Origin: Arcobacteraceae bacterium
GTDB taxonomy: Bacteria > Campylobacterota > Campylobacteria > Campylobacterales > Arcobacteraceae
NCBI GenBank assembly: GCA_023138835.1
Contig: JAGLOP010000012.1
Coordinates: forward strand, 1-64,000
Reading direction: 5' to 3'
Length of the DNA: 64,000 bases
The notes under the pieces were generated by a model that worked only from the letters and a program-made list of their open reading frames with translations, searched no databases and was not told the DNA's origin. Shown here in pieces: positions 1-64,000 of this stretch. The translations under genes were made by a program, and so were the position numbers. Positions within the stretch are counted from its first letter, which is position 1. Each line of letters opens with the position of its first letter.

Positions 1-159
1 GGCTTAAATTTTGGAATTCTTTTTTTTATACTCTTTTTACATATAAAGGATACAATTACTCTACTTTCTTATAATTTAAAAGTTAATTTTAGTTCTTAAA
101 GATATATTTAAGATAATAATAATAAACTTCATCTAATTTAAAACAAGGAAATATTTATT

Positions 160-888
160 ATGTACAATAGAGACTATTTATCTCATAACAATACTCAAGG
201 CGAAAAGTATTCACAAGATGAAGCATATGCTTCATCTTCGCACGTAGGAACCAGAGCTGATTTAATGACTTTTTTAAAGTCAACTTATCAACTTTTTGCT
301 AGTTCTCTTTTAGCTGCAACTGCTGGTGCATATATAGGACTAGATATGGTTAGCACCATTACAAGTTGGTACTGGGGATTAGTAATACTTGAGTTTGTAT
401 TTTTATTTGGGCTTTATGCCGTAAAAGATAAGCCGGGAATTAATTTGGCTGTTTTGTTTGGATTTACTTTCTTAAGCGGACTTACAATTACTCCTTTATT
501 AAGTAGTGTTTTTAATATGCCGGGTGGTGCATCTATTGTGGCTCAGGCATTTTTAATGACTTCAGTTGCTTTTGGCGGTATTTCAATGTTCGCTATGACT
601 ACTAAAAGAGATTTTAGTGGTATGGGTAAAATGTTGTTTATTGCTCTTATCATTTTAATAGTAGGTTCTGTAAGTAATATCTTTATAGGTTCATCTATAC
701 TTCAACTTGGTATTGCAATGGTTGGTGCTTTAGTATTTAGTGCATTCATACTATACGATACACAACAAATTATCAAAGGTGGATTCAGTACTCCAATTGA
801 AGCTGCAATTGCTTTATATATTGACTTCTTAAACTTATTTATCTCATTACTTCAAATCTTAGCTGCATTTAATAGTAGTGATGACTAA
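160..888 (+). CDS. Bax inhibitor-1/YccA family membrane protein
   Basis: ORF; seven hydrophobic segments and BI-1-like pattern (ALVFSAFILYDTQQII). Confidence 0.85.
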   Translation: MYNRDYLSHNNTQGEKYSQDEAYASSSHVGTRADLMTFLKSTYQLFASSLLAATAGAYIGLDMVSTITSWYWGLVILEFVFLFGLYAVKDKPGINLAVLFGFTFLSGLTITPLLSSVFNMPGGASIVAQAFLMTSVAFGGISMFAMTTKRDFSGMGKMLFIALIILIVGSVSNIFIGSSILQLGIAMVGALVFSAFILYDTQQIIKGGFSTPIEAAIALYIDFLNLFISLLQILAAFNSSDD

Positions 889-1285
889 ACCAAATCTACG
901 ACTACTTGATGCCAATCTAAATAGACTTAGAGAAGGCATCAGAGTTGTAGAAGATATATTTCGATATATCTATAATGACAAACAAACCGCTTCAAAACTT
1001 AAAAGTTTGCGACATTTATCAAGACTGAAAAACTATACTGAGTTACTTAATAGCAGGGATATAAAAAATGATGTCCTTAAAAAATCAACTTTTAGTGAAC
1101 AATCAAGGGATGATTTGTCATCTATATTAATAGCTAATTTTAAAAGAGCTCAGGAAAGCAGCAGAGTACTTGAAGAGTTTACAAAGTTAATTTCAATTGA
1201 AGATAGTGAAAATTTTAAATATATAAGGTATGAACTTTATGATTTAGAAAAAGCTTTAATAAATATAACTTCAAACTCTAAATAA
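878..1285 (+). CDS. Stand-alone ThiE N-terminal-domain-like protein
   Basis: RLLDANLNRLREGIRVVEDIFRY motif resembles the N-terminal extension of cyanobacterial-type ThiE; no TIM-barrel part. Confidence 0.6.
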   Translation: MMTKPNLRLLDANLNRLREGIRVVEDIFRYIYNDKQTASKLKSLRHLSRLKNYTELLNSRDIKNDVLKKSTFSEQSRDDLSSILIANFKRAQESSRVLEEFTKLISIEDSENFKYIRYELYDLEKALINITSNSK

Positions 1286-1947
1286 TTTAAATCATATTCT
1301 TTATATAGTTGCTTTGCTTCTTTATATGATAATATAGATTTACCACTTACTCCTGAGTTTTTAATATAATTAAACATCTCTTTTTTATTAGAAAATTCTA
1401 AATTATAATTAAATACTTCAAAATCACAAACTAAATATTCACTAAAACTTTTCTTTATAGTTTCCAGATTTAATATTGGTGAGTTTTGTTTAGTAATATC
1501 TTGAATTGATTTAAAAGTATTTGATGTAAATAATACTACATTAATCTCTTTTGTTACAGATATCAGTCTTTGAATTAATTTATCAATATCTTTTGACCAT
1601 TGAAGTGCTGATGAAGATAATACAATATCATATCTGTCATTTTTAATCTCATCATAAAAATCATCACTGTCAAAATCTTGACAACAAACTTCTAGGTTAG
1701 TTGCTTTTGGATGAATTTTACACATATCTTTTGAGCCGTCTATTGCTTTATAAAAATCAAATTCCCAATCAATATATTTAAAAACCTGCCCTGAACCACA
1801 ACCAAGTTCTAAAATTTTTTTTGGCTTTCCAACTATATCACGCACTAATGCTTTTGAAACAATTTGTTGAATTATATTATTGTTTCCATACTCTTGAGCA
1901 TATTTTGAAAATTGATTTTGAATAGAATTTGTAGACATAAAGTTCAT
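1237..1947 (-). CDS. SAM-dependent methyltransferase, BioC-like
   Basis: ILELGCGSGQVFKYI motif I; LSSSALQW typical of BioC. Confidence 0.65.
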   Translation of the reverse strand: MNFMSTNSIQNQFSKYAQEYGNNNIIQQIVSKALVRDIVGKPKKILELGCGSGQVFKYIDWEFDFYKAIDGSKDMCKIHPKATNLEVCCQDFDSDDFYDEIKNDRYDIVLSSSALQWSKDIDKLIQRLISVTKEINVVLFTSNTFKSIQDITKQNSPILNLETIKKSFSEYLVCDFEVFNYNLEFSNKKEMFNYIKNSGVSGKSILSYKEAKQLYKEYDLNYLEFEVIFIKAFSKS

Positions 1948-2010
1948 TTTATCTTTATATTAGTAAAAATTAGATAAAATTCAAGCCATTTAGAATAATA
2001 GGAAAATAAT

Positions 2011-2346
2011 ATGACATCAACTTTATTAATAGTTCAATTTGTTTTAGCAATTTTAATTACAATTGTAATATTGCTTCAAAAGAGTTCAAGTATGGGATTA
2101 GGAGCTTACAGTGGAAGCAATGATTCAATGTTTGGGGCAAAAGGACCTGCTAATTTTTTAACTAAATTAACATTTATATTAGGTGTTGTACTTGTAATAA
2201 ATACAATCACTTTGGGATGGTTTTACAATCAAGAAAAGCAAAAAAGTGCGGTAGATAATGTAGAGATAAATACTCTTATACCACAGACTCCAGCATCTAT
2301 TTTACCAAAAGCTTCTTCTGCTCCCCAAGCACCGACTACAAAATAA
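2011..2346 (+). CDS. secG: Preprotein translocase subunit SecG
   Basis: ILLQKSSSMGLGAYSGSNDSMFGAKGPANFLTKLT signature. Confidence 0.92.
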   Translation: MTSTLLIVQFVLAILITIVILLQKSSSMGLGAYSGSNDSMFGAKGPANFLTKLTFILGVVLVINTITLGWFYNQEKQKSAVDNVEINTLIPQTPASILPKASSAPQAPTTK

Positions 2347-2361
2347 TATTTAACTTTTAAT

Positions 2362-3324
2362 ATGAGATACCTACTTTTTTTAGTTATCTCATATTCATAT
2401 ATATTTGCAAATGCACATATATTTGTATATCATAGATTTGGTGATAACAATCATCAAAGTACAAATACTACAATCAAAGAATTAGAAAAAGAATTTGAAT
2501 ACTTTAAACAAAATAACTATACAGTCGTTCCTCTAAAAGATATTATACAAAAAATAAACAATAAAGAAGAAGTTCCAGAGAAATGGATAGCTCTTACAAT
2601 AGATGATGCTTATAAAAGCTTTTATACCTACGGCTTAGAGGTCTTTAAAAAATACAATTATCCTTTTACTTTATATGTATATGTTGAAGCAACGAATAAA
2701 AAATATGGTGACTTTATGACATGGGAAGAACTGAAAGTTGCATCAAAATATGGTTCGATTGGTCTCCACTCATACGGTCACCCTCACCTTACTCATTTAA
2801 CAAATGAAGAAATTTATCAAGACACAAAAAAAGCTCTTGATATTTTTACAAAAAAGATGGGTTATTCCCCTACAACTTATGCCTATCCTTATGGAGAATA
2901 TAATGAAAGAGTTCAAACTCAATTAAAGAAATTCAATTTTAATGCAATTTTAAACCAAAGTACCGGCTCTATTACAAAAGATACCGATACTCAAGATATA
3001 CATAGATTGGCACTTGTAGGTGTTGTAAATATTGAACAAAAATTACGATATAAAACTTTTGATGTTCAATGGATAGCCCCATTTGAATTCCCAAAAGATG
3101 GTATTTTAAAACAAATCAAAGCAAAAGTAGATCCAAAATACAAAAAACTAAAACTTTATATTACGGGTGAGGGATGGAGAGATATAAAAGTAAATAATGG
3201 TATAATCGACATAAAATTAAATATCTATCTGAAAAAAGCACGAACTAGGGTTATGCTTGGTTCAAATGTATTTAATATCTCAAATAATATAATTATAAAA
3301 CAAAGGAAAACTAATGGTAAATGA
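2362..3324 (+). CDS. Polysaccharide deacetylase family protein
   Basis: Signal peptide; [11 protein letters not shown] and [10 protein letters not shown] NodB-domain motifs. Confidence 0.88.
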
Positions 3325-3871
3325 AATTTATGCTCAGACAAAAGAATCAATGGATAAGTCTTTAGAGGCTTTAAAAAGAGACTATGGAACACTTAGAACA
3401 GGTAAAGTAAACCCTGCTATTTTAGATAATATCACAATTGATTATTATGGAACACAAACAGCACTTTCACAAGTAGCAACTATTCTTTCTCCAGATGCAA
3501 CAACAATCAATATCTCTCCTTGGGAAAAGAACCTTGTAAAAGATATTGAACAAGCAATTGCCGCTGCTAATATTGGCGTTAATCCAAATAACAATGGAGA
3601 ATCTGTGCAACTATTCTTTCCACCTATGACAGTTGATCAAAGAAAAGAGAGTGCTAAAGGTGCTAAAGGTATGACTGACAATGCAAAAGTTGCTATTAGA
3701 AATATTAGAAAAAGTGCAAATGACAAAATCAAAAAACTTAACAAAGATAAAGAGATAAATGATGATGAAAGTAAAACTGCACAAGATGAAATTCAAAAAA
3801 TTACAGATTCATATGGGCTAAAAGCTGACGATACTTTTAAAGCAAAAGAAGCTGAGATATTAAAGGTATAA
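3314..3871 (+). CDS. frr: Ribosome recycling factor
   Basis: [29 protein letters not shown] signature. Confidence 0.97.
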
Positions 3872-3875
3872 TTCA

Positions 3876-4505
3876 ATGATGAAACAAAGTGAAATTAACA
3901 ATGTAGAACAAATTTATAAAGACTCATCTGCTTTGCTTGAAGGGCATTTTAAATTAAGCAGTGGAAATCATTCACAATTTTATTTACAAAGTGCAAAAGT
4001 TTTAGAAGATCCTAAAACTGCAAAGTTATTAGCTGAAGAATTAGCAAAACAAATTAAAGAAAGTGGAATCCAAGTTGATGCAATTTGTTCTCCTGCTTTA
4101 GGTGGTTTAATCGCAGGGTTTGCACTGGCAACTGCACTTGATGTAAGATTTATTTTTGCAGAGAGAGTCGATGGTGTGATGTCAATCAGAAGAGGTTTTG
4201 AAGTACAAGAAGGTGAAAAGTATATAATCTGTGAAGATATTATTACAACTGCAGGAAGTGCTTTAGAAGCAGCAAAACAAGTCGAAAAAGATGGTGGAGA
4301 GATTGTTGCATTTGCAGCACTTGCAAATCGAGGATTTTGTTCAAGAGTTGGTAGCAACAGTGAACAAAAAGAAAATTGTAAGTTGCCAAAAGATATGCCG
4401 CTTTTTGCTTTAGATGATTTTACATTTGAAATGTATGACCCTGATAATTGTCCATTATGTAAAGATGGTTCAATTGCATATAAACCAGGTAGCCGAGGTA
4501 ACTAA
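3876..4505 (+). CDS. pyrE: Orotate phosphoribosyltransferase
   Basis: [16 protein letters not shown] and [20 protein letters not shown] motif. Confidence 0.93.
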
Positions 4506-4509
4506 CTAA

Positions 4510-5007
4510 ATGGCTAGATGGAGAGATGTAAAAAAAGGCAATATTAAAGACCCAGAACCCAGAAATAATCAAACTACCCATGAAAATGGAGACTTCAAGA
4601 TAAATGCAACTACTTTCACCCAAATTAAAGCTGTTATTACAGATTTATTTATGATAATAACTCCACTTATGTATATCTCAATATATTTACTTCTTGGAGG
4701 GAGAGAGGAATTTTCCCAAAATATGTTAACAGGCTGGGGTTATATTATAATACCATATTTTATTATTACCGTATTGTTTCTCGCAATAAAAGGGCAAACA
4801 CCGGGTCTAAAAGCGTATGAAATTAAACTTGTCAATACAAAAGACCATGGTGATATTAAAATATTTCAAGTTATCGTACGACAATTAGTATCTATATTTA
4901 CCACAATGAGTATTATTGGATTATTGTTGCCATTTTTCAGAAAAGACCACAGAACAATTCATGATATGCTTGCTTCAACAACTATTATTAAATTTCCAAA
5001 TAAATAG
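4510..5007 (+). CDS. RDD family membrane protein
   Basis: RDD-like topology, GQTPGLKAYEIKLV. Confidence 0.75.
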   Translation: MARWRDVKKGNIKDPEPRNNQTTHENGDFKINATTFTQIKAVITDLFMIITPLMYISIYLLLGGREEFSQNMLTGWGYIIIPYFIITVLFLAIKGQTPGLKAYEIKLVNTKDHGDIKIFQVIVRQLVSIFTTMSIIGLLLPFFRKDHRTIHDMLASTTIIKFPNK

Positions 5008-5024
5008 CTAATATACAACCATAA

Positions 5025-6101
5025 ATGCTATTTTTTAAATTAAGCGCATTTTATTTTTTTTATTTTGCTGCTGTCGGTGTATATGTAATATTCTTACCCA
5101 AAGTTTTACATGATATTGGATATTTGGCATCTGAGATTGGAATAGTTTTTGCCATTGCTCCACTTATGAGATTTGCAACTCCTTTTTTATTTTTAAAGCA
5201 TGTTAAATTAGACCAAAAACTTTTTAAGATTATATTATTATTTTCTGTTATTTCATCTGCATCTTTTTATATTACAATCACTGATTTTTATGCTTTTATG
5301 ATAAACAATGCTATTTTAGGGGTATGTCTTAGTGTACTTTTACCATATATAGAGATAATTGCATTAAAAGAATTAGGAAAGCAAAGGTATGGAAAGTCAA
5401 GACTTTTCGGCTCTATAGGATTTATGCTTATTGGATTAATTCTTGCAAAATTCTTAACAGTCCCGCAGATTGCACTTAATTATTATTTAGCAGCTACAAT
5501 CTTCACTGTAATCTTTTCATACTCTCTTTTGAAATATGATACAACTACTCATGATAACTTAAAAGAAGACAATAGTTTTTCTATTTTTAAATACTGGCCA
5601 TTCTGGTTAAGTTTATTTTTAATGCAAGTCAGTTTTGGTGGATTTTATAACTTCTTTACCATATATGAAACAGCACATGGAATTAGTTTAGAAACTACCA
5701 GTTATTTATGGGCATTTGGTGTTATATGTGAAATAGTTATGCTTTATTCTCAAGGTATTATTTTACAAAAAAATTTAATCAATATTATTAAATTCTCAAT
5801 ATTTGTCACGGCTATTAGATGGCTGCTATTATTCACATTTCCCGATAGTTTAACTATTGCTTTTATTTCACAGGGTATTCATGCTTTTAGTTTTGGTTTA
5901 TATCATAGTGCTGTGATAATTTATCTTTACTCTTTATATAAAAATAAACAGATAGCTCAACAATTTATGTTTGGTATTGCTTATGGTTTAGGAGGATTTA
6001 TCGGTGCGCTGATTGCCGGATGGACGTATGGAGAGTATCTCTTCCTTTATTCTGCTTTAATTACACTATTAGCATTACTTAGTTTATATAAATTAAAATA
6101 G
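5025..6101 (+). CDS. MFS transporter (3-phenylpropionate/LacY-like)
   Basis: About 12 TM segments; KSRLFGSIGFMLIG loop typical of MFS_1-like. Confidence 0.75.
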   Translation: MLFFKLSAFYFFYFAAVGVYVIFLPKVLHDIGYLASEIGIVFAIAPLMRFATPFLFLKHVKLDQKLFKIILLFSVISSASFYITITDFYAFMINNAILGVCLSVLLPYIEIIALKELGKQRYGKSRLFGSIGFMLIGLILAKFLTVPQIALNYYLAATIFTVIFSYSLLKYDTTTHDNLKEDNSFSIFKYWPFWLSLFLMQVSFGGFYNFFTIYETAHGISLETTSYLWAFGVICEIVMLYSQGIILQKNLINIIKFSIFVTAIRWLLLFTFPDSLTIAFISQGIHAFSFGLYHSAVIIYLYSLYKNKQIAQQFMFGIAYGLGGFIGALIAGWTYGEYLFLYSALITLLALLSLYKLK

Positions 6102-6104
6102 ATA

Positions 6105-7361
6105 CTACTTTTTAGTTTTTAATTGCTCTTCTCTATGCGCTATCACATCTTTAAGATCTGCAATTATTTTGGTTTGTTTTGTTAACATTTCATTTATTCG
6201 CTCAATCTCTTTTCCTTTAGACATAATTTCTAATTGTAATGTAGTTATTGTATTCCTATATTCAGAAGACAAACTCTTGTTTTTTTTATTTTCGTCTGCT
6301 AAAGTCACTAATTTCTTTTGTGATTCTTGAAACATTTTTTGGTTTTTATCTTTTTCATATTTTAATTCATTTTCATAATGTGAAATCTGACTTTTTGCTT
6401 TTACCATTCTTTGTTTTTCCAAAGATAAAGAATCTCTCATTAATGATATATTTGAATAATCTGTAGATTTTAATTGTTGCTCAAGTTCCTTAATAGTATT
6501 TTGTAAATCCTGCTCTTTTTTTCGCTGCTCTTGAATACTGCTAATAACTTTTTGATGAAATTGCCTCTTTTTATTCTCTTCCTCTGTAATCAAAAATCTT
6601 ACTGCCATATATTCAATTACATTTTCTCCAGATTCGTCAAATACAGGAAATATATGTGCATTTACAACATAAGAGCTTCCATCTTTTGCTTGATTCTTTA
6701 TTTTTCCACGCCAAATATTTTTAGATCTTAAAGTATCCCATAAATCATCAAAAACTGATCTCGCAACTTCTGGATGCTTTACAATTCTTTGATTGGCTCC
6801 TATAAGTTCTTCCCTGCTATACCCTGAAACTTCACAAAATATATCATTTGCAAATATTATATTTCCATTTATATCTGTTCTTGATACAATAGCTACTTTA
6901 TTAATAATATCCAAATATCGTTCATTTTCTTTATGTGTATTTTTAATAATCATATCTTGATATTTTTGATGACAAATATCTTGAATTTGCAGCATTAATT
7001 CTTTAATTTGTAATGGCTTAACTGCATAATGTATTACATTTAATTTAATAGCCTCAAGAAAATGATGTGCTTCTACATGTGCACTGGTGATAACAAATGA
7101 TAAATGATAATCAAGCTTTCTTATATATGAAAGCATCTCTAATCCATTCATCTTTGGCATATTTATATCAGTTATAACCACATCAATCACAATACCGTCA
7201 GCTATTAGTTGTTTATATAAATCAAGCCCTTCTTGTCCGTTGGATGCAACAAAAACATCTTTAAAAAGTTTTTCAAATACATTTAATGTGGAGTTTTGTA
7301 TAACTTCATCATCTTCAACATATAAAATATTTATCTTTTTTAGTAAATCTTGATCAATCAT
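6105..7361 (-). CDS. Response regulator (REC) - PAS - coiled coil protein
   Basis: NILYVEDDE...DVVITDINMPKMNGLEML...YAVKPL receiver; PAS (GYSREELIGANQRIVKHPEV); long C-terminal coiled coil. Confidence 0.85.
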   Translation of the reverse strand: MIDQDLLKKINILYVEDDEVIQNSTLNVFEKLFKDVFVASNGQEGLDLYKQLIADGIVIDVVITDINMPKMNGLEMLSYIRKLDYHLSFVITSAHVEAHHFLEAIKLNVIHYAVKPLQIKELMLQIQDICHQKYQDMIIKNTHKENERYLDIINKVAIVSRTDINGNIIFANDIFCEVSGYSREELIGANQRIVKHPEVARSVFDDLWDTLRSKNIWRGKIKNQAKDGSSYVVNAHIFPVFDESGENVIEYMAVRFLITEEENKKRQFHQKVISSIQEQRKKEQDLQNTIKELEQQLKSTDYSNISLMRDSLSLEKQRMVKAKSQISHYENELKYEKDKNQKMFQESQKKLVTLADENKKNKSLSSEYRNTITTLQLEIMSKGKEIERINEMLTKQTKIIADLKDVIAHREEQLKTKK

Positions 7362-8464
7362 AAGATTGATTGTATCTTATTATTTATTATTTTGCAAGTT
7401 TTAATAAGCTTATCTCGCTCTATATCTAGCTTTAATATCAACCGTAACATGGCTTTAGAAACAGTTGGTTGTCTAATTGCACCTAATAATAATTTATTAT
7501 TAATCAACTCTTTTTGTATTTGCATCACTTTTTTATTGTTATTTATTATAATTGGAACAATTAAACTTTGTGTATTTATATTAAGTAAACTTTGTATTAA
7601 CTGCTGATACTGTTGAATCTTATTTTTTATTTGTTTTTTATGTTTACTAATATATTTCAAACCACAATATGCCAAAGATATATCAAAATGAGATGGTGCT
7701 GTACTATATATAATTGGCTTTGCACGATTTTCTAAATATGATACAATATGCTTTGAAGCTAAAATATATGCTCCATAGCTGCCATAGGCTTTTCCTAAAG
7801 TTCCCATTTTGATATGATTTGATTTTGGCTTAATATTCCAATAATCAAACCAACCTGATAAATTTTTTCCAATTACTCCAGAACTATGTGCTTCATCAAC
7901 TATTAAAATTGCATTATGTTTATTGGCAATTTTTACAAACTGCTTCGGCGCAATATCACCGCCCATAGAATAAACACCCTCAATAGCGATTAAAATTCTG
8001 CCATTTACTTTTATTGACTTAATTTTATCTTCTAAATCCAAATAATCATTATGCTTAAAAAATACAACTTCACCTTGTACCAACTTAGCAGCTAATATTC
8101 CACTTGCATGATAATCTTCATCTATAAATAAAATATCACCTTTTCGCACCATTGACTCTATTAAAGCAATATTTGCTAAAAATCCACTTCCTACTACAAT
8201 ACCGGCCTCAAATTTATTTAATTTACATAATTTATCTTCAAATTTTTTATGAATTTTACTGTAACCGTTTACAATTATTGATGCTTTTGAAGAGTTTGAT
8301 TTTTCTTTCTTAACTGCTTTATATGCTTTTTTTAATATCTTTTTATTTGAAGCTAATCCCAAATAATCATTAGATGCCAAATCTATTAAATCATCTTTAT
8401 ATAAGTTTCTTTTACGAAATCTATTAACCTTTTTTAAAGCTTTTAATTCTTTTTCATAAAACAT
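7358..8464 (-). CDS. 8-amino-7-oxononanoate synthase-like aminotransferase
   Basis: DEAHSSGVIG and MGTLGKAYGSYGAYI PLP motifs of the BioF family. Confidence 0.8.
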   Translation of the reverse strand: MFYEKELKALKKVNRFRKRNLYKDDLIDLASNDYLGLASNKKILKKAYKAVKKEKSNSSKASIIVNGYSKIHKKFEDKLCKLNKFEAGIVVGSGFLANIALIESMVRKGDILFIDEDYHASGILAAKLVQGEVVFFKHNDYLDLEDKIKSIKVNGRILIAIEGVYSMGGDIAPKQFVKIANKHNAILIVDEAHSSGVIGKNLSGWFDYWNIKPKSNHIKMGTLGKAYGSYGAYILASKHIVSYLENRAKPIIYSTAPSHFDISLAYCGLKYISKHKKQIKNKIQQYQQLIQSLLNINTQSLIVPIIINNNKKVMQIQKELINNKLLLGAIRQPTVSKAMLRLILKLDIERDKLIKTCKIINNKIQSIL

Positions 8465-8482
8465 ATTTACTCCGCATAATAT

Positions 8483-8812
8483 TTATAAAGTGATATTTTC
8501 CAAATACTCTAACTCTTCTCCCGCAAAAATAATAGCATCAACACAATATGTAACATCAAGATTTTTAACTTTTAAATAATATTCAATACTTCGTAAAAGT
8601 TTATGTAGTTTATTTGGCGTTATATTGTAAACTGCTTCAAAACTATCTCCACTTTTCACCTCTACAAAGTGATAAACTTCATCTTTTGATGCTATGATAT
8701 CTATCTCTCCTAGTTTTTTAGCATAAAAATTTCTATCAATTATAGAGTAACCACTTGAAGATAAAAACTCTACGGCTTTATCTTCAAAATAATCTCCTTT
8801 TGATCTACTCAT
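8483..8812 (-). CDS. YraN/UPF0102 family endonuclease-like protein
   Basis: KLGEIDIIASKDEVYHFVEVKSG motif. Confidence 0.88.
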   Translation of the reverse strand: MSRSKGDYFEDKAVEFLSSSGYSIIDRNFYAKKLGEIDIIASKDEVYHFVEVKSGDSFEAVYNITPNKLHKLLRSIEYYLKVKNLDVTYCVDAIIFAGEELEYLENITL

Positions 8813-8815
8813 TTA

Positions 8816-10894
8816 TTAAGCAGGCAAAACTTCTACTTCAACTGATTTAAATAAAGCAGTCTTAGTATTTACATCACTCTCATCTCCAAATAAATAATTT
8901 ATATGTGATTTACTATGATGAAATGATACAAATAAAGTACCTTTTTTTATAGTTTTAGAATATTTAGTTGGTAATGCAATAGTTTCTCCATTCTTTGAAA
9001 CTAATTTTATATATTCACAACTCCCTAGTTCTTCTTTATCTTCAAGACTTACTAAAACTACATCATTTGGATATCTGCTCATAAGTTTTTCACTTTGTCC
9101 AGATTGTGCTGCATTGTTATATTGAACTAAAACTCGTCCCGTAGTTAAATAAAAATTATTAGTAGCTTTTGTTTCTCTTAATTCTTTAATTTGTCCTCTT
9201 AAAGTATAAGGGTTATATTTAAAATATCCAAGGCCGTCGTCTGTTCTAAAAGTTTCAGTATGTAAAATAGGAGTATCCACACGAGCTACCGGCCACTGCA
9301 TCCCTTTACTTCTATGCTTTACAAGTTTTTGATAACTTGCTCCTCCGTATCTATATGGAAGCCCTTCTCTTGTGATATTCCAAACATCTTCACTTGTAGC
9401 ATATAAAAACTCGCCGTTAATTTTATTTTCAATGTCTCTTATAACTTCCCAATCATCAGGTAAATCATTTTCAACCAAAGGTTGTGACAGATGCATTCTT
9501 CTCATTGCATTTACATAAACACCTGTTTTTTCATAAGCTGATTTTACACCAAAAACTATATCAGATTTTTTTGCAATTTCGGTCATAAAAAGTTCTTGAG
9601 TTATCAATACTTCAAGATTTTCCAAAGCTTTATTTATCTTATTTTGGTTTGCATGAATATGTGCTAAATCTTCTCCCATTACGAATAAGGCTTTTAATTT
9701 ATTATCAAGCATAGCATCAATCATATCTGGTGTTTTAAGACCTATTTCTTTTGGCGTTTGATAATCAGGATTAAAATATGGTAAACAACCAACATCACAA
9801 GCACCTTGAACATTATTTTGACCTCTTAAAGGCATAAGCCCGGCACCCTCTTTACCAATATTCCCAGTCATCAAAGCAAGATTTACTATCGCCATAACAG
9901 CATAACTGCCATCTACATGTTCAGAGATACCCAGTCCCCAAAAAATCATAGATTTTGAAGTCGCATATTCTCTTGCAATTTTTGGTATTTGCTCGGCTAA
10001 AACTTCATATCCGGCTATACTTTTAAAATATTCGGGATTTGCAGTAACATCTTCTAAAATACTTTGTTTATATTCTTCAAACTCTTTACAACGAGTATCT
10101 ATAAATTCTTTATCATAAAGTTCTTCTTTTAAAATTACATATGCCAACGAATTCAAAAATAATAAGTTTGCTTCATAAGGTAACACCACTTTATCAGTTG
10201 CAAACTTACCAAGCTGAATATCTCTTACATCACAAACTACAAGTTTAGATGTTTTTTTACGACTAGCCTCTATCATTCTGTTTGCAACTATTGGATGAGC
10301 TTCAGTTGTATTTGAGCCGATTACCAACATAAATTCTGTTTTATAAATATCATCATAAGGATTAGTAGCAGCACCTTCACCTATTGTAGCTTTCATACCA
10401 TTTAAACTAGGAGCATGACAAACTCTGGCACAGTTATCTACATTTGGAGATTCCATAGTTTCCCGTACAAACTTTTGAAACAAGAATCCACTTTCACAGC
10501 TAGTCCTAGCACCTCCTGTTGCTCCAAAAGATTTACCGCCAAAGTTATATTTAACTTCTGATAATTTCCAAGCACTCAAACTTGTTGCAAATTCATAACT
10601 AGCCTCATACCAAGTTTCATCTAAAGATTTTAAAGTATGACTTCTAGCTTTTAATTCTCTAGGCATCGCTTCAAAATTTTTCTCAATAAAACTTTTTTTA
10701 ACTCTTGAATTTCTAATTCGCTCACTAGAATCTACAAAATCAAAACCAACTTTACCTTTTATACACAGTTTACCCTGACTTACATAACCGTCTGCTTGAG
10801 CATAAATCTTTTGAATTTTATTATCTTCTACAACAGCTGTAATATCACAACCAACACCACAATAAGTACATACTGAACTAATTTCATGAATCAT
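8816..10894 (-). CDS. Molybdopterin oxidoreductase, formate dehydrogenase alpha-like (Cys form)
   Basis: CTYCGVGCDI Fe-S motif; NVDNCARVCHAPS aligns with FdhF active site (Sec position is Cys). Confidence 0.85.
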   Translation of the reverse strand: MIHEISSVCTYCGVGCDITAVVEDNKIQKIYAQADGYVSQGKLCIKGKVGFDFVDSSERIRNSRVKKSFIEKNFEAMPRELKARSHTLKSLDETWYEASYEFATSLSAWKLSEVKYNFGGKSFGATGGARTSCESGFLFQKFVRETMESPNVDNCARVCHAPSLNGMKATIGEGAATNPYDDIYKTEFMLVIGSNTTEAHPIVANRMIEASRKKTSKLVVCDVRDIQLGKFATDKVVLPYEANLLFLNSLAYVILKEELYDKEFIDTRCKEFEEYKQSILEDVTANPEYFKSIAGYEVLAEQIPKIAREYATSKSMIFWGLGISEHVDGSYAVMAIVNLALMTGNIGKEGAGLMPLRGQNNVQGACDVGCLPYFNPDYQTPKEIGLKTPDMIDAMLDNKLKALFVMGEDLAHIHANQNKINKALENLEVLITQELFMTEIAKKSDIVFGVKSAYEKTGVYVNAMRRMHLSQPLVENDLPDDWEVIRDIENKINGEFLYATSEDVWNITREGLPYRYGGASYQKLVKHRSKGMQWPVARVDTPILHTETFRTDDGLGYFKYNPYTLRGQIKELRETKATNNFYLTTGRVLVQYNNAAQSGQSEKLMSRYPNDVVLVSLEDKEELGSCEYIKLVSKNGETIALPTKYSKTIKKGTLFVSFHHSKSHINYLFGDESDVNTKTALFKSVEVEVLPA

Positions 10895-11054
10895 ATTTTT
10901 CTCTTTTCTAGGAAACTTTTTTATTTCATAAAAACCGCTATTTGCTAGTTTTATTAAAATTTATATGAGATTATATCTAATTTATTTTAAAAAGTTTTAA
11001 ACTAAACTATCTAATTTTTTTGTTTTGGTTCAAGTCTAAAACTTATCAAGCTTT

Positions 11055-12524
11055 TTAATGAGGGGAAGTTCTTATTATACAATTTCTTCCGCTTTCCTTA
11101 GCTTCATACAGTAGTTCATCAGATTGTTGAATTATTTTATCAATATTAGTAATATTTTCTCTTTCACTTAGTCCAAAACTTACTGTGAAATTGATTTTCT
11201 TATTATCAATATTGATTATTGTATCTTCACATTTTCTTCTAATATTTTCTCCGGTTTTGTAAGCTTCTTCTATGCTTATATTCATAAATAAAATACAAAA
11301 TTCTTCACCGCCAATTCTACCAAAAATTGTATTTTTATCAATTATCTTATTTACTATATTACAAAATTCTATTAATATCTTATCTCCGATAGAATGCCCG
11401 TAGCTGTCATTTATTTTTTTAAAATTATCTATATCCATCATTAATACAGAAAATTGACTGTTATTTTGTATTGAATTTTTTAATGCTTTTTCACCTTGTA
11501 TAAAAAAACTTCTCCTATTATCAATATTTGTGAGATAATCTTTATGTGCCAAAGTAAATAGTTCTTTATTTTTTTCTTGTAGTTTTCTAAGTGTTCTAGC
11601 TAGCTGACCGGTTCTTCTTTTTACTTTTAGTTCAAGCAGTTTATTATACTTTTCTAATATAATTTTATTTTTATATATAATATAAAAAATAATTAATAAA
11701 AATATTAAAATAATTAAATTATATATGATGACTGTTTCTTTACCTTTCTTTACAATACTTCTATTATTCTTAGTTATTATGGAAAATATATAATTATTTT
11801 CATCATCATAAAACTGAATATTACTATTTATATAAGAATTTTTGTAACTTATTTTTACTTTTACATTTTTTAGATGTTCATGTTTTATTTTTAAACCATT
11901 TTTTTTAGAATATTCATTACTTATGTGTATCTCTTCAAAAACATTAGATATCCTCTTTAATTCTTCATCGTCTATTATTTTACCGCTGTAAATATGACCA
12001 TTTGTTTTTCCGGTCAAATCACTTTTGAAAATTTCTGCCTTAATTAAATAGAAATAATAAGATTTGTATTTGAATATTGTATTTAAAACAGTTTCATATT
12101 CAAATCTTTTAAAAATCTCTTTTTCAAATAATTTTTTATCTATTTCAGGTAAATCAGTACTGTATTTTGAAAAAATTGTTTTTTGTTTTAAATTAGAATA
12201 AATTATAAAGTCAACATTCAAGTCTTCTAAAGTTTTAGTTCCTTCTCTAAAATTATCATATATATAGTCTTTATTTAAGCCATTTATAAAATTAAAGGTA
12301 TCATCCCATTTACTATAGTCATTTGTAATATTTTTTATATTTTCAATGGCTGTGTTCATTTTGGATAGAACTGTATTGATATTATTTTGATTTTGCTCAT
12401 TTTCAAGTAGCGTAAAATGAGGTATAAAAAAATTATAACCAATAAAGTAAAAACTTAAAAGTATAAATAAAAAATAAAAAATAATTGGATTCTTTTTTGT
12501 ATTATCAGGTATCATTATTATCAT
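11055..12524 (-). CDS. Diguanylate cyclase with CHASE4-like periplasmic sensor
   Basis: GGEEF GGDEF motif, two TM segments; start placed after AAGGAG at 12524 instead of 12542. Confidence 0.85.
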   Translation of the reverse strand: MIIMIPDNTKKNPIIFYFLFILLSFYFIGYNFFIPHFTLLENEQNQNNINTVLSKMNTAIENIKNITNDYSKWDDTFNFINGLNKDYIYDNFREGTKTLEDLNVDFIIYSNLKQKTIFSKYSTDLPEIDKKLFEKEIFKRFEYETVLNTIFKYKSYYFYLIKAEIFKSDLTGKTNGHIYSGKIIDDEELKRISNVFEEIHISNEYSKKNGLKIKHEHLKNVKVKISYKNSYINSNIQFYDDENNYIFSIITKNNRSIVKKGKETVIIYNLIILIFLLIIFYIIYKNKIILEKYNKLLELKVKRRTGQLARTLRKLQEKNKELFTLAHKDYLTNIDNRRSFFIQGEKALKNSIQNNSQFSVLMMDIDNFKKINDSYGHSIGDKILIEFCNIVNKIIDKNTIFGRIGGEEFCILFMNISIEEAYKTGENIRRKCEDTIINIDNKKINFTVSFGLSERENITNIDKIIQQSDELLYEAKESGRNCIIRTSPH

Positions 12525-12587
12525 AACTCCTTGTCTATTCAATAGTGTGTTAACAACATTGTTAATAAATGTATATCAACTTTAAGG

Positions 12588-12621
12588 ATTATATCTTAAC
12601 TCCGTCACAGTTTGCGTCACA
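12588..12621 (-). promoter_or_regulatory. TGTGAC-N6-TGTGAC-N10-TATAAT promoter, copy 1 (upstream of diguanylate cyclase)
   Basis: Minus strand reads TGTGACGCAAACTGTGACGGAGTTAAGATATAAT. Confidence 0.6.
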
Positions 12622-12638
12622 AAAAGTTTTTGTTATAA

Positions 12639-12842
12639 TCAACCCCCGCCAACAAACTGTAATAATTCTATTTTATCTTCTTCTTTTGGTATAAAATTAC
12701 ACCAATCATCTTTTTTAACAACATTCATATTCACAGCTGCTGCCATAACTTTATCTTCAATTTCTAAACTCTCAATAATATCTTTCAAACTTTTATTATC
12801 TTCAAAAATTTTCTCTTCACCATTTATAATCAATTTAGTCAT
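12639..12842 (-). CDS. thiS: Sulfur carrier protein ThiS
   Basis: 67 aa, MAAAVNMNVV, C-terminal FVGGG. Confidence 0.88.
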   Translation of the reverse strand: MTKLIINGEEKIFEDNKSLKDIIESLEIEDKVMAAAVNMNVVKKDDWCNFIPKEEDKIELLQFVGGG

Positions 12843-12844
12843 TC

Positions 12845-13879
12845 TTATTTTGCCTCTTTTCTAAAAACTGCAACTTTAAATCTATCACCCATTCCTGTGG
12901 GTTCCAATAAAGTTTTTATTTTATTAGCTTCTTTTAAATATGTTTTTTCATCTACATTTTTATGTAATATTTCTAAAAGTTCAATAATACCAAAATCAAC
13001 CAAAGCTTTTAGCTGAGTGTCATATTGTACATTTTTAATCTCAACTGCTTCAAAGCTGTCAATTAAATGTGTAAAGTTTACATCATAAGTTATATCACTT
13101 TTTCCAAATAATTCTTTTAGACTTATCTCTTCATCGAAAATTGGATAAACATTATGATGCTCATAAATCCTGCAAGAAAAATCATTTCGTGGATATTTTT
13201 CCCCATAATCAAAAGTTACAAATTCGAACCTTTCAATATTTTGGTTTAAAGTTTTTGCAAACTCTTCATATCCAAGAGCAACTTCCCCTTTTGTAATTTT
13301 ATATTTTGTACAAATATCTCTTATATCATCATCTTCACAATCTATAAATTCTATTTTATCATTCTGTACAACTGCATATTGAAGCACATCTTCCTTTGTT
13401 GTATAAACTAATTCACAAGAAAAGGCATCAAAAATTTCATTTGCAACTATAAAAGCACTATCAAGTTTCACTTCGCTTATATCGTTATAATGGATTAATT
13501 GTACCTCATCTCCAAAACATTCTTGGAAATACTCTTTTTGTCTAATTCTCAAATGTTCAAATCTCTCAACAATTGCAAATTTTAAAGTTTTTAAAAGTTG
13601 TGGTTTTAAAGTATAGATAAATTGAACCATATCAGAAAGTAAATATCCATGATGAGCCCCAATTTCTACTATGGTTGTATCAACAGGTAAAAACCCACTT
13701 TCTATCGTATCTACCACTTTTTTACCAATAGTGCCTCCAAAAAATGAACTCGCACTAACCGCTGTAAAAAAGTCCCCCTCTTTTCCTATGGTCTTATAGT
13801 TTGAATAATATCCATCTTTTCCATAAAGCCAATCTTGGAAATATTGGCTAAACTTGCGTGGTTTTTTATCCATTCTCAA
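12845..13879 (-). CDS. MidA/NDUFAF7-family SAM-dependent methyltransferase
   Basis: FSQYFQDWLYGKDGYYSN and IVEIGAHHGYLLSDM; VANEIFDAF. Confidence 0.75.
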   Translation of the reverse strand: MRMDKKPRKFSQYFQDWLYGKDGYYSNYKTIGKEGDFFTAVSASSFFGGTIGKKVVDTIESGFLPVDTTIVEIGAHHGYLLSDMVQFIYTLKPQLLKTLKFAIVERFEHLRIRQKEYFQECFGDEVQLIHYNDISEVKLDSAFIVANEIFDAFSCELVYTTKEDVLQYAVVQNDKIEFIDCEDDDIRDICTKYKITKGEVALGYEEFAKTLNQNIERFEFVTFDYGEKYPRNDFSCRIYEHHNVYPIFDEEISLKELFGKSDITYDVNFTHLIDSFEAVEIKNVQYDTQLKALVDFGIIELLEILHKNVDEKTYLKEANKIKTLLEPTGMGDRFKVAVFRKEAK

Positions 13880-15077
13880 CCCGTGAATAAATTTCTAATA
13901 ATTGGATTTGTTTTTCTATATTTAAACTTTTTATATCAAGTGTTCTTATCTGCTTAGAATTTACCATGGTTTGTACATCAGACTCTGTCTTTATCCCAAC
14001 TTCATGTTGTTCAATTATTTGAGTCAACAGTGAATCATAAAGTTCCACATTTTTTTGAGCAATTTTTATTTTTGCATCTAAACTTTTTATTTTTGCTAAT
14101 GAGTTTTTAAATATTGACAATTCCTCTTTTTGCTTGTCTTCTAAAGTACTTTTCTTTTGTAAATATTCTAATTTAGAACTTTGAATCTGATTTGAATATT
14201 TTACATCAAGAGGAATGGTTATATTAAATCCAACATTTCTAACTCCGGCATCGCTTAATGCTATATTTCCACCTCTATCATGATATTTAGTGTAATCAGC
14301 TGTAAAATTTACAGTTGGGAGGTAATTGGATGTTACCATTTTTTTCATCCAATATGAACTGTCTATATCTTCTTTTGCTTTTTTTATATAAATATTTTGT
14401 TTTAAAAAACTATCTTCATCTACCAATTGTAAAATTGGTAAATTTAATTCATCATATCTTTTATCAGAGATAATTGCCAAATTATTTATTAAAGATTGTT
14501 TTTGATACTCTAAATCTATCAGCGCATTTTGTTTTGTATTTGAATCTAAAATAGCATTATCTAAAAATGATGTATCTAAAGTACCGCCTAATACTTGCTC
14601 CTGTTTTCTTTCAATATCCAATAATGAATTTTTAATTAAAAGTTTTTGCTTATTTATATTTATATCAATATTCTTTATTTGAAATAATAAATCAATAGTT
14701 TGTTTAATCAATTCTTTTTTCTGCCCATCTATATTAGTTTTAGAATATTTTTGCATACTATTTGCATATTTTATAGCACTATATATCCCTCCACTTTTAA
14801 ATACAGGTTGAGAGATACTTATAAATGATTTTTGTGTAGTATATGTTTCACCATTATTATAGATATACTTATAAGTTATTGGATTTATCCAATCCTTTTC
14901 CAGCTTATTGCTGTCTTCTATAGATTTTTTATATGAATAATTTAAAATATCTTTTTTTGTTTGAGATAATACTGCTTCCTCTTGTCCTTGAAGTATTACA
15001 TCATCCGCATTTAAACCTAAGGTAAAAACTAAACTACCTATAATTAAAAAATTAAAGTTTTTCAACTGCAACTCCAA
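13866..15077 (-). CDS. TolC family outer membrane protein
   Basis: Signal peptide, long coiled-coil pattern, GFNITIPLD outer membrane efflux motif. Confidence 0.75.
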   Translation of the reverse strand: MELQLKNFNFLIIGSLVFTLGLNADDVILQGQEEAVLSQTKKDILNYSYKKSIEDSNKLEKDWINPITYKYIYNNGETYTTQKSFISISQPVFKSGGIYSAIKYANSMQKYSKTNIDGQKKELIKQTIDLLFQIKNIDININKQKLLIKNSLLDIERKQEQVLGGTLDTSFLDNAILDSNTKQNALIDLEYQKQSLINNLAIISDKRYDELNLPILQLVDEDSFLKQNIYIKKAKEDIDSSYWMKKMVTSNYLPTVNFTADYTKYHDRGGNIALSDAGVRNVGFNITIPLDVKYSNQIQSSKLEYLQKKSTLEDKQKEELSIFKNSLAKIKSLDAKIKIAQKNVELYDSLLTQIIEQHEVGIKTESDVQTMVNSKQIRTLDIKSLNIEKQIQLLEIYSRVENG

Positions 15078-16236
15078 GTCTCTTAAATCCCTCGTCTATC
15101 TCATCTTTGGAAATAGTAAGCGGTGGTAAAAATCTAAGTGTTATTTTTCCAGCTTTAAGTAAAAGCAAACCTTTTTCAAATGCATTATCTATAATCTTAG
15201 ATAAAGTTTCTTCATCATTTACACGAAGTCCCCTCATAAGTCCAAGTCCTACTTCACGATAAAAAAGATGTCGATTATTTTCATAAAACTCTTTTAATTT
15301 TGTTTCAAAATATATTATAGTTTCATCAAGTTGTCCACTGTTTTTATACTCATCTAAAATATTGCAAACTTCAAGAGAAGCTGCTGTACTTAAATAATTT
15401 CCGCCAAAAGTAGAACCATGATCTCCCGGACTAAAGATATCTTTATGCTTTGTCATCACAATTCCTATAGGCACTCCTCCGCCAACACCTTTGGCAAGTG
15501 TGATAATATCAGGCTCAATATCATAAAGAGACGAAGCTAAGAATTCACCGGTTCGGTATGCTCCTGTTTGAACTTCATCAATAATCAATAAAATATCTTT
15601 CTCTTTTAAAAATAAAGCTAATTTTTGAATATCTTCTTTTGGAAACGGTTGAACACCACCCTCCCCTTGAATTAACTCAATCATAACCGCAACAGTTTCT
15701 TCATCTATCGTTTCATACAAATCATCCAATCTCTGCTTATAAGAAAATCCTTCAGGATAAGGAGAAAAATGCGGTGTGTGCATCTTCTTTTGTCCACTGG
15801 CTTTTATAGTTGTGATAGTTCTACCATGAAATGAATGCCCAAGAGTTACAATTTTATATCTCTTGTTATTAAAATTTATCTCACCATATTTTCGTGCAAT
15901 TTTAATAGCTCCCTCATTTGCTTCCGCACCACTGTTTCCAAAAAAACAAGCCATATCAAACCCGCTTAATTCAACAATTTTTTGTGCTAATTTTGCTTGT
16001 GACTCAATAGCATATAAATTTGAAATATGTGTAATATTTTTTACCTGTTCACAAATTTTATTAGCAACTCTTTCATTTCCATGACCAACAGAAACAACAC
16101 CAATCCCGCTAGTAAAATCTATATAATCATTCTCATTGTCATCATAAAGCGTAGCATTTACACCTTTTTTAAAATTTACATAATTTCTTGCATAAGTATT
16201 TAATACATATTGTTTATCTATTGCTTCTAACGTCAT
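15052..16236 (-). CDS. argD: Acetylornithine aminotransferase
   Basis: GNSGAEANEGAIKIARKY, LIIDEVQTGAYRTGEFLAS, HGSTFGGN. Confidence 0.85.
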   Translation of the reverse strand: MTLEAIDKQYVLNTYARNYVNFKKGVNATLYDDNENDYIDFTSGIGVVSVGHGNERVANKICEQVKNITHISNLYAIESQAKLAQKIVELSGFDMACFFGNSGAEANEGAIKIARKYGEINFNNKRYKIVTLGHSFHGRTITTIKASGQKKMHTPHFSPYPEGFSYKQRLDDLYETIDEETVAVMIELIQGEGGVQPFPKEDIQKLALFLKEKDILLIIDEVQTGAYRTGEFLASSLYDIEPDIITLAKGVGGGVPIGIVMTKHKDIFSPGDHGSTFGGNYLSTAASLEVCNILDEYKNSGQLDETIIYFETKLKEFYENNRHLFYREVGLGLMRGLRVNDEETLSKIIDNAFEKGLLLLKAGKITLRFLPPLTISKDEIDEGFKRLGVAVEKL

Positions 16237-16353
16237 AAAAGTATCCTATTTATTATAATTTTATTATTATATCTTTTTTAGACTTTATACTGAAATAAGT
16301 GGTTAATTGGTACAATGGCATCATATATAAATGTAACATTTCAAAGGATCTTT

Positions 16354-17232
16354 ATGCAACACTTAATTACCACAGCCGACTTTACAAATGAGGAGATTTT
16401 AAAACTTTTTGATGATGCAAAACTTTTTCTAGATTTGTCATCAAACTCATTATTATTGGGTAAACTTATTGTTACTTTATTTTTTGAGAATTCTACACGA
16501 ACACGAAGTAGTTTTGAAATAGCGGCTAAAAGATTAGGTGCTGCGGTTGTAAACCTGGAGGTACAAACAAGTTCCACAAAAAAAGGTGAATCAGTTGAAG
16601 ATACTGTTGCAAATCTAAATGCCATGAAGCCTGATGCTATTATCATTAGACACAGGGATTGTGGATTACCGGCAAGTTTAATTGAGCATGTTGATTGTCC
16701 TATTTTAAATGCCGGTGATGGAACAAATGCCCATCCTACTCAGGCATTACTAGATTTATTTACAATCTTTGAACATTTTGACGGTGAAGTTAATAATAAA
16801 AAGTTAGCAATGATTGGAGATATTAAAACTTCTCGAGTTGCTTCTTCAAATCTTGAATTACTTCCTAGATTTGGTGTAGAACCTATTTTAGTAGCACCTG
16901 AACATTTTATGCCAAAGACTGATTTTAAAAAAGTACAATTTTTAAAAGAAACCATAGATGACGTTGATATTATTATGAGTCTTAGAACTCAACTGGAACG
17001 GCATGAAAAGATATATTATAAAAGTCTTGAAGAGTTTGGGAAAGACTATTGTGTAACAAGCCAATCTTTGGGAGATAGAGATATTTTACTTCTTCATCCA
17101 GGACCGGTTAATCGAAATATCGATATTAGCGATGAGATGCTTAAAGATAAAAGATGCAAGGTTTTAGAGCAGGTTAGAAATGGAGTTGCAGTGAGAATGG
17201 CAATTCTAAAGAAACTAATTTTAAAGCAATAA
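16354..17232 (+). CDS. pyrB: Aspartate carbamoyltransferase catalytic subunit
   Basis: FFENSTRTRSSFEIA, HPTQALLDLFTI; start moved to 16354 (MQHLITTADF) after AAAGGA. Confidence 0.93.
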   Translation: MQHLITTADFTNEEILKLFDDAKLFLDLSSNSLLLGKLIVTLFFENSTRTRSSFEIAAKRLGAAVVNLEVQTSSTKKGESVEDTVANLNAMKPDAIIIRHRDCGLPASLIEHVDCPILNAGDGTNAHPTQALLDLFTIFEHFDGEVNNKKLAMIGDIKTSRVASSNLELLPRFGVEPILVAPEHFMPKTDFKKVQFLKETIDDVDIIMSLRTQLERHEKIYYKSLEEFGKDYCVTSQSLGDRDILLLHPGPVNRNIDISDEMLKDKRCKVLEQVRNGVAVRMAILKKLILKQ

Positions 17233-17233
17233 G

Positions 17234-18172
17234 TTGAATTTAAAAGAAACACTTAATTCTTTTGGCTCGAAAAAAGAGCCTTTCTTTTTTTGTATTAGTT
17301 ATGATATGCGTCAATGGGAAGTTTGTAAGCTCTCACAACTGCCTGATAATATTAAATTCCAGATGGAAGCCAATAAACTATCCAAGACCAAAACAGCATT
17401 AAATAAAATTCCAATATCTAAAAAAGAATATGAAAAGAAATTTAATAAAATTCAAAATGAAATTAAAGCTGGAAATACATATCTGACAAATTTAACTGCA
17501 ACTACAAATATAAAAACAAATCATTCTTTAGAAGATTTATATACTATGGCAAATGCAAAATTCAAATTATATTTTAAAGATGAATTTATATGCTTCTCAC
17601 CTGAACGATTCGTAAAATGTATTGATAATAAAATATTTACATATCCTATGAAAGGTACTATTGATGCAAGACAAAAAAATGCTAAGCAGATAATATTAAA
17701 TGATAAAAAAGAATTAGCAGAGCATACTATGATCGTAGATTTACTTAGAAATGATTTATCAATAGTCTCAAAAAAAGTTAAAGTAAATAGATTCAGATAT
17801 TGTGAAAAAATAGATGCAGGAGAAAAGCAGCTTATTCAAGTAAGTTCTGAGATACAAGGCTCTTTAGAAGATAATTGGCAAAATAATATTGGAGATATTT
17901 TAACATCTATTTTACCAGCAGGAAGTATTACAGGTACTCCCAAAAAGAAAACTATAGAGATAATCAACGATGTAGAAAATTATAATAGAGAATTTTTTAC
18001 AGGTATTTTTGGAGTATTTGATGGAGAAACTTTAGATAGTGCTGTGATGATTAGATTTATCCAAAAAGATAATAATGACTGCTTAGTATATAAAAGTGGT
18101 GGTGGAATTACCTGTGATAGTAATTTATCAAATGAATATCAAGAGATGATTGATAAGGTTTATATACCATGA
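17234..18172 (+). CDS. pabB: Aminodeoxychorismate synthase component I-like
   Basis: Chorismate-binding motifs PMKGTIDARQ, LPAGSITGTPKKKTIEII, FDSAVMIRF-like; TTG start. Confidence 0.85.
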   Translation: MNLKETLNSFGSKKEPFFFCISYDMRQWEVCKLSQLPDNIKFQMEANKLSKTKTALNKIPISKKEYEKKFNKIQNEIKAGNTYLTNLTATTNIKTNHSLEDLYTMANAKFKLYFKDEFICFSPERFVKCIDNKIFTYPMKGTIDARQKNAKQIILNDKKELAEHTMIVDLLRNDLSIVSKKVKVNRFRYCEKIDAGEKQLIQVSSEIQGSLEDNWQNNIGDILTSILPAGSITGTPKKKTIEIINDVENYNREFFTGIFGVFDGETLDSAVMIRFIQKDNNDCLVYKSGGGITCDSNLSNEYQEMIDKVYIP

Positions 18173-18747
18173 CTTATTTCGAAACTATAAAATGTGAAGA
18201 TGAAGAGGTTTTTAATTTAGACTATCATCAAAAAAGAATTGCCAAAACAGTTGGTTTAAATATTGATTTGCGTGAGTATATATATCCACCCAATAATAAA
18301 CTGTTAAAATGTAAAATAATTTATGATGAAAATGGTATTTTAGATATCTCATTTACCGTATATAAACAAAAAGAAATAAACACTTTTAAATTAGTCGTTT
18401 CTAATACTATTGATTATAAATATAAATCTACTAACCGGGAAGATTTAGAAAACTTATTTAATCAAAAAGAAAATGCCAATGAGATTATAATCATTAGAAA
18501 CGGTCTCATCACTGACACATCAATAGCAAATATTGCTGTTTTTGACGGTAACTACTGGCTGACTCCAAAGTTACCGCTTCTAGAAGGAACCTGTAGAAAC
18601 AGATTGATTGATGAAGGGAAAATAATTGAAAAAGACATTACTATTCAACAACTTCTAGAGGTCAAAAAAATAGCTTTAATGAATGCAATGATTGACTTTA
18701 AAATTATTGATAATTTCGATATAATTAATAAAAATAATATACTATAA
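18169..18747 (+). CDS. Class IV aminotransferase (aminodeoxychorismate lyase-like)
   Basis: TSIANIAVFDGNYWLTPKLPLLEGTCRNRLI; overlaps pabB stop. Confidence 0.8.
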   Translation: MTYFETIKCEDEEVFNLDYHQKRIAKTVGLNIDLREYIYPPNNKLLKCKIIYDENGILDISFTVYKQKEINTFKLVVSNTIDYKYKSTNREDLENLFNQKENANEIIIIRNGLITDTSIANIAVFDGNYWLTPKLPLLEGTCRNRLIDEGKIIEKDITIQQLLEVKKIALMNAMIDFKIIDNFDIINKNNIL

Positions 18748-18761
18748 ACAATGGAGATAAA

Positions 18762-19226
18762 ATGATAATTGATGTAATTGAAGATATAAACTATAGAAAA
18801 TTAATGGAAGCGCAGATACAAGATATTATTGATTATTTGCTGGTGCATAATGAAGAGTTTTCAATTACTGCAAATATAAAAGGGATTAGTTTTAATCCAG
18901 TAATTCCAAAAATAATAGCTGATAATTTCTCAAAGTTTACAATGTTTTCTTTAAGCAACTACACTTATTCTACGATTGAAATTGGTGAAGATACTATATC
19001 ATTTGAAGCTGGATTTGGTGAAGAAAACTTTGGTTCAACAGTAACCATTCCATTTTATGCAGTATTTCAATTAGTAATTAATGATTCAATTTTATTTGTA
19101 AATCCAACAGCAACTGTTGAAAAATATTTTTTAAAAGAAAAAGCAGCAACTGAGGAAAAAGATCAGGCATCAAGATCAAGAAATGCCTTTTCTATGAATC
19201 CTAAAAATAAAGAGTTATTAGATTAA
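18762..19226 (+). CDS. SspB-like protein (putative ClpXP adaptor fold)
   Basis: ISFEAGFGEENFGSTVTIPFYAVFQLVINDSILFVNP resembles the SspB core. Confidence 0.4.
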   Translation: MIIDVIEDINYRKLMEAQIQDIIDYLLVHNEEFSITANIKGISFNPVIPKIIADNFSKFTMFSLSNYTYSTIEIGEDTISFEAGFGEENFGSTVTIPFYAVFQLVINDSILFVNPTATVEKYFLKEKAATEEKDQASRSRNAFSMNPKNKELLD

Positions 19227-19242
19227 ATTTATTTAGTGGTTT

Positions 19243-20205
19243 TTATTTACCGCTAAATGGCAATAACGCAGAACCCCAAGTAAGTCCACCGCCAAAAGCA
19301 TCAAGCAGCATCATATCACCTGATTTAAGTCTTCCACTTTCGTAAACATCATTTATAGCCATTGGAATTGAAGCTGATGAAGTGTTTCCATATTTTGCTA
19401 CTGTTACAACTTTTTGCTCATCTTCAAATTTAAGTGCATCACCCACAGCTTTTATAATTCTGTAGTTTGCCTGGTGCGGTATAAATAAATCTATATCTTC
19501 GTTTTTAAAGTTATTCTTTTCCATAATTTTTTGAACATCACTTGTTAAAGTTCTAACTGCAATTTTAAAAGTCTCATTCCCTTTCATTTGCATAAACGAA
19601 GGTTCAGCACTGGTAATTCCCGGAGTTAAAAGTAAATCTTGTAAACTACCGTCAGCACTACATTGAATATCAACAATAGCTTCACTTTTATCTTCTGTAG
19701 CACTAATAATCGCTGCACCCGCACCGTCTCCAAAAAGCATACAAGTGGTTCTGTCACTATAATCTACAATTGAGCTTAATTTTTCAGCGCCAATAATTAA
19801 TACATTCTTTTTCATACCCGATTGGATAAATGCCTGTGCAGTTTGTAAAGCATAAACAAATCCGGTACAAGCAGCACTGATATCCAATGCCATAATATTT
19901 CTAATACCAAGTTTCTCGGCAATTAAACATGCTGTTGAAGGCATACAAAGATAATCAGGAGAGATAGTTGCACAAATTATTAAGTCAATATCCTCAACAT
20001 TTATTTGAGCTCTTTTAATTGCAATTTTAGAAGCTTCATATCCTAAATCACTCGTATTTTCATTTTCACTTGCAATTCTTCGTTCACTTATTCCTGTTCG
20101 TTTAGTAATCCATTCATCACTTGTATCCATTCTATCAACAAACCATTGATTTGTACGAATTTCTTTTGGAATATAAGCGCCTATTGATTTAAATGAAGCA
20201 TACAT
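19243..20205 (-). CDS. fabH: 3-oxoacyl-ACP synthase III
   Basis: [10 protein letters not shown] active site, [19 protein letters not shown]. Confidence 0.95.
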
Positions 20206-20214
20206 ATTTGACTA

Positions 20215-21204
20215 CTATCCCTTGTATTTTTCTAAATTGTCTTGGATATTTTGATTCATATTTGAGTCTGCTGCTGCAATTGCTTGAAAAATCGCATTTT
20301 TCATAGCTGTAGCATTTGATTTACCATGAGCAATTATAACAGGAGCTTTAACCCCAATAAGTGGAGCTCCACCATATTCTGCATAATCAACTTTTAGTTT
20401 TAGTTTTTTAAATACTTTTCTCATTAAAACAGCACCTGTAATTGATACTAATGATCTTCGCAAATTATTTTTAATAATTTTACTAATAGTATCAGCAACA
20501 CCTTCTGCTGTTTTTAACATAATGTTTCCAACAAAACCATCACATACAACAACATCAACTGTTCCGTTAAAAATATCATTACCCTCAACATTACCTACAA
20601 AGTTTGGTAAAGGCTCACAAAGTTTAAAAGCTTCTTTTGAAACTTCGTTACCTTTTGATTCCTCTTCACCATTACTCAAAAGTCCTGTTAGAGGATCGTC
20701 TATCCCTAAAACATCTTCAGCATAAACTTGTCCCATAATTGCAAATTCTTTTAAGTTATTTGCATCACAATCAACATTTGCACCAACATCTAAAACTAAA
20801 GTAGTTCCATCCATTGTTGGCATAAGTGTTGCAATTGCAGGGCGACTTACACCTTTAATTCTTCCTATTCTCAACGTTGCTAAACTCATAGAAGCTCCAC
20901 TGTGACCAGCACTTACATAAGCATCTGCTTTGCCGTTTCGTACTAATTCTATGGCTTGATATGCTGTACTTTCTTTTCTTTTTAATGCATCAGTTGCACT
21001 ATCAGACATACTAATAACATCACTAGCTTCATGTATAACAATTCGTTTATCAAATTTTTGAGGAATTAAAGGTAGAAGTTCATCTTTTACACCAACCAAT
21101 ACGGCGGTAAAATGTCTATCTTTTTTTAAGGCGGCTATCACACCTTGAATAATAGGTTCAGGACCGAAGTCCCCTCCCATTGCATCTATTGCTATTTTAA
21201 GCAT
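20215..21204 (-). CDS. plsX: Phosphate acyltransferase PlsX
   Basis: [30 protein letters not shown]. Confidence 0.96.
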
Positions 21205-21356
21205 TAGTTTTTGTATTCACCTGTAGTTGGGTTTACACAATGAGGCATTTTCCATGTCCCGTCTGTATCTTTAACTGGTCTTTTTAATGTAATCTTATAG
21301 TGCGTTCTTCTCTTTGCACTTCTTGAGTGACTCACTCGTCTCTTTGGTACTGCCAT
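21204..21356 (-). CDS. rpmF: 50S ribosomal protein L32
   Basis: Not in ORF track; translates to [55 protein letters not shown] overlap with plsX start. Confidence 0.95.
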
Positions 21357-21369
21357 TTTTTATCCTTTT

Positions 21370-21756
21370 TTAATATTCTATTTCTATTGTATCGTCATCT
21401 TTAGCGCAACTATCACATATATGATAATCACTTCTTAAAGATTCTACTTCACTTTGAAGAATTTCTTCAAAGTCAATAAAATTATCATCAATTTCTATGA
21501 TAATTTTATCTAAATCTCTTTCATCTTTTGATGAATAAACACCATCACTTAATAAAAAGTTAATCTCTTCATTAAAAGGAATCGTAAAGTCAGAACCACA
21601 TTTACAGCAATTAACTCTTACAAATCCCTCAAATTTAGATTTGATATCTACTAGTTTTGATGATATTTTACAAAAAGTACCTAAAAACTTAACTGAATCC
21701 ACTTCTAAAAGAAATTCCTTAGGTTGTTGCGGTACTTTTCTAAATTCAATTTTCAT
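21370..21756 (-). CDS. DUF177/YceD-family protein
   Basis: Position upstream of rpmF, C-x-C and C-x2-C pairs. Confidence 0.6.
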   Translation of the reverse strand: MKIEFRKVPQQPKEFLLEVDSVKFLGTFCKISSKLVDIKSKFEGFVRVNCCKCGSDFTIPFNEEINFLLSDGVYSSKDERDLDKIIIEIDDNFIDFEEILQSEVESLRSDYHICDSCAKDDDTIEIEY

Positions 21757-21773
21757 TGATTTTCTCTAGTTTC

Positions 21774-22187
21774 CTAGCAAATATCTTTTTGTGCAAAAAA
21801 GAAATTAATTTCATTTGTTGCATTTTCAACTGAATCTGACCCATGAACTGCATTAGCATCAATAGACTCAGCAAAATCAGCTCTAATAGTTCCTGGTTGA
21901 GCTTCTTTAGGATTTGTAGCACCCATTAAGTCTCTATTTTTTGCCATTGCGTCGTCACCTTCAAGTACAGTTACAACAACTGGTCCTGAAATCATAAATT
22001 CTACTAAGTCAGCGAAGAAAGGTCGCTCAGCATGTACTGCATAAAAAGCTTCAGCATCCGCTTGACTTAATTGAATTTTTTTAGTTGCAGCGATTCTTAA
22101 TCCTGCTGTCTCAAATCTGTCTAAAATCTTACCAACTACATTTTTTGCAACTGCATCTGGCTTAATTATCGATAATGTTTGTTCCAT
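21774..22187 (-). CDS. ndk: Nucleoside diphosphate kinase
   Basis: [33 protein letters not shown]. Confidence 0.97.
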
Positions 22188-22234
22188 TATTTATCCTTTT
22201 ATTAAATTAAAGTCGCAGATTATAGCTAAAAAAT

Positions 22235-22273
22235 AAAAAAAAGGCAAGAGAACCGAATCTCTTGCCTTTTTTT
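22235..22273 (-). terminator. Intrinsic terminator between ferredoxin and ndk
   Basis: GGCAAGAGA-ACCGAA-TCTCTTGCC stem flanked by A- and T-tracts. Confidence 0.85.
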
Positions 22274-22292
22274 AGTATATAAAACTAAAAGA

Positions 22293-22523
22293 TTAGTCTT
22301 CGATACAAGGCTCACCAGAGTCAGCAAATATAATACAACCTTCTGTTGGACAAGCTTCAGCACAAGCTGGTACATTATCTCCACACTCATCACAAGTATC
22401 AGCATTTACAAAATAAATATCCTCACCTGTTGGGTTTTCATCGTTATCAACGATTGATTCTGTTGGACACTCATCTAAACAAGCGTCACACGAAATACAT
22501 GTATCAGTAATTTTAACTGCCAT
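22293..22523 (-). CDS. 4Fe-4S ferredoxin
   Basis: CISCDACLDECPTESI and CDECGDNVPACAEACPTEGC. Confidence 0.93.
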   Translation of the reverse strand: MAVKITDTCISCDACLDECPTESIVDNDENPTGEDIYFVNADTCDECGDNVPACAEACPTEGCIIFADSGEPCIED

Positions 22524-22600
22524 ATTGTTCTCCTAATTTTAATTTGAATAACTTTATCATATAAAAAATAAATTTTACTTTAAAATATTAAAAGAAAAAG

Positions 22601-23023
22601 CTAATTTTTCAATATGTTGAAATCTTTACACTTTTTACAAGTTCCAGAAAATACCAAATCAGTTTGATTGATTGTAAAACTATATTCTTTTGATATATTG
22701 TCAATCATTTGCTTTGTATCAATATATATATCAGTGACTTCACCGCAGCAATTACATAAAAAATGAGAATGCTTATTTTGAACGATTTCATATACTGATT
22801 TTTCATTTGGCAGTTTTACTTCAAATAGTAACATGCTATTTATCATAATATTTATATTTTTATATATTGTAGCTTGAGAGATAGAATTAAAAACTTTTTT
22901 TATCTCTATATATAAGGTATCAATACTTATATGTCCATACTTATATACAGCCTCAAGTATAGCTAATCTTTGAGGAGTTGTTTTTAAGTTATGTTGTTTT
23001 AAGACTTTAGTAAAATTTTTCAT
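22601..23023 (-). CDS. Fur family regulator, PerR-like
   Basis: LKTTPQRLAILEAVY, HSHFLCNCCGEV, CKKC. Confidence 0.85.
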   Translation of the reverse strand: MKNFTKVLKQHNLKTTPQRLAILEAVYKYGHISIDTLYIEIKKVFNSISQATIYKNINIMINSMLLFEVKLPNEKSVYEIVQNKHSHFLCNCCGEVTDIYIDTKQMIDNISKEYSFTINQTDLVFSGTCKKCKDFNILKN

Positions 23024-23159
23024 AACGTATTATACTTAAAATTTTAAAGATTACTATTACTAAAGGATAATCTTTATCTTCTAATAATTTTTATTAATGA
23101 TACTTTAATATTATATTTGTACAATTCCGTAATTTAAAAACAAAACAAGGAATTAAAAT

Positions 23160-23756
23160 ATGTTAGTAACAAAACAAGCTCCAGATTTTACAGCAACAAC
23201 AGTATTGGCAGACGGTCAAATCGTAGATAACTTCAAATTGTCAGAAAACTATGGTAAAAAAGGTACAGTTCTTTTCTTTTATCCACTAGACTTTACTTTT
23301 GTATGTCCTTCAGAAATCATTGCATTCTCTAAAAGAGTTGAAGATTTCAAAGAAAGAGGTGTTAATGTTATCGGTGTATCTGTAGATTCGCAATTTTCAC
23401 ACTTTGCATGGAGAGAAACTCCGGTAAACCAAGGTGGTATCGGAAGAGTTGCATTTCCATTAGTTGCAGATTTAACTAAACAAATCTCTAAGGATTATGA
23501 TGTTCTTTTAGATGGTGGAGTAGCTTTAAGAGGTTCATTTTTAATTGATGCTGATGGTACTATCAGACATGCAGTTATCAATGACTTACCACTTGGAAGA
23601 AATATTGATGAGATGATCAGAATGGTTGATACTATGTTATTTACAAACGAGTTTGGTGAAGTTTGTCCTGCTGGTTGGGCAAAAGGTGATGAGGGGATGA
23701 AAGCAGATACTACTGGAGTTGCTGATTATTTAGCTAAACATGAGGGTGATTTATAA
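23160..23756 (+). CDS. 2-Cys peroxiredoxin (AhpC/Tsa)
   Basis: FYPLDFTFVCPSEI and EVCPAGW. Confidence 0.96.
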   Translation: MLVTKQAPDFTATTVLADGQIVDNFKLSENYGKKGTVLFFYPLDFTFVCPSEIIAFSKRVEDFKERGVNVIGVSVDSQFSHFAWRETPVNQGGIGRVAFPLVADLTKQISKDYDVLLDGGVALRGSFLIDADGTIRHAVINDLPLGRNIDEMIRMVDTMLFTNEFGEVCPAGWAKGDEGMKADTTGVADYLAKHEGDL

Positions 23757-23783
23757 TATTTAATTTCTTTAAATATTTTTTAT

Positions 23784-23820
23784 AAAGGGAGAGTAGTAAA
23801 TGACTACTCTCCCTTTTTTT
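23784..23820 (+). terminator. Intrinsic terminator of peroxiredoxin gene
   Basis: GGGAGAGTAGT-AAATG-ACTACTCTCCC + T7. Confidence 0.9.
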
Positions 23821-23981
23821 TATTAAACCAATAAAAATAAACTTTTTTAAAGAAATAAAAGTTATAATAATATATAACTTTTATTTATAATTCTAAGGTA
23901 TATATACTATAAGTATTTTTTATAATATATACTTTTGAACTTTAATATAAAAGTTCAAATTAATACACAAGGGAATACGTT

Positions 23982-24497
23982 ATGAAATTAACTAATATTT
24001 TACTAGCAACAAGTTTGCTAACAGGTGCTGCAAATGCTGGAGACTTTATTGACTATAAGAAGTTAACAAAAGGATTTAAATCAGAATTTAAAAAATCTGG
24101 AAATTATGCTACTACTACTGAAGTTAAAAAAGCATTAAAGGCAAAAGATTGGATAGTCGCTGATGTAAGAACAGTAAATGAATGGGCAGGAGCACATATA
24201 AAAGGCAGTCAAAGAATTGGCAGACAAGCACCTGAAAAGGCATTAGGTAACTTTGTAACCGATGATACCGGTAAATTTATAAAAGACAATATAATTGTTG
24301 TATGTAACTCTGCCGCTAGAGCATCACTTGAAGCACAAATTTTTAAGAAGATGGGTTTTAAAACAGTTAAAATTTATGATATATATAGTTGGATAGATGA
24401 GTGTAATCCTGTAAAAACAAGTTATACCGTTAAAAAAGACAAAGGTGGAACTGGACTTAAATTTGGTATGTTCTATGCTCAGCATTGTAAGAAATAA
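23982..24497 (+). CDS. Exported rhodanese-domain protein
   Basis: Signal peptide; DVRTVNEWAGAHIKGS; active-site CNSAAR. Confidence 0.85.
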   Translation: MKLTNILLATSLLTGAANAGDFIDYKKLTKGFKSEFKKSGNYATTTEVKKALKAKDWIVADVRTVNEWAGAHIKGSQRIGRQAPEKALGNFVTDDTGKFIKDNIIVVCNSAARASLEAQIFKKMGFKTVKIYDIYSWIDECNPVKTSYTVKKDKGGTGLKFGMFYAQHCKK

Positions 24498-24518
24498 TTT
24501 TTCTTAAATATTAATGAG

Positions 24519-24551
24519 AGGGGTGATTGGTTTTCCAATCACCCTTTTTTT
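24519..24551 (+). terminator. Intrinsic terminator
   Basis: GGGTGATTGG-TTTT-CCAATCACCC + T-tract. Confidence 0.9.
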
Positions 24552-24573
24552 ATTTTTTTGATATAATTAGCAT

Positions 24574-24792
24574 ATGAAAGATAATATAAATTTTAAACTT
24601 AGCTTGGAAACAGTAGAGAACTTGGAGACTTTTTCTCAAATATTGAATAAAGATGTTAATATCATTTTAAACGAAGCATTAGAACAATATTTTGACAACG
24701 AACAACAAAAACTTCTTGAGAAAAATATGGACGATGAGAACGCTCTGACAAATTTAGATTTTAATGAATTTTGGGATGATATAGAAATTTAA
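24574..24792 (+). CDS. Small protein, RHH-like N-terminus, unknown
   Basis: ORF with helical ILNKDVNIILNEALEQYF; ends NEFWDDIEI. Confidence 0.5.
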   Translation: MKDNINFKLSLETVENLETFSQILNKDVNIILNEALEQYFDNEQQKLLEKNMDDENALTNLDFNEFWDDIEI

Positions 24793-24832
24793 ATTTTAAA
24801 TTCCCATATTATTCATCATCCCAAAATTCATT
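24763..24832. repeat. 18-bp perfect inverted repeat spanning the ends of two convergent genes
   Basis: AATGAATTTTGGGATGAT (24763-24780) and ATCATCCCAAAATTCATT (24815-24832). Confidence 0.95.
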
Positions 24833-25192
24833 TATAAAATCTTTAGCTGATTTATATCCATATATCTCCTGTACTGTCTCTTTTGTTTTAGGATTAATAA
24901 CATAAGTTGTAGGTATAAATCTAGGTTTTAATATTTGCGGGTATTCTCCCATTTCGCTATCCATTTTTAAAAATATATATTTACTGTTGATATAGTTTAT
25001 CACTTTTTCATCACTCAATGTAGTCTTTTCCATTTTTTCACACCAAGGACAATACTCGCTATACATAAACATCAAAACTTTTTTATTTTGTTTTTTTGCT
25101 ATTTGTAAAGCTTGCTTATATGATTCTACATCCTTTAAAACTGTACCAAAAACCCAGCTTAACAATAAAATTAAAGATATTATTATTTTCAT
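24809..25192 (-). CDS. Thioredoxin-fold periplasmic protein (SoxW-like)
   Basis: Signal peptide, YSEYCPWCEKMEKTT, IPTTYVI cis-Pro. Confidence 0.8.
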   Translation of the reverse strand: MKIIISLILLLSWVFGTVLKDVESYKQALQIAKKQNKKVLMFMYSEYCPWCEKMEKTTLSDEKVINYINSKYIFLKMDSEMGEYPQILKPRFIPTTYVINPKTKETVQEIYGYKSAKDFINEFWDDE

Positions 25193-25205
25193 ATTATAAT
25201 CATAC

Positions 25206-26552
25206 CTATTTATTATTAAACATATCTAAATATAAAGCATCAGCCCAATTATAAATTGAAGCTGCATTAACAGCACCATCTTTTTTCCAATTTTCACTAC
25301 TATGTGTTGAGGCAAAATTAAATGTTTTTGTTGTTTTATTATATGCATATTGAGTATAAATATATATTGCTTTTTCAGGCTCAATAGAAACAGCAGAAAA
25401 ACAAGTAGTAGTTGGAGGATACCATTTTACTTTTTTTGTTTTATTTATTTTTTGAGCAATTAATTTAGCTACATGCTGTCCTTCAGAATTTGATGTATTA
25501 CCAGACTTTGAAAAGCCCATTGGTCTAGAATCACCTGTGATAAATATATTTTTTTCACCAATAACTTCATATGTTAGAGGATTGATATCACCTTCAAGTT
25601 TATTTTTAGCATCTTTTGCAATTCCTACTTTTTCTAAAATCTTAGCTCCTCTTACCTGTGGATAAAATGCAGCTTCCTCAAAATTTATTTCATCAAATTC
25701 AGTTTCAACTATTTTTTTATCTAAATCAATTTTAGAAATAACAGTATTTGGGTAATACTCTAAATAATCACCGTAAAGTTCATCAAAAGCAGATTGAAAT
25801 CCTTTTGCTTTAATTGTAATAGCATTGTTTTCATCAAGTAAAATAACTTTAGCTTTTAACTTTTTTTGTTTAAAATAATCAGCAATTACACAAGCTCTTT
25901 CATAAGGTGCGGGTAAACATCTATAATTTCCGCTAGGAACTGTTAAAATAAAATTTCCACCTTTAAAATTTAAAACTTTATTTCTTATAGATATATGTTC
26001 ACTCCCTGGTATAAAACCTGCTGGATACTCCTGTCTAAGTCTAGTCTCAAAGGCAATATCTTTAGTCCATCTTGAATAGTCATAGTCAATACCTGTAGCA
26101 AAAACTAAATAATCAAATTTTATATCGCCATTGCTTGTTTGTAAAATACGATTTTCTTTGTCAAGTCCTATTGCAGTGCTGTGAAAATATGTATAGTTAT
26201 TCTCTCTTGCTGCTTGAAGATAATCATGTGTTAAATATTCAAGTTTTATTTTATCTACTAACCATAGATTACTAAGTGGACATGATACAAACTCATGTCT
26301 TTGTTCAACTAAGATTACATCTGAATTAGGAGCAAATATCTTTGTATATTTTGCTATTGCAAGTCCAGACCATCCTCCACCTACTACTACAACTCTAGGA
26401 TTTGTTGAATCTGCAATTGGTGCTTTATTAAATTTAATCGTTTTAGTTGTATTGCTTGGTTCTGGATTATTTGGGCTGTAACACCCATTTATTGTTGTAG
26501 CTACTGCTGTTACACCTGAAAGTTTTAAAATATCTCTTCTTGAAATAGCCAT
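25206..26552 (-). CDS. FAD-dependent sulfide dehydrogenase/flavocytochrome c flavoprotein-like
   Basis: RR Tat signal; RVVVVGGGWSGLAIAKY; ITGDSRPMGFSKSGNTSNSEGQHVA. Confidence 0.8.
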   Translation of the reverse strand: MAISRRDILKLSGVTAVATTINGCYSPNNPEPSNTTKTIKFNKAPIADSTNPRVVVVGGGWSGLAIAKYTKIFAPNSDVILVEQRHEFVSCPLSNLWLVDKIKLEYLTHDYLQAARENNYTYFHSTAIGLDKENRILQTSNGDIKFDYLVFATGIDYDYSRWTKDIAFETRLRQEYPAGFIPGSEHISIRNKVLNFKGGNFILTVPSGNYRCLPAPYERACVIADYFKQKKLKAKVILLDENNAITIKAKGFQSAFDELYGDYLEYYPNTVISKIDLDKKIVETEFDEINFEEAAFYPQVRGAKILEKVGIAKDAKNKLEGDINPLTYEVIGEKNIFITGDSRPMGFSKSGNTSNSEGQHVAKLIAQKINKTKKVKWYPPTTTCFSAVSIEPEKAIYIYTQYAYNKTTKTFNFASTHSSENWKKDGAVNAASIYNWADALYLDMFNNK

Positions 26553-26609
26553 TTGAATACCTTATATTATTATTAGACTTGATTTTTAGTTAGGAGTTTA
26601 GTCATATAT

Positions 26610-26634
26610 AAAAGGTGATTAAAAATCACCTTTT
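26610..26634 (-). terminator. Hairpin terminator downstream of DUF302 gene
   Basis: AAAAGGTGATT-AAA-AATCACCTTTT with T-run on minus strand. Confidence 0.6.
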
Positions 26635-26641
26635 GTTGTAA

Positions 26642-27586
26642 TTATTCTATTGTTTCATTTACAGTATCTACAAATTTCTTTTGAGCATCTACAAGTACTT
26701 TTTTAGATGGTGCATCTTTTATATCTAAAGAACTTATCCAGTTATAAACTGATGGAAATGCCATATGAACTTCAGCCGAACCTTTCTTTTTATACATATA
26801 AAATGTACAAGGTGCAAATGCACCAGCTTCAGGATGTGTTTTTGCTACTTCAAAAATCACTGGTATTTTACAAATTGAGTATGCATCAAAAAAATCATAT
26901 TTGTCCTGTTCAGCTTTTTGAAATGAATCTTTCAATTTATTAAAACCTGCTATTACAAAACCAACAGTTTCAAGTGAACCTTCTATCTCTTCTTGAAAAC
27001 TTTCTAACTCATCTTCAATATCTTTTGGTTTTATATCCATATCCCAATCCCATTTAAATCTAGTTACAAGTTCCCCTTCGGGTTTTAATATCTTATATGA
27101 TAGTTTTTCAAAGTGACCATTTGGTAAAGCTTTTTTAAGTACACTTTGCACAATCTTACTTAACTCAATCATATGTTTATTTGTTTTTGCAATGCCAGTA
27201 ACTTTTGCCATACCATCTAAAGATATAGATGAAACAGAGATATTATTTGAACCTTTATTTGTATATATTGACATACTAAGTGGTGAAATCAAAGCAGCAT
27301 CTGGATTAATTTTAATCAACTGCGATGCTAAATCCTCTTTATGAAGAACCATAAGATTATAAACTTTATGATTTGTTACTTTAAATTTTGAATCAAAAGC
27401 TCTATTCATATTATTATTAGTAGTTATATAAAAACCAGCATCTTTAAATGCTTTTTCAATTGTTTTTGGCGTTATTTTACCTTTTGAATTATCAGTTGTA
27501 TATATCTGAATATCTTGTACAGCGTTTGCCATTACTACAGTTCCTAATAATAGCACTGCAACTAAACTTTTTATTATTGCTTTCAT
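26642..27586 (-). CDS. Exported DUF302-domain protein
   Basis: Signal peptide; MNRAFDSKFKVTNHKVYNLMVLH; FAPCTFYMYKKKGSAEVHMAFPSVYNWIS. Confidence 0.65.
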   Translation of the reverse strand: MKAIIKSLVAVLLLGTVVMANAVQDIQIYTTDNSKGKITPKTIEKAFKDAGFYITTNNNMNRAFDSKFKVTNHKVYNLMVLHKEDLASQLIKINPDAALISPLSMSIYTNKGSNNISVSSISLDGMAKVTGIAKTNKHMIELSKIVQSVLKKALPNGHFEKLSYKILKPEGELVTRFKWDWDMDIKPKDIEDELESFQEEIEGSLETVGFVIAGFNKLKDSFQKAEQDKYDFFDAYSICKIPVIFEVAKTHPEAGAFAPCTFYMYKKKGSAEVHMAFPSVYNWISSLDIKDAPSKKVLVDAQKKFVDTVNETIE

Positions 27587-27612
27587 TTTTTTCCTTTTTT
27601 ATCTGAAATTTA

Positions 27613-28059
27613 CTACTTATCTAAAAGATAAATAGCATCACCCTTACGAATATTTCCACCATTAATAACTTTTGCAAAGACACCTCTATGCTCTTTTAAA
27701 AGTTCTGGTAAATTTTTATCAACTTTTGCCAAACTTTTACATAAAGTACAATGTTGACTTATCTCTAAAATCACATCACCGATTATTAATCTAGAATTTT
27801 CCTCTAAATGATATGGGTTATAATCAATTAATATATTTTCACCTAATTGTCCATAATTCATATCAATATTATTTTGTGTAGACAAATCATAACTAGCCAT
27901 TGATGTAATCAAAACTGATCTTTGGACATTTTTACCATAAAACTTATCATTTTTCACACCATTTTCATCTAAATCAATATCAATTTTATTAGATCTGTTT
28001 AAATCACCTTTAATAGAAATAAACAATTCTAAAATTTTCCCAACTTTTTTACTTTGCAT
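27613..28059 (-). CDS. MOSC-domain protein
   Basis: GQLGENILID, IGDVILEISQHCTLCKSLAKV. Confidence 0.8.
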   Translation of the reverse strand: MQSKKVGKILELFISIKGDLNRSNKIDIDLDENGVKNDKFYGKNVQRSVLITSMASYDLSTQNNIDMNYGQLGENILIDYNPYHLEENSRLIIGDVILEISQHCTLCKSLAKVDKNLPELLKEHRGVFAKVINGGNIRKGDAIYLLDK

Positions 28060-28089
28060 ATTATTACTATCAAGAATAGAGTTTATACT

Positions 28090-29202
28090 CTATTCTTCTT
28101 CCTCTTCATCATCATCTTCATCTTCATCATCTTCATCATCTTCATCATCACCATCATACATCTCTAGCTCTTCATAAGCTCTAAATACATTTCCTGGACT
28201 AAGAAGATAATACAAGTCTTTGTTTCTAAATTCTTCAAGAGTAACATGTTTTGTAATATCATCAGGATCAATCTCTTCTTCTATACCCTCTAGTACTCTA
28301 TCTTTAATATAAGTAAAATACTGTATAGATTCATCTGCACCCGTTTTATCTGTAATGAATCCATGTCCTGGAACTAAATGATTCCAATCTTTAGATTTTA
28401 TCGCTTTAAGTGCTTCAAGTTGACCGATAATCAAACCATCCCTATTTGAAGTAATTCTTCCATTCATAACAATATCACCAACTAAAACAACTTTGTCATC
28501 TGGTAAATACAAGAACCAATCATCTTCCGAGTGAGCATATCCAACCCTAACATATTCCATATTTATACCAGAAATTTTAAACTTGGTAGTTTCTTCAAAT
28601 GAATCATCAACCTTTACTAAGCTTGTTTTTCTAATAGCATCTTGATACAAAGCTTTAATCATCCTAGTTTGCATACCTGGGTATTTCTTCCCCTCAATCT
28701 CTCTTGGACCATAGTAGTTTACATTTATAGATTCTGGTCCTATAATATTAGCACCATGAACCTCTTTGTAATAGTTATTTCCTAGCCAATGGTCATCATG
28801 CTCATGACTAACAACTACACTTTCAACAGGCATGTCTGCTATCTCTTTCATTTTTGAATAAGCTTGTTCTGCAAATTTATATGAAGGTCCACTATCCCAA
28901 GCTATCCATGCAGTATCACCTTTAATATAACAACTGTTAGACATATCTCCAGCATTCTCTTTTGTTGGCATCTCCATAGCTCCAAAAAAACACCAAACTC
29001 TATCACTAACTTGTACTGGCTTTAAGTTATAATCCCAATCAGGACCACCACCATCTCTTGAAGCCACCCATTCATTAAGTATGAAGTTTCCATCTGCATC
29101 AAGCTTATGTGGCTTTTTAATTGTAACTGATTTATTAAAGATAAATGGCATTGATATTACAAATGCCACTATCAATAATAAAATACTTAATTTAATTTTC
29201 AT
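28090..29202 (-). CDS. SoxH-like metallo-beta-lactamase-fold hydrolase with polyacidic tail
   Basis: SHEHDDHWLGN, GYAHSEDDWFLYLPDDKVVLVGD; C-term DDEDDEDDEDEDDDEEEEE. Confidence 0.8.
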   Translation of the reverse strand: MKIKLSILLLIVAFVISMPFIFNKSVTIKKPHKLDADGNFILNEWVASRDGGGPDWDYNLKPVQVSDRVWCFFGAMEMPTKENAGDMSNSCYIKGDTAWIAWDSGPSYKFAEQAYSKMKEIADMPVESVVVSHEHDDHWLGNNYYKEVHGANIIGPESINVNYYGPREIEGKKYPGMQTRMIKALYQDAIRKTSLVKVDDSFEETTKFKISGINMEYVRVGYAHSEDDWFLYLPDDKVVLVGDIVMNGRITSNRDGLIIGQLEALKAIKSKDWNHLVPGHGFITDKTGADESIQYFTYIKDRVLEGIEEEIDPDDITKHVTLEEFRNKDLYYLLSPGNVFRAYEELEMYDGDDEDDEDDEDEDDDEEEEE

Positions 29203-29210
29203 AAGTATCC

Positions 29211-29516
29211 TTATTTAATTTTCTTTGAACCTGTTTGTGTTTTTCCATTGTTATCAGTAGTAGTAAACACTAGTTTGTCACCTTTTTTAGCACCGGTAAA
29301 GCTGAACTTAAGTAGTGGGTTTTCTGACATAAAACCACTCATATCCGCTTCAAATACTGTTTTCTTATTAACAGTAGCTACAATTCTTTTGATGTATTCA
29401 GGTTTAATTCCTTTTTTTTCAGCTTCTTCTTTATCAGCCATTAGACTTCTAAACATTGCTTTTACTTTAACAGTACCTTTTTTTACTTTTGCTTTAATCT
29501 TAAATTTTTTAGCCAT
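29211..29516 (-). CDS. soxZ: Thiosulfate oxidation carrier protein SoxZ
   Basis: KKGTVKVKAMFRSLM, SFTGAKKGDKLVFTTTDNNG. Confidence 0.92.
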   Translation of the reverse strand: MAKKFKIKAKVKKGTVKVKAMFRSLMADKEEAEKKGIKPEYIKRIVATVNKKTVFEADMSGFMSENPLLKFSFTGAKKGDKLVFTTTDNNGKTQTGSKKIK

Positions 29517-29575
29517 TTTTTTTCCTTTTATATTTTGTTTGTTTATTTTACTAATTGGGTATGTGAAAGGTTAAA

Positions 29576-30034
29576 TCAACCTCCACAACCACCAATAGAT
29601 ACATCTATCTCTTTAGCTGTAGTCAATAACTGACCATCTCTAGTTTTAGCTACGATTGTAACTACTGCAGTTTGTCTCATTTTAATTCTAAAAGAATAAT
29701 CTACTTTTTGCCCCTTAGGTACTGAGAATGCTATAGTAGTAGCTCTTGGATTTGCATCTTGGAAAAGTGCTATTGTTTCAATATCAAGTTTACTTGAAAG
29801 TGTAATAGGAATAGACCCACCATTTTCAGCAAGTTTAGGAGCTTTAAACTTAATAGCATCAGTTTTTTTCAATCCACCTGAACCAAACATCTCTTTAATC
29901 GCATCAGCAGATTTCTCTGCTTCCCATGCTTTTGGTTTTGTCTCTCTAAAGTTCGTTGCACTTAAACTTAATGGTGCAAATGCTGCTACAGCAAATACTG
30001 CTGTACCTACTTCTAAAAATTTTCTTCTATTCAT
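29576..30034 (-). CDS. soxY: Thiosulfate oxidation carrier protein SoxY
   Basis: Signal peptide; C-terminal GGCGG carrier motif. Confidence 0.95.
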   Translation of the reverse strand: MNRRKFLEVGTAVFAVAAFAPLSLSATNFRETKPKAWEAEKSADAIKEMFGSGGLKKTDAIKFKAPKLAENGGSIPITLSSKLDIETIALFQDANPRATTIAFSVPKGQKVDYSFRIKMRQTAVVTIVAKTRDGQLLTTAKEIDVSIGGCGG

Positions 30035-30059
30035 TTTATTTTCCTTTTATTTAATTTTG

Positions 30060-31235
30060 TTAATGTTTTTTCTTACTTAAATCTATCATATATTCAACTA
30101 TTAACTTAACATCAGATGGTAGTAAATCTTCATTACCACCTTTTGCAGGCATTCCACCTACACCATTGATAGAGTTATAAAGAATTTTATCAAAACCTTT
30201 TTCTCTTACTTCTACCCAAGCATCTACATCTCCAACAGCTGGAGCACCCATATTATCAGTTGCATGACAAAGTTTACAAGACTCGTTATACATCTTTTCA
30301 CCCTTAGAGATTGTTTTATCTTCTATTTCAGGTGGTAGATCTCTAACAGTTGAGTATGGAGGTACTACATCTGACATCTCATACTTAATTTCCACTACAG
30401 AAGCTTCAGTTTTACCATCTATGCCACCAGGATCTTTACAATTAGTCATACATCTTGTACCAGCACCAATATTTTTAGCACGATCTGCAAAAAATGATCT
30501 TAAATTTTCTTGAGCATCAGGACCATCGATATTTGGATAAAAGCCATCTCTATTTGCTAGAACTACTTTTGATAGTTTTTTAGCATCTAAAACATACTCA
30601 TCATCCATCTCAACGCCATCAATTGTTATTTCATTTTGAGCCAGTAAATAAGCTGTAATAGCATAAGTTTCACTGTTTGTTAAACTCTTAGGAGTTGCAT
30701 ATGGCATAGCATCTCTGATATATGTAAAAAGTGTAGTAGCTACTGGCCAATATGTACCAACAGTTCTTTTTGGTGCATCCACATTTCCATAAACTCTCTG
30801 ATTCTTAAGAGTTATTACAATTCCATTTTTATCTTTAGATTGATTACCACCAGCTAGTTGTGGATAACCATTTCCTCCACCACCAAAGTCACCGTGACAA
30901 GATGCACATTGTGCTTCATAAAGTTCATCACCCTCTTCAACTGAACCAGAACCCGCTGGTAAACCTGTACCATCAGGCAATGCGTCTATATCCCATGCTT
31001 TAATCTCGTTTGCAGTTGCTGCTCGTCCAAAGCTAACACCTTTAGTACTTTGTTCATTATAACGATATGCAGTTTCAACTCCATTTGCTCTTACATAAGT
31101 AACACCGCCATCAATAGCAGTCTTATTTTTAATTTTATATACACCTACAGGAGATGATGAAGCACCAAACACTAAAGTTGAACTTAGTGCTACAGTTGCC
31201 GCAATACCTAATATTTTATGATCTAACTTGAACAT
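30060..31235 (-). CDS. soxD: SoxD-like diheme cytochrome c
   Basis: CASCH and CKLCH; start set to 31235 (MFKLDHKILG) after AAAGGAGGAG; overlaps soxC end. Confidence 0.85.
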   Translation of the reverse strand: MFKLDHKILGIAATVALSSTLVFGASSSPVGVYKIKNKTAIDGGVTYVRANGVETAYRYNEQSTKGVSFGRAATANEIKAWDIDALPDGTGLPAGSGSVEEGDELYEAQCASCHGDFGGGGNGYPQLAGGNQSKDKNGIVITLKNQRVYGNVDAPKRTVGTYWPVATTLFTYIRDAMPYATPKSLTNSETYAITAYLLAQNEITIDGVEMDDEYVLDAKKLSKVVLANRDGFYPNIDGPDAQENLRSFFADRAKNIGAGTRCMTNCKDPGGIDGKTEASVVEIKYEMSDVVPPYSTVRDLPPEIEDKTISKGEKMYNESCKLCHATDNMGAPAVGDVDAWVEVREKGFDKILYNSINGVGGMPAKGGNEDLLPSDVKLIVEYMIDLSKKKH

Positions 31236-32514
31236 TTGTAACTCCTCCTTTGGCATCAACAGCCCATGTGTGTATAGCATTTCTATGATAAACACCTTCT
31301 ACACCAACTATAGCTTTTTCTTGATTCACAGTAGGCTGAACATTATCAGAGTCATCATAAGAACGACTTTGTAGTAATAATGGCTTACCTTCATATCTGT
31401 ACATATAAGAGAACCTTGTCCAAGCTTTTGGAAGCACTAAACCTTTAAGAGATGCCTCTACCCAGTTCTTACCACCATCAAAGCTAATATCAACACCTTT
31501 AACAGTTCCGTGTCCAGTCCATGCTAAACCTTCTATTTCAACTAAATCACCTACATTAAGATCAGTCCATGGAACTTCAGGACAGGGTGAAGTAATAATA
31601 GAGTTTGTTTCAAGAGCATAAAAGTGTTGGATAGCTTTACCACTTGCAGTTAAAGCAGTATATTTAGAAGTTTCTTCTTTTGCATACCATGGTTTGTCAC
31701 CAAATTCTAATCTTTTTAACCATTTAACACATAAGTTAGCTTCCCAACCCGGTGCCATTAAACGAACTGGATAACCTTGCTCATCACGAAGTGCTTCACC
31801 ATTTTGTGCATATACTAACATACAATCATCAAGAACTTTTTCAACAGGAAGAGTTCTACTCATCTCAGAACCATCACTACCCTCAGCAAGCATCCACTTA
31901 GCTGTTGGTTTAAGACCAAGTTCATTAAGAATAGTACTTAGACGAACACCTGTCCACTCAGAACAACTCATCATACCTCTAGCAAACTGTAAGGAACCAA
32001 ACTGTGGACCTTTCCACTCAGCAGCACCATTTGATGGGCATTCTAAGAATAGAGTTTTAGTTTCACTTGGATATCTTTTAAGTTGATCTAATGTAAGAAC
32101 AATTGTCTTTTCAACAAGACCGTGAATCATAAGTCTAAACTTATTTGGGTCAATGTGAGCTACACCATTGTGAGTACGAGTAAAGTGTAAACCACTTGGA
32201 GTAATAATACCTTTTTGCTCATGTAGTGGTGTCATAGAGATTGCAGCATGCATATCCCCAGCTGACGACATTAATGCCGATGTTCTTCTAACAACATTAT
32301 GCTCGTACTTTGATGGTAATCCATAAGGATTATAGTTACATTCATCTCCTAAAGTTGTCCCCCATTTAGTATGATGCATAATATTTTCATCGTCTGCAAG
32401 TAGTGTAGACGGTGCTAGAATACTAGCAGCGGCTACAGCACTTACGGACGCAGATTTCTTAAAAAAATCTCTTCTGCTAACAGATGTCAATTCTTCACTT
32501 GGTAATTTACCCAT
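31216..32514 (-). CDS. soxC: Sulfur/sulfite dehydrogenase SoxC (Mo-binding)
   Basis: SRRDFFKKSASV Tat signal; LFLECPSNGAAEW, LMAPGWEANLCVKWLKRLEF. Confidence 0.93.
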   Translation of the reverse strand: MGKLPSEELTSVSRRDFFKKSASVSAVAAASILAPSTLLADDENIMHHTKWGTTLGDECNYNPYGLPSKYEHNVVRRTSALMSSAGDMHAAISMTPLHEQKGIITPSGLHFTRTHNGVAHIDPNKFRLMIHGLVEKTIVLTLDQLKRYPSETKTLFLECPSNGAAEWKGPQFGSLQFARGMMSCSEWTGVRLSTILNELGLKPTAKWMLAEGSDGSEMSRTLPVEKVLDDCMLVYAQNGEALRDEQGYPVRLMAPGWEANLCVKWLKRLEFGDKPWYAKEETSKYTALTASGKAIQHFYALETNSIITSPCPEVPWTDLNVGDLVEIEGLAWTGHGTVKGVDISFDGGKNWVEASLKGLVLPKAWTRFSYMYRYEGKPLLLQSRSYDDSDNVQPTVNQEKAIVGVEGVYHRNAIHTWAVDAKGGVTNVQVRS

Positions 32515-32528
32515 ATTTTCTCCTTTTA

Positions 32529-32981
32529 TTAAGATGGTTGTGTTATCTCTTGGATAACATCTTCTTTTAATTCAATTATAAGCTCTTGCTTTTTAAGGGC
32601 TAGAGCTTTTAAAATCTCTTCCCCAACAACTTCTCTATCTTGCCATTGAGATTCTTCATGAATATCAAAAAGCTTCTTAAAATAATCATAGTGACTATCA
32701 CCGCTAGTAACTTTAAAAAAATAAAACCTAAAAAAACCTATATCATTGATACTGTTTATTGCAAATTTTTTACCGATACTACTTGGATATACTTCCTTCT
32801 TTATCCAATCTATAAAAAAATCAGACTCTTTAAACCAATTATACAAATGTAAATCTGTATTTTTTAGAAGATTGTAAGTCTTCTCTTGCTCCTCATCTAT
32901 CTCTAAAAGATAGATATTTTCATCCAGTTCAAATTTATCTAGAACTTCATCATAAGTAACTAGTTCAAATTTTATTTGCAT
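32529..32981 (-). CDS. Hypothetical protein within sox cluster
   Basis: 150-aa ORF between soxC and flavoprotein, same strand and tight spacing. Confidence 0.6.
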   Translation of the reverse strand: MQIKFELVTYDEVLDKFELDENIYLLEIDEEQEKTYNLLKNTDLHLYNWFKESDFFIDWIKKEVYPSSIGKKFAINSINDIGFFRFYFFKVTSGDSHYDYFKKLFDIHEESQWQDREVVGEEILKALALKKQELIIELKEDVIQEITQPS

Positions 32982-33004
32982 ACATAAATCCCAAACATAA
33001 AATA

Positions 33005-34474
33005 TTATGCTTTACCAGAAAGCATACCGTACATAGTCATAGGCTTAAGTGCATATACTTTCATCAACCAAAATATCCATCTCTCAACCAATGGATCAAG
33101 TGGAAATGATGGTGTAGGTTTAACAGTCCAGTCAAACTCAGCAAGCATCACTGTACCAATACCTGTTATTAATGGACAAACAGTATATCCCTCATATTTA
33201 GCTGTAAGTTTTTTACCTTCCATTAGAGCAACAAGATTTTTTACAAGAACTTTATATTGTTTTCTAACACTTCCACCCGTTTTACCCATAGGTACTTGAG
33301 CAATATCACCAATTGCAAATATATTTTTAAATTTTATATGTTGAAGAGTCTCTTTATTTACCGGTACCCAACCTGCAGCTGAACCTATATCAGATTCTCC
33401 TATCTCTCTTGGAGCTATTTGTGGTGGAGTTACATGTAAAAAGTCATATGGAACTCTTAGTTTTTCATGCTTAGCAATAACCTCAAAATCTTTCATCATA
33501 GGATCCCATGGACCTTTTTCTTGCCATTTAGAATCAAAAACAGCAATTTTATTTTCAACATCTACTTCGACTAGATTATGTCTATAATGCCATTCAAAGC
33601 CTTCTCTTTTAAACTGTTCTACTATAGCATCATGATACTCGGGAACACCAAACATTTTTCCACCATTTGGATAAAATACAAGCTGGGCATTTTTTCTTGC
33701 ACCCTCTTCTTTTAGTCTAGAGTTAGTAAGATACATAATTTTCTTTGGCGCTCCACCACATTTAATTGGTGTATTTGTATCAGTAAAAATAAATTTAGTT
33801 TTTTTACCACTTTTTGCTTGAGCTATATACTTTTGCATCTGCTCCCAAGTTTTAGTAGCACCTTGGGCAGTATATATAGAACATATACCATTGTCACCCA
33901 AAGCCTTAAGAAGTTTTGAATTATCACCAGATGAATAAGCACGACCTGCTGATTCTAAACCTTTAATAGCTTCAAAATTAAGTTGTAAACCAGTAGCAAC
34001 AATTAAATAGTCATAAGAAATAACTTGACCTTTAGCTGTTGTCAGCTTATTGTTCATAGGATCAAAAGCTATTGCTCTATCTTCGATAAGTTTTACACCG
34101 TCGGGCACAAAATCATCTCTATTATAAGCTATATCATCCTCATCCCATATACCAGCACCAATCAGCGTTTGTCCTGGCTGATAAGACACAGATAATTTTT
34201 CTGGCTCTATAACTGTAATATCAGGATTTTTCAAGTTTAGAGTTAATCTAGCAGCAGTTGACATACCAGCAAGGCCGCCACCTACAATTACTATTTTTCC
34301 TTTAGCCTTAGAAGTAGTTGTAGCTTCAGTTGAAGCTGAAGCATTAGTAGCACCACCCATTAAAAGAGTTGCAGAAACACCTGCTAATTTCATAGCATCT
34401 CTTCTGCTCATCCCCTTTGAAGATAAATCTTTATCCATCTGCACTAACATATTATCAATATATTTATTATCCAT
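33005..34474 (-). CDS. SQR/flavocytochrome c-like FAD oxidoreductase (SoxF-like)
   Basis: Tat signal; KIVIVGGGLAGMSTAARL; FIFTDTNTPIKCGGAPKKIMYL; FAIGDIAQVPMGKTG. Confidence 0.85.
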   Translation of the reverse strand: MDNKYIDNMLVQMDKDLSSKGMSRRDAMKLAGVSATLLMGGATNASASTEATTTSKAKGKIVIVGGGLAGMSTAARLTLNLKNPDITVIEPEKLSVSYQPGQTLIGAGIWDEDDIAYNRDDFVPDGVKLIEDRAIAFDPMNNKLTTAKGQVISYDYLIVATGLQLNFEAIKGLESAGRAYSSGDNSKLLKALGDNGICSIYTAQGATKTWEQMQKYIAQAKSGKKTKFIFTDTNTPIKCGGAPKKIMYLTNSRLKEEGARKNAQLVFYPNGGKMFGVPEYHDAIVEQFKREGFEWHYRHNLVEVDVENKIAVFDSKWQEKGPWDPMMKDFEVIAKHEKLRVPYDFLHVTPPQIAPREIGESDIGSAAGWVPVNKETLQHIKFKNIFAIGDIAQVPMGKTGGSVRKQYKVLVKNLVALMEGKKLTAKYEGYTVCPLITGIGTVMLAEFDWTVKPTPSFPLDPLVERWIFWLMKVYALKPMTMYGMLSGKA

Positions 34475-34494
34475 AATTATCCTTTTATACTTAC

Positions 34495-34872
34495 TTATTT
34501 TAAACTATTAACATATTTAGCAACGGCGTCAATTTCATCCCAAGAAAGATCAGTTGTTACACTTCTCATCATAGCACCATAACCATATTTGTTAAGAGGT
34601 TGATAATTTTTACTTTTAATTCCACCTCTGTAATCTTTCAGTTCCTTTGCTAATTTATCTGTATCCATACCAGTAATTTTAGAATATGTAACTCTTGCAG
34701 ACCCTTTATAGCTGGTCTGTTTACCGTTATCTCCATGACAAGTTGCACATTGTCTTTCATAAATCACTTTGCCATTTGCTGGCAATAATAAACCACTTTT
34801 ATATACTGATGCACTATTAGATGCAATTAAAGCAACACCCGATAAGAGCATAGAAAATATAACTTTTTTCAT
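34495..34872 (-). CDS. Monoheme c-type cytochrome
   Basis: Signal peptide, CATCH, YGAMMRSVT. Confidence 0.88.
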   Translation of the reverse strand: MKKVIFSMLLSGVALIASNSASVYKSGLLLPANGKVIYERQCATCHGDNGKQTSYKGSARVTYSKITGMDTDKLAKELKDYRGGIKSKNYQPLNKYGYGAMMRSVTTDLSWDEIDAVAKYVNSLK

Positions 34873-35168
34873 GTTTAAACCTCACAATTGTTTTATAAGC
34901 TGTTTTAATTGTACATTTGCCGAACTTAAGTCATACTTAAAATATCATTATTTTTTCTTATGTATCTCATAAAATAACTATAAGTTTTTCATATAATATT
35001 CTTTTAATAGATTTAATTTATTCTTATAACTCTAATTAATAAAATTATAAAAAAATTTATGCTAAAAAGATACAAATATCAGCATTAATCGTATCAAGTG
35101 ATAATTGTAAATTAACTAAAGGAAATAATATTTATATAAATTATAAATAATTATGTAAAAATATCCTA

Positions 35169-35302
35169 ATTAGCGATGTCATTTTAGAGATAAATAAAAA
35201 ATGTACTTTGTGCAAAAGCTTGGCAAAAGCGGAAAAAATATTCCTAAACTTTTACAAGATAACAGAGGAATCTTTGCAAAAGTTATTATTTTTGGACTAT
35301 AA
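35169..35302 (+). pseudogene. Decayed 3' fragment of a MOSC-domain gene (paralogue of 27613..28059)
   Basis: ISDVILEINKKCTLCKSLAK / frameshift / SGKNIPKLLQDNRGIFAKVI aligns to IGDVILEISQHCTLCKSLAKVDKNLPELLKEHRGVFAKVI. Confidence 0.85.
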
Positions 35303-35400
35303 AATAAAACGATAATATTTATATCTTATAAGCTAATTGCCGACTCTTTTAAAAGTTCTTTAGTTATAATTTATAAAAAATTAAAAGTATGGTATAAAAA

Positions 35401-35865
35401 ATGACTAATATAGAATTTAAACAAATTGAGCCAGTGGATAGTATTCAAAAGGTTATTAAAGAGGTATTTGATTTAAAGTTAGATATATCAGGTGGATGGG
35501 GATATGATAACAATAGTGCGATAATAGTAGAAAAACTTGATATGCCAATAGAACAATTTATACATATGTTTGCAACAATGAGAGCAAATATTGAGATGAA
35601 TCTTACTTTAGAAGAAGGTGAGCGATATACTGGTATAAATCTAACTCTTGAAGATAGTAAAAAATTTGAAATTAACAATAAGATTTATAATATAGTTAGT
35701 TTCAAAATCACAGCAATGAAAGAAAAAGTATATACTGATTTTATTCAAGAGTATAAAGATGGTTATGGAAAAAAAGATTTTGATTTAACTGACCATTTTG
35801 ACAGAAGAAAGCAAAACTCTATAACTAGAGAAGTAGATTATTGGTTTTATGGTTTAGAAGATTAA
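35401..35865 (+). CDS. Hypothetical protein
   Basis: 154-aa ORF, typical codon use. Confidence 0.6.
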   Translation: MTNIEFKQIEPVDSIQKVIKEVFDLKLDISGGWGYDNNSAIIVEKLDMPIEQFIHMFATMRANIEMNLTLEEGERYTGINLTLEDSKKFEINNKIYNIVSFKITAMKEKVYTDFIQEYKDGYGKKDFDLTDHFDRRKQNSITREVDYWFYGLED

Positions 35866-35876
35866 TAGCGGTACTA

Positions 35877-37649
35877 TTAAGATATTGGGAGTGTAATGAT
35901 GAATTCAGCTCCGGTATATTCTTTACCATTATATTCAAAACTTACATTTTCAGCTTTAATAGCACCTTTCATCCCATTAACTATCAATCTATATGTCATA
36001 TGAAGTCCGAGTCCCGTACCTTGACTTTTGTGTTTAGTTGTGAAGTATGGTTCAAATATTCTAGGTAATACATCATCTGGAATTCCACCTGCATTATCTT
36101 TAAATTTTATAATCACATTATTATCAACAATTTGTTGCGTAATAAAAATATATCTGTCATCTTCACTATTATTTTCTACTAATGCATCTTTCGCATTATT
36201 AAAGATATTTATAAAACATTGTATCAAATGGTTAGGATATCCTTTGATATTTATATGTTCTTGAAGTTCTAAAACTACATTTATATGATGATTTTTTATT
36301 GTTGCATCAACCAATTTTAAAAAGCTGTCACTATCATTCTTCAAATTAAACTTAACTGCTTTTAAATCACCTTTAATAAAGTTTGTAAAATCATCTATTG
36401 TTTTTGACAGATATTGTGCATGTTTATTTATAGCCTCACAAGATTCATTAAAAAGTTTATCAGTAAGAAGACCATATTCTTTTTGCACTTGCATACCTGT
36501 GGCAGCTGTAGATATTACACTTAAAGGCTGTCTCCATTGATGAGCAATATTTCCTATCATTTCCCCCATTGCTACCATTCTTGACTGTTCTAATATAACT
36601 TGCTCTTGCCTTTTTTCTGTTGTAATATTAATTCCAGAACTTAAAACACCTATAATTTTCCCATCTCTTTTTAGAAGTGAATTAGACCAAGAAAAAATAT
36701 TTTTTTTACCATCTTTAGATTTAAGTTCATTTTCATAACTTTCTTCACCCAACTTTAATTCACCCAATATTATTTTAGAAAAATATGCTTTTACATCATC
36801 TACAATATCTTCCGGCAAAACTCCAATTTCAAACCAGCTTTTACCAACTATCTCACCATATTTAAATCCAAGTATATCACACCCTGCTTTATTAATCATT
36901 GTTATGATACCGTTTGTATCTAACGCAACTATCAGGGTATTTACACTGTTAAAATAAAGTTCTTTCAGTTCACATTCTTCACCAATTTGTTTAACTTTTT
37001 CTTCTACTTTATTTTCAAGATTATTATTTAAGTATATTAATTCTTCATTTTTTTTGGCAACTATTTTATCTTTTTCTTCAGACATATACTTTTCAAAACT
37101 CATAGCCGCTACAAGCTGAGCAAATCCCGATAGATAACTTAATATTCTTTTTGATTTCTCTTCACTAACTACAGGTACTTTTTTAAGAGCTTCCATATAT
37201 TTAACTTCATCAAAATCAAACTCTTTTGCCTGTGCTTGGAAAAAAGACAAATCTGGTTTTTTAATCAAAAATTGTCCTATAAAAAGGTTCGCTATATGAT
37301 GACCTTTAATTATGATTGGTGATGCACAATTAATCAATCCATTTTTACACTGGTATATTGTAAAATCTTTTCCATTCTCCAAATTATTTGCAAGTTCAGT
37401 ATCACTGTCAATACATCTTTTACATGTTGTATCATTCACCCTGTGAAAATCCGTACAAATCCTTTGCCAATTTGATGATGTTAGTACATTCCCCTGCAGG
37501 TCAATTATTGTGATAGATACATCTACGAGGCTAGAAAAATCTTGAAATAATTTATTTATTTTTTCAGATAGCAGTACCTCTTTTAAAATAAGATAAATTG
37601 TTTTAAATTCTCCATTAGTGTTATTAAAAAAGTTTGTATCATCACTCAT
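35877..37649 (-). CDS. PocR-PAS-histidine kinase
   Basis: PocR-like Cys-rich sensor (CTDFHRVNDTTCKRC), PAS, HQWRQPLS H-box, GTGLGLHMTY. Confidence 0.9.
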   Translation of the reverse strand: MSDDTNFFNNTNGEFKTIYLILKEVLLSEKINKLFQDFSSLVDVSITIIDLQGNVLTSSNWQRICTDFHRVNDTTCKRCIDSDTELANNLENGKDFTIYQCKNGLINCASPIIIKGHHIANLFIGQFLIKKPDLSFFQAQAKEFDFDEVKYMEALKKVPVVSEEKSKRILSYLSGFAQLVAAMSFEKYMSEEKDKIVAKKNEELIYLNNNLENKVEEKVKQIGEECELKELYFNSVNTLIVALDTNGIITMINKAGCDILGFKYGEIVGKSWFEIGVLPEDIVDDVKAYFSKIILGELKLGEESYENELKSKDGKKNIFSWSNSLLKRDGKIIGVLSSGINITTEKRQEQVILEQSRMVAMGEMIGNIAHQWRQPLSVISTAATGMQVQKEYGLLTDKLFNESCEAINKHAQYLSKTIDDFTNFIKGDLKAVKFNLKNDSDSFLKLVDATIKNHHINVVLELQEHINIKGYPNHLIQCFINIFNNAKDALVENNSEDDRYIFITQQIVDNNVIIKFKDNAGGIPDDVLPRIFEPYFTTKHKSQGTGLGLHMTYRLIVNGMKGAIKAENVSFEYNGKEYTGAEFIITLPIS

Positions 37650-37707
37650 AACACCCCTCCGTATGATTATTACCTATTGTATCAAATTTAAAATAAAATA
37701 TAAATTT

Positions 37708-39537
37708 TTATATTTTTTGAGCTAATTGACTAGGTAAAATCTTTAAACTTTCTTCAAGTAATTTAGTATCTCCATGTTGAATAAATTCATCTTCATATTC
37801 AAATGAAGTTATTTGTACATTCAGTTTTTCATCACTGATAAATTCTAGAATAGCACTTGCAACACCACCCTCTTTTTGACTATCACTAAAAATATACCAT
37901 TCTTTTTTACTAATTGCCAACTCTTTTAAAAGTTCTTTGTCCAAAGGCTTTACAAATCGCAAATCTACTATTGTAATATCTTCATCGCACACATTGTCTT
38001 GACAATTTGATTTATACAGTTTAGCAGTTGCAACAGCTCGACTTACCCCTGCTCCGTATCCTATAAATACTTTATTACTTGAACCTTCTTTTAAAACTTC
38101 TGCTTTCCCCAATTCAAACTTGGTTGATTCAAAATCCAATTCTTCAAATGCACCTCTTGGGTATCTAATGGCACAAGGGCTCGGTAATTCATATCCAAAT
38201 TCAACAGCAAACTCTAAAGTTTTTGTATCTCTTGGAGCCAATAAAGTCATATTAGGGATAAATCTTAGATAACTAATATCAAAAGTTCCATGATGAGTTT
38301 CCCCATCTGCCCCAACAATCCCTGCTCTGTCAATTGCAAAAGTGACAGGTAAATTCATCAAACAAACATCGTGAACTATTTGGTCAAAACCTCTTTGTAA
38401 AAAAGTAGAGTATATAGTTACAAAAGGGTTAAATCCCTCTTTTGCCATAGCAGCCATAGAAGTAACTGCATGTTGTTCTGCAATTGCAACATCCCAAAAT
38501 CTATTTGGAAATTCCTCAATTAGTTTATCCATACCAGTTCCACTTGGCATTGCAGCAGTAACACCAACTACACTTTTCTTTTTTCTGGCAAGTGCTAATA
38601 GAGCATCACTATAAACAGCTGTTGCAGATTTTGCCCCGCCGGATTTTTTCTCAAATTCACCGGTTTCAATATCAAAAGCTCCAACGCCATGCCAATGTTC
38701 ATGATGACCTTCCGCTATCTCGTAACCTTTACCTTTAGTCGTTTTTGAATGAACAATTACAGGTTTTCCTAAATTCTTTGCCAATTCTAAAGTATCAATT
38801 ACCTCATCAATATCATGTCCGTCAATAGGTCCAATATAATCTATCCCCATCTCTTCAAAAATAATACCAGGAGTAATTAACTTCATACTCTCTTCAATCC
38901 TCTTAGCTATATAATCAGTCCCTTCCGGCATATAATTTCTAACAATATAATCAACCTTATCTCTAAATCCCTGGTAAAATTTACCTGCAAGAAGTTTACT
39001 AAGATGTTTACTCATAGCCCCTATTGGTTTAGCAATACTCATCTCATTGTCATTTAAAATTATCACTACAGGTAATTTTAAATCTCCCAGTTCATTTAAA
39101 GCTTCATAAATCATACCTGAAGTCATAGAACCATCACCAATCATAACTACAGGAACTCTTTTTTCTCCTTTTAGTGCGATAGCTTTAGCTGCTCCAACTG
39201 CAAGTGATATAGAAGTAGAGCTATGCCCTGCAACAAAATAATCAAACTCTGATTCTTTTGGTTTGGTAAATCCACTCAATCCACCAAACTGCCGTAAAGT
39301 TTCAAACTCTTCCCAACGACCGGTTAAAAGTTTATGAGGATATGATTGATGCGATACATCAAAAATAAAAGGGTCATGATTGACATCAAATACTTTATGC
39401 ATACCAATTGTAAGTTCAACAGCACCCAAAGTTGAACTGAAATGTCCACCATTTTTGGATACCACTTCTATTATTCTATCCCTAATAGCTGACGCTAACT
39501 CTTCTAATTCTTTTATATTTTTATTTTTTATATTCAT
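37708..39537 (-). CDS. dxs: 1-deoxy-D-xylulose-5-phosphate synthase
   Basis: GDGSMTSGMIYEALNELG, FDQIVHDVCLMNLPVTFAIDRAGIVGADGETHHG. Confidence 0.97.
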   Translation of the reverse strand: MNIKNKNIKELEELASAIRDRIIEVVSKNGGHFSSTLGAVELTIGMHKVFDVNHDPFIFDVSHQSYPHKLLTGRWEEFETLRQFGGLSGFTKPKESEFDYFVAGHSSTSISLAVGAAKAIALKGEKRVPVVMIGDGSMTSGMIYEALNELGDLKLPVVIILNDNEMSIAKPIGAMSKHLSKLLAGKFYQGFRDKVDYIVRNYMPEGTDYIAKRIEESMKLITPGIIFEEMGIDYIGPIDGHDIDEVIDTLELAKNLGKPVIVHSKTTKGKGYEIAEGHHEHWHGVGAFDIETGEFEKKSGGAKSATAVYSDALLALARKKKSVVGVTAAMPSGTGMDKLIEEFPNRFWDVAIAEQHAVTSMAAMAKEGFNPFVTIYSTFLQRGFDQIVHDVCLMNLPVTFAIDRAGIVGADGETHHGTFDISYLRFIPNMTLLAPRDTKTLEFAVEFGYELPSPCAIRYPRGAFEELDFESTKFELGKAEVLKEGSSNKVFIGYGAGVSRAVATAKLYKSNCQDNVCDEDITIVDLRFVKPLDKELLKELAISKKEWYIFSDSQKEGGVASAILEFISDEKLNVQITSFEYEDEFIQHGDTKLLEESLKILPSQLAQKI

Positions 39538-39984
39538 CTATTTTAAATCCACTTCCCAAAAAAAATCTATCCATTTAGTTGCCTCTTTAACTGTAAAATC
39601 TGGGTTAATTAATGCACTCTTTTTATGAAATATTGTTGCAATCTTAAATTCACAATATAAATATTTTTTTTCTAATATTTTTTTAATTTCCATTATAGTT
39701 TCACCACTATCTACTATATCATCTACTAAAATAACTTTTTTACAATTTTCTAAATCTGGAATATTTGTTATTTTAAAACTATCAAGTTTTTTCGTATCAT
39801 TATAATGCACTGAATTTATAGTAAATAAATTATTTGTATCCAGTCCTTGAGCCAATAAATGCCCAATAGTTAATCCACCACGAGCAACTGCAACCAGTGC
39901 ATCTGGATTATAGTTTTTTAATTGTGGTAATAATACCTTACAATCTTTCAAACACTCTTCATAACTATAATAAATTTTATTCAT
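39538..39984 (-). CDS. Phosphoribosyltransferase-family protein
   Basis: VILVDDIVDSGETIMEI PRPP motif. Confidence 0.85.
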   Translation of the reverse strand: MNKIYYSYEECLKDCKVLLPQLKNYNPDALVAVARGGLTIGHLLAQGLDTNNLFTINSVHYNDTKKLDSFKITNIPDLENCKKVILVDDIVDSGETIMEIKKILEKKYLYCEFKIATIFHKKSALINPDFTVKEATKWIDFFWEVDLK

Positions 39985-41076
39985 CTATAAAACTAAATCC
40001 AATATCTTAAATACTTTACTGTTTTGTTCCTGTGTTCCTATTGTAATTCTAATAGCATTAAATCCATATCCAGTCATATCTCTTACAATAACACCACGCT
40101 CTAATAAATTTTGAGCTACCTCTTTTGAAATATATCCATCTAAATATATAGTGATAAAATTAGTATAACTAGGGATATATGTAAAACCTTTAGAATCTGC
40201 ATACTGTTCATATCTTTTCATTTGTTCAAAATTTTTAACAATACAATCATTTACAAACTCTTCATCTTTAAGTGCTTCAATTGCCCCGGCAAGTGTTGGT
40301 GTTGTAATATTAAAAGGCGGTCTTAACTTATAAAGATTTTTTATAATATCATTTTGTGCGATTCCATATCCAACTCTCATACCACCTAACGCATAAGCTT
40401 TAGAAAAAGTTCCAAGATAAATCACATTTGGATATTTTACAATTACATCACTTGGACTGATTGCTTTAGCACCGTCTTTGTAAGAAGCAAACTCTTGATA
40501 AGCACCGTCAAGCACCACCAAAGTATTTTCATCTACCTCATCTAAAAATTCATATACATTTTTAGCATCAAGACATTCTCCCAAAGGATTATTCGGCAAG
40601 CAAAGAAAAATTATATCAGCACCTTGACTTTTATAAATTTCTCTAAACTCATCTAAATTATGCTCATCGCTTGGTGTTTTTAAAATAGTTGCACCTGTTT
40701 GCTTTCCATAAATTTCATACATGGCAAAAGTTGTTTTTGCCATTAGTATTTTACTGTTTGAATCACATTTTGCATGTACACAAAACTCAATTACCTGATC
40801 ACTTCCGGCACCTATAATTACATTTGCTTCATCTACTTTAAATTTAGCTGCTAAAGCCTCTTTTAATTCATACATACTATCATCGGGATATACAAATGCA
40901 CTTTTAGCAACATCTTTCAGCTTTTTTACAACTTTGGGGCTAGTCCCATAAGGATTTTCATTTGATGCTAATTTTATAATATCTTCTGGTTTTACACCAT
41001 ATTCTCTTACAACTAATTCAATTGGCTTTCCAGCTTCATATGTTTTTACATCATCTAAAACTTTATTAAATGTCAT
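39985..41076 (-). CDS. hisC: Histidinol-phosphate aminotransferase
   Basis: [33 protein letters not shown]. Confidence 0.93.
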
Positions 41077-42145
41077 CTGATTCCCTTACATAACTTCCCA
41101 AGAATTTTATCTCTTTTGCATATTTTTTAAATATATTATTTACTTTATCGTCATCTTTATGTGCATTAAATTCTATAAAAAATGTAGAAATTCCCTCTAC
41201 AATATGTGATTTTATTTTTGTTAAGTTAATTTTTGCTTTATCAAAATCATTTAAAAATCCAACCAATGCACCGGCTGTATTTGATAGTTGTACTAAAATA
41301 GATGTTTTATCATCTCCGCTCTGTCCATTTTCAAAATTTGAAATGATTAAAAATCTTGTACGATTATTACCTTTATCCTCAATATTTTCAAATAAAATTG
41401 GAAGCTTATACATCTTTGCACCTACATGTGAACAAATCGCAGCACTGTTTGGCTCTTTTACTGATAATTTTGCTGCTTTTGCAGTACTCTCAACCGGTAT
41501 TAATTCTATCTCATCAAGTCCTAAATCTTCTAAAAATTTATGACATTGGTCAAATGCAATATCTTTTGAATATATTCGCTTAATATCTTTAACATTATCA
41601 ACCGTTGATGCTAAAGTATGATGGATATCAACTATAACTTCTGCTATAATTTTAAGCTTATAGTCATTGAAACATGTAATTGTATCACTTACTATTCCAT
41701 TACTGCTATTTTCAATCGGAACCACTCCAAACTTTGCCTTACCATTAGCAACTTCTCTAAAGACTCCTGCAATTGAACCAATTGATAAATATGCACTCAT
41801 AGCACCAAAACGACTCTCCGCAGCTTGATGTGTAAAACTGCCTTCAGGTCCTAGATATGCAATATTTTCCGGTAATTCAAGATTTCTGGAGATAGCAAAG
41901 ATTTCTAAAAATAAAGCCTCGATAGCATTTTTATTTAAACTTCCATTAGATTTTTTTGATAACGATTCAAGTCTGTCTATAATAGCCTTTTCTCGTTCAG
42001 GTCTGTAAATTGCACCACCACTTGCAGCTTTTACCTCTCCAACTTTATGAACAGTTTCCATTCTTTTATTTAAAAGCTTTAAAACCTCATCATCAATATT
42101 GTCCAAAGTATCTCTTAGTTTTTTTAACTCTATCTCTTCGTTCAT
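41066..42145 (-). CDS. pheA: Chorismate mutase/prephenate dehydratase
   Basis: CM domain plus PDT ([34 protein letters not shown]) and ACT. Confidence 0.95.
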
Positions 42146-42180
42146 TATTTTATCCTTTGTAGCATAGCTGTAAAATATAT

Positions 42181-43392
42181 TTATTGTAAATATTCTTCTT
42201 CAAGTGCAATTAAATCTTCAAAAGTTTCTCTTTTTCTTATTAGTCTGTCTTGTCCATTTTCAACTGCAATCTCTGCAACTTTACCTCTTGTATTATAATT
42301 ACTTGCCATTGTAAAACCATATGCTCCTGCACTTGCAATAGATATTAGGTCATTATGTTCAGTTTTAGGTAACTCAATATTCTTGGCAAAAAAGTCACCG
42401 CTTTCACATACTGGACCTACAACATTACACTCACTTTTATCATCACTTTTATCTAATACTTCAATTTTATGATATGCATCATAAAGTGCCGGTCTAAGTA
42501 AATCATTCATAGCCCCGTCAACTATTACAAATCTTTTATCACCATTTACTTTTTCATATAAAACTTTAGTTACAAAAGTTCCACTGTTCCCAACTATAAA
42601 TCTTCCCGGTTCACATACAACAGTAATATCAAGTCCAAATAAACTATCTAAAACAGTTTGTGCATATTTGTATGTATCTATTAAAGTTTCATTATCATAA
42701 ACGATACCTAATCCACCGCCAACATCAAAGAATTTTAATTCAATTTTTAATGCTGATTTTAAATTTCTAACTAAATCTGCTATTATATTTACCGCTTCTT
42801 TAATTGGTTCAAGTTCAGTAAGCTGGCTGCCAATATGACAATGGATACCAACAGGGTCTAAATTTTCACTTTTCTTAGCGAAGATATACATTCTTTTTGC
42901 CGTATCCAAATCTACACCAAACTTATTTTCATGAAGTCCTGTTGAGATATACGGATGTGTTTTTGGATCAACATTCGGGTTAACTCTTATACTTATTCTG
43001 GCTTCTTTGTTGAGCTCTTTTGCCATAAGTGCAACTCTTCTAAGTTCCGCTTCACTTTCAACATTTATCATCAAAATATCAAATTCCAAGGCTTGTCTTA
43101 TCTCATCATCAGTTTTTCCAACACCGGAAAAAATGATTTTATATTTTGGAACACCCACTTTTAAAGCTCTTTTTACTTCACCTATACTTACACAATCAGC
43201 ACCCGCACCTTGCTTTGCTAAATGTTGTACCACACTTAAATTTGAGTTTGCTTTAACTGCATAAGATATTAAAGATTTCCTTGCTTTAAAAGCATCTTTT
43301 AGTTCATTGTATTGTTTTGTAATATCATCAAAATCATACACATAATATGGTGTTTGATATTTATTCGCTAATTCTTTAAAATTTATTTTCAT
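42181..43392 (-). CDS. lysA: Diaminopimelate decarboxylase
   Basis: SYAVKANSNLSVVQHLA, GIHCHIGSQL, CEPGRFIVG. Confidence 0.96.
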   Translation of the reverse strand: MKINFKELANKYQTPYYVYDFDDITKQYNELKDAFKARKSLISYAVKANSNLSVVQHLAKQGAGADCVSIGEVKRALKVGVPKYKIIFSGVGKTDDEIRQALEFDILMINVESEAELRRVALMAKELNKEARISIRVNPNVDPKTHPYISTGLHENKFGVDLDTAKRMYIFAKKSENLDPVGIHCHIGSQLTELEPIKEAVNIIADLVRNLKSALKIELKFFDVGGGLGIVYDNETLIDTYKYAQTVLDSLFGLDITVVCEPGRFIVGNSGTFVTKVLYEKVNGDKRFVIVDGAMNDLLRPALYDAYHKIEVLDKSDDKSECNVVGPVCESGDFFAKNIELPKTEHNDLISIASAGAYGFTMASNYNTRGKVAEIAVENGQDRLIRKRETFEDLIALEEEYLQ

Positions 43393-43452
43393 CTATTTAT
43401 TACCTTATATCTAATAAGACATTATAATAGCAAAATTTCCGTAATACTCTTA

Positions 43453-44331
43453 TTAATGGTATATTTTGATAATTTTATTGTGTAAAGATGCATACTGCAA
43501 AGGATCAACCGTAGTGTTGTATAATCTTAAAGCATAATGTAAATGTGGTCCCGTTATTCTGCCTGTTTTTCCAGAAGTTCCAAGAATATCACCCTTTTTT
43601 ACCACCTGACCATCTTTTACTTTAAAACTATCCATATGGCAATAATAAGTATATGCACCCCGTCCATGATCAACATAAACAACTTTTCCAAGATAAAATC
43701 TATCCATAACTAAAGCAACTTTACCATCATTTGCACTGTAAATCATAGTGCCTACTTTTGCCCTGAAATCTGTACCGCTATGATAGCTTTTTGTTTTGCC
43801 GTTATAAATTCTGGCATTTCCAAAATCACTTGTAACCTTACTCTTCATAGGTAAAATAAAAGCAGATTTTCCTATATAGTCTTTTGGATTTATATAAGAA
43901 TATACATTTTTATAAACTGCTGCATATTCTTTTTTTGTTCTATCTTTGTTTTTTGAAGATAAAGTAACTTTTCCTTTAGCTACTTTTATAATCTCATTTT
44001 GTTTATATTTGCCATCAACTATTTTAATAGAAATATTTTTTTTGATAATCTTTTTATTTTCTATATATCTAACTTGCACATTTTCTTTTTGTTGTTTTGC
44101 ATGATAATCCACAGGTAAGAAAACTTCATATTTTTTGATACTGCCTAATATAGTAAACATTTGATAAGTTTTATTTTTAAAGATTACATTTGGTGCTTGG
44201 ATGAGCTTTTTATCACTTTGTAAAATAACAGCAAAAGTAGAACCTGGTTTTATATTTTTATGTGAAAGTGTTATATCTACTAGAGAAAACAGATTGGAAA
44301 AAAAGAGTAAAAGCAGTAAGATAATTTTCAT
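43453..44331 (-). CDS. M23 family metallopeptidase
   Basis: HSGTDFRAKVGTMIYSANDG, GPHLHYALRL. Confidence 0.9.
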   Translation of the reverse strand: MKIILLLLLFFSNLFSLVDITLSHKNIKPGSTFAVILQSDKKLIQAPNVIFKNKTYQMFTILGSIKKYEVFLPVDYHAKQQKENVQVRYIENKKIIKKNISIKIVDGKYKQNEIIKVAKGKVTLSSKNKDRTKKEYAAVYKNVYSYINPKDYIGKSAFILPMKSKVTSDFGNARIYNGKTKSYHSGTDFRAKVGTMIYSANDGKVALVMDRFYLGKVVYVDHGRGAYTYYCHMDSFKVKDGQVVKKGDILGTSGKTGRITGPHLHYALRLYNTTVDPLQYASLHNKIIKIYH

Positions 44332-44362
44332 AATAATTAATTTCTATTCTTAGCTTGATTAT

Positions 44363-45727
44363 TTAAACTTGCACGGGAATGCTAATTATAAACTCAGCAC
44401 CTGTATATTTCTTACCATTATACTTATAACTTACATTCTTAACCCCAATATTTCCACCCATACCCTTAACTATTAAAGTATAAGTCATATGCAAGCCCAA
44501 TCCGGTTCCTTGTGATTGATGTTTGGTTGTAAAATATGGCTCAAAAATCCTTTGCATTACTTCATTTGGTATCCCGCCGCCACTGTCTTTTATTTTAATA
44601 ATTACTTTATCCTTTTTATCAAAAGTTGAAATAAAAAGATATCTGTCTTCTTTATTTAACTCTGCTAAAACATCTTCTGCATTATTAAATATATTTATAA
44701 AACACTGTATTAATTCACTAGGATAACCCTTTATTTTTATATCATCTTGTAAATTTAAGATTACATTTATACTATTCTTTTTTATAGAAGATTCTACTAG
44801 ATTAATAAAACTGCCTATTTTCTTTTTTAAATCAAATGATACCTGTATCCTGTCACCTTTTATATAATTTTTAAAATCATCTATTGTTTTTGACAGATAT
44901 TGTGCATTTCTATTTATTCCTTCACAAGTTTTATTAAATGTTTCATCATCTAAAACACCATGCTCTTTTTGTAGTTGCATACCCGTAGCTCCAGTTGATA
45001 TTACAGATAACGGCTGACGCCATTGATGAGCAATATTTCCCAGCATCTCTCCCATTGAAGCCATCTTTTCTGATTTGAAAAGTTGTTTTTGCGTTGCTTT
45101 TTCTTGAATATTCAATTTACTTGCACTAAAAAGTATTATAAAAACTATTATCAATATTAAAAATACTATAAAATAATGTATAATTTCTATTTTTAAAATT
45201 AACTTGTCAAAACTTTTAACTTTTGAGTTAATATCATAATAAACTTCAAAAGCATATATAAATTTACCATTTTTTACAATAGGTATATAAACTTCAGCCA
45301 CATCTACATCAATTTGGCGTCCCTCTAATGTCTTTTTTCCTTTTTTTACTATCTTATAAAATACTTTACCCTGTGCTACAATATTATGATAATAATCATT
45401 TGTATTTATTTTTCCTATATCTTTCTTACTTGTAGAGTAAAGTATCAAACCTTTTTTATCAAAAAATTTGATTTTTTCTATATTCAAATCCTCTTTCATT
45501 CTTTTCATATGGGAAAAATCTTTATCTTCATTATAAACGGATATCAAGTGATTTGAAACTCTTTTTGATTCATCTATAATATTCAACATAATCTGTTCTT
45601 CAAACGATGGTATGATATATTTTGTAGATATTAATGACAATATAATCGTAAAGAATAAAGTCATTAATAGAGTAAATTTGAGACTTTTTTGTTTAAATAT
45701 ATTTTTTATTACTTCTGCGTTTGTCAT
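44363..45727 (-). CDS. Membrane sensor histidine kinase
   Basis: Two TMs; MGNIAHQWRQPLS-like H-box; GTGLGLHMTY. Confidence 0.9.
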   Translation of the reverse strand: MTNAEVIKNIFKQKSLKFTLLMTLFFTIILSLISTKYIIPSFEEQIMLNIIDESKRVSNHLISVYNEDKDFSHMKRMKEDLNIEKIKFFDKKGLILYSTSKKDIGKINTNDYYHNIVAQGKVFYKIVKKGKKTLEGRQIDVDVAEVYIPIVKNGKFIYAFEVYYDINSKVKSFDKLILKIEIIHYFIVFLILIIVFIILFSASKLNIQEKATQKQLFKSEKMASMGEMLGNIAHQWRQPLSVISTGATGMQLQKEHGVLDDETFNKTCEGINRNAQYLSKTIDDFKNYIKGDRIQVSFDLKKKIGSFINLVESSIKKNSINVILNLQDDIKIKGYPSELIQCFINIFNNAEDVLAELNKEDRYLFISTFDKKDKVIIKIKDSGGGIPNEVMQRIFEPYFTTKHQSQGTGLGLHMTYTLIVKGMGGNIGVKNVSYKYNGKKYTGAEFIISIPVQV

Positions 45728-45889
45728 GCTTTTCTTTCAAGTTTAAATCAATTTATATACTTATTTTACTTACCTTAATAGTTTATCACTAAATTCATTG
45801 TTTTTATATAAATCGTTAGTACTGGACTTTTTCAATCATACCTTTGATACATTATTCAAGTAATGTTCCTCATCTCTTTCTATGTTTTA

Positions 45890-46582
45890 TTATATTTTGC
45901 CATTTATTGCATATTCAAATGATTCTTTACACTGTAACTCTAATGGATTTAAAATATACTGCTTAATGTCCTTTTGATTTATCACTAATGGCAACTCCGT
46001 ACATCCAAGCACCACTGCATCAACTTCATTATATTTTTTTAATAAGTTTATAAAATATTCTTTGGCCGAATCTTCAATAATCCCTTTTGACAGTTTTGAT
46101 TGAAACAGTTGTATTTCATCTCTTTCTTTTAAATTTGGAACGATAACTTCTAAATCTTGTTTTTCAAGATGAGCTTTAAAAAAATCATCTTCCATAGTAA
46201 ACTTTGTACCTAATAACAATAATTTATTTAAAGTTTTATCTTTAGCAGTTTGGGCTGTTATTTTTAACATATGAAACAATGGCATATCTAAATTAATTTC
46301 ATTTTCTATTATGTCGTATGCTTTGTGTAGTGTATTATTACAAATAAGAATACAGTCAGGTTTCAAATCATTTAACTTTTGTAGCTCTTTTTTTAATAAA
46401 CTTGGTATTTTATCCCAACCATCATTGTAATGTTGTTTTATCTCATGATAATCAATATTGAATAATATCAACTTAGCACTATGATGTCCACCAAAATGAT
46501 TTTGTGCCATTTTATTTAAAATTTTATAATATTCAATTGTAGACGGCCAACTAGTCCCACCCAAAAGTCCAATAGTTTTCAT
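45890..46582 (-). CDS. Aspartate/glutamate racemase family protein
   Basis: LGGTSWPSTIEYY, ICNNTLHKA, VVLGCTELPLV. Confidence 0.88.
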   Translation of the reverse strand: MKTIGLLGGTSWPSTIEYYKILNKMAQNHFGGHHSAKLILFNIDYHEIKQHYNDGWDKIPSLLKKELQKLNDLKPDCILICNNTLHKAYDIIENEINLDMPLFHMLKITAQTAKDKTLNKLLLLGTKFTMEDDFFKAHLEKQDLEVIVPNLKERDEIQLFQSKLSKGIIEDSAKEYFINLLKKYNEVDAVVLGCTELPLVINQKDIKQYILNPLELQCKESFEYAINGKI

Positions 46583-46597
46583 TTGATTTGTTATATC

Positions 46598-47767
46598 CTA
46601 AAACTTTATCTCTTGCATATCATCTAGCCATCCAGCCTTATCATCTAATTTCATTATCATACATTTACTTGCATCTTTTGGAAATTCTGGTCTTGAGTGG
46701 ATATGTTTTAAGATAAGCTTATCATCTATTCTTCCGATTATCTCAATTTTTCCAATATCGTGTCCCATTATAAATTTAAATCTTTTAGCATAACCATCAA
46801 GTCTAGTTTTTGCATCATCTACCATATCAATTCCATCTTTTAGTGGTACTTGAAAATGATTTCTTACACGACTTACCGGCATACATTGATATAAATAATA
46901 TGGATTTACACCAATCTTAACTAATCCATTCATCAAGTTTTCAATATCCTGGGCACTATCATTTACGCCTTTTAAAAGTACAGCTTGATTATTAACCGTT
47001 ACTCCTGCTTCTCTTATTTTTAATATTGCTTTTGTTGCCATGGGTGTTATTTCATTTATATGGTTAAAATGAGTAGGAATATATAAAGTTTTAACTTTAT
47101 TAAACTCTTTGAAGTAATTCAACAACTCTTCATCAAAAAATCTCATAGGATAAACTACAGGGGTTCTAGTACCAATTCTTACATAGTTAATATGTTCAAT
47201 ATCTTTTAACTCTTCTAACATTGCAATAAGTCTACTGGTACTTATAAGCAGTGGGTCACCACCTGAAATAATTACATTTGTGATCTCTTTGTGTTCTTTG
47301 ATATATTTTGCAGCATTTTTAAAGTTTTCTACGGTCTTATCATTTGGAAGTCCTACTATTGCTTTTCTAAAACAATGCCTACAATACATAGAGCAATAAT
47401 CAGTTGCTACAATCAAAGCTGAATATGGATATTTGTGTAGTATTCCATTACCTTTATTATGCTTATCATCCCCATAAGGATCTGTTGTAGTTTCACCCAT
47501 TGAACCTGCAATTACAAGTTCATCTTCATCTGGAAGGGCAAGTTTTTTAATGGGGTCATTTTGAAAATTTTTCTCATCTATTAAACTTAAATAATAACGA
47601 GGAATATTCATAGGATGATTATCAACCACCTCTCTTAATTTTTTTTCATCATCACTAGTTAAGTTTATATACTCTTTTAATTTATCTATAGAGTTAATAT
47701 TTTTTGATAATTCACTCTGCCAATCTACTTCTTCCCAATTTGTGCTTTTTAGTTCACTTAAAATAAT
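46598..47767 (-). CDS. kamA: Lysine 2,3-aminomutase family protein (probable non-canonical ATT start)
   Basis: Radical SAM CSMYCRHCFR; in-frame upstream IILSELKSTNWEEVDWQSELSKNINSIDKLKEYINLTSDDEKKLRE matches KamA-type N-terminus; ORF track starts at internal GTG 47629. Confidence 0.8.
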   Translation of the reverse strand: MILSELKSTNWEEVDWQSELSKNINSIDKLKEYINLTSDDEKKLREVVDNHPMNIPRYYLSLIDEKNFQNDPIKKLALPDEDELVIAGSMGETTTDPYGDDKHNKGNGILHKYPYSALIVATDYCSMYCRHCFRKAIVGLPNDKTVENFKNAAKYIKEHKEITNVIISGGDPLLISTSRLIAMLEELKDIEHINYVRIGTRTPVVYPMRFFDEELLNYFKEFNKVKTLYIPTHFNHINEITPMATKAILKIREAGVTVNNQAVLLKGVNDSAQDIENLMNGLVKIGVNPYYLYQCMPVSRVRNHFQVPLKDGIDMVDDAKTRLDGYAKRFKFIMGHDIGKIEIIGRIDDKLILKHIHSRPEFPKDASKCMIMKLDDKAGWLDDMQEIKF

Positions 47768-47909
47768 TTATCCTTTTGTTAGTTTGCTTTTAAATTAAAG
47801 CTTCTATAATATAACCAATGTAACTTAAGTGAAAATTATACTTTTTGAAAATATAATTTAACTTTAGATATAATTTTTAAAAATATTAGGTACAAAGAGA
47901 GCTTAGAAT

Positions 47910-49532
47910 ATGAATATATTATCAAAAAATGCAACAGCCGAAGAGTCAATTGAAAAGATGACTAATGCTTTAAAAAGTATATCTTCAGATATAACTTTAG
48001 GTAAACAACTACACCCTTTGACAAATTGCTATTCTGTAAATCTAAAATCGCTTGATGCTCCAAATCATATATATACAAATGGAAAAGGGATAAATGAACT
48101 ATCTTGTACAGCAAGTGCTTTAGGTGAATATATAGAGAGAATTCAAACAAATAACTTTTTCATAGAATTTTATATGCAAAATAAAAAGTTTTATCCAGAT
48201 CAAAAAAGTTTTACAGATGTAAATGATTTCTTAAATGATGAATTAAATAAATTTTACAATCCAAACGATGAATTAGAGTTAGAGGATTTTTTAGATTTTA
48301 ATAGTGATGAGCAAGAAAAGATAATATGCTTACCTTTTATAAATCAATCAAACAACAAAGAAGTATATTTCCCAGCAAATATCATACACAACCTATATGT
48401 AAGCAATGGACTTGCAACTGGAAATACACCAAATGAAACTAAAGTGCAAGCACTAAGTGAAATATTTGAAAGGTATGTAAAAATAAAAATAATTAAAGAA
48501 GGCTATTCTTTACCTAAAATACCTCTTGATATTGTAAAGTCATTTCCTAAACTATATGAAGATATTCAATCTTTGGAAGAAAAAGGCTTTAATATACAAG
48601 TATTAGATGCATCTTTAGATGGAGAGTTTCCTGTAGTTGCCATATCATTAATAGATTCAAAAGAAAATAGTTTATTTGTATCTTTTGGTTGTCATCCTAT
48701 TTTAGAAGTTTGCTTGGAGCGAACTCTGACAGAACTTATGCAAGGTAGATCAGTGGAAGACTTGAACTCTTTTGAAAAACCAAGCTTTAATGAGAGCATA
48801 ATAAATGATAGTTTCAATATAGAATCGCATTTTATAAATTCAGATGGTAAAATGAATTTTTCTTTTCTAAATAAAAATAGTTCTTTTAGCTTTAGTCCTT
48901 GGAAATATGATGGAAAAAACAGTGATGATGAATATAAATTCTTATTTGATATAACAAAAGCGATGAATAAAGATATATATTTAAGGGAGTATGATTATAT
49001 AGGGTTTTATTCTTGTCAAATTATTATACCTAGTATCTCAGAGATTTATCCTATTGATGATTTGGTTTACAACAATGCAAATAGAGGAAAAGAGATACGC
49101 CAAAATATTTTGAATTTTAAAAGTATTGATTTAGAAGATATAATCCAAAGTGTTGAGTATCAAGCAGATGATTTGGATTGTGAGAAATATATAGGTGTAC
49201 TATTTAAAGATAATTTTACATTAGGAGATTTTAAAGCACAAATATATCTAATGCAAGGTGACTTAGAAAGTGCAGTAGGCTACTTTGAATTATCTTCAAA
49301 AAACACATCATATATACTAGCTCAACTTTGTCATATACAAATAGATGACTTAAATTTTGATGATTATTATCAATCTTTATGTGATATTTTCACACAAGAG
49401 AAATTAGAAGAGGCTCTGAGTATATTTAATATTGATAAATATTTTATAGATATCTCATTTCATGATGATTATCTAAATATACAAAATTTATATGATAGAT
49501 TGGCTGTAAAGAAACAAACTATATTAAAATAA
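47910..49532 (+). CDS. ycaO: YcaO-domain protein (E. coli YcaO type)
   Basis: SALGEYIERIQTNNFF, KVQALSEIFERYVK, helical C-terminal extension. Confidence 0.88.
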   Translation: MNILSKNATAEESIEKMTNALKSISSDITLGKQLHPLTNCYSVNLKSLDAPNHIYTNGKGINELSCTASALGEYIERIQTNNFFIEFYMQNKKFYPDQKSFTDVNDFLNDELNKFYNPNDELELEDFLDFNSDEQEKIICLPFINQSNNKEVYFPANIIHNLYVSNGLATGNTPNETKVQALSEIFERYVKIKIIKEGYSLPKIPLDIVKSFPKLYEDIQSLEEKGFNIQVLDASLDGEFPVVAISLIDSKENSLFVSFGCHPILEVCLERTLTELMQGRSVEDLNSFEKPSFNESIINDSFNIESHFINSDGKMNFSFLNKNSSFSFSPWKYDGKNSDDEYKFLFDITKAMNKDIYLREYDYIGFYSCQIIIPSISEIYPIDDLVYNNANRGKEIRQNILNFKSIDLEDIIQSVEYQADDLDCEKYIGVLFKDNFTLGDFKAQIYLMQGDLESAVGYFELSSKNTSYILAQLCHIQIDDLNFDDYYQSLCDIFTQEKLEEALSIFNIDKYFIDISFHDDYLNIQNLYDRLAVKKQTILK

Positions 49533-49626
49533 AACTAAGTAAAGGCGGTAATCGCTTTAAATATTTTCTTTTTATTAATTTGCATATAGTTTGCAAACTT
49601 AGTAAAAGTTTTTAACGATATTTAAA

Positions 49627-49660
49627 ATTGTATTATAGCTATGTCACAGTTTGCGTCACA
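49627..49660 (-). promoter_or_regulatory. TGTGAC-N6-TGTGAC-N10-TACAAT promoter, copy 2 (no ORF downstream)
   Basis: Minus strand TGTGACGCAAACTGTGACATAGCTATAATACAAT. Confidence 0.5.
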
Positions 49661-49772
49661 GAAATGATACATATTTTCAACAAATTATACTGCTGTCTTC
49701 TGTGATAGTATGATTTTAGAAAGTTTTTGATATGATTTAGAAATTTATAATCAATTTAATTAAGGGGTAATA

Positions 49773-50174
49773 ATGAATAAAATAATATTTAGTTTCATAC
49801 TAATTGTTAGTAGTCTTTGGGGAGGATACAAAGCACCACTAAATATAAAAGGATCAACTACTATTGATACTAAACAAGCTTATGAGTTGTATAATAAAAA
49901 AGTAATGTTTATTGATGTGCGTCCATCTTGGATGGTACAAAAACAAGGTAAAATTAAAGGTGCATTTAACTACTATGTTGGAGACTTCAATGCTAATGGA
50001 CTAAAAATGATTCTATCTACAAAAAATATACCAGTGGTTATTTATTGTAATGGGATAGGATGTTCTCTTTCGGAAGAAGCAATAGTTAAAATGGCACCTT
50101 TAGGATATAAAAATATTTACTTTTATCGTGATGGTTATCCTGCATGGAAACATTATAAATTACCAACAAAATAG
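49773..50174 (+). CDS. Exported rhodanese-domain protein
   Basis: Signal peptide; FIDVRPSWMVQKQGKIKGAFN; YCNGIGCSLSEEA. Confidence 0.85.
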   Translation: MNKIIFSFILIVSSLWGGYKAPLNIKGSTTIDTKQAYELYNKKVMFIDVRPSWMVQKQGKIKGAFNYYVGDFNANGLKMILSTKNIPVVIYCNGIGCSLSEEAIVKMAPLGYKNIYFYRDGYPAWKHYKLPTK

Positions 50175-50204
50175 ACTTAATTAAAAAATTGGGTGCATAT
50201 CGTG

Positions 50205-50783
50205 TTAATCAAGATTTTTAATTAGCATTCTCTCTTCCTCCAATGAAAGGTAACGCCATTTACCGATTTCGATGTTGAGTTTAAAACTGCCAATGCTGAT
50301 TCGTTTTAAGTCTAAGACCTTTAATGGCGTCCCAAACTTTGGGTCTTTCAGCGCCCCAAAAAGTCGTCGGATATGACGATTCTTTCCCTCATCAATTACT
50401 ATTTTGAGTTTTGTTTTCGCGCCACCAACGCCTATTTTTTCGACGACAATAGCTTTCAGTAGACCATGTTTGCTTTCCACTCCCTTCTTAGCCGCTGCAA
50501 TATGTTCGTCTGTTACATGACCCCTAACCCAGATTTCGTATACCTTAATGCAATTCCCAGGTTTGGTTAACGCGTTACCGATTTTGCCATTGGTTGTGAA
50601 TAATAGAAGCCCCTTAGATTCTAGATCAAGGCGTCCGATGGGCATCCATCCGTCATGAAAAACCCAATCGGGCAAAAGATTATAAACTGTTTTTCGCCCA
50701 AGTTCGTCAGATCGGGTGACCATATAACCCTTAGGTTTATTGAGTGCTAACAGTTTTTTCGAATCGTTCGTTGTTCTATTCAT
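50205..50783 (-). CDS. RsuA/RluE-family pseudouridine synthase
   Basis: PIGRLDLESKGLLLFTTNG, GKNRHIRRLFGAL. Confidence 0.9.
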   Translation of the reverse strand: MNRTTNDSKKLLALNKPKGYMVTRSDELGRKTVYNLLPDWVFHDGWMPIGRLDLESKGLLLFTTNGKIGNALTKPGNCIKVYEIWVRGHVTDEHIAAAKKGVESKHGLLKAIVVEKIGVGGAKTKLKIVIDEGKNRHIRRLFGALKDPKFGTPLKVLDLKRISIGSFKLNIEIGKWRYLSLEEERMLIKNLD

Positions 50784-50927
50784 TAGGTGTATTCCTTAGG
50801 TGTTTTTGATGAGTTCTTAAATTAAGATTGTTTCCCTCAAACTATAATTGTGAAATCCTTTTATTTTAAAAATCTTTGTAAAAGCGTGAATTTCAGAAAG
50901 AATTACTATATTGCAAACTTGGTGATT

Positions 50928-51048
50928 TATAACGTCTAAATTGAAGGACGATGACCCCTCAATATATTTGCTGATTTCTTTTTATAACCACTATATTAAA
51001 GCTAATTTAGGCTTAAATACTCGCAAGGGTCACCCGTTCTCCTTCCAA
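50928..51048 (-). repeat. attC-like site A, larger part (interrupted by IS; remainder about 52425-52437)
   Basis: About 10 mismatches in about 121 nt to site B, identity stops at TTCCAA. Confidence 0.8.
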
Positions 51049-51113
51049 GTCGCCACCTTAAAATCTACTTAATTTCTTAATTATAACCAACTAAATATAA
51101 ATTAATTTATATT

Positions 51114-52139
51114 TTAAGCAACCAAGTCATTATTATCACTTTTATCTATATATTTACCACAAGCTTTTTCATAAGTTTCAGCATCATAAATACAATTATT
51201 TTTATAAAGTGAATGTGCGATTACTATTAATTTTCTCATTACTGCTATCTGTGCTACTGTTGAATGTTTACCATTATTTTTTAATCTATTATAAAAATAT
51301 TTCATTTGTTCATTATATTTTATTGCTACCATAGTAGCCATAAACAAACTTCCTCTATATAGTTTTATACCAGCTTTAGATATTCTTGGTTTGGATTTAA
51401 CGGATGTTCCTGAGTCTTTTATAATTGGGTCTAACCCAGTTAATGATACTATTTGATTTTTATTTGCATTGGGATAACTGATAAATAAATGCACTAGTAC
51501 AATACCTGCAATTTTACCAATACCTGGTATTGTTTGTATATTTTTATATGTAAGTGATAATTTATTATCTGCTTCAATAATCTCTTTTATTTTATCTAAG
51601 ACTTCAAGCTCTTTATTTTTAAATGATTTTAATCTCTTGCTTATATCTCTAAGCGTATATTTATTACCACCTTTACAATTTAATGCTTCATAGTGATTAC
51701 TTAGTGCTACTCTTTGTTTAACAGTAAACTTATAATAACTCATAAGCTCCTTTATAGTTTCAAGCGTATCATCTATTATAGGTACTCTTATCTCACCTTC
51801 TCTAGCTATTGCAATAGCCTTAGATAACATTATGGCATCAATTTTATCACTCTTGCTTCTATGTCCTAATGCTTTTGCAAAGTTACTTGATTGTTTGGGG
51901 TTTATTATAAAAGATTTTATATTTTTTGAAGCACAAAACTTTTTAGTTAAAAATGAATAACTACCAGTAGGCTCATAAACAAAAGTAAGTTTATCTAAAT
52001 CTTTTTTATACAACTTTTTTAACTTTGAATATAAAGCTTTTAAAGCTGTAATAGTGTTATCAATCTCTAAATCTAAAGAATTGATAGAGATATGAACCGA
52101 AATACTTGCTTTACTAATATCTAATCCGATAGAATACAT
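51114..52139 (-). CDS. IS110 family transposase (DEDD)
   Basis: SIGLDISKASISVHI, FVYEPTGSY, KSDKIDAIMLSKA, IPGIGKIAGIVL, GLDPIIKDSGTSVKSKPRISKAGIKLYR. Confidence 0.93.
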   Translation of the reverse strand: MYSIGLDISKASISVHISINSLDLEIDNTITALKALYSKLKKLYKKDLDKLTFVYEPTGSYSFLTKKFCASKNIKSFIINPKQSSNFAKALGHRSKSDKIDAIMLSKAIAIAREGEIRVPIIDDTLETIKELMSYYKFTVKQRVALSNHYEALNCKGGNKYTLRDISKRLKSFKNKELEVLDKIKEIIEADNKLSLTYKNIQTIPGIGKIAGIVLVHLFISYPNANKNQIVSLTGLDPIIKDSGTSVKSKPRISKAGIKLYRGSLFMATMVAIKYNEQMKYFYNRLKNNGKHSTVAQIAVMRKLIVIAHSLYKNNCIYDAETYEKACGKYIDKSDNNDLVA

Positions 52140-52424
52140 ACTTAGAACCTCACATATTAATTTATTTGAGAGTTCGTTAGGGTAAGAGTTTTACTCTTGC
52201 CTGATTTATAAAACAACGCTATACTTAATTTTACCTCATGATATTCAATCTAGCTTTCACCGATTCAGTCGCCACTCAAATTTTTAGTATAACTATCTGA
52301 CTTGGATTGAAACTAACTAGTTTTATTGTTTAAGAAAACTAGCCGTTTTACGTTTTGTCCGATATATTATATTCACTTACTCTGCTATTTATGATAGCTA
52401 AATTGCTATGTTGTTATTATATGA
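52140..52424 (-). ncRNA. Candidate bridge RNA region in IS110 5' non-coding end
   Basis: Long non-coding 5' end; CTAGTTTT...AAAACTAG hairpin (52317-52342); AGTCGCCAC shared with other IS end. Confidence 0.4.
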
Positions 52425-52505
52425 TGTTTTGTTAGTCTTTTGAGTTTAATTAATAATAAATGTTTATTTTTTCTTTCTCTCAATTCATCTATAATTCTAA
52501 TAGAA

Positions 52506-53312
52506 CTATTTATATTTAATTTTTTTTACATGATGAGTTGAATATAATGTTAACACTGTAAATACTAACCCTCCTAATAAATTTCCTAAAACAGTTGGTA
52601 TCTCATTCCAAAAAATATAATCTGATATAGTAAAGTTACCACCCATAATTATAGAAAATGGAAATAAAAACATATTAACTATAGAATGTTCAAATCCCAT
52701 AAAAAAGAATAACATTATTGGCATCCACATTACAACAATCTTTCCTGTAACAGACGTGGTCATTACAGAACCCACAATTCCTATTGAAACCATCCATCCA
52801 CATAACATTCCTCTAATCAATATAGTAAACCAACCAAAAATTCCATGTTCAGAATATCCAATAGTTCTACTTTCTCCAATTAATGCTATTTTATTCCCTA
52901 TTATGCCTGGATCTGTTTGATATCCGTATGTAAATACAAAAGAGATCATCAATGCAATAGTTAATGAACCTAGTAAGTTTCCTAAAAATACCAAACTCCA
53001 ATTTTTCATAAGAAGTTTTAATGTTACCCCTTTTCTTTTGTCCATTAATGCAAGAGGTATCAATACAAACACGCCAGTTAATAGATCAAACCCCATTAAA
53101 TATAATATTATAAATCCTACAGGAAACAAAATAGCTCCTAACAATGGTGAACCACTTGTAATACTAACAGTAATTGCAAAAACTGCTGATAATGCTAAAA
53201 TAGCACCAGCCATATATGATCTAATCAATGTATCTTGAACAGACATAAAAACCTTTGATTCTCCAGATTCTATCATTTTCCTAACAAAGTTTTTTGGCTT
53301 TTTATAAGACAA
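52506..53312 (-). CDS. Formate/nitrite transporter family protein (cassette)
   Basis: FNT-like six-TM topology; MGFEHSIVNMFLFP, WNEIPTVLGNLLGGLVF. Confidence 0.9.
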   Translation of the reverse strand: MSYKKPKNFVRKMIESGESKVFMSVQDTLIRSYMAGAILALSAVFAITVSITSGSPLLGAILFPVGFIILYLMGFDLLTGVFVLIPLALMDKRKGVTLKLLMKNWSLVFLGNLLGSLTIALMISFVFTYGYQTDPGIIGNKIALIGESRTIGYSEHGIFGWFTILIRGMLCGWMVSIGIVGSVMTTSVTGKIVVMWMPIMLFFFMGFEHSIVNMFLFPFSIIMGGNFTISDYIFWNEIPTVLGNLLGGLVFTVLTLYSTHHVKKIKYK

Positions 53313-53383
53313 TGTTAACTCCTAATATCTTTTAAACTTTTTTAACACTTTCATTATATCTTTTTTCAAAATCACTTAGCTTA

Positions 53384-53517
53384 GACTAACGTCTAAATTG
53401 AAGGACGAGTGGATAAAATGGCTTTAAAATTCGGTCTTTTAGATTTCTTTATGCGAAACTTAAAAGCTTGAATTATCGGCACATTACACTCGTTCTTCTT
53501 CCAATGTTTTGTTATCA
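53384..53517 (-). repeat. attC-like site C
   Basis: TAACGTCTAAATTGAAGGACGAGTG ... CACTCGTTCTTCTTCCAATGTTTTGTTA imperfect inverted repeat. Confidence 0.8.
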
Positions 53518-53531
53518 TTGTTGCTTAAAAT

Positions 53532-53861
53532 TTATTTTGCACTTTCTGCCCATGCAGATAAGCCAAAAAAATAACCGACATAATAAAACCATAATCCAGT
53601 ATTTGGTCTTCCAACAAATTGTATATTAGTAAATATATGTATATCAAAGATAGATAATATCCAAGATATAATTTTTCCTATTAAAGCAAAAGGAAAAATT
53701 ATACCATGTATTATACCACTAAAAAAACCATACGGTTCAGCATATGATAATTCAACATAATGTTTAGCACAACCACTAAAAATAACTATGATTATAAAAA
53801 TACTTATATATTTAAACCATTGTGTTTTTGATATTTTTATCATATAAATTTTATGTTGCAA
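53532..53861 (-). CDS. Lipoprotein-like small membrane protein (cassette)
   Basis: Hydrophobic N-term with FSGC lipobox, second TM. Confidence 0.55.
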   Translation of the reverse strand: MQHKIYMIKISKTQWFKYISIFIIIVIFSGCAKHYVELSYAEPYGFFSGIIHGIIFPFALIGKIISWILSIFDIHIFTNIQFVGRPNTGLWFYYVGYFFGLSAWAESAK

Positions 53862-54112
53862 ATATTTTGTTCTAAGGTTTCAATACAAGCATTAATATTG
53901 TTGTATCCCATACTATTAATTTTATTATTTCTTTGGTTAGATATAGAAATAGCTTCTTTTAGTACATTCATAATTGGATATTTATTTTCTTTATAAATAA
54001 AGTATCTTTTTGTTTTACTATTTTCTCTATTAGGAGAGTAATTTTCTATTGATAATGCTATATCTGCTAGTGATAATTTATTTTGCTCTTTTAAAGCTTC
54101 TTCTTTTGTCAT
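53840..54112 (-). CDS. Hypothetical protein (cassette)
   Basis: Start placed at MTKEEALKEQ (54112) after AAAGGA; upstream part of ORF lies in attC. Confidence 0.55.
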   Translation of the reverse strand: MTKEEALKEQNKLSLADIALSIENYSPNRENSKTKRYFIYKENKYPIMNVLKEAISISNQRNNKINSMGYNNINACIETLEQNICNIKFI

Positions 54113-54133
54113 AAGATTAAAATTCCTTTCTGA

Positions 54134-54269
54134 TGATAACGGCTGAATTGAAGGACGATGACCCCTCAATATATTTGCTGACTTCTTTTTATAACCATTA
54201 TATCAAAGCCAATTTAGGCTTAAATACTCGCAGGGGTCACTCGTTCTTCTTCCAATGATTTGTTATATC
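54134..54269 (-). repeat. attC-like site B
   Basis: GATAACGGCTGAATTGAAGGACGA...TCGTTCTTCTTCCAATGATTTGTTATAT. Confidence 0.85.
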
Positions 54270-54319
54270 TTTTATTGTTTAAATTATAAATATATAGATT
54301 CTGTCACAGAACTATAATT

Positions 54320-54889
54320 CTATTTTTTCTTTAAAGATTTAATTTTCTTATATGCTTCACTAAGTGTAGATTTTAAATTTTTAACTTGAGAAAGTTCTAA
54401 ATAAATAGCTTTAGCACTATATCTTCCCGCTTGAACTGCTACTAAATTTCCACTAGTTGAATTAAAATTGGTAATTTCTAATCCACCATTAGTTTTATAA
54501 ATTGCTTCGTAATTTTTCAACTTTGTAGGATTTTTGGTGATTGATTCTATATATTCTAGTCCTTTTATTAATGAACTTATTTCCTCATAATCAATAAAAG
54601 AAGAAGCTGTAGAGTTATATTTATCATTATTATCTACCTCAATACTTAATCCATATGTTTTAGTTTTAGTTTTAATATTACTAAACTCATATACATCAAC
54701 TTTTAATTTATGGCTATATTTACCATATAAAGTAGCACCAATTTGCTGGTATCCTTTAACTAATATAGAACCTTTAACTTGAGTTACTTTTTCTAGTTTA
54801 GTACTAGGCTTTTCCACTTTATCTTTAGCATTTCCTGCTAGTAATAACATTGGTGCAATTAATGCTATTATTAATAATTTCTTTTTCAT
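54320..54889 (-). CDS. Exported hypothetical protein (cassette)
   Basis: Signal peptide MKKKLLIIALIAPMLLLAGNA. Confidence 0.6.
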   Translation of the reverse strand: MKKKLLIIALIAPMLLLAGNAKDKVEKPSTKLEKVTQVKGSILVKGYQQIGATLYGKYSHKLKVDVYEFSNIKTKTKTYGLSIEVDNNDKYNSTASSFIDYEEISSLIKGLEYIESITKNPTKLKNYEAIYKTNGGLEITNFNSTSGNLVAVQAGRYSAKAIYLELSQVKNLKSTLSEAYKKIKSLKKK

Positions 54890-54912
54890 TAAGCTTCCTT
54901 TTTGTATTTTTA

Positions 54913-55584
54913 TTATTTTAATAGTTTTGTAAATTCTTTAAATTTATTACTTTCTATCCATACACTAGCTTCTGGACTAGCTGGATAAGGTGCAATACTA
55001 TCTAAATCAAAAACTAAAAACCATCTGCTTGAAGAATATAATCTAACCCATATTTTTAATCCATTTGTTCTATACAATACTTGTCTATCTGACAATGTAG
55101 AATATTTTGCTTTAGCAGTATTAAATATTTTTTTAATTTCTAAAACTTCATTTTTTGTAAAATTTCTACTGAGAGCATCATTCGATGCTTTAAATTGTAT
55201 ATTTTTACCACAATATTTTACTGATAAATCGTGATTGTCTCCCGTTACTGTACCTTTTGTTGTACATTTAATTTTTGACTTAAGGTAAAATGTAGATTCA
55301 GTTGGAGCAGTTACATGTAAAATTTTACAATTTTTATTCATAGTTACTAGTACCATATGTGCATTGTCTGCATCCGTAGTTCTGTTAAAGTAAATAGTAT
55401 ATGCATAGCCATAAGCTGTTCTCATAGCTTTATAATCATATACTGTACTTTGCTTCATAACATTTTTTAAAGCAATTTTATAACCATTGCTTTCTTCACA
55501 ACTTGCCATTAAATTTATTGAAGTTAATAAAATAGCAATTCCAATAATAAATTTCTTAATTTTTATTTGACTATTATAAACCAT
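54913..55584 (-). CDS. Exported hypothetical protein (cassette)
   Basis: N-terminal hydrophobic segment, paired Cys. Confidence 0.6.
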   Translation of the reverse strand: MVYNSQIKIKKFIIGIAILLTSINLMASCEESNGYKIALKNVMKQSTVYDYKAMRTAYGYAYTIYFNRTTDADNAHMVLVTMNKNCKILHVTAPTESTFYLKSKIKCTTKGTVTGDNHDLSVKYCGKNIQFKASNDALSRNFTKNEVLEIKKIFNTAKAKYSTLSDRQVLYRTNGLKIWVRLYSSSRWFLVFDLDSIAPYPASPEASVWIESNKFKEFTKLLK

Positions 55585-55811
55585 TTGCCACCTTTATTCT
55601 TTATTTCATAACCGTAACTAAAGTCATTACAGTAAACATTAAAACCATTTTCTATAATAAAACGACTCATACTATTAACATAATCACATGTATAACCATA
55701 CATTGTTATAACTTTTTTTGCTGCTTCTTTTTGTTCATATGACACATCAGTTGCAAAACTATGATTTGTAAATATTCCTAAAATACTTACAATAAAAATA
55801 AATCTCTTCAT
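55563..55811 (-). CDS. Small exported hypothetical protein (cassette)
   Basis: Signal peptide; overlaps next gene. Confidence 0.55.
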   Translation of the reverse strand: MKRFIFIVSILGIFTNHSFATDVSYEQKEAAKKVITMYGYTCDYVNSMSRFIIENGFNVYCNDFSYGYEIKNKGGKWFIIVK

Positions 55812-55861
55812 TTGAGACCTCCATGATTTTAATTTTGACTAAATTAAATAGTCATATTAAA

Positions 55862-55895
55862 ATATTAACAAAAAGATGTCACAGATTGCGTCACA
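55862..55895 (-). promoter_or_regulatory. TGTGAC-N6-TGTGAC-N10-TAATAT promoter, copy 3 (inside a cassette)
   Basis: Minus strand TGTGACGCAATCTGTGACATCTTTTTGTTAATAT. Confidence 0.55.
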
Positions 55896-55920
55896 AAATA
55901 TGCAAATTTATTAATTCTTT

Positions 55921-56057
55921 GATATAACGTTTGAGTTGAGAAACAAGTGTGGCTTCACAACTTAAAAATTATAATTTCTTTCAACTTTATTTAGGCTTGG
56001 AAATTAGCTATTTAAGTCGTAGGAACACTTGTTTCTCTCTCCAACGATTTGTTGTAT
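55921..56057 (-). repeat. attC-like site D
   Basis: ATATAACGTTTGAGTTGAGAAACAAGTGT...ACACTTGTTTCTCTCTCCAACGATTTGTTGTAT. Confidence 0.85.
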
Positions 56058-56069
56058 CTTTATCTAAAT

Positions 56070-56483
56070 TTATTTTGTATTTTTAATTTTAACATTATTG
56101 AAACAACTATTTACTGCTTTAATTGTTTCTTGTATTTCATATGTTGTATAATCGGTAGCTTGTAATTTAATATTTAATTCAGTCTCATTAATTTGATTAA
56201 TATTTATTACAAATACACCAAAATTCTGATCTGCTTTAGCAGCAGCTGTAATAACAGCTTTTGATTCATAGTTTCTTATTTTGACATTATATGCAAGCCC
56301 AGTCATCATAAAACTATCATGGTTTTCTAAAACATCTACAATACACCAAGAAAATCTTTCATAATTACCTTTACCTGTATCACTATATACAGGTTCTAGT
56401 GTACTTATTGTTTTTAATGATGTACACCCACTAAATCCTATTGATATTGCTAAAATAATTATACCAAAAATTAATCTTTTCAT
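56070..56483 (-). CDS. Lipoprotein, unknown function (cassette)
   Basis: Signal peptide with IGFSGC lipobox. Confidence 0.6.
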   Translation of the reverse strand: MKRLIFGIIILAISIGFSGCTSLKTISTLEPVYSDTGKGNYERFSWCIVDVLENHDSFMMTGLAYNVKIRNYESKAVITAAAKADQNFGVFVININQINETELNIKLQATDYTTYEIQETIKAVNSCFNNVKIKNTK

Positions 56484-56563
56484 TTTTAACCTTTAAAATT
56501 GATTTATCAAACTTATCATTTGATGATAAATAGACATATATAAATTTATTTCTTATAAATCTT

Positions 56564-56620
56564 GATACAACGACTGACTTCACCGACAGGTTGCCTGTTC
56601 GGTGCTAGGTCTTGTTATAT
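56564..56620 (-). repeat. Short attC-like site E
   Basis: CAACGACTGACTT CACCGACAGG-TTG-CCTGTTCGGTG CTAGGTCTTGTTATA; stem with one extrahelical T. Confidence 0.85.
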
Positions 56621-56633
56621 GTTGTTCCTTATA

Positions 56634-59600
56634 TTAGTTAAGTTCACTTGTTAAATCTTGTCTTTTTCCATCTTTTTCATAGTTCTCTGATAGTTGAATC
56701 AATAGTGATGCAACTTTTGAATGAGTATATTTTAACTTATTAGCATCTTTTCTATATACTTCTGATAATGTATATTCTTGTTTGCCACCATCATCATAAG
56801 CTCTAGTGGTAATACCTCTTAAATTTTGTTTTGCAATTAAAAATGCTGTATCTATAGTCTCATTTGAGATTTCATTTAATACATCTCTGGTTACTTCACA
56901 AGGGAAAATACCATCGTTTCCTATTGGAGACTTAGCTAAAAGTTTGCCAATTCTATCATCACCTATATTTGTTCTATCTACATTATCAAACATTTGTCTA
57001 GCTTCAAAAATCCAAGCTTTTAATTTTTCACTGTTTAGTTCATCAACATCATCATATTTATAGAATAATGATATTTTGTCTAATAAGTAATAAGCATTAC
57101 TAGCCCTATTACTTATTTGTTCTTCTGTCAATCCTTCATCTTCATCTCTTTTTTTATTTGGCTTATATGCAAAAGACACTAGTTGAACAAAAGTTTTAGG
57201 ATTAGTAATAATATCTTTTTCCCAATGTATAGGTTTGAATTGATTTAATTTTAAATACTTCCATTCTAACATTTGTATTTTAGTAAATTCTAAATCAGAA
57301 GATTGTAAAAACTTTATAATCTCAGAAATAGAACGAGAATCTAATTTTTCTTCATTTGGTTCTATTTCTATTAAAACTTTAGCTAGTAAATTTATATCAA
57401 GATTTAATTCATGTTTTTTCATCATATAAAATAAATTACTAATAAAACTTACTGCTTTCATATATTGTTTATATTTAACAAATTGCTCTATAATCCAATT
57501 AATATATGAAATATCTTTATCATCAACTCTATAATAATGATTGTTTATATTTCCCCAATATAACTTTTGTATATTTTTATTTTGCTCTTTTAATATTTCA
57601 AAAAGTATAGAATTAAACCTAAGTGATAATAAAACCTCTGATACTTGCTTGTCATTTATGTTATTTAATATTGATTTATCAAAAGGCATATTAGATATAT
57701 AACTTTTAGCACAAACTAGAAGATTAAGTTCTTCACTATTTAACCATTCAAATATCTCATTTTGATATTTATTATCAGTTGTTAAATATAATAATCGTCC
57801 TATCTCTCCAGCATATTCTATTTTTTGAATTAACAGTACTAATGAACTAAATCCATCATTTTCGATTATTTCAATAATTGCTTTCTTTCTTAACTCCAGA
57901 ACCAATTCATCATCTTTTTTATAAGACTTTACATCTTCTGATTTATAAGGTATAGGGTTTAATATATCAATACTTCCCATATTAAATAAATAAAAATATT
58001 TATCTATTAAAATATTAGGCTCTATAAAATCAAAAGCCACTTCTAGTTTATCAATTAATTCTTTTGGTAAAGACCAATCAGAATCAGAAAATTTCCTATG
58101 ACTATGTATCTTATCCCTAAGTATAGTTGATATTGATAATTTAATTTTATCATCAAATAAATTTATATCTAAGGAGATAAAAGTATTTATTATTTTAGTA
58201 TAACTATCTTTATAAAATTTATCAATATTATTAAATATATCATACCACTTTTGAGTATCTGTACCAATATTATCTAAAAGTAAATTATTAATATTTTGAT
58301 AATATAAAAATGAATCTTGCTGACTTACATCTTTTCCAATTAATTCATCCCAATCATGATATTTTGGTCTTACTATTCCTGATGTTATCATATGACTATC
58401 AGGTAAAAGTTCTAGCAATAATCTCCATGTAATATCAGGATATTTTTTAAATAAAGTATGCTCTAAAATTTGTATTTTATTTTCATAAGTTACACTACTA
58501 TAGTTAACCCAGCCTAAAAAAATATCTTTTAATGTATTAAAAGGTTGATTTCCCATATTACTTTTAATTTCTAATTTACTTAACTCTGCTAATACTAATA
58601 CAACACGAGGTAATAATTCATGATTCCAAGATATCCTCTCTAGTGCCCAAAGTAAATTACAATGAAAACATCCTCCCATATCTCCTGCATCTTCAAAAAG
58701 TTCTTGTATTTTTGTAGTAGATTGATTCTCTAATGTTTTTTCTAAAGCAGTTAAAAAACTAATTGGACTTGCTTCTGATAAAAGAGATATTTGACTTCCA
58801 TAAGAGTACCAAGCTTCAACATTTAAGTTTGTTTCAAAAAGTTCTTTTAACCAATATGTAATAGTGATATTTATATCTGATGAATATGTCATATTCTCTT
58901 TTCCAAAAACAGAAATTAAAACTAATGTATCAGCTATACTTTCACGAATAGAACCTGAGTATTTTATCTCTTTATCATATGAAAACCATCTTTCATTAGC
59001 TGTTATATTCCAAGTTGGATCTATTTCTTTAAATATATCAAGTAAAATAGGTTTTAATTTATCAATTTGTGTGATAGATATTTTATGAGAAATTAAATCC
59101 CATAAATTGATTTTTGAAATTACTTGCCATACATTACCAACTAATCTTATTGGTGTGTTTTGTTCTTCTTTTAATAAAGTGAGATTTTTTTCAAATTCAT
59201 CATAGGATAATTCAGATAGTGTTTCAATAATTTTTATATCATCTTTATCTAAACGATACCAACTATTAATAAATAGAATTGTTGATAAGATATTTATATC
59301 ATAGTGATTTACCCAATCAGGGATAACTCTTTCATTTGGTTTTAATAAAGGGTGTCTAATTATAGCATGTAAAAAACCTTTAGTTTCATCATATATCTTC
59401 CAAGCATCATCATGACTAAATCCCATTTCTTCTAAAGTAGCGACCTTTTGACTTTTTTTAATTTTTAATAATTTTACAATTTTATGTGATTTATCTTGCA
59501 TACCTATTGTATCTTTAGCTTCTATAACAAAGTGACCATTAGATATTGCTGTACCAATATTATTGGGAATAAAATCTTTATAAATAAGTATTAAGTTAGA

Positions 59601-60362
59601 ATCACTTTGAACTAATTCATCCCAAGACTCTTGGCTTGTAACTATAATAACTTTAGATGAAAATTGAATCTTATCTTTTAAAGATGCCAAAATAAAATCA
59701 TAACTTTCTTGTTTAGTTGTTGATACAATTATGATTTTAGATGGTTTTTTATTTAATAAATCTAATAATCTAGTTATTTCATTTTCTCTTGATTTTAATA
59801 CTAAATTTGTACTAAGATTTATATTGGTTTGAGAAGACCAGTTTTCAAAAGATTGTTCTATGTCAAAACTATTTAAAGGTCGCTTACCTATAATCCTTGC
59901 AAACCATCCATGAACAGCAGGAGTTAAAGTAAGCCATAGTTCTAAATCATCAGAATTTATACCTTTAACTTCTTTCCACTTTAATTCTTTATTTTTTTCA
60001 TTTTCAAAATCATTTTTTTTAGCCCATGTTTTTGTTGTAGCAAATATGTATGAAAGATTTTTATCAGATGAATTATCAGTTCTTTTTTTATAATCATCTT
60101 CTGCTTTTTTGTTAATATTTACATTTGTTCCAAATTCCCAAACAGATTTACCATCTGGTATAAAAGAATTACCTTTTTTTACTGTTAAAACACCATCCCA
60201 ACCACCGGTTAATATACTATCACCTGATGGAATATGTATATACTTTGGTTCAACTGTTGCCATTATTAATTTTTTAATTAATAGAGGTAATATTTCTTGA
60301 GACTCTCTCGTGTGTGATGAACTCCATTTGTCAATTTCATTTGATGTAACATGCCAACTCAT
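56634..60362 (-). CDS. Very large cassette protein: PD-(D/E)XK-like N-terminus + degenerate NTPase/STAND-like + helical repeats (candidate defence protein)
   Basis: 1242-aa ORF; GGWDG...SFIPDGKSVWEFGTN...KAEDDYKKR nuclease-like pattern; long helical C-terminus. Confidence 0.6.
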   Translation of the reverse strand: MSWHVTSNEIDKWSSSHTRESQEILPLLIKKLIMATVEPKYIHIPSGDSILTGGWDGVLTVKKGNSFIPDGKSVWEFGTNVNINKKAEDDYKKRTDNSSDKNLSYIFATTKTWAKKNDFENEKNKELKWKEVKGINSDDLELWLTLTPAVHGWFARIIGKRPLNSFDIEQSFENWSSQTNINLSTNLVLKSRENEITRLLDLLNKKPSKIIIVSTTKQESYDFILASLKDKIQFSSKVIIVTSQESWDELVQSDSNLILIYKDFIPNNIGTAISNGHFVIEAKDTIGMQDKSHKIVKLLKIKKSQKVATLEEMGFSHDDAWKIYDETKGFLHAIIRHPLLKPNERVIPDWVNHYDINILSTILFINSWYRLDKDDIKIIETLSELSYDEFEKNLTLLKEEQNTPIRLVGNVWQVISKINLWDLISHKISITQIDKLKPILLDIFKEIDPTWNITANERWFSYDKEIKYSGSIRESIADTLVLISVFGKENMTYSSDINITITYWLKELFETNLNVEAWYSYGSQISLLSEASPISFLTALEKTLENQSTTKIQELFEDAGDMGGCFHCNLLWALERISWNHELLPRVVLVLAELSKLEIKSNMGNQPFNTLKDIFLGWVNYSSVTYENKIQILEHTLFKKYPDITWRLLLELLPDSHMITSGIVRPKYHDWDELIGKDVSQQDSFLYYQNINNLLLDNIGTDTQKWYDIFNNIDKFYKDSYTKIINTFISLDINLFDDKIKLSISTILRDKIHSHRKFSDSDWSLPKELIDKLEVAFDFIEPNILIDKYFYLFNMGSIDILNPIPYKSEDVKSYKKDDELVLELRKKAIIEIIENDGFSSLVLLIQKIEYAGEIGRLLYLTTDNKYQNEIFEWLNSEELNLLVCAKSYISNMPFDKSILNNINDKQVSEVLLSLRFNSILFEILKEQNKNIQKLYWGNINNHYYRVDDKDISYINWIIEQFVKYKQYMKAVSFISNLFYMMKKHELNLDINLLAKVLIEIEPNEEKLDSRSISEIIKFLQSSDLEFTKIQMLEWKYLKLNQFKPIHWEKDIITNPKTFVQLVSFAYKPNKKRDEDEGLTEEQISNRASNAYYLLDKISLFYKYDDVDELNSEKLKAWIFEARQMFDNVDRTNIGDDRIGKLLAKSPIGNDGIFPCEVTRDVLNEISNETIDTAFLIAKQNLRGITTRAYDDGGKQEYTLSEVYRKDANKLKYTHSKVASLLIQLSENYEKDGKRQDLTSELN

Positions 60363-60382
60363 TTATTACCTTTTTCTATTCA

Positions 60383-60514
60383 TATAACGACTGAAGTGAG
60401 GAACACGGCGATTTAACGGCTTGATAGTTTGCTATTTTAAATATCTTTATGCGACACTTAAAAGCTTGAATTATTGCCGTTGTAGCCTTGTTTCTCCTCC
60501 TCTGTTTTGCTATA
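60383..60514 (-). repeat. attC-like site F
   Basis: ATATAACGACTGAAGTGAGGAACA...TTGTTTCTCCTCCTCTGTTTTGCTATA. Confidence 0.75.
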
Positions 60515-60785
60515 CAATTTCTTTTATTTTAACAGTTTTAATAAAACAAGATTCCATTTTAAATATAGATTCTAAATTGTTAAGAAGGTCTTTTTGTTTA
60601 AGTTCTGATTCAATAGTTATAATATTATTATTTTCTGTTGCTTCTGTAACTTTATGATTTAAATTTATTTCTGCTACAAGTTTTAATAAGTTTTGTGCAT
60701 ATGTTTCATCATCATAATCAGGGTAAGGACAATCTCTACTAAGGTCTTTTTCTTCTACTTTTCTAACATAAATTTGGTATTTCAT
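60510..60785 (-). CDS. Hypothetical 91-aa protein (cassette)
   Basis: ORF; stop codon lies inside attC F. Confidence 0.6.
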   Translation of the reverse strand: MKYQIYVRKVEEKDLSRDCPYPDYDDETYAQNLLKLVAEINLNHKVTEATENNNIITIESELKQKDLLNNLESIFKMESCFIKTVKIKEIV

Positions 60786-60799
60786 TTATTCTCCATTTT

Positions 60800-60934
60800 G
60801 TATAACACTTGACTTGAGGAACAAGTGGCTGAAACGCCTTGAAACTCTAATCTTTAAAGTCTATCTAATCGACACTTAAAAGCTTAGAATTTCCGCACTT
60901 TACACTTGTTTCTCCTCTTAGGATTTGTTAGTCT
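60800..60934 (-). repeat. attC-like site G
   Basis: TATAACACTTGACTTGAGGAACAAGTG...CACTTGTTTCTCCTCTTAGGATTTGTTA. Confidence 0.85.
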
Positions 60935-60973
60935 TTAAACTATAATACTCTTTGACAGATTTATGGATATTTA

Positions 60974-61795
60974 TTAATTTGATATACATTCTTTATTGGT
61001 TATAAGAATATCTGTAACAAATAAATTATTCATATCATAATAAATATATTTATATTGACCGCCATCTAACATTAATTCTTTGCTAAATTGTTTATTGCAT
61101 AATGTTTTAATTATTTTTTCTTTAACTGTTGTATTAATATATTTTGTGTTAATAGTTTCTTTCTTTCTATCTGTTATTTGGAATTCATAATTTAAAGTTC
61201 TTCTTTCTCTCCATATATTATTTAATCTTAGATTTTCACCTATCATTTTTGGTAAAGTATTTTTAATTTGAGAAAGTGATTGATCCATTTTAATTCCTAC
61301 CATACCTCCACCAATTTTAATAAATACAATAATGTTGATAGCTGTTATTATAATAAAAAGAGGAATTGTTATTTTAAAACTTAATGGTAATTTATGATAT
61401 TGTTCCGTAGATTCTGGATTATTACCAAATTTATTAACTTCTTCATTTCCTTTTTTAAATATTAAGATATACATTAACCAAATGTTAATAAAAGGTATAA
61501 TCATTAATAATAAAAACCAAGCAGATTTATCTAAATCATGTAATCTTTTAATCATTAATATTAAACTCATATAGAATATTGGTATTAAGATTATTACATT
61601 TAAAATAGAAAAATTTTGCCCTAAGGGCATACCTAGTAATTCAAATGGTAAATTAATTAAAGATGAAAATATTGTAAAGTACACAGTATATGCAAAATAT
61701 ATTCTTCTATTAATTCTACCTTCTTTATAAAATAAGAATTTAATTAAATTAAATGTATTATTTTTATTCTCTTCTTGCTCAGTATTTGTGTCCAT
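60974..61795 (-). CDS. DUF805-domain membrane protein (cassette)
   Basis: GRINRRIYFAYTVYF, KRLHDLDKSAWFLLL. Confidence 0.8.
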   Translation of the reverse strand: MDTNTEQEENKNNTFNLIKFLFYKEGRINRRIYFAYTVYFTIFSSLINLPFELLGMPLGQNFSILNVIILIPIFYMSLILMIKRLHDLDKSAWFLLLMIIPFINIWLMYILIFKKGNEEVNKFGNNPESTEQYHKLPLSFKITIPLFIIITAINIIVFIKIGGGMVGIKMDQSLSQIKNTLPKMIGENLRLNNIWRERRTLNYEFQITDRKKETINTKYINTTVKEKIIKTLCNKQFSKELMLDGGQYKYIYYDMNNLFVTDILITNKECISN

Positions 61796-61826
61796 TAGAA
61801 TCTTCCTTTTTATTATGATAATTAAA

Positions 61827-61860
61827 ATTATATTGTAACTGCGTCACAGTTAGCGTCACA
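61827..61860 (-). promoter_or_regulatory. TGTGAC-N6-TGTGAC-N10-TATAAT promoter, copy 4 (upstream of DUF805 gene)
   Basis: Minus strand TGTGACGCTAACTGTGACGCAGTTACAATATAAT. Confidence 0.6.
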
Positions 61861-62076
61861 GAAATAATAAATTTGTAAATTTATACATTCTTTATAAATC
61901 CGATAATTCCTATTTAAATTAAAAAAACATTGCAATTTGACATACTTTCTAAATAAATGAATATTTTTAGATACTATTTGAATGTAAGGTTTATATTTTT
62001 GATAGTAAAAGTCAAAATGATAGTAAATTAGTATAAAATAAGATGTGAAAAGATTTGATGTGAAAGATGTGAAAAA

Positions 62077-62550
62077 GTGAAAATATTAGGAATAGACCCC
62101 GGTACCATTAATTGTGGTTATGCGATTTTGGATGTGACGAACAGGAAGCCAAAGTTGATAGAAGCGGGATTGATTAAAATGAAAAGCAGGATACTTCAAG
62201 AGCAAATTGTAGAATTGGTTGAGGGATTGGATTTAATTCTTTCTAAACATACTATAGATGAAGTAGCCATTGAGGATATGTTTTTTGCACACAATCCAAA
62301 ATCAGTGATAAAGCTTGCTCAATTTAGAGGAGCGATGAGTTTAAAGATACTTCAAGAGCTGGGCAATTTTAGTGAATATACACCTTTGCAAGTTAAAAAA
62401 GCGGTTACTGGAAATGGAAAATCTACAAAAGAACAGGTAGCTTTTATGGTAAAAAGATTATTAAATTTAAAGCAGGAGATAAAGCCATTGGATATAACTG
62501 ATGCAATTGCGGTAGCTTTAACCCACGCACAAAGACAAAAATGCAGTTAG
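62077..62550 (+). CDS. ruvC: Crossover junction endodeoxyribonuclease RuvC
   Basis: [48 protein letters not shown]. Confidence 0.96.
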
Positions 62551-62567
62551 TTTAAATTTTTGAGCAT

Positions 62568-62603
62568 AAAAAAAGGTAGGAATAAATTTTCCTACCTTTT
62601 TTA
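62568..62603. terminator. Bidirectional intrinsic terminator between ruvC and rpsR
   Basis: AAAAAAAGGTAGG...CCTACCTTTTTT. Confidence 0.88.
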
Positions 62604-62616
62604 TTTTGATTTAGAA

Positions 62617-62877
62617 TTAGCTTCTAGCGTAAGCTGACTCTGCCATGTTATGAGTATTTACGATATATGGTACAAGTGCCATATGTCTTGCTCTTTTAAT
62701 AGCAACTTCAACTTCTTCTTGCATTCTTTTAGAAGTACCTGTAAGTCTTCTAGGCATAATCTTACCTCTTTCACTCATTGAAATCTTTAAAAGATCTAAA
62801 TCTTTATAATCAATTCCGTCTAATTTCATTGCACTGTATTTACAATATTTTTTTGCGAATCTTCTTCTTTCAGCCAT
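62617..62877 (-). CDS. rpsR: 30S ribosomal protein S18
   Basis: [15 protein letters not shown]...[14 protein letters not shown]; start set to 62877. Confidence 0.96.
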
Positions 62878-62908
62878 TTTATTATCCTTGAATTTTATGA
62901 ATAAATTC

Positions 62909-63415
62909 CTAAAAAGGAATTTCATCCGTATCTATATCTATTTCTGGTATCTTATGCTCTGGTTGTACAGGAGCATTTTGTTGCATACCGCCTTGAGGTT
63001 GATTGTATTGTTGTTGAGGTGCTTGATTGTATTGTTGCCCAGATGCCGGTTGATTATATCCACCAGAATTCTGCATATTATTACTATCAGCTTTTGAATC
63101 TAAAAATTTAAAATTCTCAACTCTTAATGTATGGTTACTTCTGTTGCTACCATCTTGAGCAGTCCATCTGTTTAAAACAAGACGACCTTCAAGCATAACT
63201 TTAGAACCTTTTCTAACATACTGATTTAAAATCTCAGCTTGTTTACCAAATACATCAAAATCTAAAAAGCAAACTTCTTCTTTTTGTTCACCTGTTTGTG
63301 TTTTGTATTTATGACTTGTAGCAATCGCACTTTTTGCAATTGCAGCACCACTTGGGATATATTTTAATTCAATATCTCTTGTTAAGTTTCCAATCATTAT
63401 TACTTTATTATACAT
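62909..63415 (-). CDS. ssb: Single-stranded DNA-binding protein
   Basis: [24 protein letters not shown]-term DIDTDEIPF. Confidence 0.97.
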
Positions 63416-63421
63416 AGTAAA

Positions 63422-63778
63422 CTACTTAGCTGCTTTTTTTGCTGCCGCTTCAGTTTGCTTAGTCCAATGAGCAATCTCTTTTTTACTCTCTGATTTAATA
63501 AATATAAATCTTAGGATATTTTCATTAATTCTATAATTTCTTTCAATCTCTAGAATTGATTCTGTTGGTGCAGTAAAATAGAATACGTAGTAGTACCCTC
63601 TTTTATTTTTTTGAATTTCATAAGCCAATTTTCTTGAACCCATGTTATCAGTTGCTTTAATCTCTCCACCATTCTTTTCAATGATGCTCTTTACAAGTTC
63701 GATTTGACCTTGTGTTTCCTCTTCAGTAAGAGTTGGTTTAACTATAAACATAGTTTCATAATGTCTAATTCTAGCCAT
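63422..63778 (-). CDS. rpsF: 30S ribosomal protein S6
   Basis: [39 protein letters not shown]. Confidence 0.97.
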
Positions 63779-63859
63779 TTGTTTTCTCCTTTTGGTAATA
63801 AGCCAAATAATTTAATTATTCAGCAAGGTAAAGGGCAGATTCCCTTTTGGAGGCTGATT

Positions 63860-64000
63860 TTATCTAAGAGAAGCTGAAAATCTTCTTATATAAGCTTGAA
63901 TATAACTGTTTGAATCGGTAATTTTAGAGCTTTTTAACTCAAGCTCCAACTTTAAAAGTTGCTCTAACATAAAAGTATATTGATCTTGCGAAAATTTTAC
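63860..64000 (-). CDS. holA: C-terminus of DNA polymerase III delta subunit (truncated by window edge)
   Basis: Reads VKFSQDQYTFMLEQLLKLELELKSSKITDSNSYIQAYIRRFSASLR-stop; typical position upstream of rpsF. Confidence 0.6.
   Translation of the reverse strand, partial: VKFSQDQYTFMLEQLLKLELELKSSKITDSNSYIQAYIRRFSASLR

Follow-up and report, generated by a model that had tools for sequence, protein, structure and literature searches.

IS1111 elements are well known to target attC sites (PMC11187229, PMC11616780), and the guide order of IS1111 elements is reversed relative to that of IS110 elements (PMC11187229). We analysed a 64,000-nt stretch of an Arcobacteraceae genome, here called the window, and found an insertion sequence (IS) located precisely within an attC site. 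The evidence, which is computational throughout, led us to conclude with a probability of about 0.88 that this IS110-group element entered the attC site by bridge-RNA-guided recombination. In the literature that we searched, we found no report of attC targeting by IS110-group elements with a left-end bridge RNA, nor in Campylobacterota; because the scope of this search was limited, with subscription papers and preprints mostly outside it, we do not claim priority.

The element comprises 1,376 bp on the minus strand (51049..52424, or 51048-52423 when the core dinucleotide is counted as target), and its junction with the target has a one-base ambiguity because a common T/A fits either side. Its transposase carries the domains of the IS110 family of DEDD recombinases above the Pfam cut-offs (PF01548, DEDD_Tnp_IS110, 3.4e-16; PF02371, Transposase_20, 1.2e-14) and aligns to the structures of IS621 (7e-22) and ISCro4 (9e-21), with a homology that spans the catalytic E, D/D and SG regions. 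The motifs of the left and right ends are kept in relatives. Across the 28 contigs (2.1 Mb) of the host draft genome, no second copy of the element and no other IS110-family gene was detected. Searches of a plasmid collection for transposase relatives at 1e-40 and of viral contigs for relatives were negative, and an Rfam scan of the region yielded nothing useful.

The attC site that holds the element, site A, is 93% identical to site B over 120 nt (50929-51048 compared with 54136-54255), and this likeness ends at 51048, as noticed in the first-pass annotation of the window. When the element is removed, the flanks join precisely and without a target duplication, as expected for the IS110 family, and yield a 135-bp site that has the length of site B and agrees with it at 121 of 135 aligned positions, compared with 77 of 135 for site C. 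The earlier proposal of an IS110-family element whose excision rebuilds the site was thereby confirmed. Independent confirmation comes from the chaining of cassette boundaries: the R'' of site A (AGACTAAC, plus strand, adjoining the right end of the element) matches the R' of site C (GTTAGTCT) at 8 of 8 positions. A search of relatives for an empty version of this cassette's site was negative.

In cassette arrays built by an integron integrase, the R'' of each attC has the reverse-complement sequence of the R' that precedes it in the array. The window contains an array of seven attC sites on the minus strand, running from 60933 down to 50927 with site A as the last (Table 1). From the array start downward, the R'/R'' pairs are GTTATAC/GTATAGC (one mismatch), GTTATAT/ATATAAC, GTTGTAT/ATACAAC, GTTATAT/ATATAAC, GTTATCA/TGATAAC and, at site A, GTTAGTC/GACTAAC. 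Because the R'/R'' boundaries chain correctly through the whole array, site A is a true attC; the R'', L'', L' and R' boxes, the palindromic fold and the inter-cassette chain were all found. The chain and stricter patterns were used because a loose attC scanner, which produced 9.5 hits per 19 kb in shuffled sequence at a threshold of 13, was too noisy alone.

Table 1. Features of the cassette array and of the inserted element (positions within the window)
Feature	Position	Strand	Basis or remark
attC nearest the array start	60800..60933	-	sequence
attC with degenerate R'' (GTATAGC)	60382..60515	-	sequence
Short attC, TAGCA-type L''	56565..56620	-	
Intact attC	55922..56057	-	holds a perfect guide-type target, ACAAATCGTTGGA
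attC site B, intact	54134..54268	-	
attC site C, intact	53384..53517	-	
Formate/nitrite transporter cassette	52438..53383	-	gene 52506-53312, PF01226 3.6e-60; own attC split by the IS
attC site A, R'' part (GACTAAC and spacer)	52425..52437	-	severed from the rest by the IS; chain rule
Left-end non-coding region with predicted bridge RNA	52144..52423	-	consensus fold
Left target guide (LTG), GACAAAACGT	52350..52359	-	target AACAAAACAT
Right target guide (RTG), CAATCCAAG	52301..52309	-	pairing partner CTTGGA in the right target
Left donor guide (LDG), GTGGCGACT	52267..52275	-	same sequence as the element's right end
Putative right donor guide (RDG), ATCATGAG	52235..52242	-	pairs with core CT and left-end CAT; alignment inspection
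IS110 transposase/bridge recombinase gene	51114..52139	-	intact, encodes 341 aa with DEDD and SG motifs
attC site A, L''-central-L'-R' part	50927..51048	-	R' GTTATAA

An integron integrase matching TIGR02249 was not found in the host draft genome (86.6% complete), neither beside the array, where a complete integron would carry it, nor elsewhere, and the array is therefore integrase-less as far as the assembly shows. Hits to the IntI1 profile NF011946 were rejected as integrase candidates, being only generic tyrosine recombinases. A second integrase-less attC array of at least four sites lies at 207.6-211.9 kb of another contig (G000:C12:207654-211833). The transporter gene of the cassette adjoining the element has a 92% identical copy at G000:C22:73148-73963, perhaps the source of the cassette, and the array gene at 56634-60362 is unusually large (1,242 aa). 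A direct repeat of the GTCACAG type, TGTCACAGNTTGCGTCACA, occurs four times in the 64 kb (expected 0.01), at 12603-12621, 49642-49660, 55877-55895 and 61842-61860, with three copies in or beside the cassette region.

An IS1111-attC element of the ISKpn4/ISPst6/ISPa21 type that reached Campylobacterota would belong to the same broad family and would share the attC target, a similar transposase length (341 aa) and the GL-P----SG motif. The first-pass annotation had suggested a Campylobacterota case of IS1111-attC. However, the long non-coding region (285 nt) lies upstream of the transposase gene, as in the IS110 group, instead of downstream, where the right end is short (about 65 nt). The longest inverted match found in a search for the subterminal inverted repeats of IS1111 elements (7-17 bp) was 7 nt (AATATAA, located 52 nt inside the left end), a length reached by 250 of 500 shuffles and thus at chance level. 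The guides also follow the IS110 order, with the bottom-strand match (LTG 52359-52350) located 5' of the top-strand match (RTG 52309-52301), and a two-loop bridge RNA with target and donor guides, itself an IS110-group character, is predicted in the left end. The closest relatives are all elements of Campylobacterota, most of which have other targets. Because of the upstream non-coding region, the guide order and the lack of a subterminal repeat beyond chance, we assign the element to the IS110 group; an IS1111 origin is very unlikely, and that part of the annotation had to be abandoned.

A consensus fold calculated from 12 aligned left ends of relatives contains 48 pairs, of which 20 show compensatory changes, and places the guides opposite each other in two internal loops. 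In this model, the non-coding end is predicted to fold as a two-loop bridge RNA; the stability of the single-sequence fold was no better than that of shuffles (z -0.21). At fixed anchors, the LTG is the 10-nt stretch that follows ATCG and equals the left flank, for example GACAAATCGT compared with AACAAATCGT in L058 and GACAAAACCT compared with AACAAAACCT in L039, and the RTG is the stretch that ends in AG and whose reverse complement is the right flank (CTTGGA). The left guide of the window element has one mismatch to its target, a G facing an A at the first base of the core.

The matches between guides and DNA were far above those of shuffled pairings for right guides and their own right flanks (77.8 of 95 for 19 distinct guides of the family; shuffled mean 31, maximum 56 in 20,000) and above them for left guides and left flanks (84 for 13 left guides; shuffled mean 55.8, maximum 78). 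These counts overstate independence, because the table was compiled by hand at anchored positions for elements that are related to one another, but the effect is still large. The left donor guide agreed with the element's right end at 39 of 42 variable positions (shuffled mean 25.8, maximum 38). Within the attC clade alone, the covariation of left guides was not significant (observed 38, best permutation 40). A natural compensatory case is provided by L055, in which the right guide is TGCTAG, the right flank is CTAGCA and the site is still an attC. Perfect copies of the guide-type target ACAAAWCNTTGGA are present at four places in the 2.1-Mb host genome, each of which is an attC site.

Relatives were collected by the transposase at 1e-30, which gave 18 of 397 genomes of the phylum, and further ones came from genome contigs and from searches of the family and the order. 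The clade of the element (66-90% identity in matched stretches) provided ten insertion sites, distributed over eight genomes: the window, L058, L047, L059, L039, L040, L041, L063, L055 and L057, with L047 and L059 in one genome and L041 being the same record as L072. All ten insertions share one nucleotide position and one orientation within attC, several of them being readable at one side only, and none is elsewhere, which supports specific targeting well. Readable left flanks consist of TAAC and 7 nt before the element, and readable right flanks start with an L'' (TTGGA, TTGTA or TAGCA). Beyond the insertion, the R' is full in five cases, degenerate in two (L040, L059) An incidental insertion by a low-specificity IS into dispensable, AT-rich arrays would agree with the tolerance of cassette arrays for insertions and with the single copy in the host genome, but the constant attC position and orientation and the excess of guide/flank matches over shuffles make it extremely unlikely.

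More distant relatives have different guides and are inserted at matching different sites. One large branch (L013, L028, L034, L037, L038, L043, L060, L019) has guides for sites of the N-TCACCT/GACCCC type or the TTTAGCCC/GACCCC type, possibly the ends of another repeat, and six elements of one genus (L015, L017, L029, L035, L070, L071) have a common right guide, GATGGCGAG, with flanks that begin with CTCG or CTCA. The right guides of L014 and L074 (the same element as L042) do not match their right flanks, possibly reflecting misassigned ends or later rearrangement. In the right flank of L041 (about 4090-4120), a second IS110-type right end (GGTGGAAACT, other strand) abuts the L'' of the same attC, which suggests that a further element inserted beside the first.

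Two elements from a different branch of this family, L049 and L064, have guides for the opposite arm of attC, in the other strand. In the tree, L049 lies outside the attC clade (clade support 100/99) and groups elsewhere (99/95); L064 is a fragment that was left out of the tree and was assigned to the branch from its guides and left end. Their left guides (GATAACGGCT for L049, GATAACGGTT for L064) and the reverse complement of the right guide (CTGAAT) equal the plus strand of site B (TGATAACGGCTGAATTG), and their left flanks are TATAACGACT and CATAACGACT, respectively. The combined flanks of L049 give an attC-like fold whose far end carries GTTATAC, and the boundary of L064 has a 7/7 chain partner in an intact adjacent attC. 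The integron integrase was not found in either draft genome, and the opposite-arm claim is less certain because of this and because only two copies are known.

We consider it fairly probable that bridge-RNA elements of the IS110 group in Campylobacterota acquired attC targeting at least twice and independently of IS1111-attC, in one clade for the R''-L'' arm with TTGGA and TAGCA guide variants and in another for the L'-R' arm in the opposite orientation (L049/L064), making attC a recurrent natural destination of RNA-guided recombinases. That the IS reads a short duplex sequence which attC happens to carry, independent of attC folding or integrons, is a rather doubtful reading and a refinement of the bridge-RNA mechanism rather than an alternative to it. 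It would suit a bridge RNA that reads about 14 bp of duplex DNA and does not require the folded attC hairpin, but the guides follow two variants of the attC L'' (TTGGA, TAGCA) as well as two arms, and the clade hosts mostly have integrases, which suggests selection for attC as the target.

For the preferred bridge-RNA-guided entry, we infer that the left-end RNA is expressed and that the element circularises, with the predicted junction GGTGGCGACT-CATATAAT. The left end has a perfect TATAAT, but no good -35 was seen, and a junction promoter in the circle is not claimed. The target loop of the RNA would pair with the R''-spacer-L'' segment of attC, the left guide with the bottom strand of ACAAA-C-T and the right guide with the top strand of CTTGGA, and the donor loop would pair with the joined circle ends (GTGGCGACT followed by CAT). 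The recombinase would then catalyse strand exchange at the core dinucleotide without a target duplication. With R'' and L'' separated by the insertion, the site should no longer fold well as an attC and would presumably lose its function, and the nitrite-transporter cassette should be fixed in place.

The case shows how elements of this kind can home in on, and probably lock, integron cassettes. RNA-guided elements here attack integrons beyond the clinical classes, probably freezing their cassettes. They also offer a natural series of bridge RNAs re-aimed at the arms and types of one functional DNA site, which helps to learn the rules of guides. The idea that attC became a convergent target owing to the many near-identical, dispensable landing sites in arrays can now be tested.

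The two-loop guide layout predicted for the element is the bridge RNA architecture described in PMC11208160. Like IS621 (PMC11208160) and ISEc21 (PMC11187229), the element has its non-coding region upstream of the transposase gene, an LTG followed by an RTG, a separate donor loop and an NT/CT core; however, REP elements are the target of IS621 and an IS3-family transposase gene is that of ISEc21, whereas the present element targets attC. According to PMC11187229 and PMC11616780, the IS1111-attC group (ISKpn4, ISPst6, ISPa25, ISPa21) shares with it the DEDD recombinase, the guide RNA, the use of one attC end, the fixed orientation and the lack of a target duplication. That group differs in its downstream non-coding region, its subterminal inverted repeats and its reversed guide order, and the examples considered here come from Proteobacterial integrons, whereas the present element resides in Campylobacterota.

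Follow-up and report, generated by a model that had tools for sequence, protein, structure and literature searches.

An IS110-group insertion sequence within an integron attC site of an Arcobacteraceae bacterium, and its predicted bridge RNA

The 64,000-nucleotide stretch analysed here (the window; contig JAGLOP010000012.1 of a 2.1-Mb Arcobacteraceae assembly, 86.6% complete) carries an IS621-type element of the IS110 group that very probably finds its target by means of RNA: a bridge RNA with a donor loop and a target loop would supply an attC address to a DEDD-S recombinase. The element has intact ends and lies within an identifiable attC site, its protein resembles that of IS621 and keeps the catalytic residues, and its upstream region has an RNA structure conserved among relatives, in which the guides covary with both the element ends and the targets.

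The element, its transposase and the interrupted attC site

The element is present in one copy in the genome (assembly search) and is laid out as follows, together with the two parts of the site into which it is inserted.

51048-52423, minus strand: complete IS110-group insertion sequence, with ends set by comparison with the intact attC and with relatives
51114-52139, minus strand: transposase/recombinase of 341 aa (DEDD_Tnp_IS110 + Transposase_20), from Pfam, homology, invariant columns and an AlphaFold model
52413-52423, minus strand: left end of the IS (right donor, RD), CATATAATAAC, containing a TATAAT box, from junction comparison across relatives
51048-51059, minus strand: right end of the IS (left donor, LD), AAGGTGGCGA-CT, with donor core CT, from junction comparison
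52424-52437, minus strand: attC 5' arm left of the insertion, GACTAACAAAAC-AT (R'' + spacer, target core AT), matching the intact attC at 53498-53514
50930-51047, minus strand: remainder of the interrupted attC, TGGAAGGAG...CCTTCAATTTAGACGTTA, a repeat of the attC ends at 53387-53516 and 54137-54268

A preliminary description of this DNA had placed the element at 51048-52424, with about 65 nt of non-coding sequence 3' of the gene and about 285 nt 5' of it. Both stretches were recovered, a long one upstream of the transposase gene (52140-52424, 285 nt) versus a short one downstream (51048-51113, 66 nt), and the layout was as described; the end itself had to be moved to 52423, since 52424-52425 belongs to the target as its core dinucleotide (AT), and the opposite end carries the core contributed by the donor (CT). 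A core dinucleotide is thus present at both junctions, target AT on the left and donor CT on the right, both having T as their second base. Top-strand cleavage by IS621 takes place directly after the core (PMC11208158), so that the target core is expected on the left and the donor core on the right, and the two junctions fit this cleavage position.

Joining the flanks across the insertion restores an attC: TAACAAAACAT|TGGAAG equals the intact attC at 53498-53514, and GACTAACAAAAC-AT-TGGAAGG matches the intact attC of 53387-53516 (TAACAAAACATTGGAAG). A local inverted-repeat score was too weak to test the attC arms because these are imperfect, and DNA folding and motif comparison were used instead. 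The rejoined site folded better than 196 of 200 shuffles, while the site of one relative (L021) was not significant in the same test. By motif comparison the array in the window comprises five minus-strand attC, of which one is interrupted and the others lie at 53387-53516, 54137-54268, 55925-56053 and 56567-56620 (the last being short). The 2.1-Mb assembly contains a single further copy of the exact site ACAAAACNTTGGA, and this too is in an attC. No integron integrase above the cut-off was found in the assembly (86.6% complete). The array (50930-56620) has a formate/nitrite transporter in one cassette, plus small unknown proteins; another attC array is located at the end of contig C12 (L100).

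The transposase matches PF01548 and PF02371, i.e., the DEDD RuvC-like domain and the Tnp domain with the catalytic serine, and D7, E56, D98, D101 and S243 are invariant among 17 aligned proteins. These residues are taken to correspond to D11, E60, D102, D105 and S241 of IS621, D7 having been assigned to D11 by motif as the sequence alignment begins after it. Among solved structures, sequence relatives were confined to IS621 (8wt6, E 7e-22) and ISCro4. The AlphaFold model (pLDDT 86.6) best matched the synaptic complexes of IS621 and ISCro4 with bridge RNA (8wt9/9t56), with TM scores of 0.70-0.73 by query and 0.75-0.79 by target. The next structural matches were TasH-tigRNA complexes (TM about 0.43), which fits the known link between TIGR-Tas and IS110. 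The catalytic DEDD-S residues, the fold, the upstream non-coding region and the lack of IS1111-type inverted repeats together place the element in the IS110 group, IS621 type.

In the window element (52413-52423) and in relatives, TATAAT often lies a few bases inside the left end (CATATAAT / CGTATAAT), and a -10 box may therefore be built into this end. A sigma-70 promoter formed at the circle junction was considered and rejected: TATAAT is common at the left end, but no good -35 was found in the right end.

The predicted bridge RNA and its donor guides

The 5' non-coding region is predicted to encode a bridge RNA with the following parts.

52169-52409, minus strand: predicted bridge RNA of about 240 nt, ends approximate, from a conserved structure of 37 pairs, 32 with compensatory changes
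52394-52409, minus strand: 5' stem-loop ATAGC-AATTTA-GCTAT, read from the sequence, with a similar stem-loop in several relatives
52350-52360, minus strand: left target guide (LTG) GGACAAAACGT, matching attC TAACAAAAC-AT with the core A by rG:dT wobble, from guide-target covariation
52310-52349, minus strand: inner hairpin of the target-binding loop (helix 2: 93% paired, 6 of 8 pairs with compensatory changes)
52301-52309, minus strand: right target guide (RTG) CAATCCAAG, pairing with CT-TGGA of the L'' side of attC, from covariation
52267-52277, minus strand: left donor guide (LDG) GAGTGGCGACT, of which GTGGCGACT is identical to the right end of the IS; it covaries with the right end across relatives (40/20000)
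52246-52266, minus strand: inner hairpin of the donor-binding loop (helix 5: 99% paired, 6 of 7 pairs with compensatory changes)
52234-52245, minus strand: right donor guide (RDG) AATATCATGAGG, complementary, with interruptions, to the left end (T)CATATAAT, from covariation (13/20000)
52181-52201, minus strand: 3' terminal hairpin (helix 6: 95% paired, 7 of 7 pairs with compensatory changes)

Relatives were collected from genome collections (nearly all Campylobacterota), and 30 upstream regions were aligned and folded with RNAalifold, which returned one unit for the target loop, one for the donor loop and a 3' hairpin, the target loop preceding the donor loop and each forming an internal loop. 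After removal of three predicted pairs between the two donor guides, the structure consisted of 37 pairs in six covarying helices, with 95.9% of cells paired and compensatory changes at 32 pairs (30 sequences). Double-change cells numbered 177, versus 46.5 after shuffling, and sliding the partner strand reduced pairing from 95.9% in the true register to 30-39%. The fold of the single upstream region was no better than that of shuffles (z -0.6), and covariation was used instead; a search of Rfam gave no match at E up to 1.

The candidate bridge RNA of the preliminary description, for which covariance folding with homologues had been proposed as the check, is thus supported by comparative evidence, a two-loop structure conserved with strong covariation in the 30 sequences. 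The hairpin CTAGTTTT-N10-AAAACTAG that it had pointed out at 52317-52342 is present and is the inner hairpin of the target loop. Of the 9-mer that it had noted, AGTCGCCAC, the window contains just two copies, at 51048-51056 and 52267-52275 (expected copies 0.03; 1 of 100 shuffles has two); in sense orientation the 9-mer reads GTGGCGACT, once in the right end of the element and once in the upstream region. An identity of 9 nt between the right end and the 285-nt upstream region arose in 15 of 2000 dinucleotide shuffles. On its own the 9-mer repeat would not carry the guide claim. Across relatives the 9-mer in the donor loop changes with the IS end (GTGGCGAC / GTGGCAAC / GTGGTAAC / GTGGAAAC / GTAGCGAC), as had been anticipated for a guide, and the RDG variants ATGAG, ACGAG and ATAAG track the left-end variants CTCAT, CTCGT and CTTAT (13/20000 permutations).

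Target guides and attC addresses among relatives

Guide complementarity to attC, the other check that had been proposed, was found at the expected positions for both LTG and RTG, the latter placing ATCCAAG against CT-TGGA. In one sequence a 7-nt LTG match is unremarkable (932/2000), and the target-guide claim therefore rests on covariation. From 36 elements, the guide strings and junction strings were extracted, and every guide was scored on the junctions of its own element and on those of all the others, G:T and U:G wobbles counting half; guide boundaries were set by hand, and the LTG was allowed an offset of +/-1. Over 29 elements the LTG scored 7.36 of 9 against its own left target and 4.54 under permutation (z 11.6, 0/20,000), and the RTG scored 4.59 of 6 against its own right target and 2.40 under permutation (z 8.9, 0/20,000). 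Such permutation does not fully remove relatedness, and the result is supported by a reduced set with one element per clade (z 9.6 for LTG and 7.7 for RTG) and by a register control, in which the signal was gone when the LTG was shifted by 3-4 nt. Permutation made a weak test within the attC clade alone (989 and 1353 of 20000), as the targets there are all alike. The guides of four relatives (L030, L060, L005 and L036) fitted poorly.

By eye, several relatives pair a guide of their own with a target of their own: LTG ACAAAACCT with target ACAAAACCT in L002, ACAAATCGT with ACAAATCGT in L021, GTTTAGCCC with GTTTAGCCC in L042, and RTG CTGCTAG with target CTAGCAG in L018. Many relatives (L006, L007, L013, L042, L060, L062, L063, L072 and L075) have the RTG GAGGGTC-AG in common, at CT-GACCC-type sites (target GGGTCAG-type), and their left guides differ despite this common RTG.

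The window element groups with L002, L003, L010, L018, L021, L059 and L093 (support 100/99; the window clade). All available left junctions of this clade, eight distinct sites, carry TAACAA of the attC 5' arm, and five insertions of the window-clade type are in clear attC sites; in the right flanks of the window element, L010, L018, L020 and L021 the second arm of attC is present, with CGTTA or CGTTG at its end, and it is partial in those of L003 and L004. Among the attC sites of its genome, the window guide scored highest on the type that it occupies (8.5 for attC1 and attC2, 7.0-8.0 for six others), while the best-fitting targets of the L021 guide were AATC types and that of the L018 guide was the short attC type. 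In L002 the usual right end has been lost, after about 2440, beside a GC-rich inverted repeat. L009 contains, after about 4090, remnants of a bridge RNA of the window-clade type, which lie on the opposite strand and adjoin the right end of a different family element.

A second clade (L012 with L011/L034; support 100/100) is inserted at the opposite attC arm, with guide ATAACGGCT and target ATAACGACT. This arm, TAACGACT|GAATAT, with a different guide, is seen in L012 (around 1150-2700), L027 and L011/L034. On the tree, elements with other targets separate the second clade from the window clade; this arrangement, based on few elements, suggests that attC addressing originated twice. We lean towards the broader view that, within one Campylobacterota bridge-RNA family, reprogrammed target loops gave rise to attC addressing on two or more occasions: the window clade would be addressed to the R''/L'' arm (TAACAA...|TTGGA) and L012/L027/L011/L034 to the R'/L' arm (TAACGACT|GAAT), with guides of sub-lineages tuned to attC subtypes and with G and U placed where wobble would cover attC variation.

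Proposed mechanism, alternatives and known systems

By analogy with IS621, the 5' non-coding region would be copied into a bridge RNA (about 240 nt) in which a 5' stem-loop is followed by the target-binding loop, then by the donor-binding loop and finally by a 3' hairpin. Once the element is excised as a circle, its right and left ends would abut (junction AAGGTGGCGACT-CATATAATAAC) and be paired with LDG (GTGGCGACT) and RDG (ATATCATGAG) of the donor loop, respectively; the target loop would read attC. The DEDD-S recombinase, with its RuvC-Tnp active site, would exchange strands beside the core dinucleotide, and insertion would keep the target core AT on one side and the donor core CT on the other, leaving attC split between spacer and L''; a split attC should stop recombination of that cassette end. 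Transcription, the RNA-protein complex, the circular intermediate, strand exchange and the loss of attC function are the steps that we infer here.

Were the transposase itself to recognise attC, by sequence or by folded structure, the RNA matches would be incidental. The folding of attC sites into hairpins and the single place in attC occupied by all window-clade members would suit such recognition, but recombinases that are 50-60% identical sit at unrelated sequences, the RNA loops of most match their own site, and the RTG of L018 has changed together with its target, so that we regard it as very improbable. Even less credit is due to the view that the 9-mer is a terminal or subterminal repeat acting as a protein-binding site, or a product of chance, with no guide involved: short repeats near IS ends are common and there are only two exact copies, but the inner copy is found at a constant position of the donor loop and varies together with the sequence of the end, and the chance of the identity is 15/2000 in the window element alone.

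A somewhat stronger competitor, still an unlikely one, accepts the bridge RNA and takes the element for a former user of it, now an inactive fossil in a degenerating cassette array devoid of an integrase. The single genomic copy, the lack of an integrase above the cut-off in the assembly and the truncation or frameshifting of several relatives speak for it; against it stand an intact open reading frame with its catalytic residues, both ends and all four guides intact, and an LTG that still pairs with the site. RNA-guided insertion at attC by a bridge-RNA element is our strongly preferred reading.

The bridge RNA was defined in IS621 by Durrant et al. 2024 and Hiraizumi et al. 2024 (PMC11208160, PMC11208158). 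The window element shares with IS621 and ISCro4 an upstream bridge RNA, a target loop followed by a donor loop, and LTG/RTG and LDG/RDG flanking the internal loops (PMC11208160, PMC11208158), as well as the CT core, a discontiguous RDG and the DEDD-S recombinase; it differs in sequence (about 24% identity in the structural match), in its occurrence in Campylobacterota, in its predicted RNA of about 240 nt with a 3' hairpin, and in having attC of integron cassettes as address. ISEc21, an IS110-group element with a demonstrated seekRNA, likewise has the upstream non-coding region and the IS110 guide order (PMC11187229) but a different target, the comparison being by literature only.

Elements of the IS1111-attC group (ISKpn4, ISPst6, ISPa21, ISPa25) also insert at one end of attC and have a non-coding-region RNA with short matches to both attC strands (PMC11187229); for the attC-targeting ISKpn4 and ISPst6, the use of a seekRNA matching both strands was demonstrated by Siddiquee et al. 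2024 (PMC11187229). In that group the RNA is downstream of tnp, subterminal inverted repeats are present and the top-strand match comes first, whereas the window element has its RNA upstream, lacks such repeats and has the bottom-strand guide first. Membership in IS1111 was rejected, as the element lacks inverted repeats at subterminal distances of 7 bp and 3 bp (4/12 matches at IS1111 offsets; the best 12-nt terminal match, 8/12, is at other offsets), and so was a guide RNA of the IS1111 type downstream of tnp, the RNA of the window element being upstream. Judged from its sequence, by RNA position, guide order and the lack of subterminal repeats, the element is a member of the IS110 group. 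The attC-addressed RNA-guided recombinase envisaged in the preliminary description gains from attC-matching target guides that covary with their targets, while the general idea was already established by tests on IS1111 elements (PMC11187229).

In the open-access literature searched, no IS110-group family that targets attC was described for Campylobacterota. Neither the mechanism nor the attC target is new by itself; what appears undescribed is that this family combines them and has clades that differ in attC address. A viral collection contained no relative, and the best plasmid matches were distant IS110 transposases (about 32% identity or less).

The bridge-RNA family described here is absent from Rfam and has clear covariation of all four guides, and the sequence comparison indicates that attC targeting guided by RNA is not confined to the IS1111 group. 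Cassette arrays contain many near-identical but non-identical attC, and close relatives carry guides for different subtypes and arms, so that the family provides a natural data set on bridge-RNA reprogramming and on the tolerance of mismatch and wobble. If attC addressing did arise repeatedly, the family would record successive natural reprogrammings in the direction of a recombination hotspot that is constantly renewed by cassettes. The insertion also suggests a way in which elements of this kind may freeze integron cassettes.
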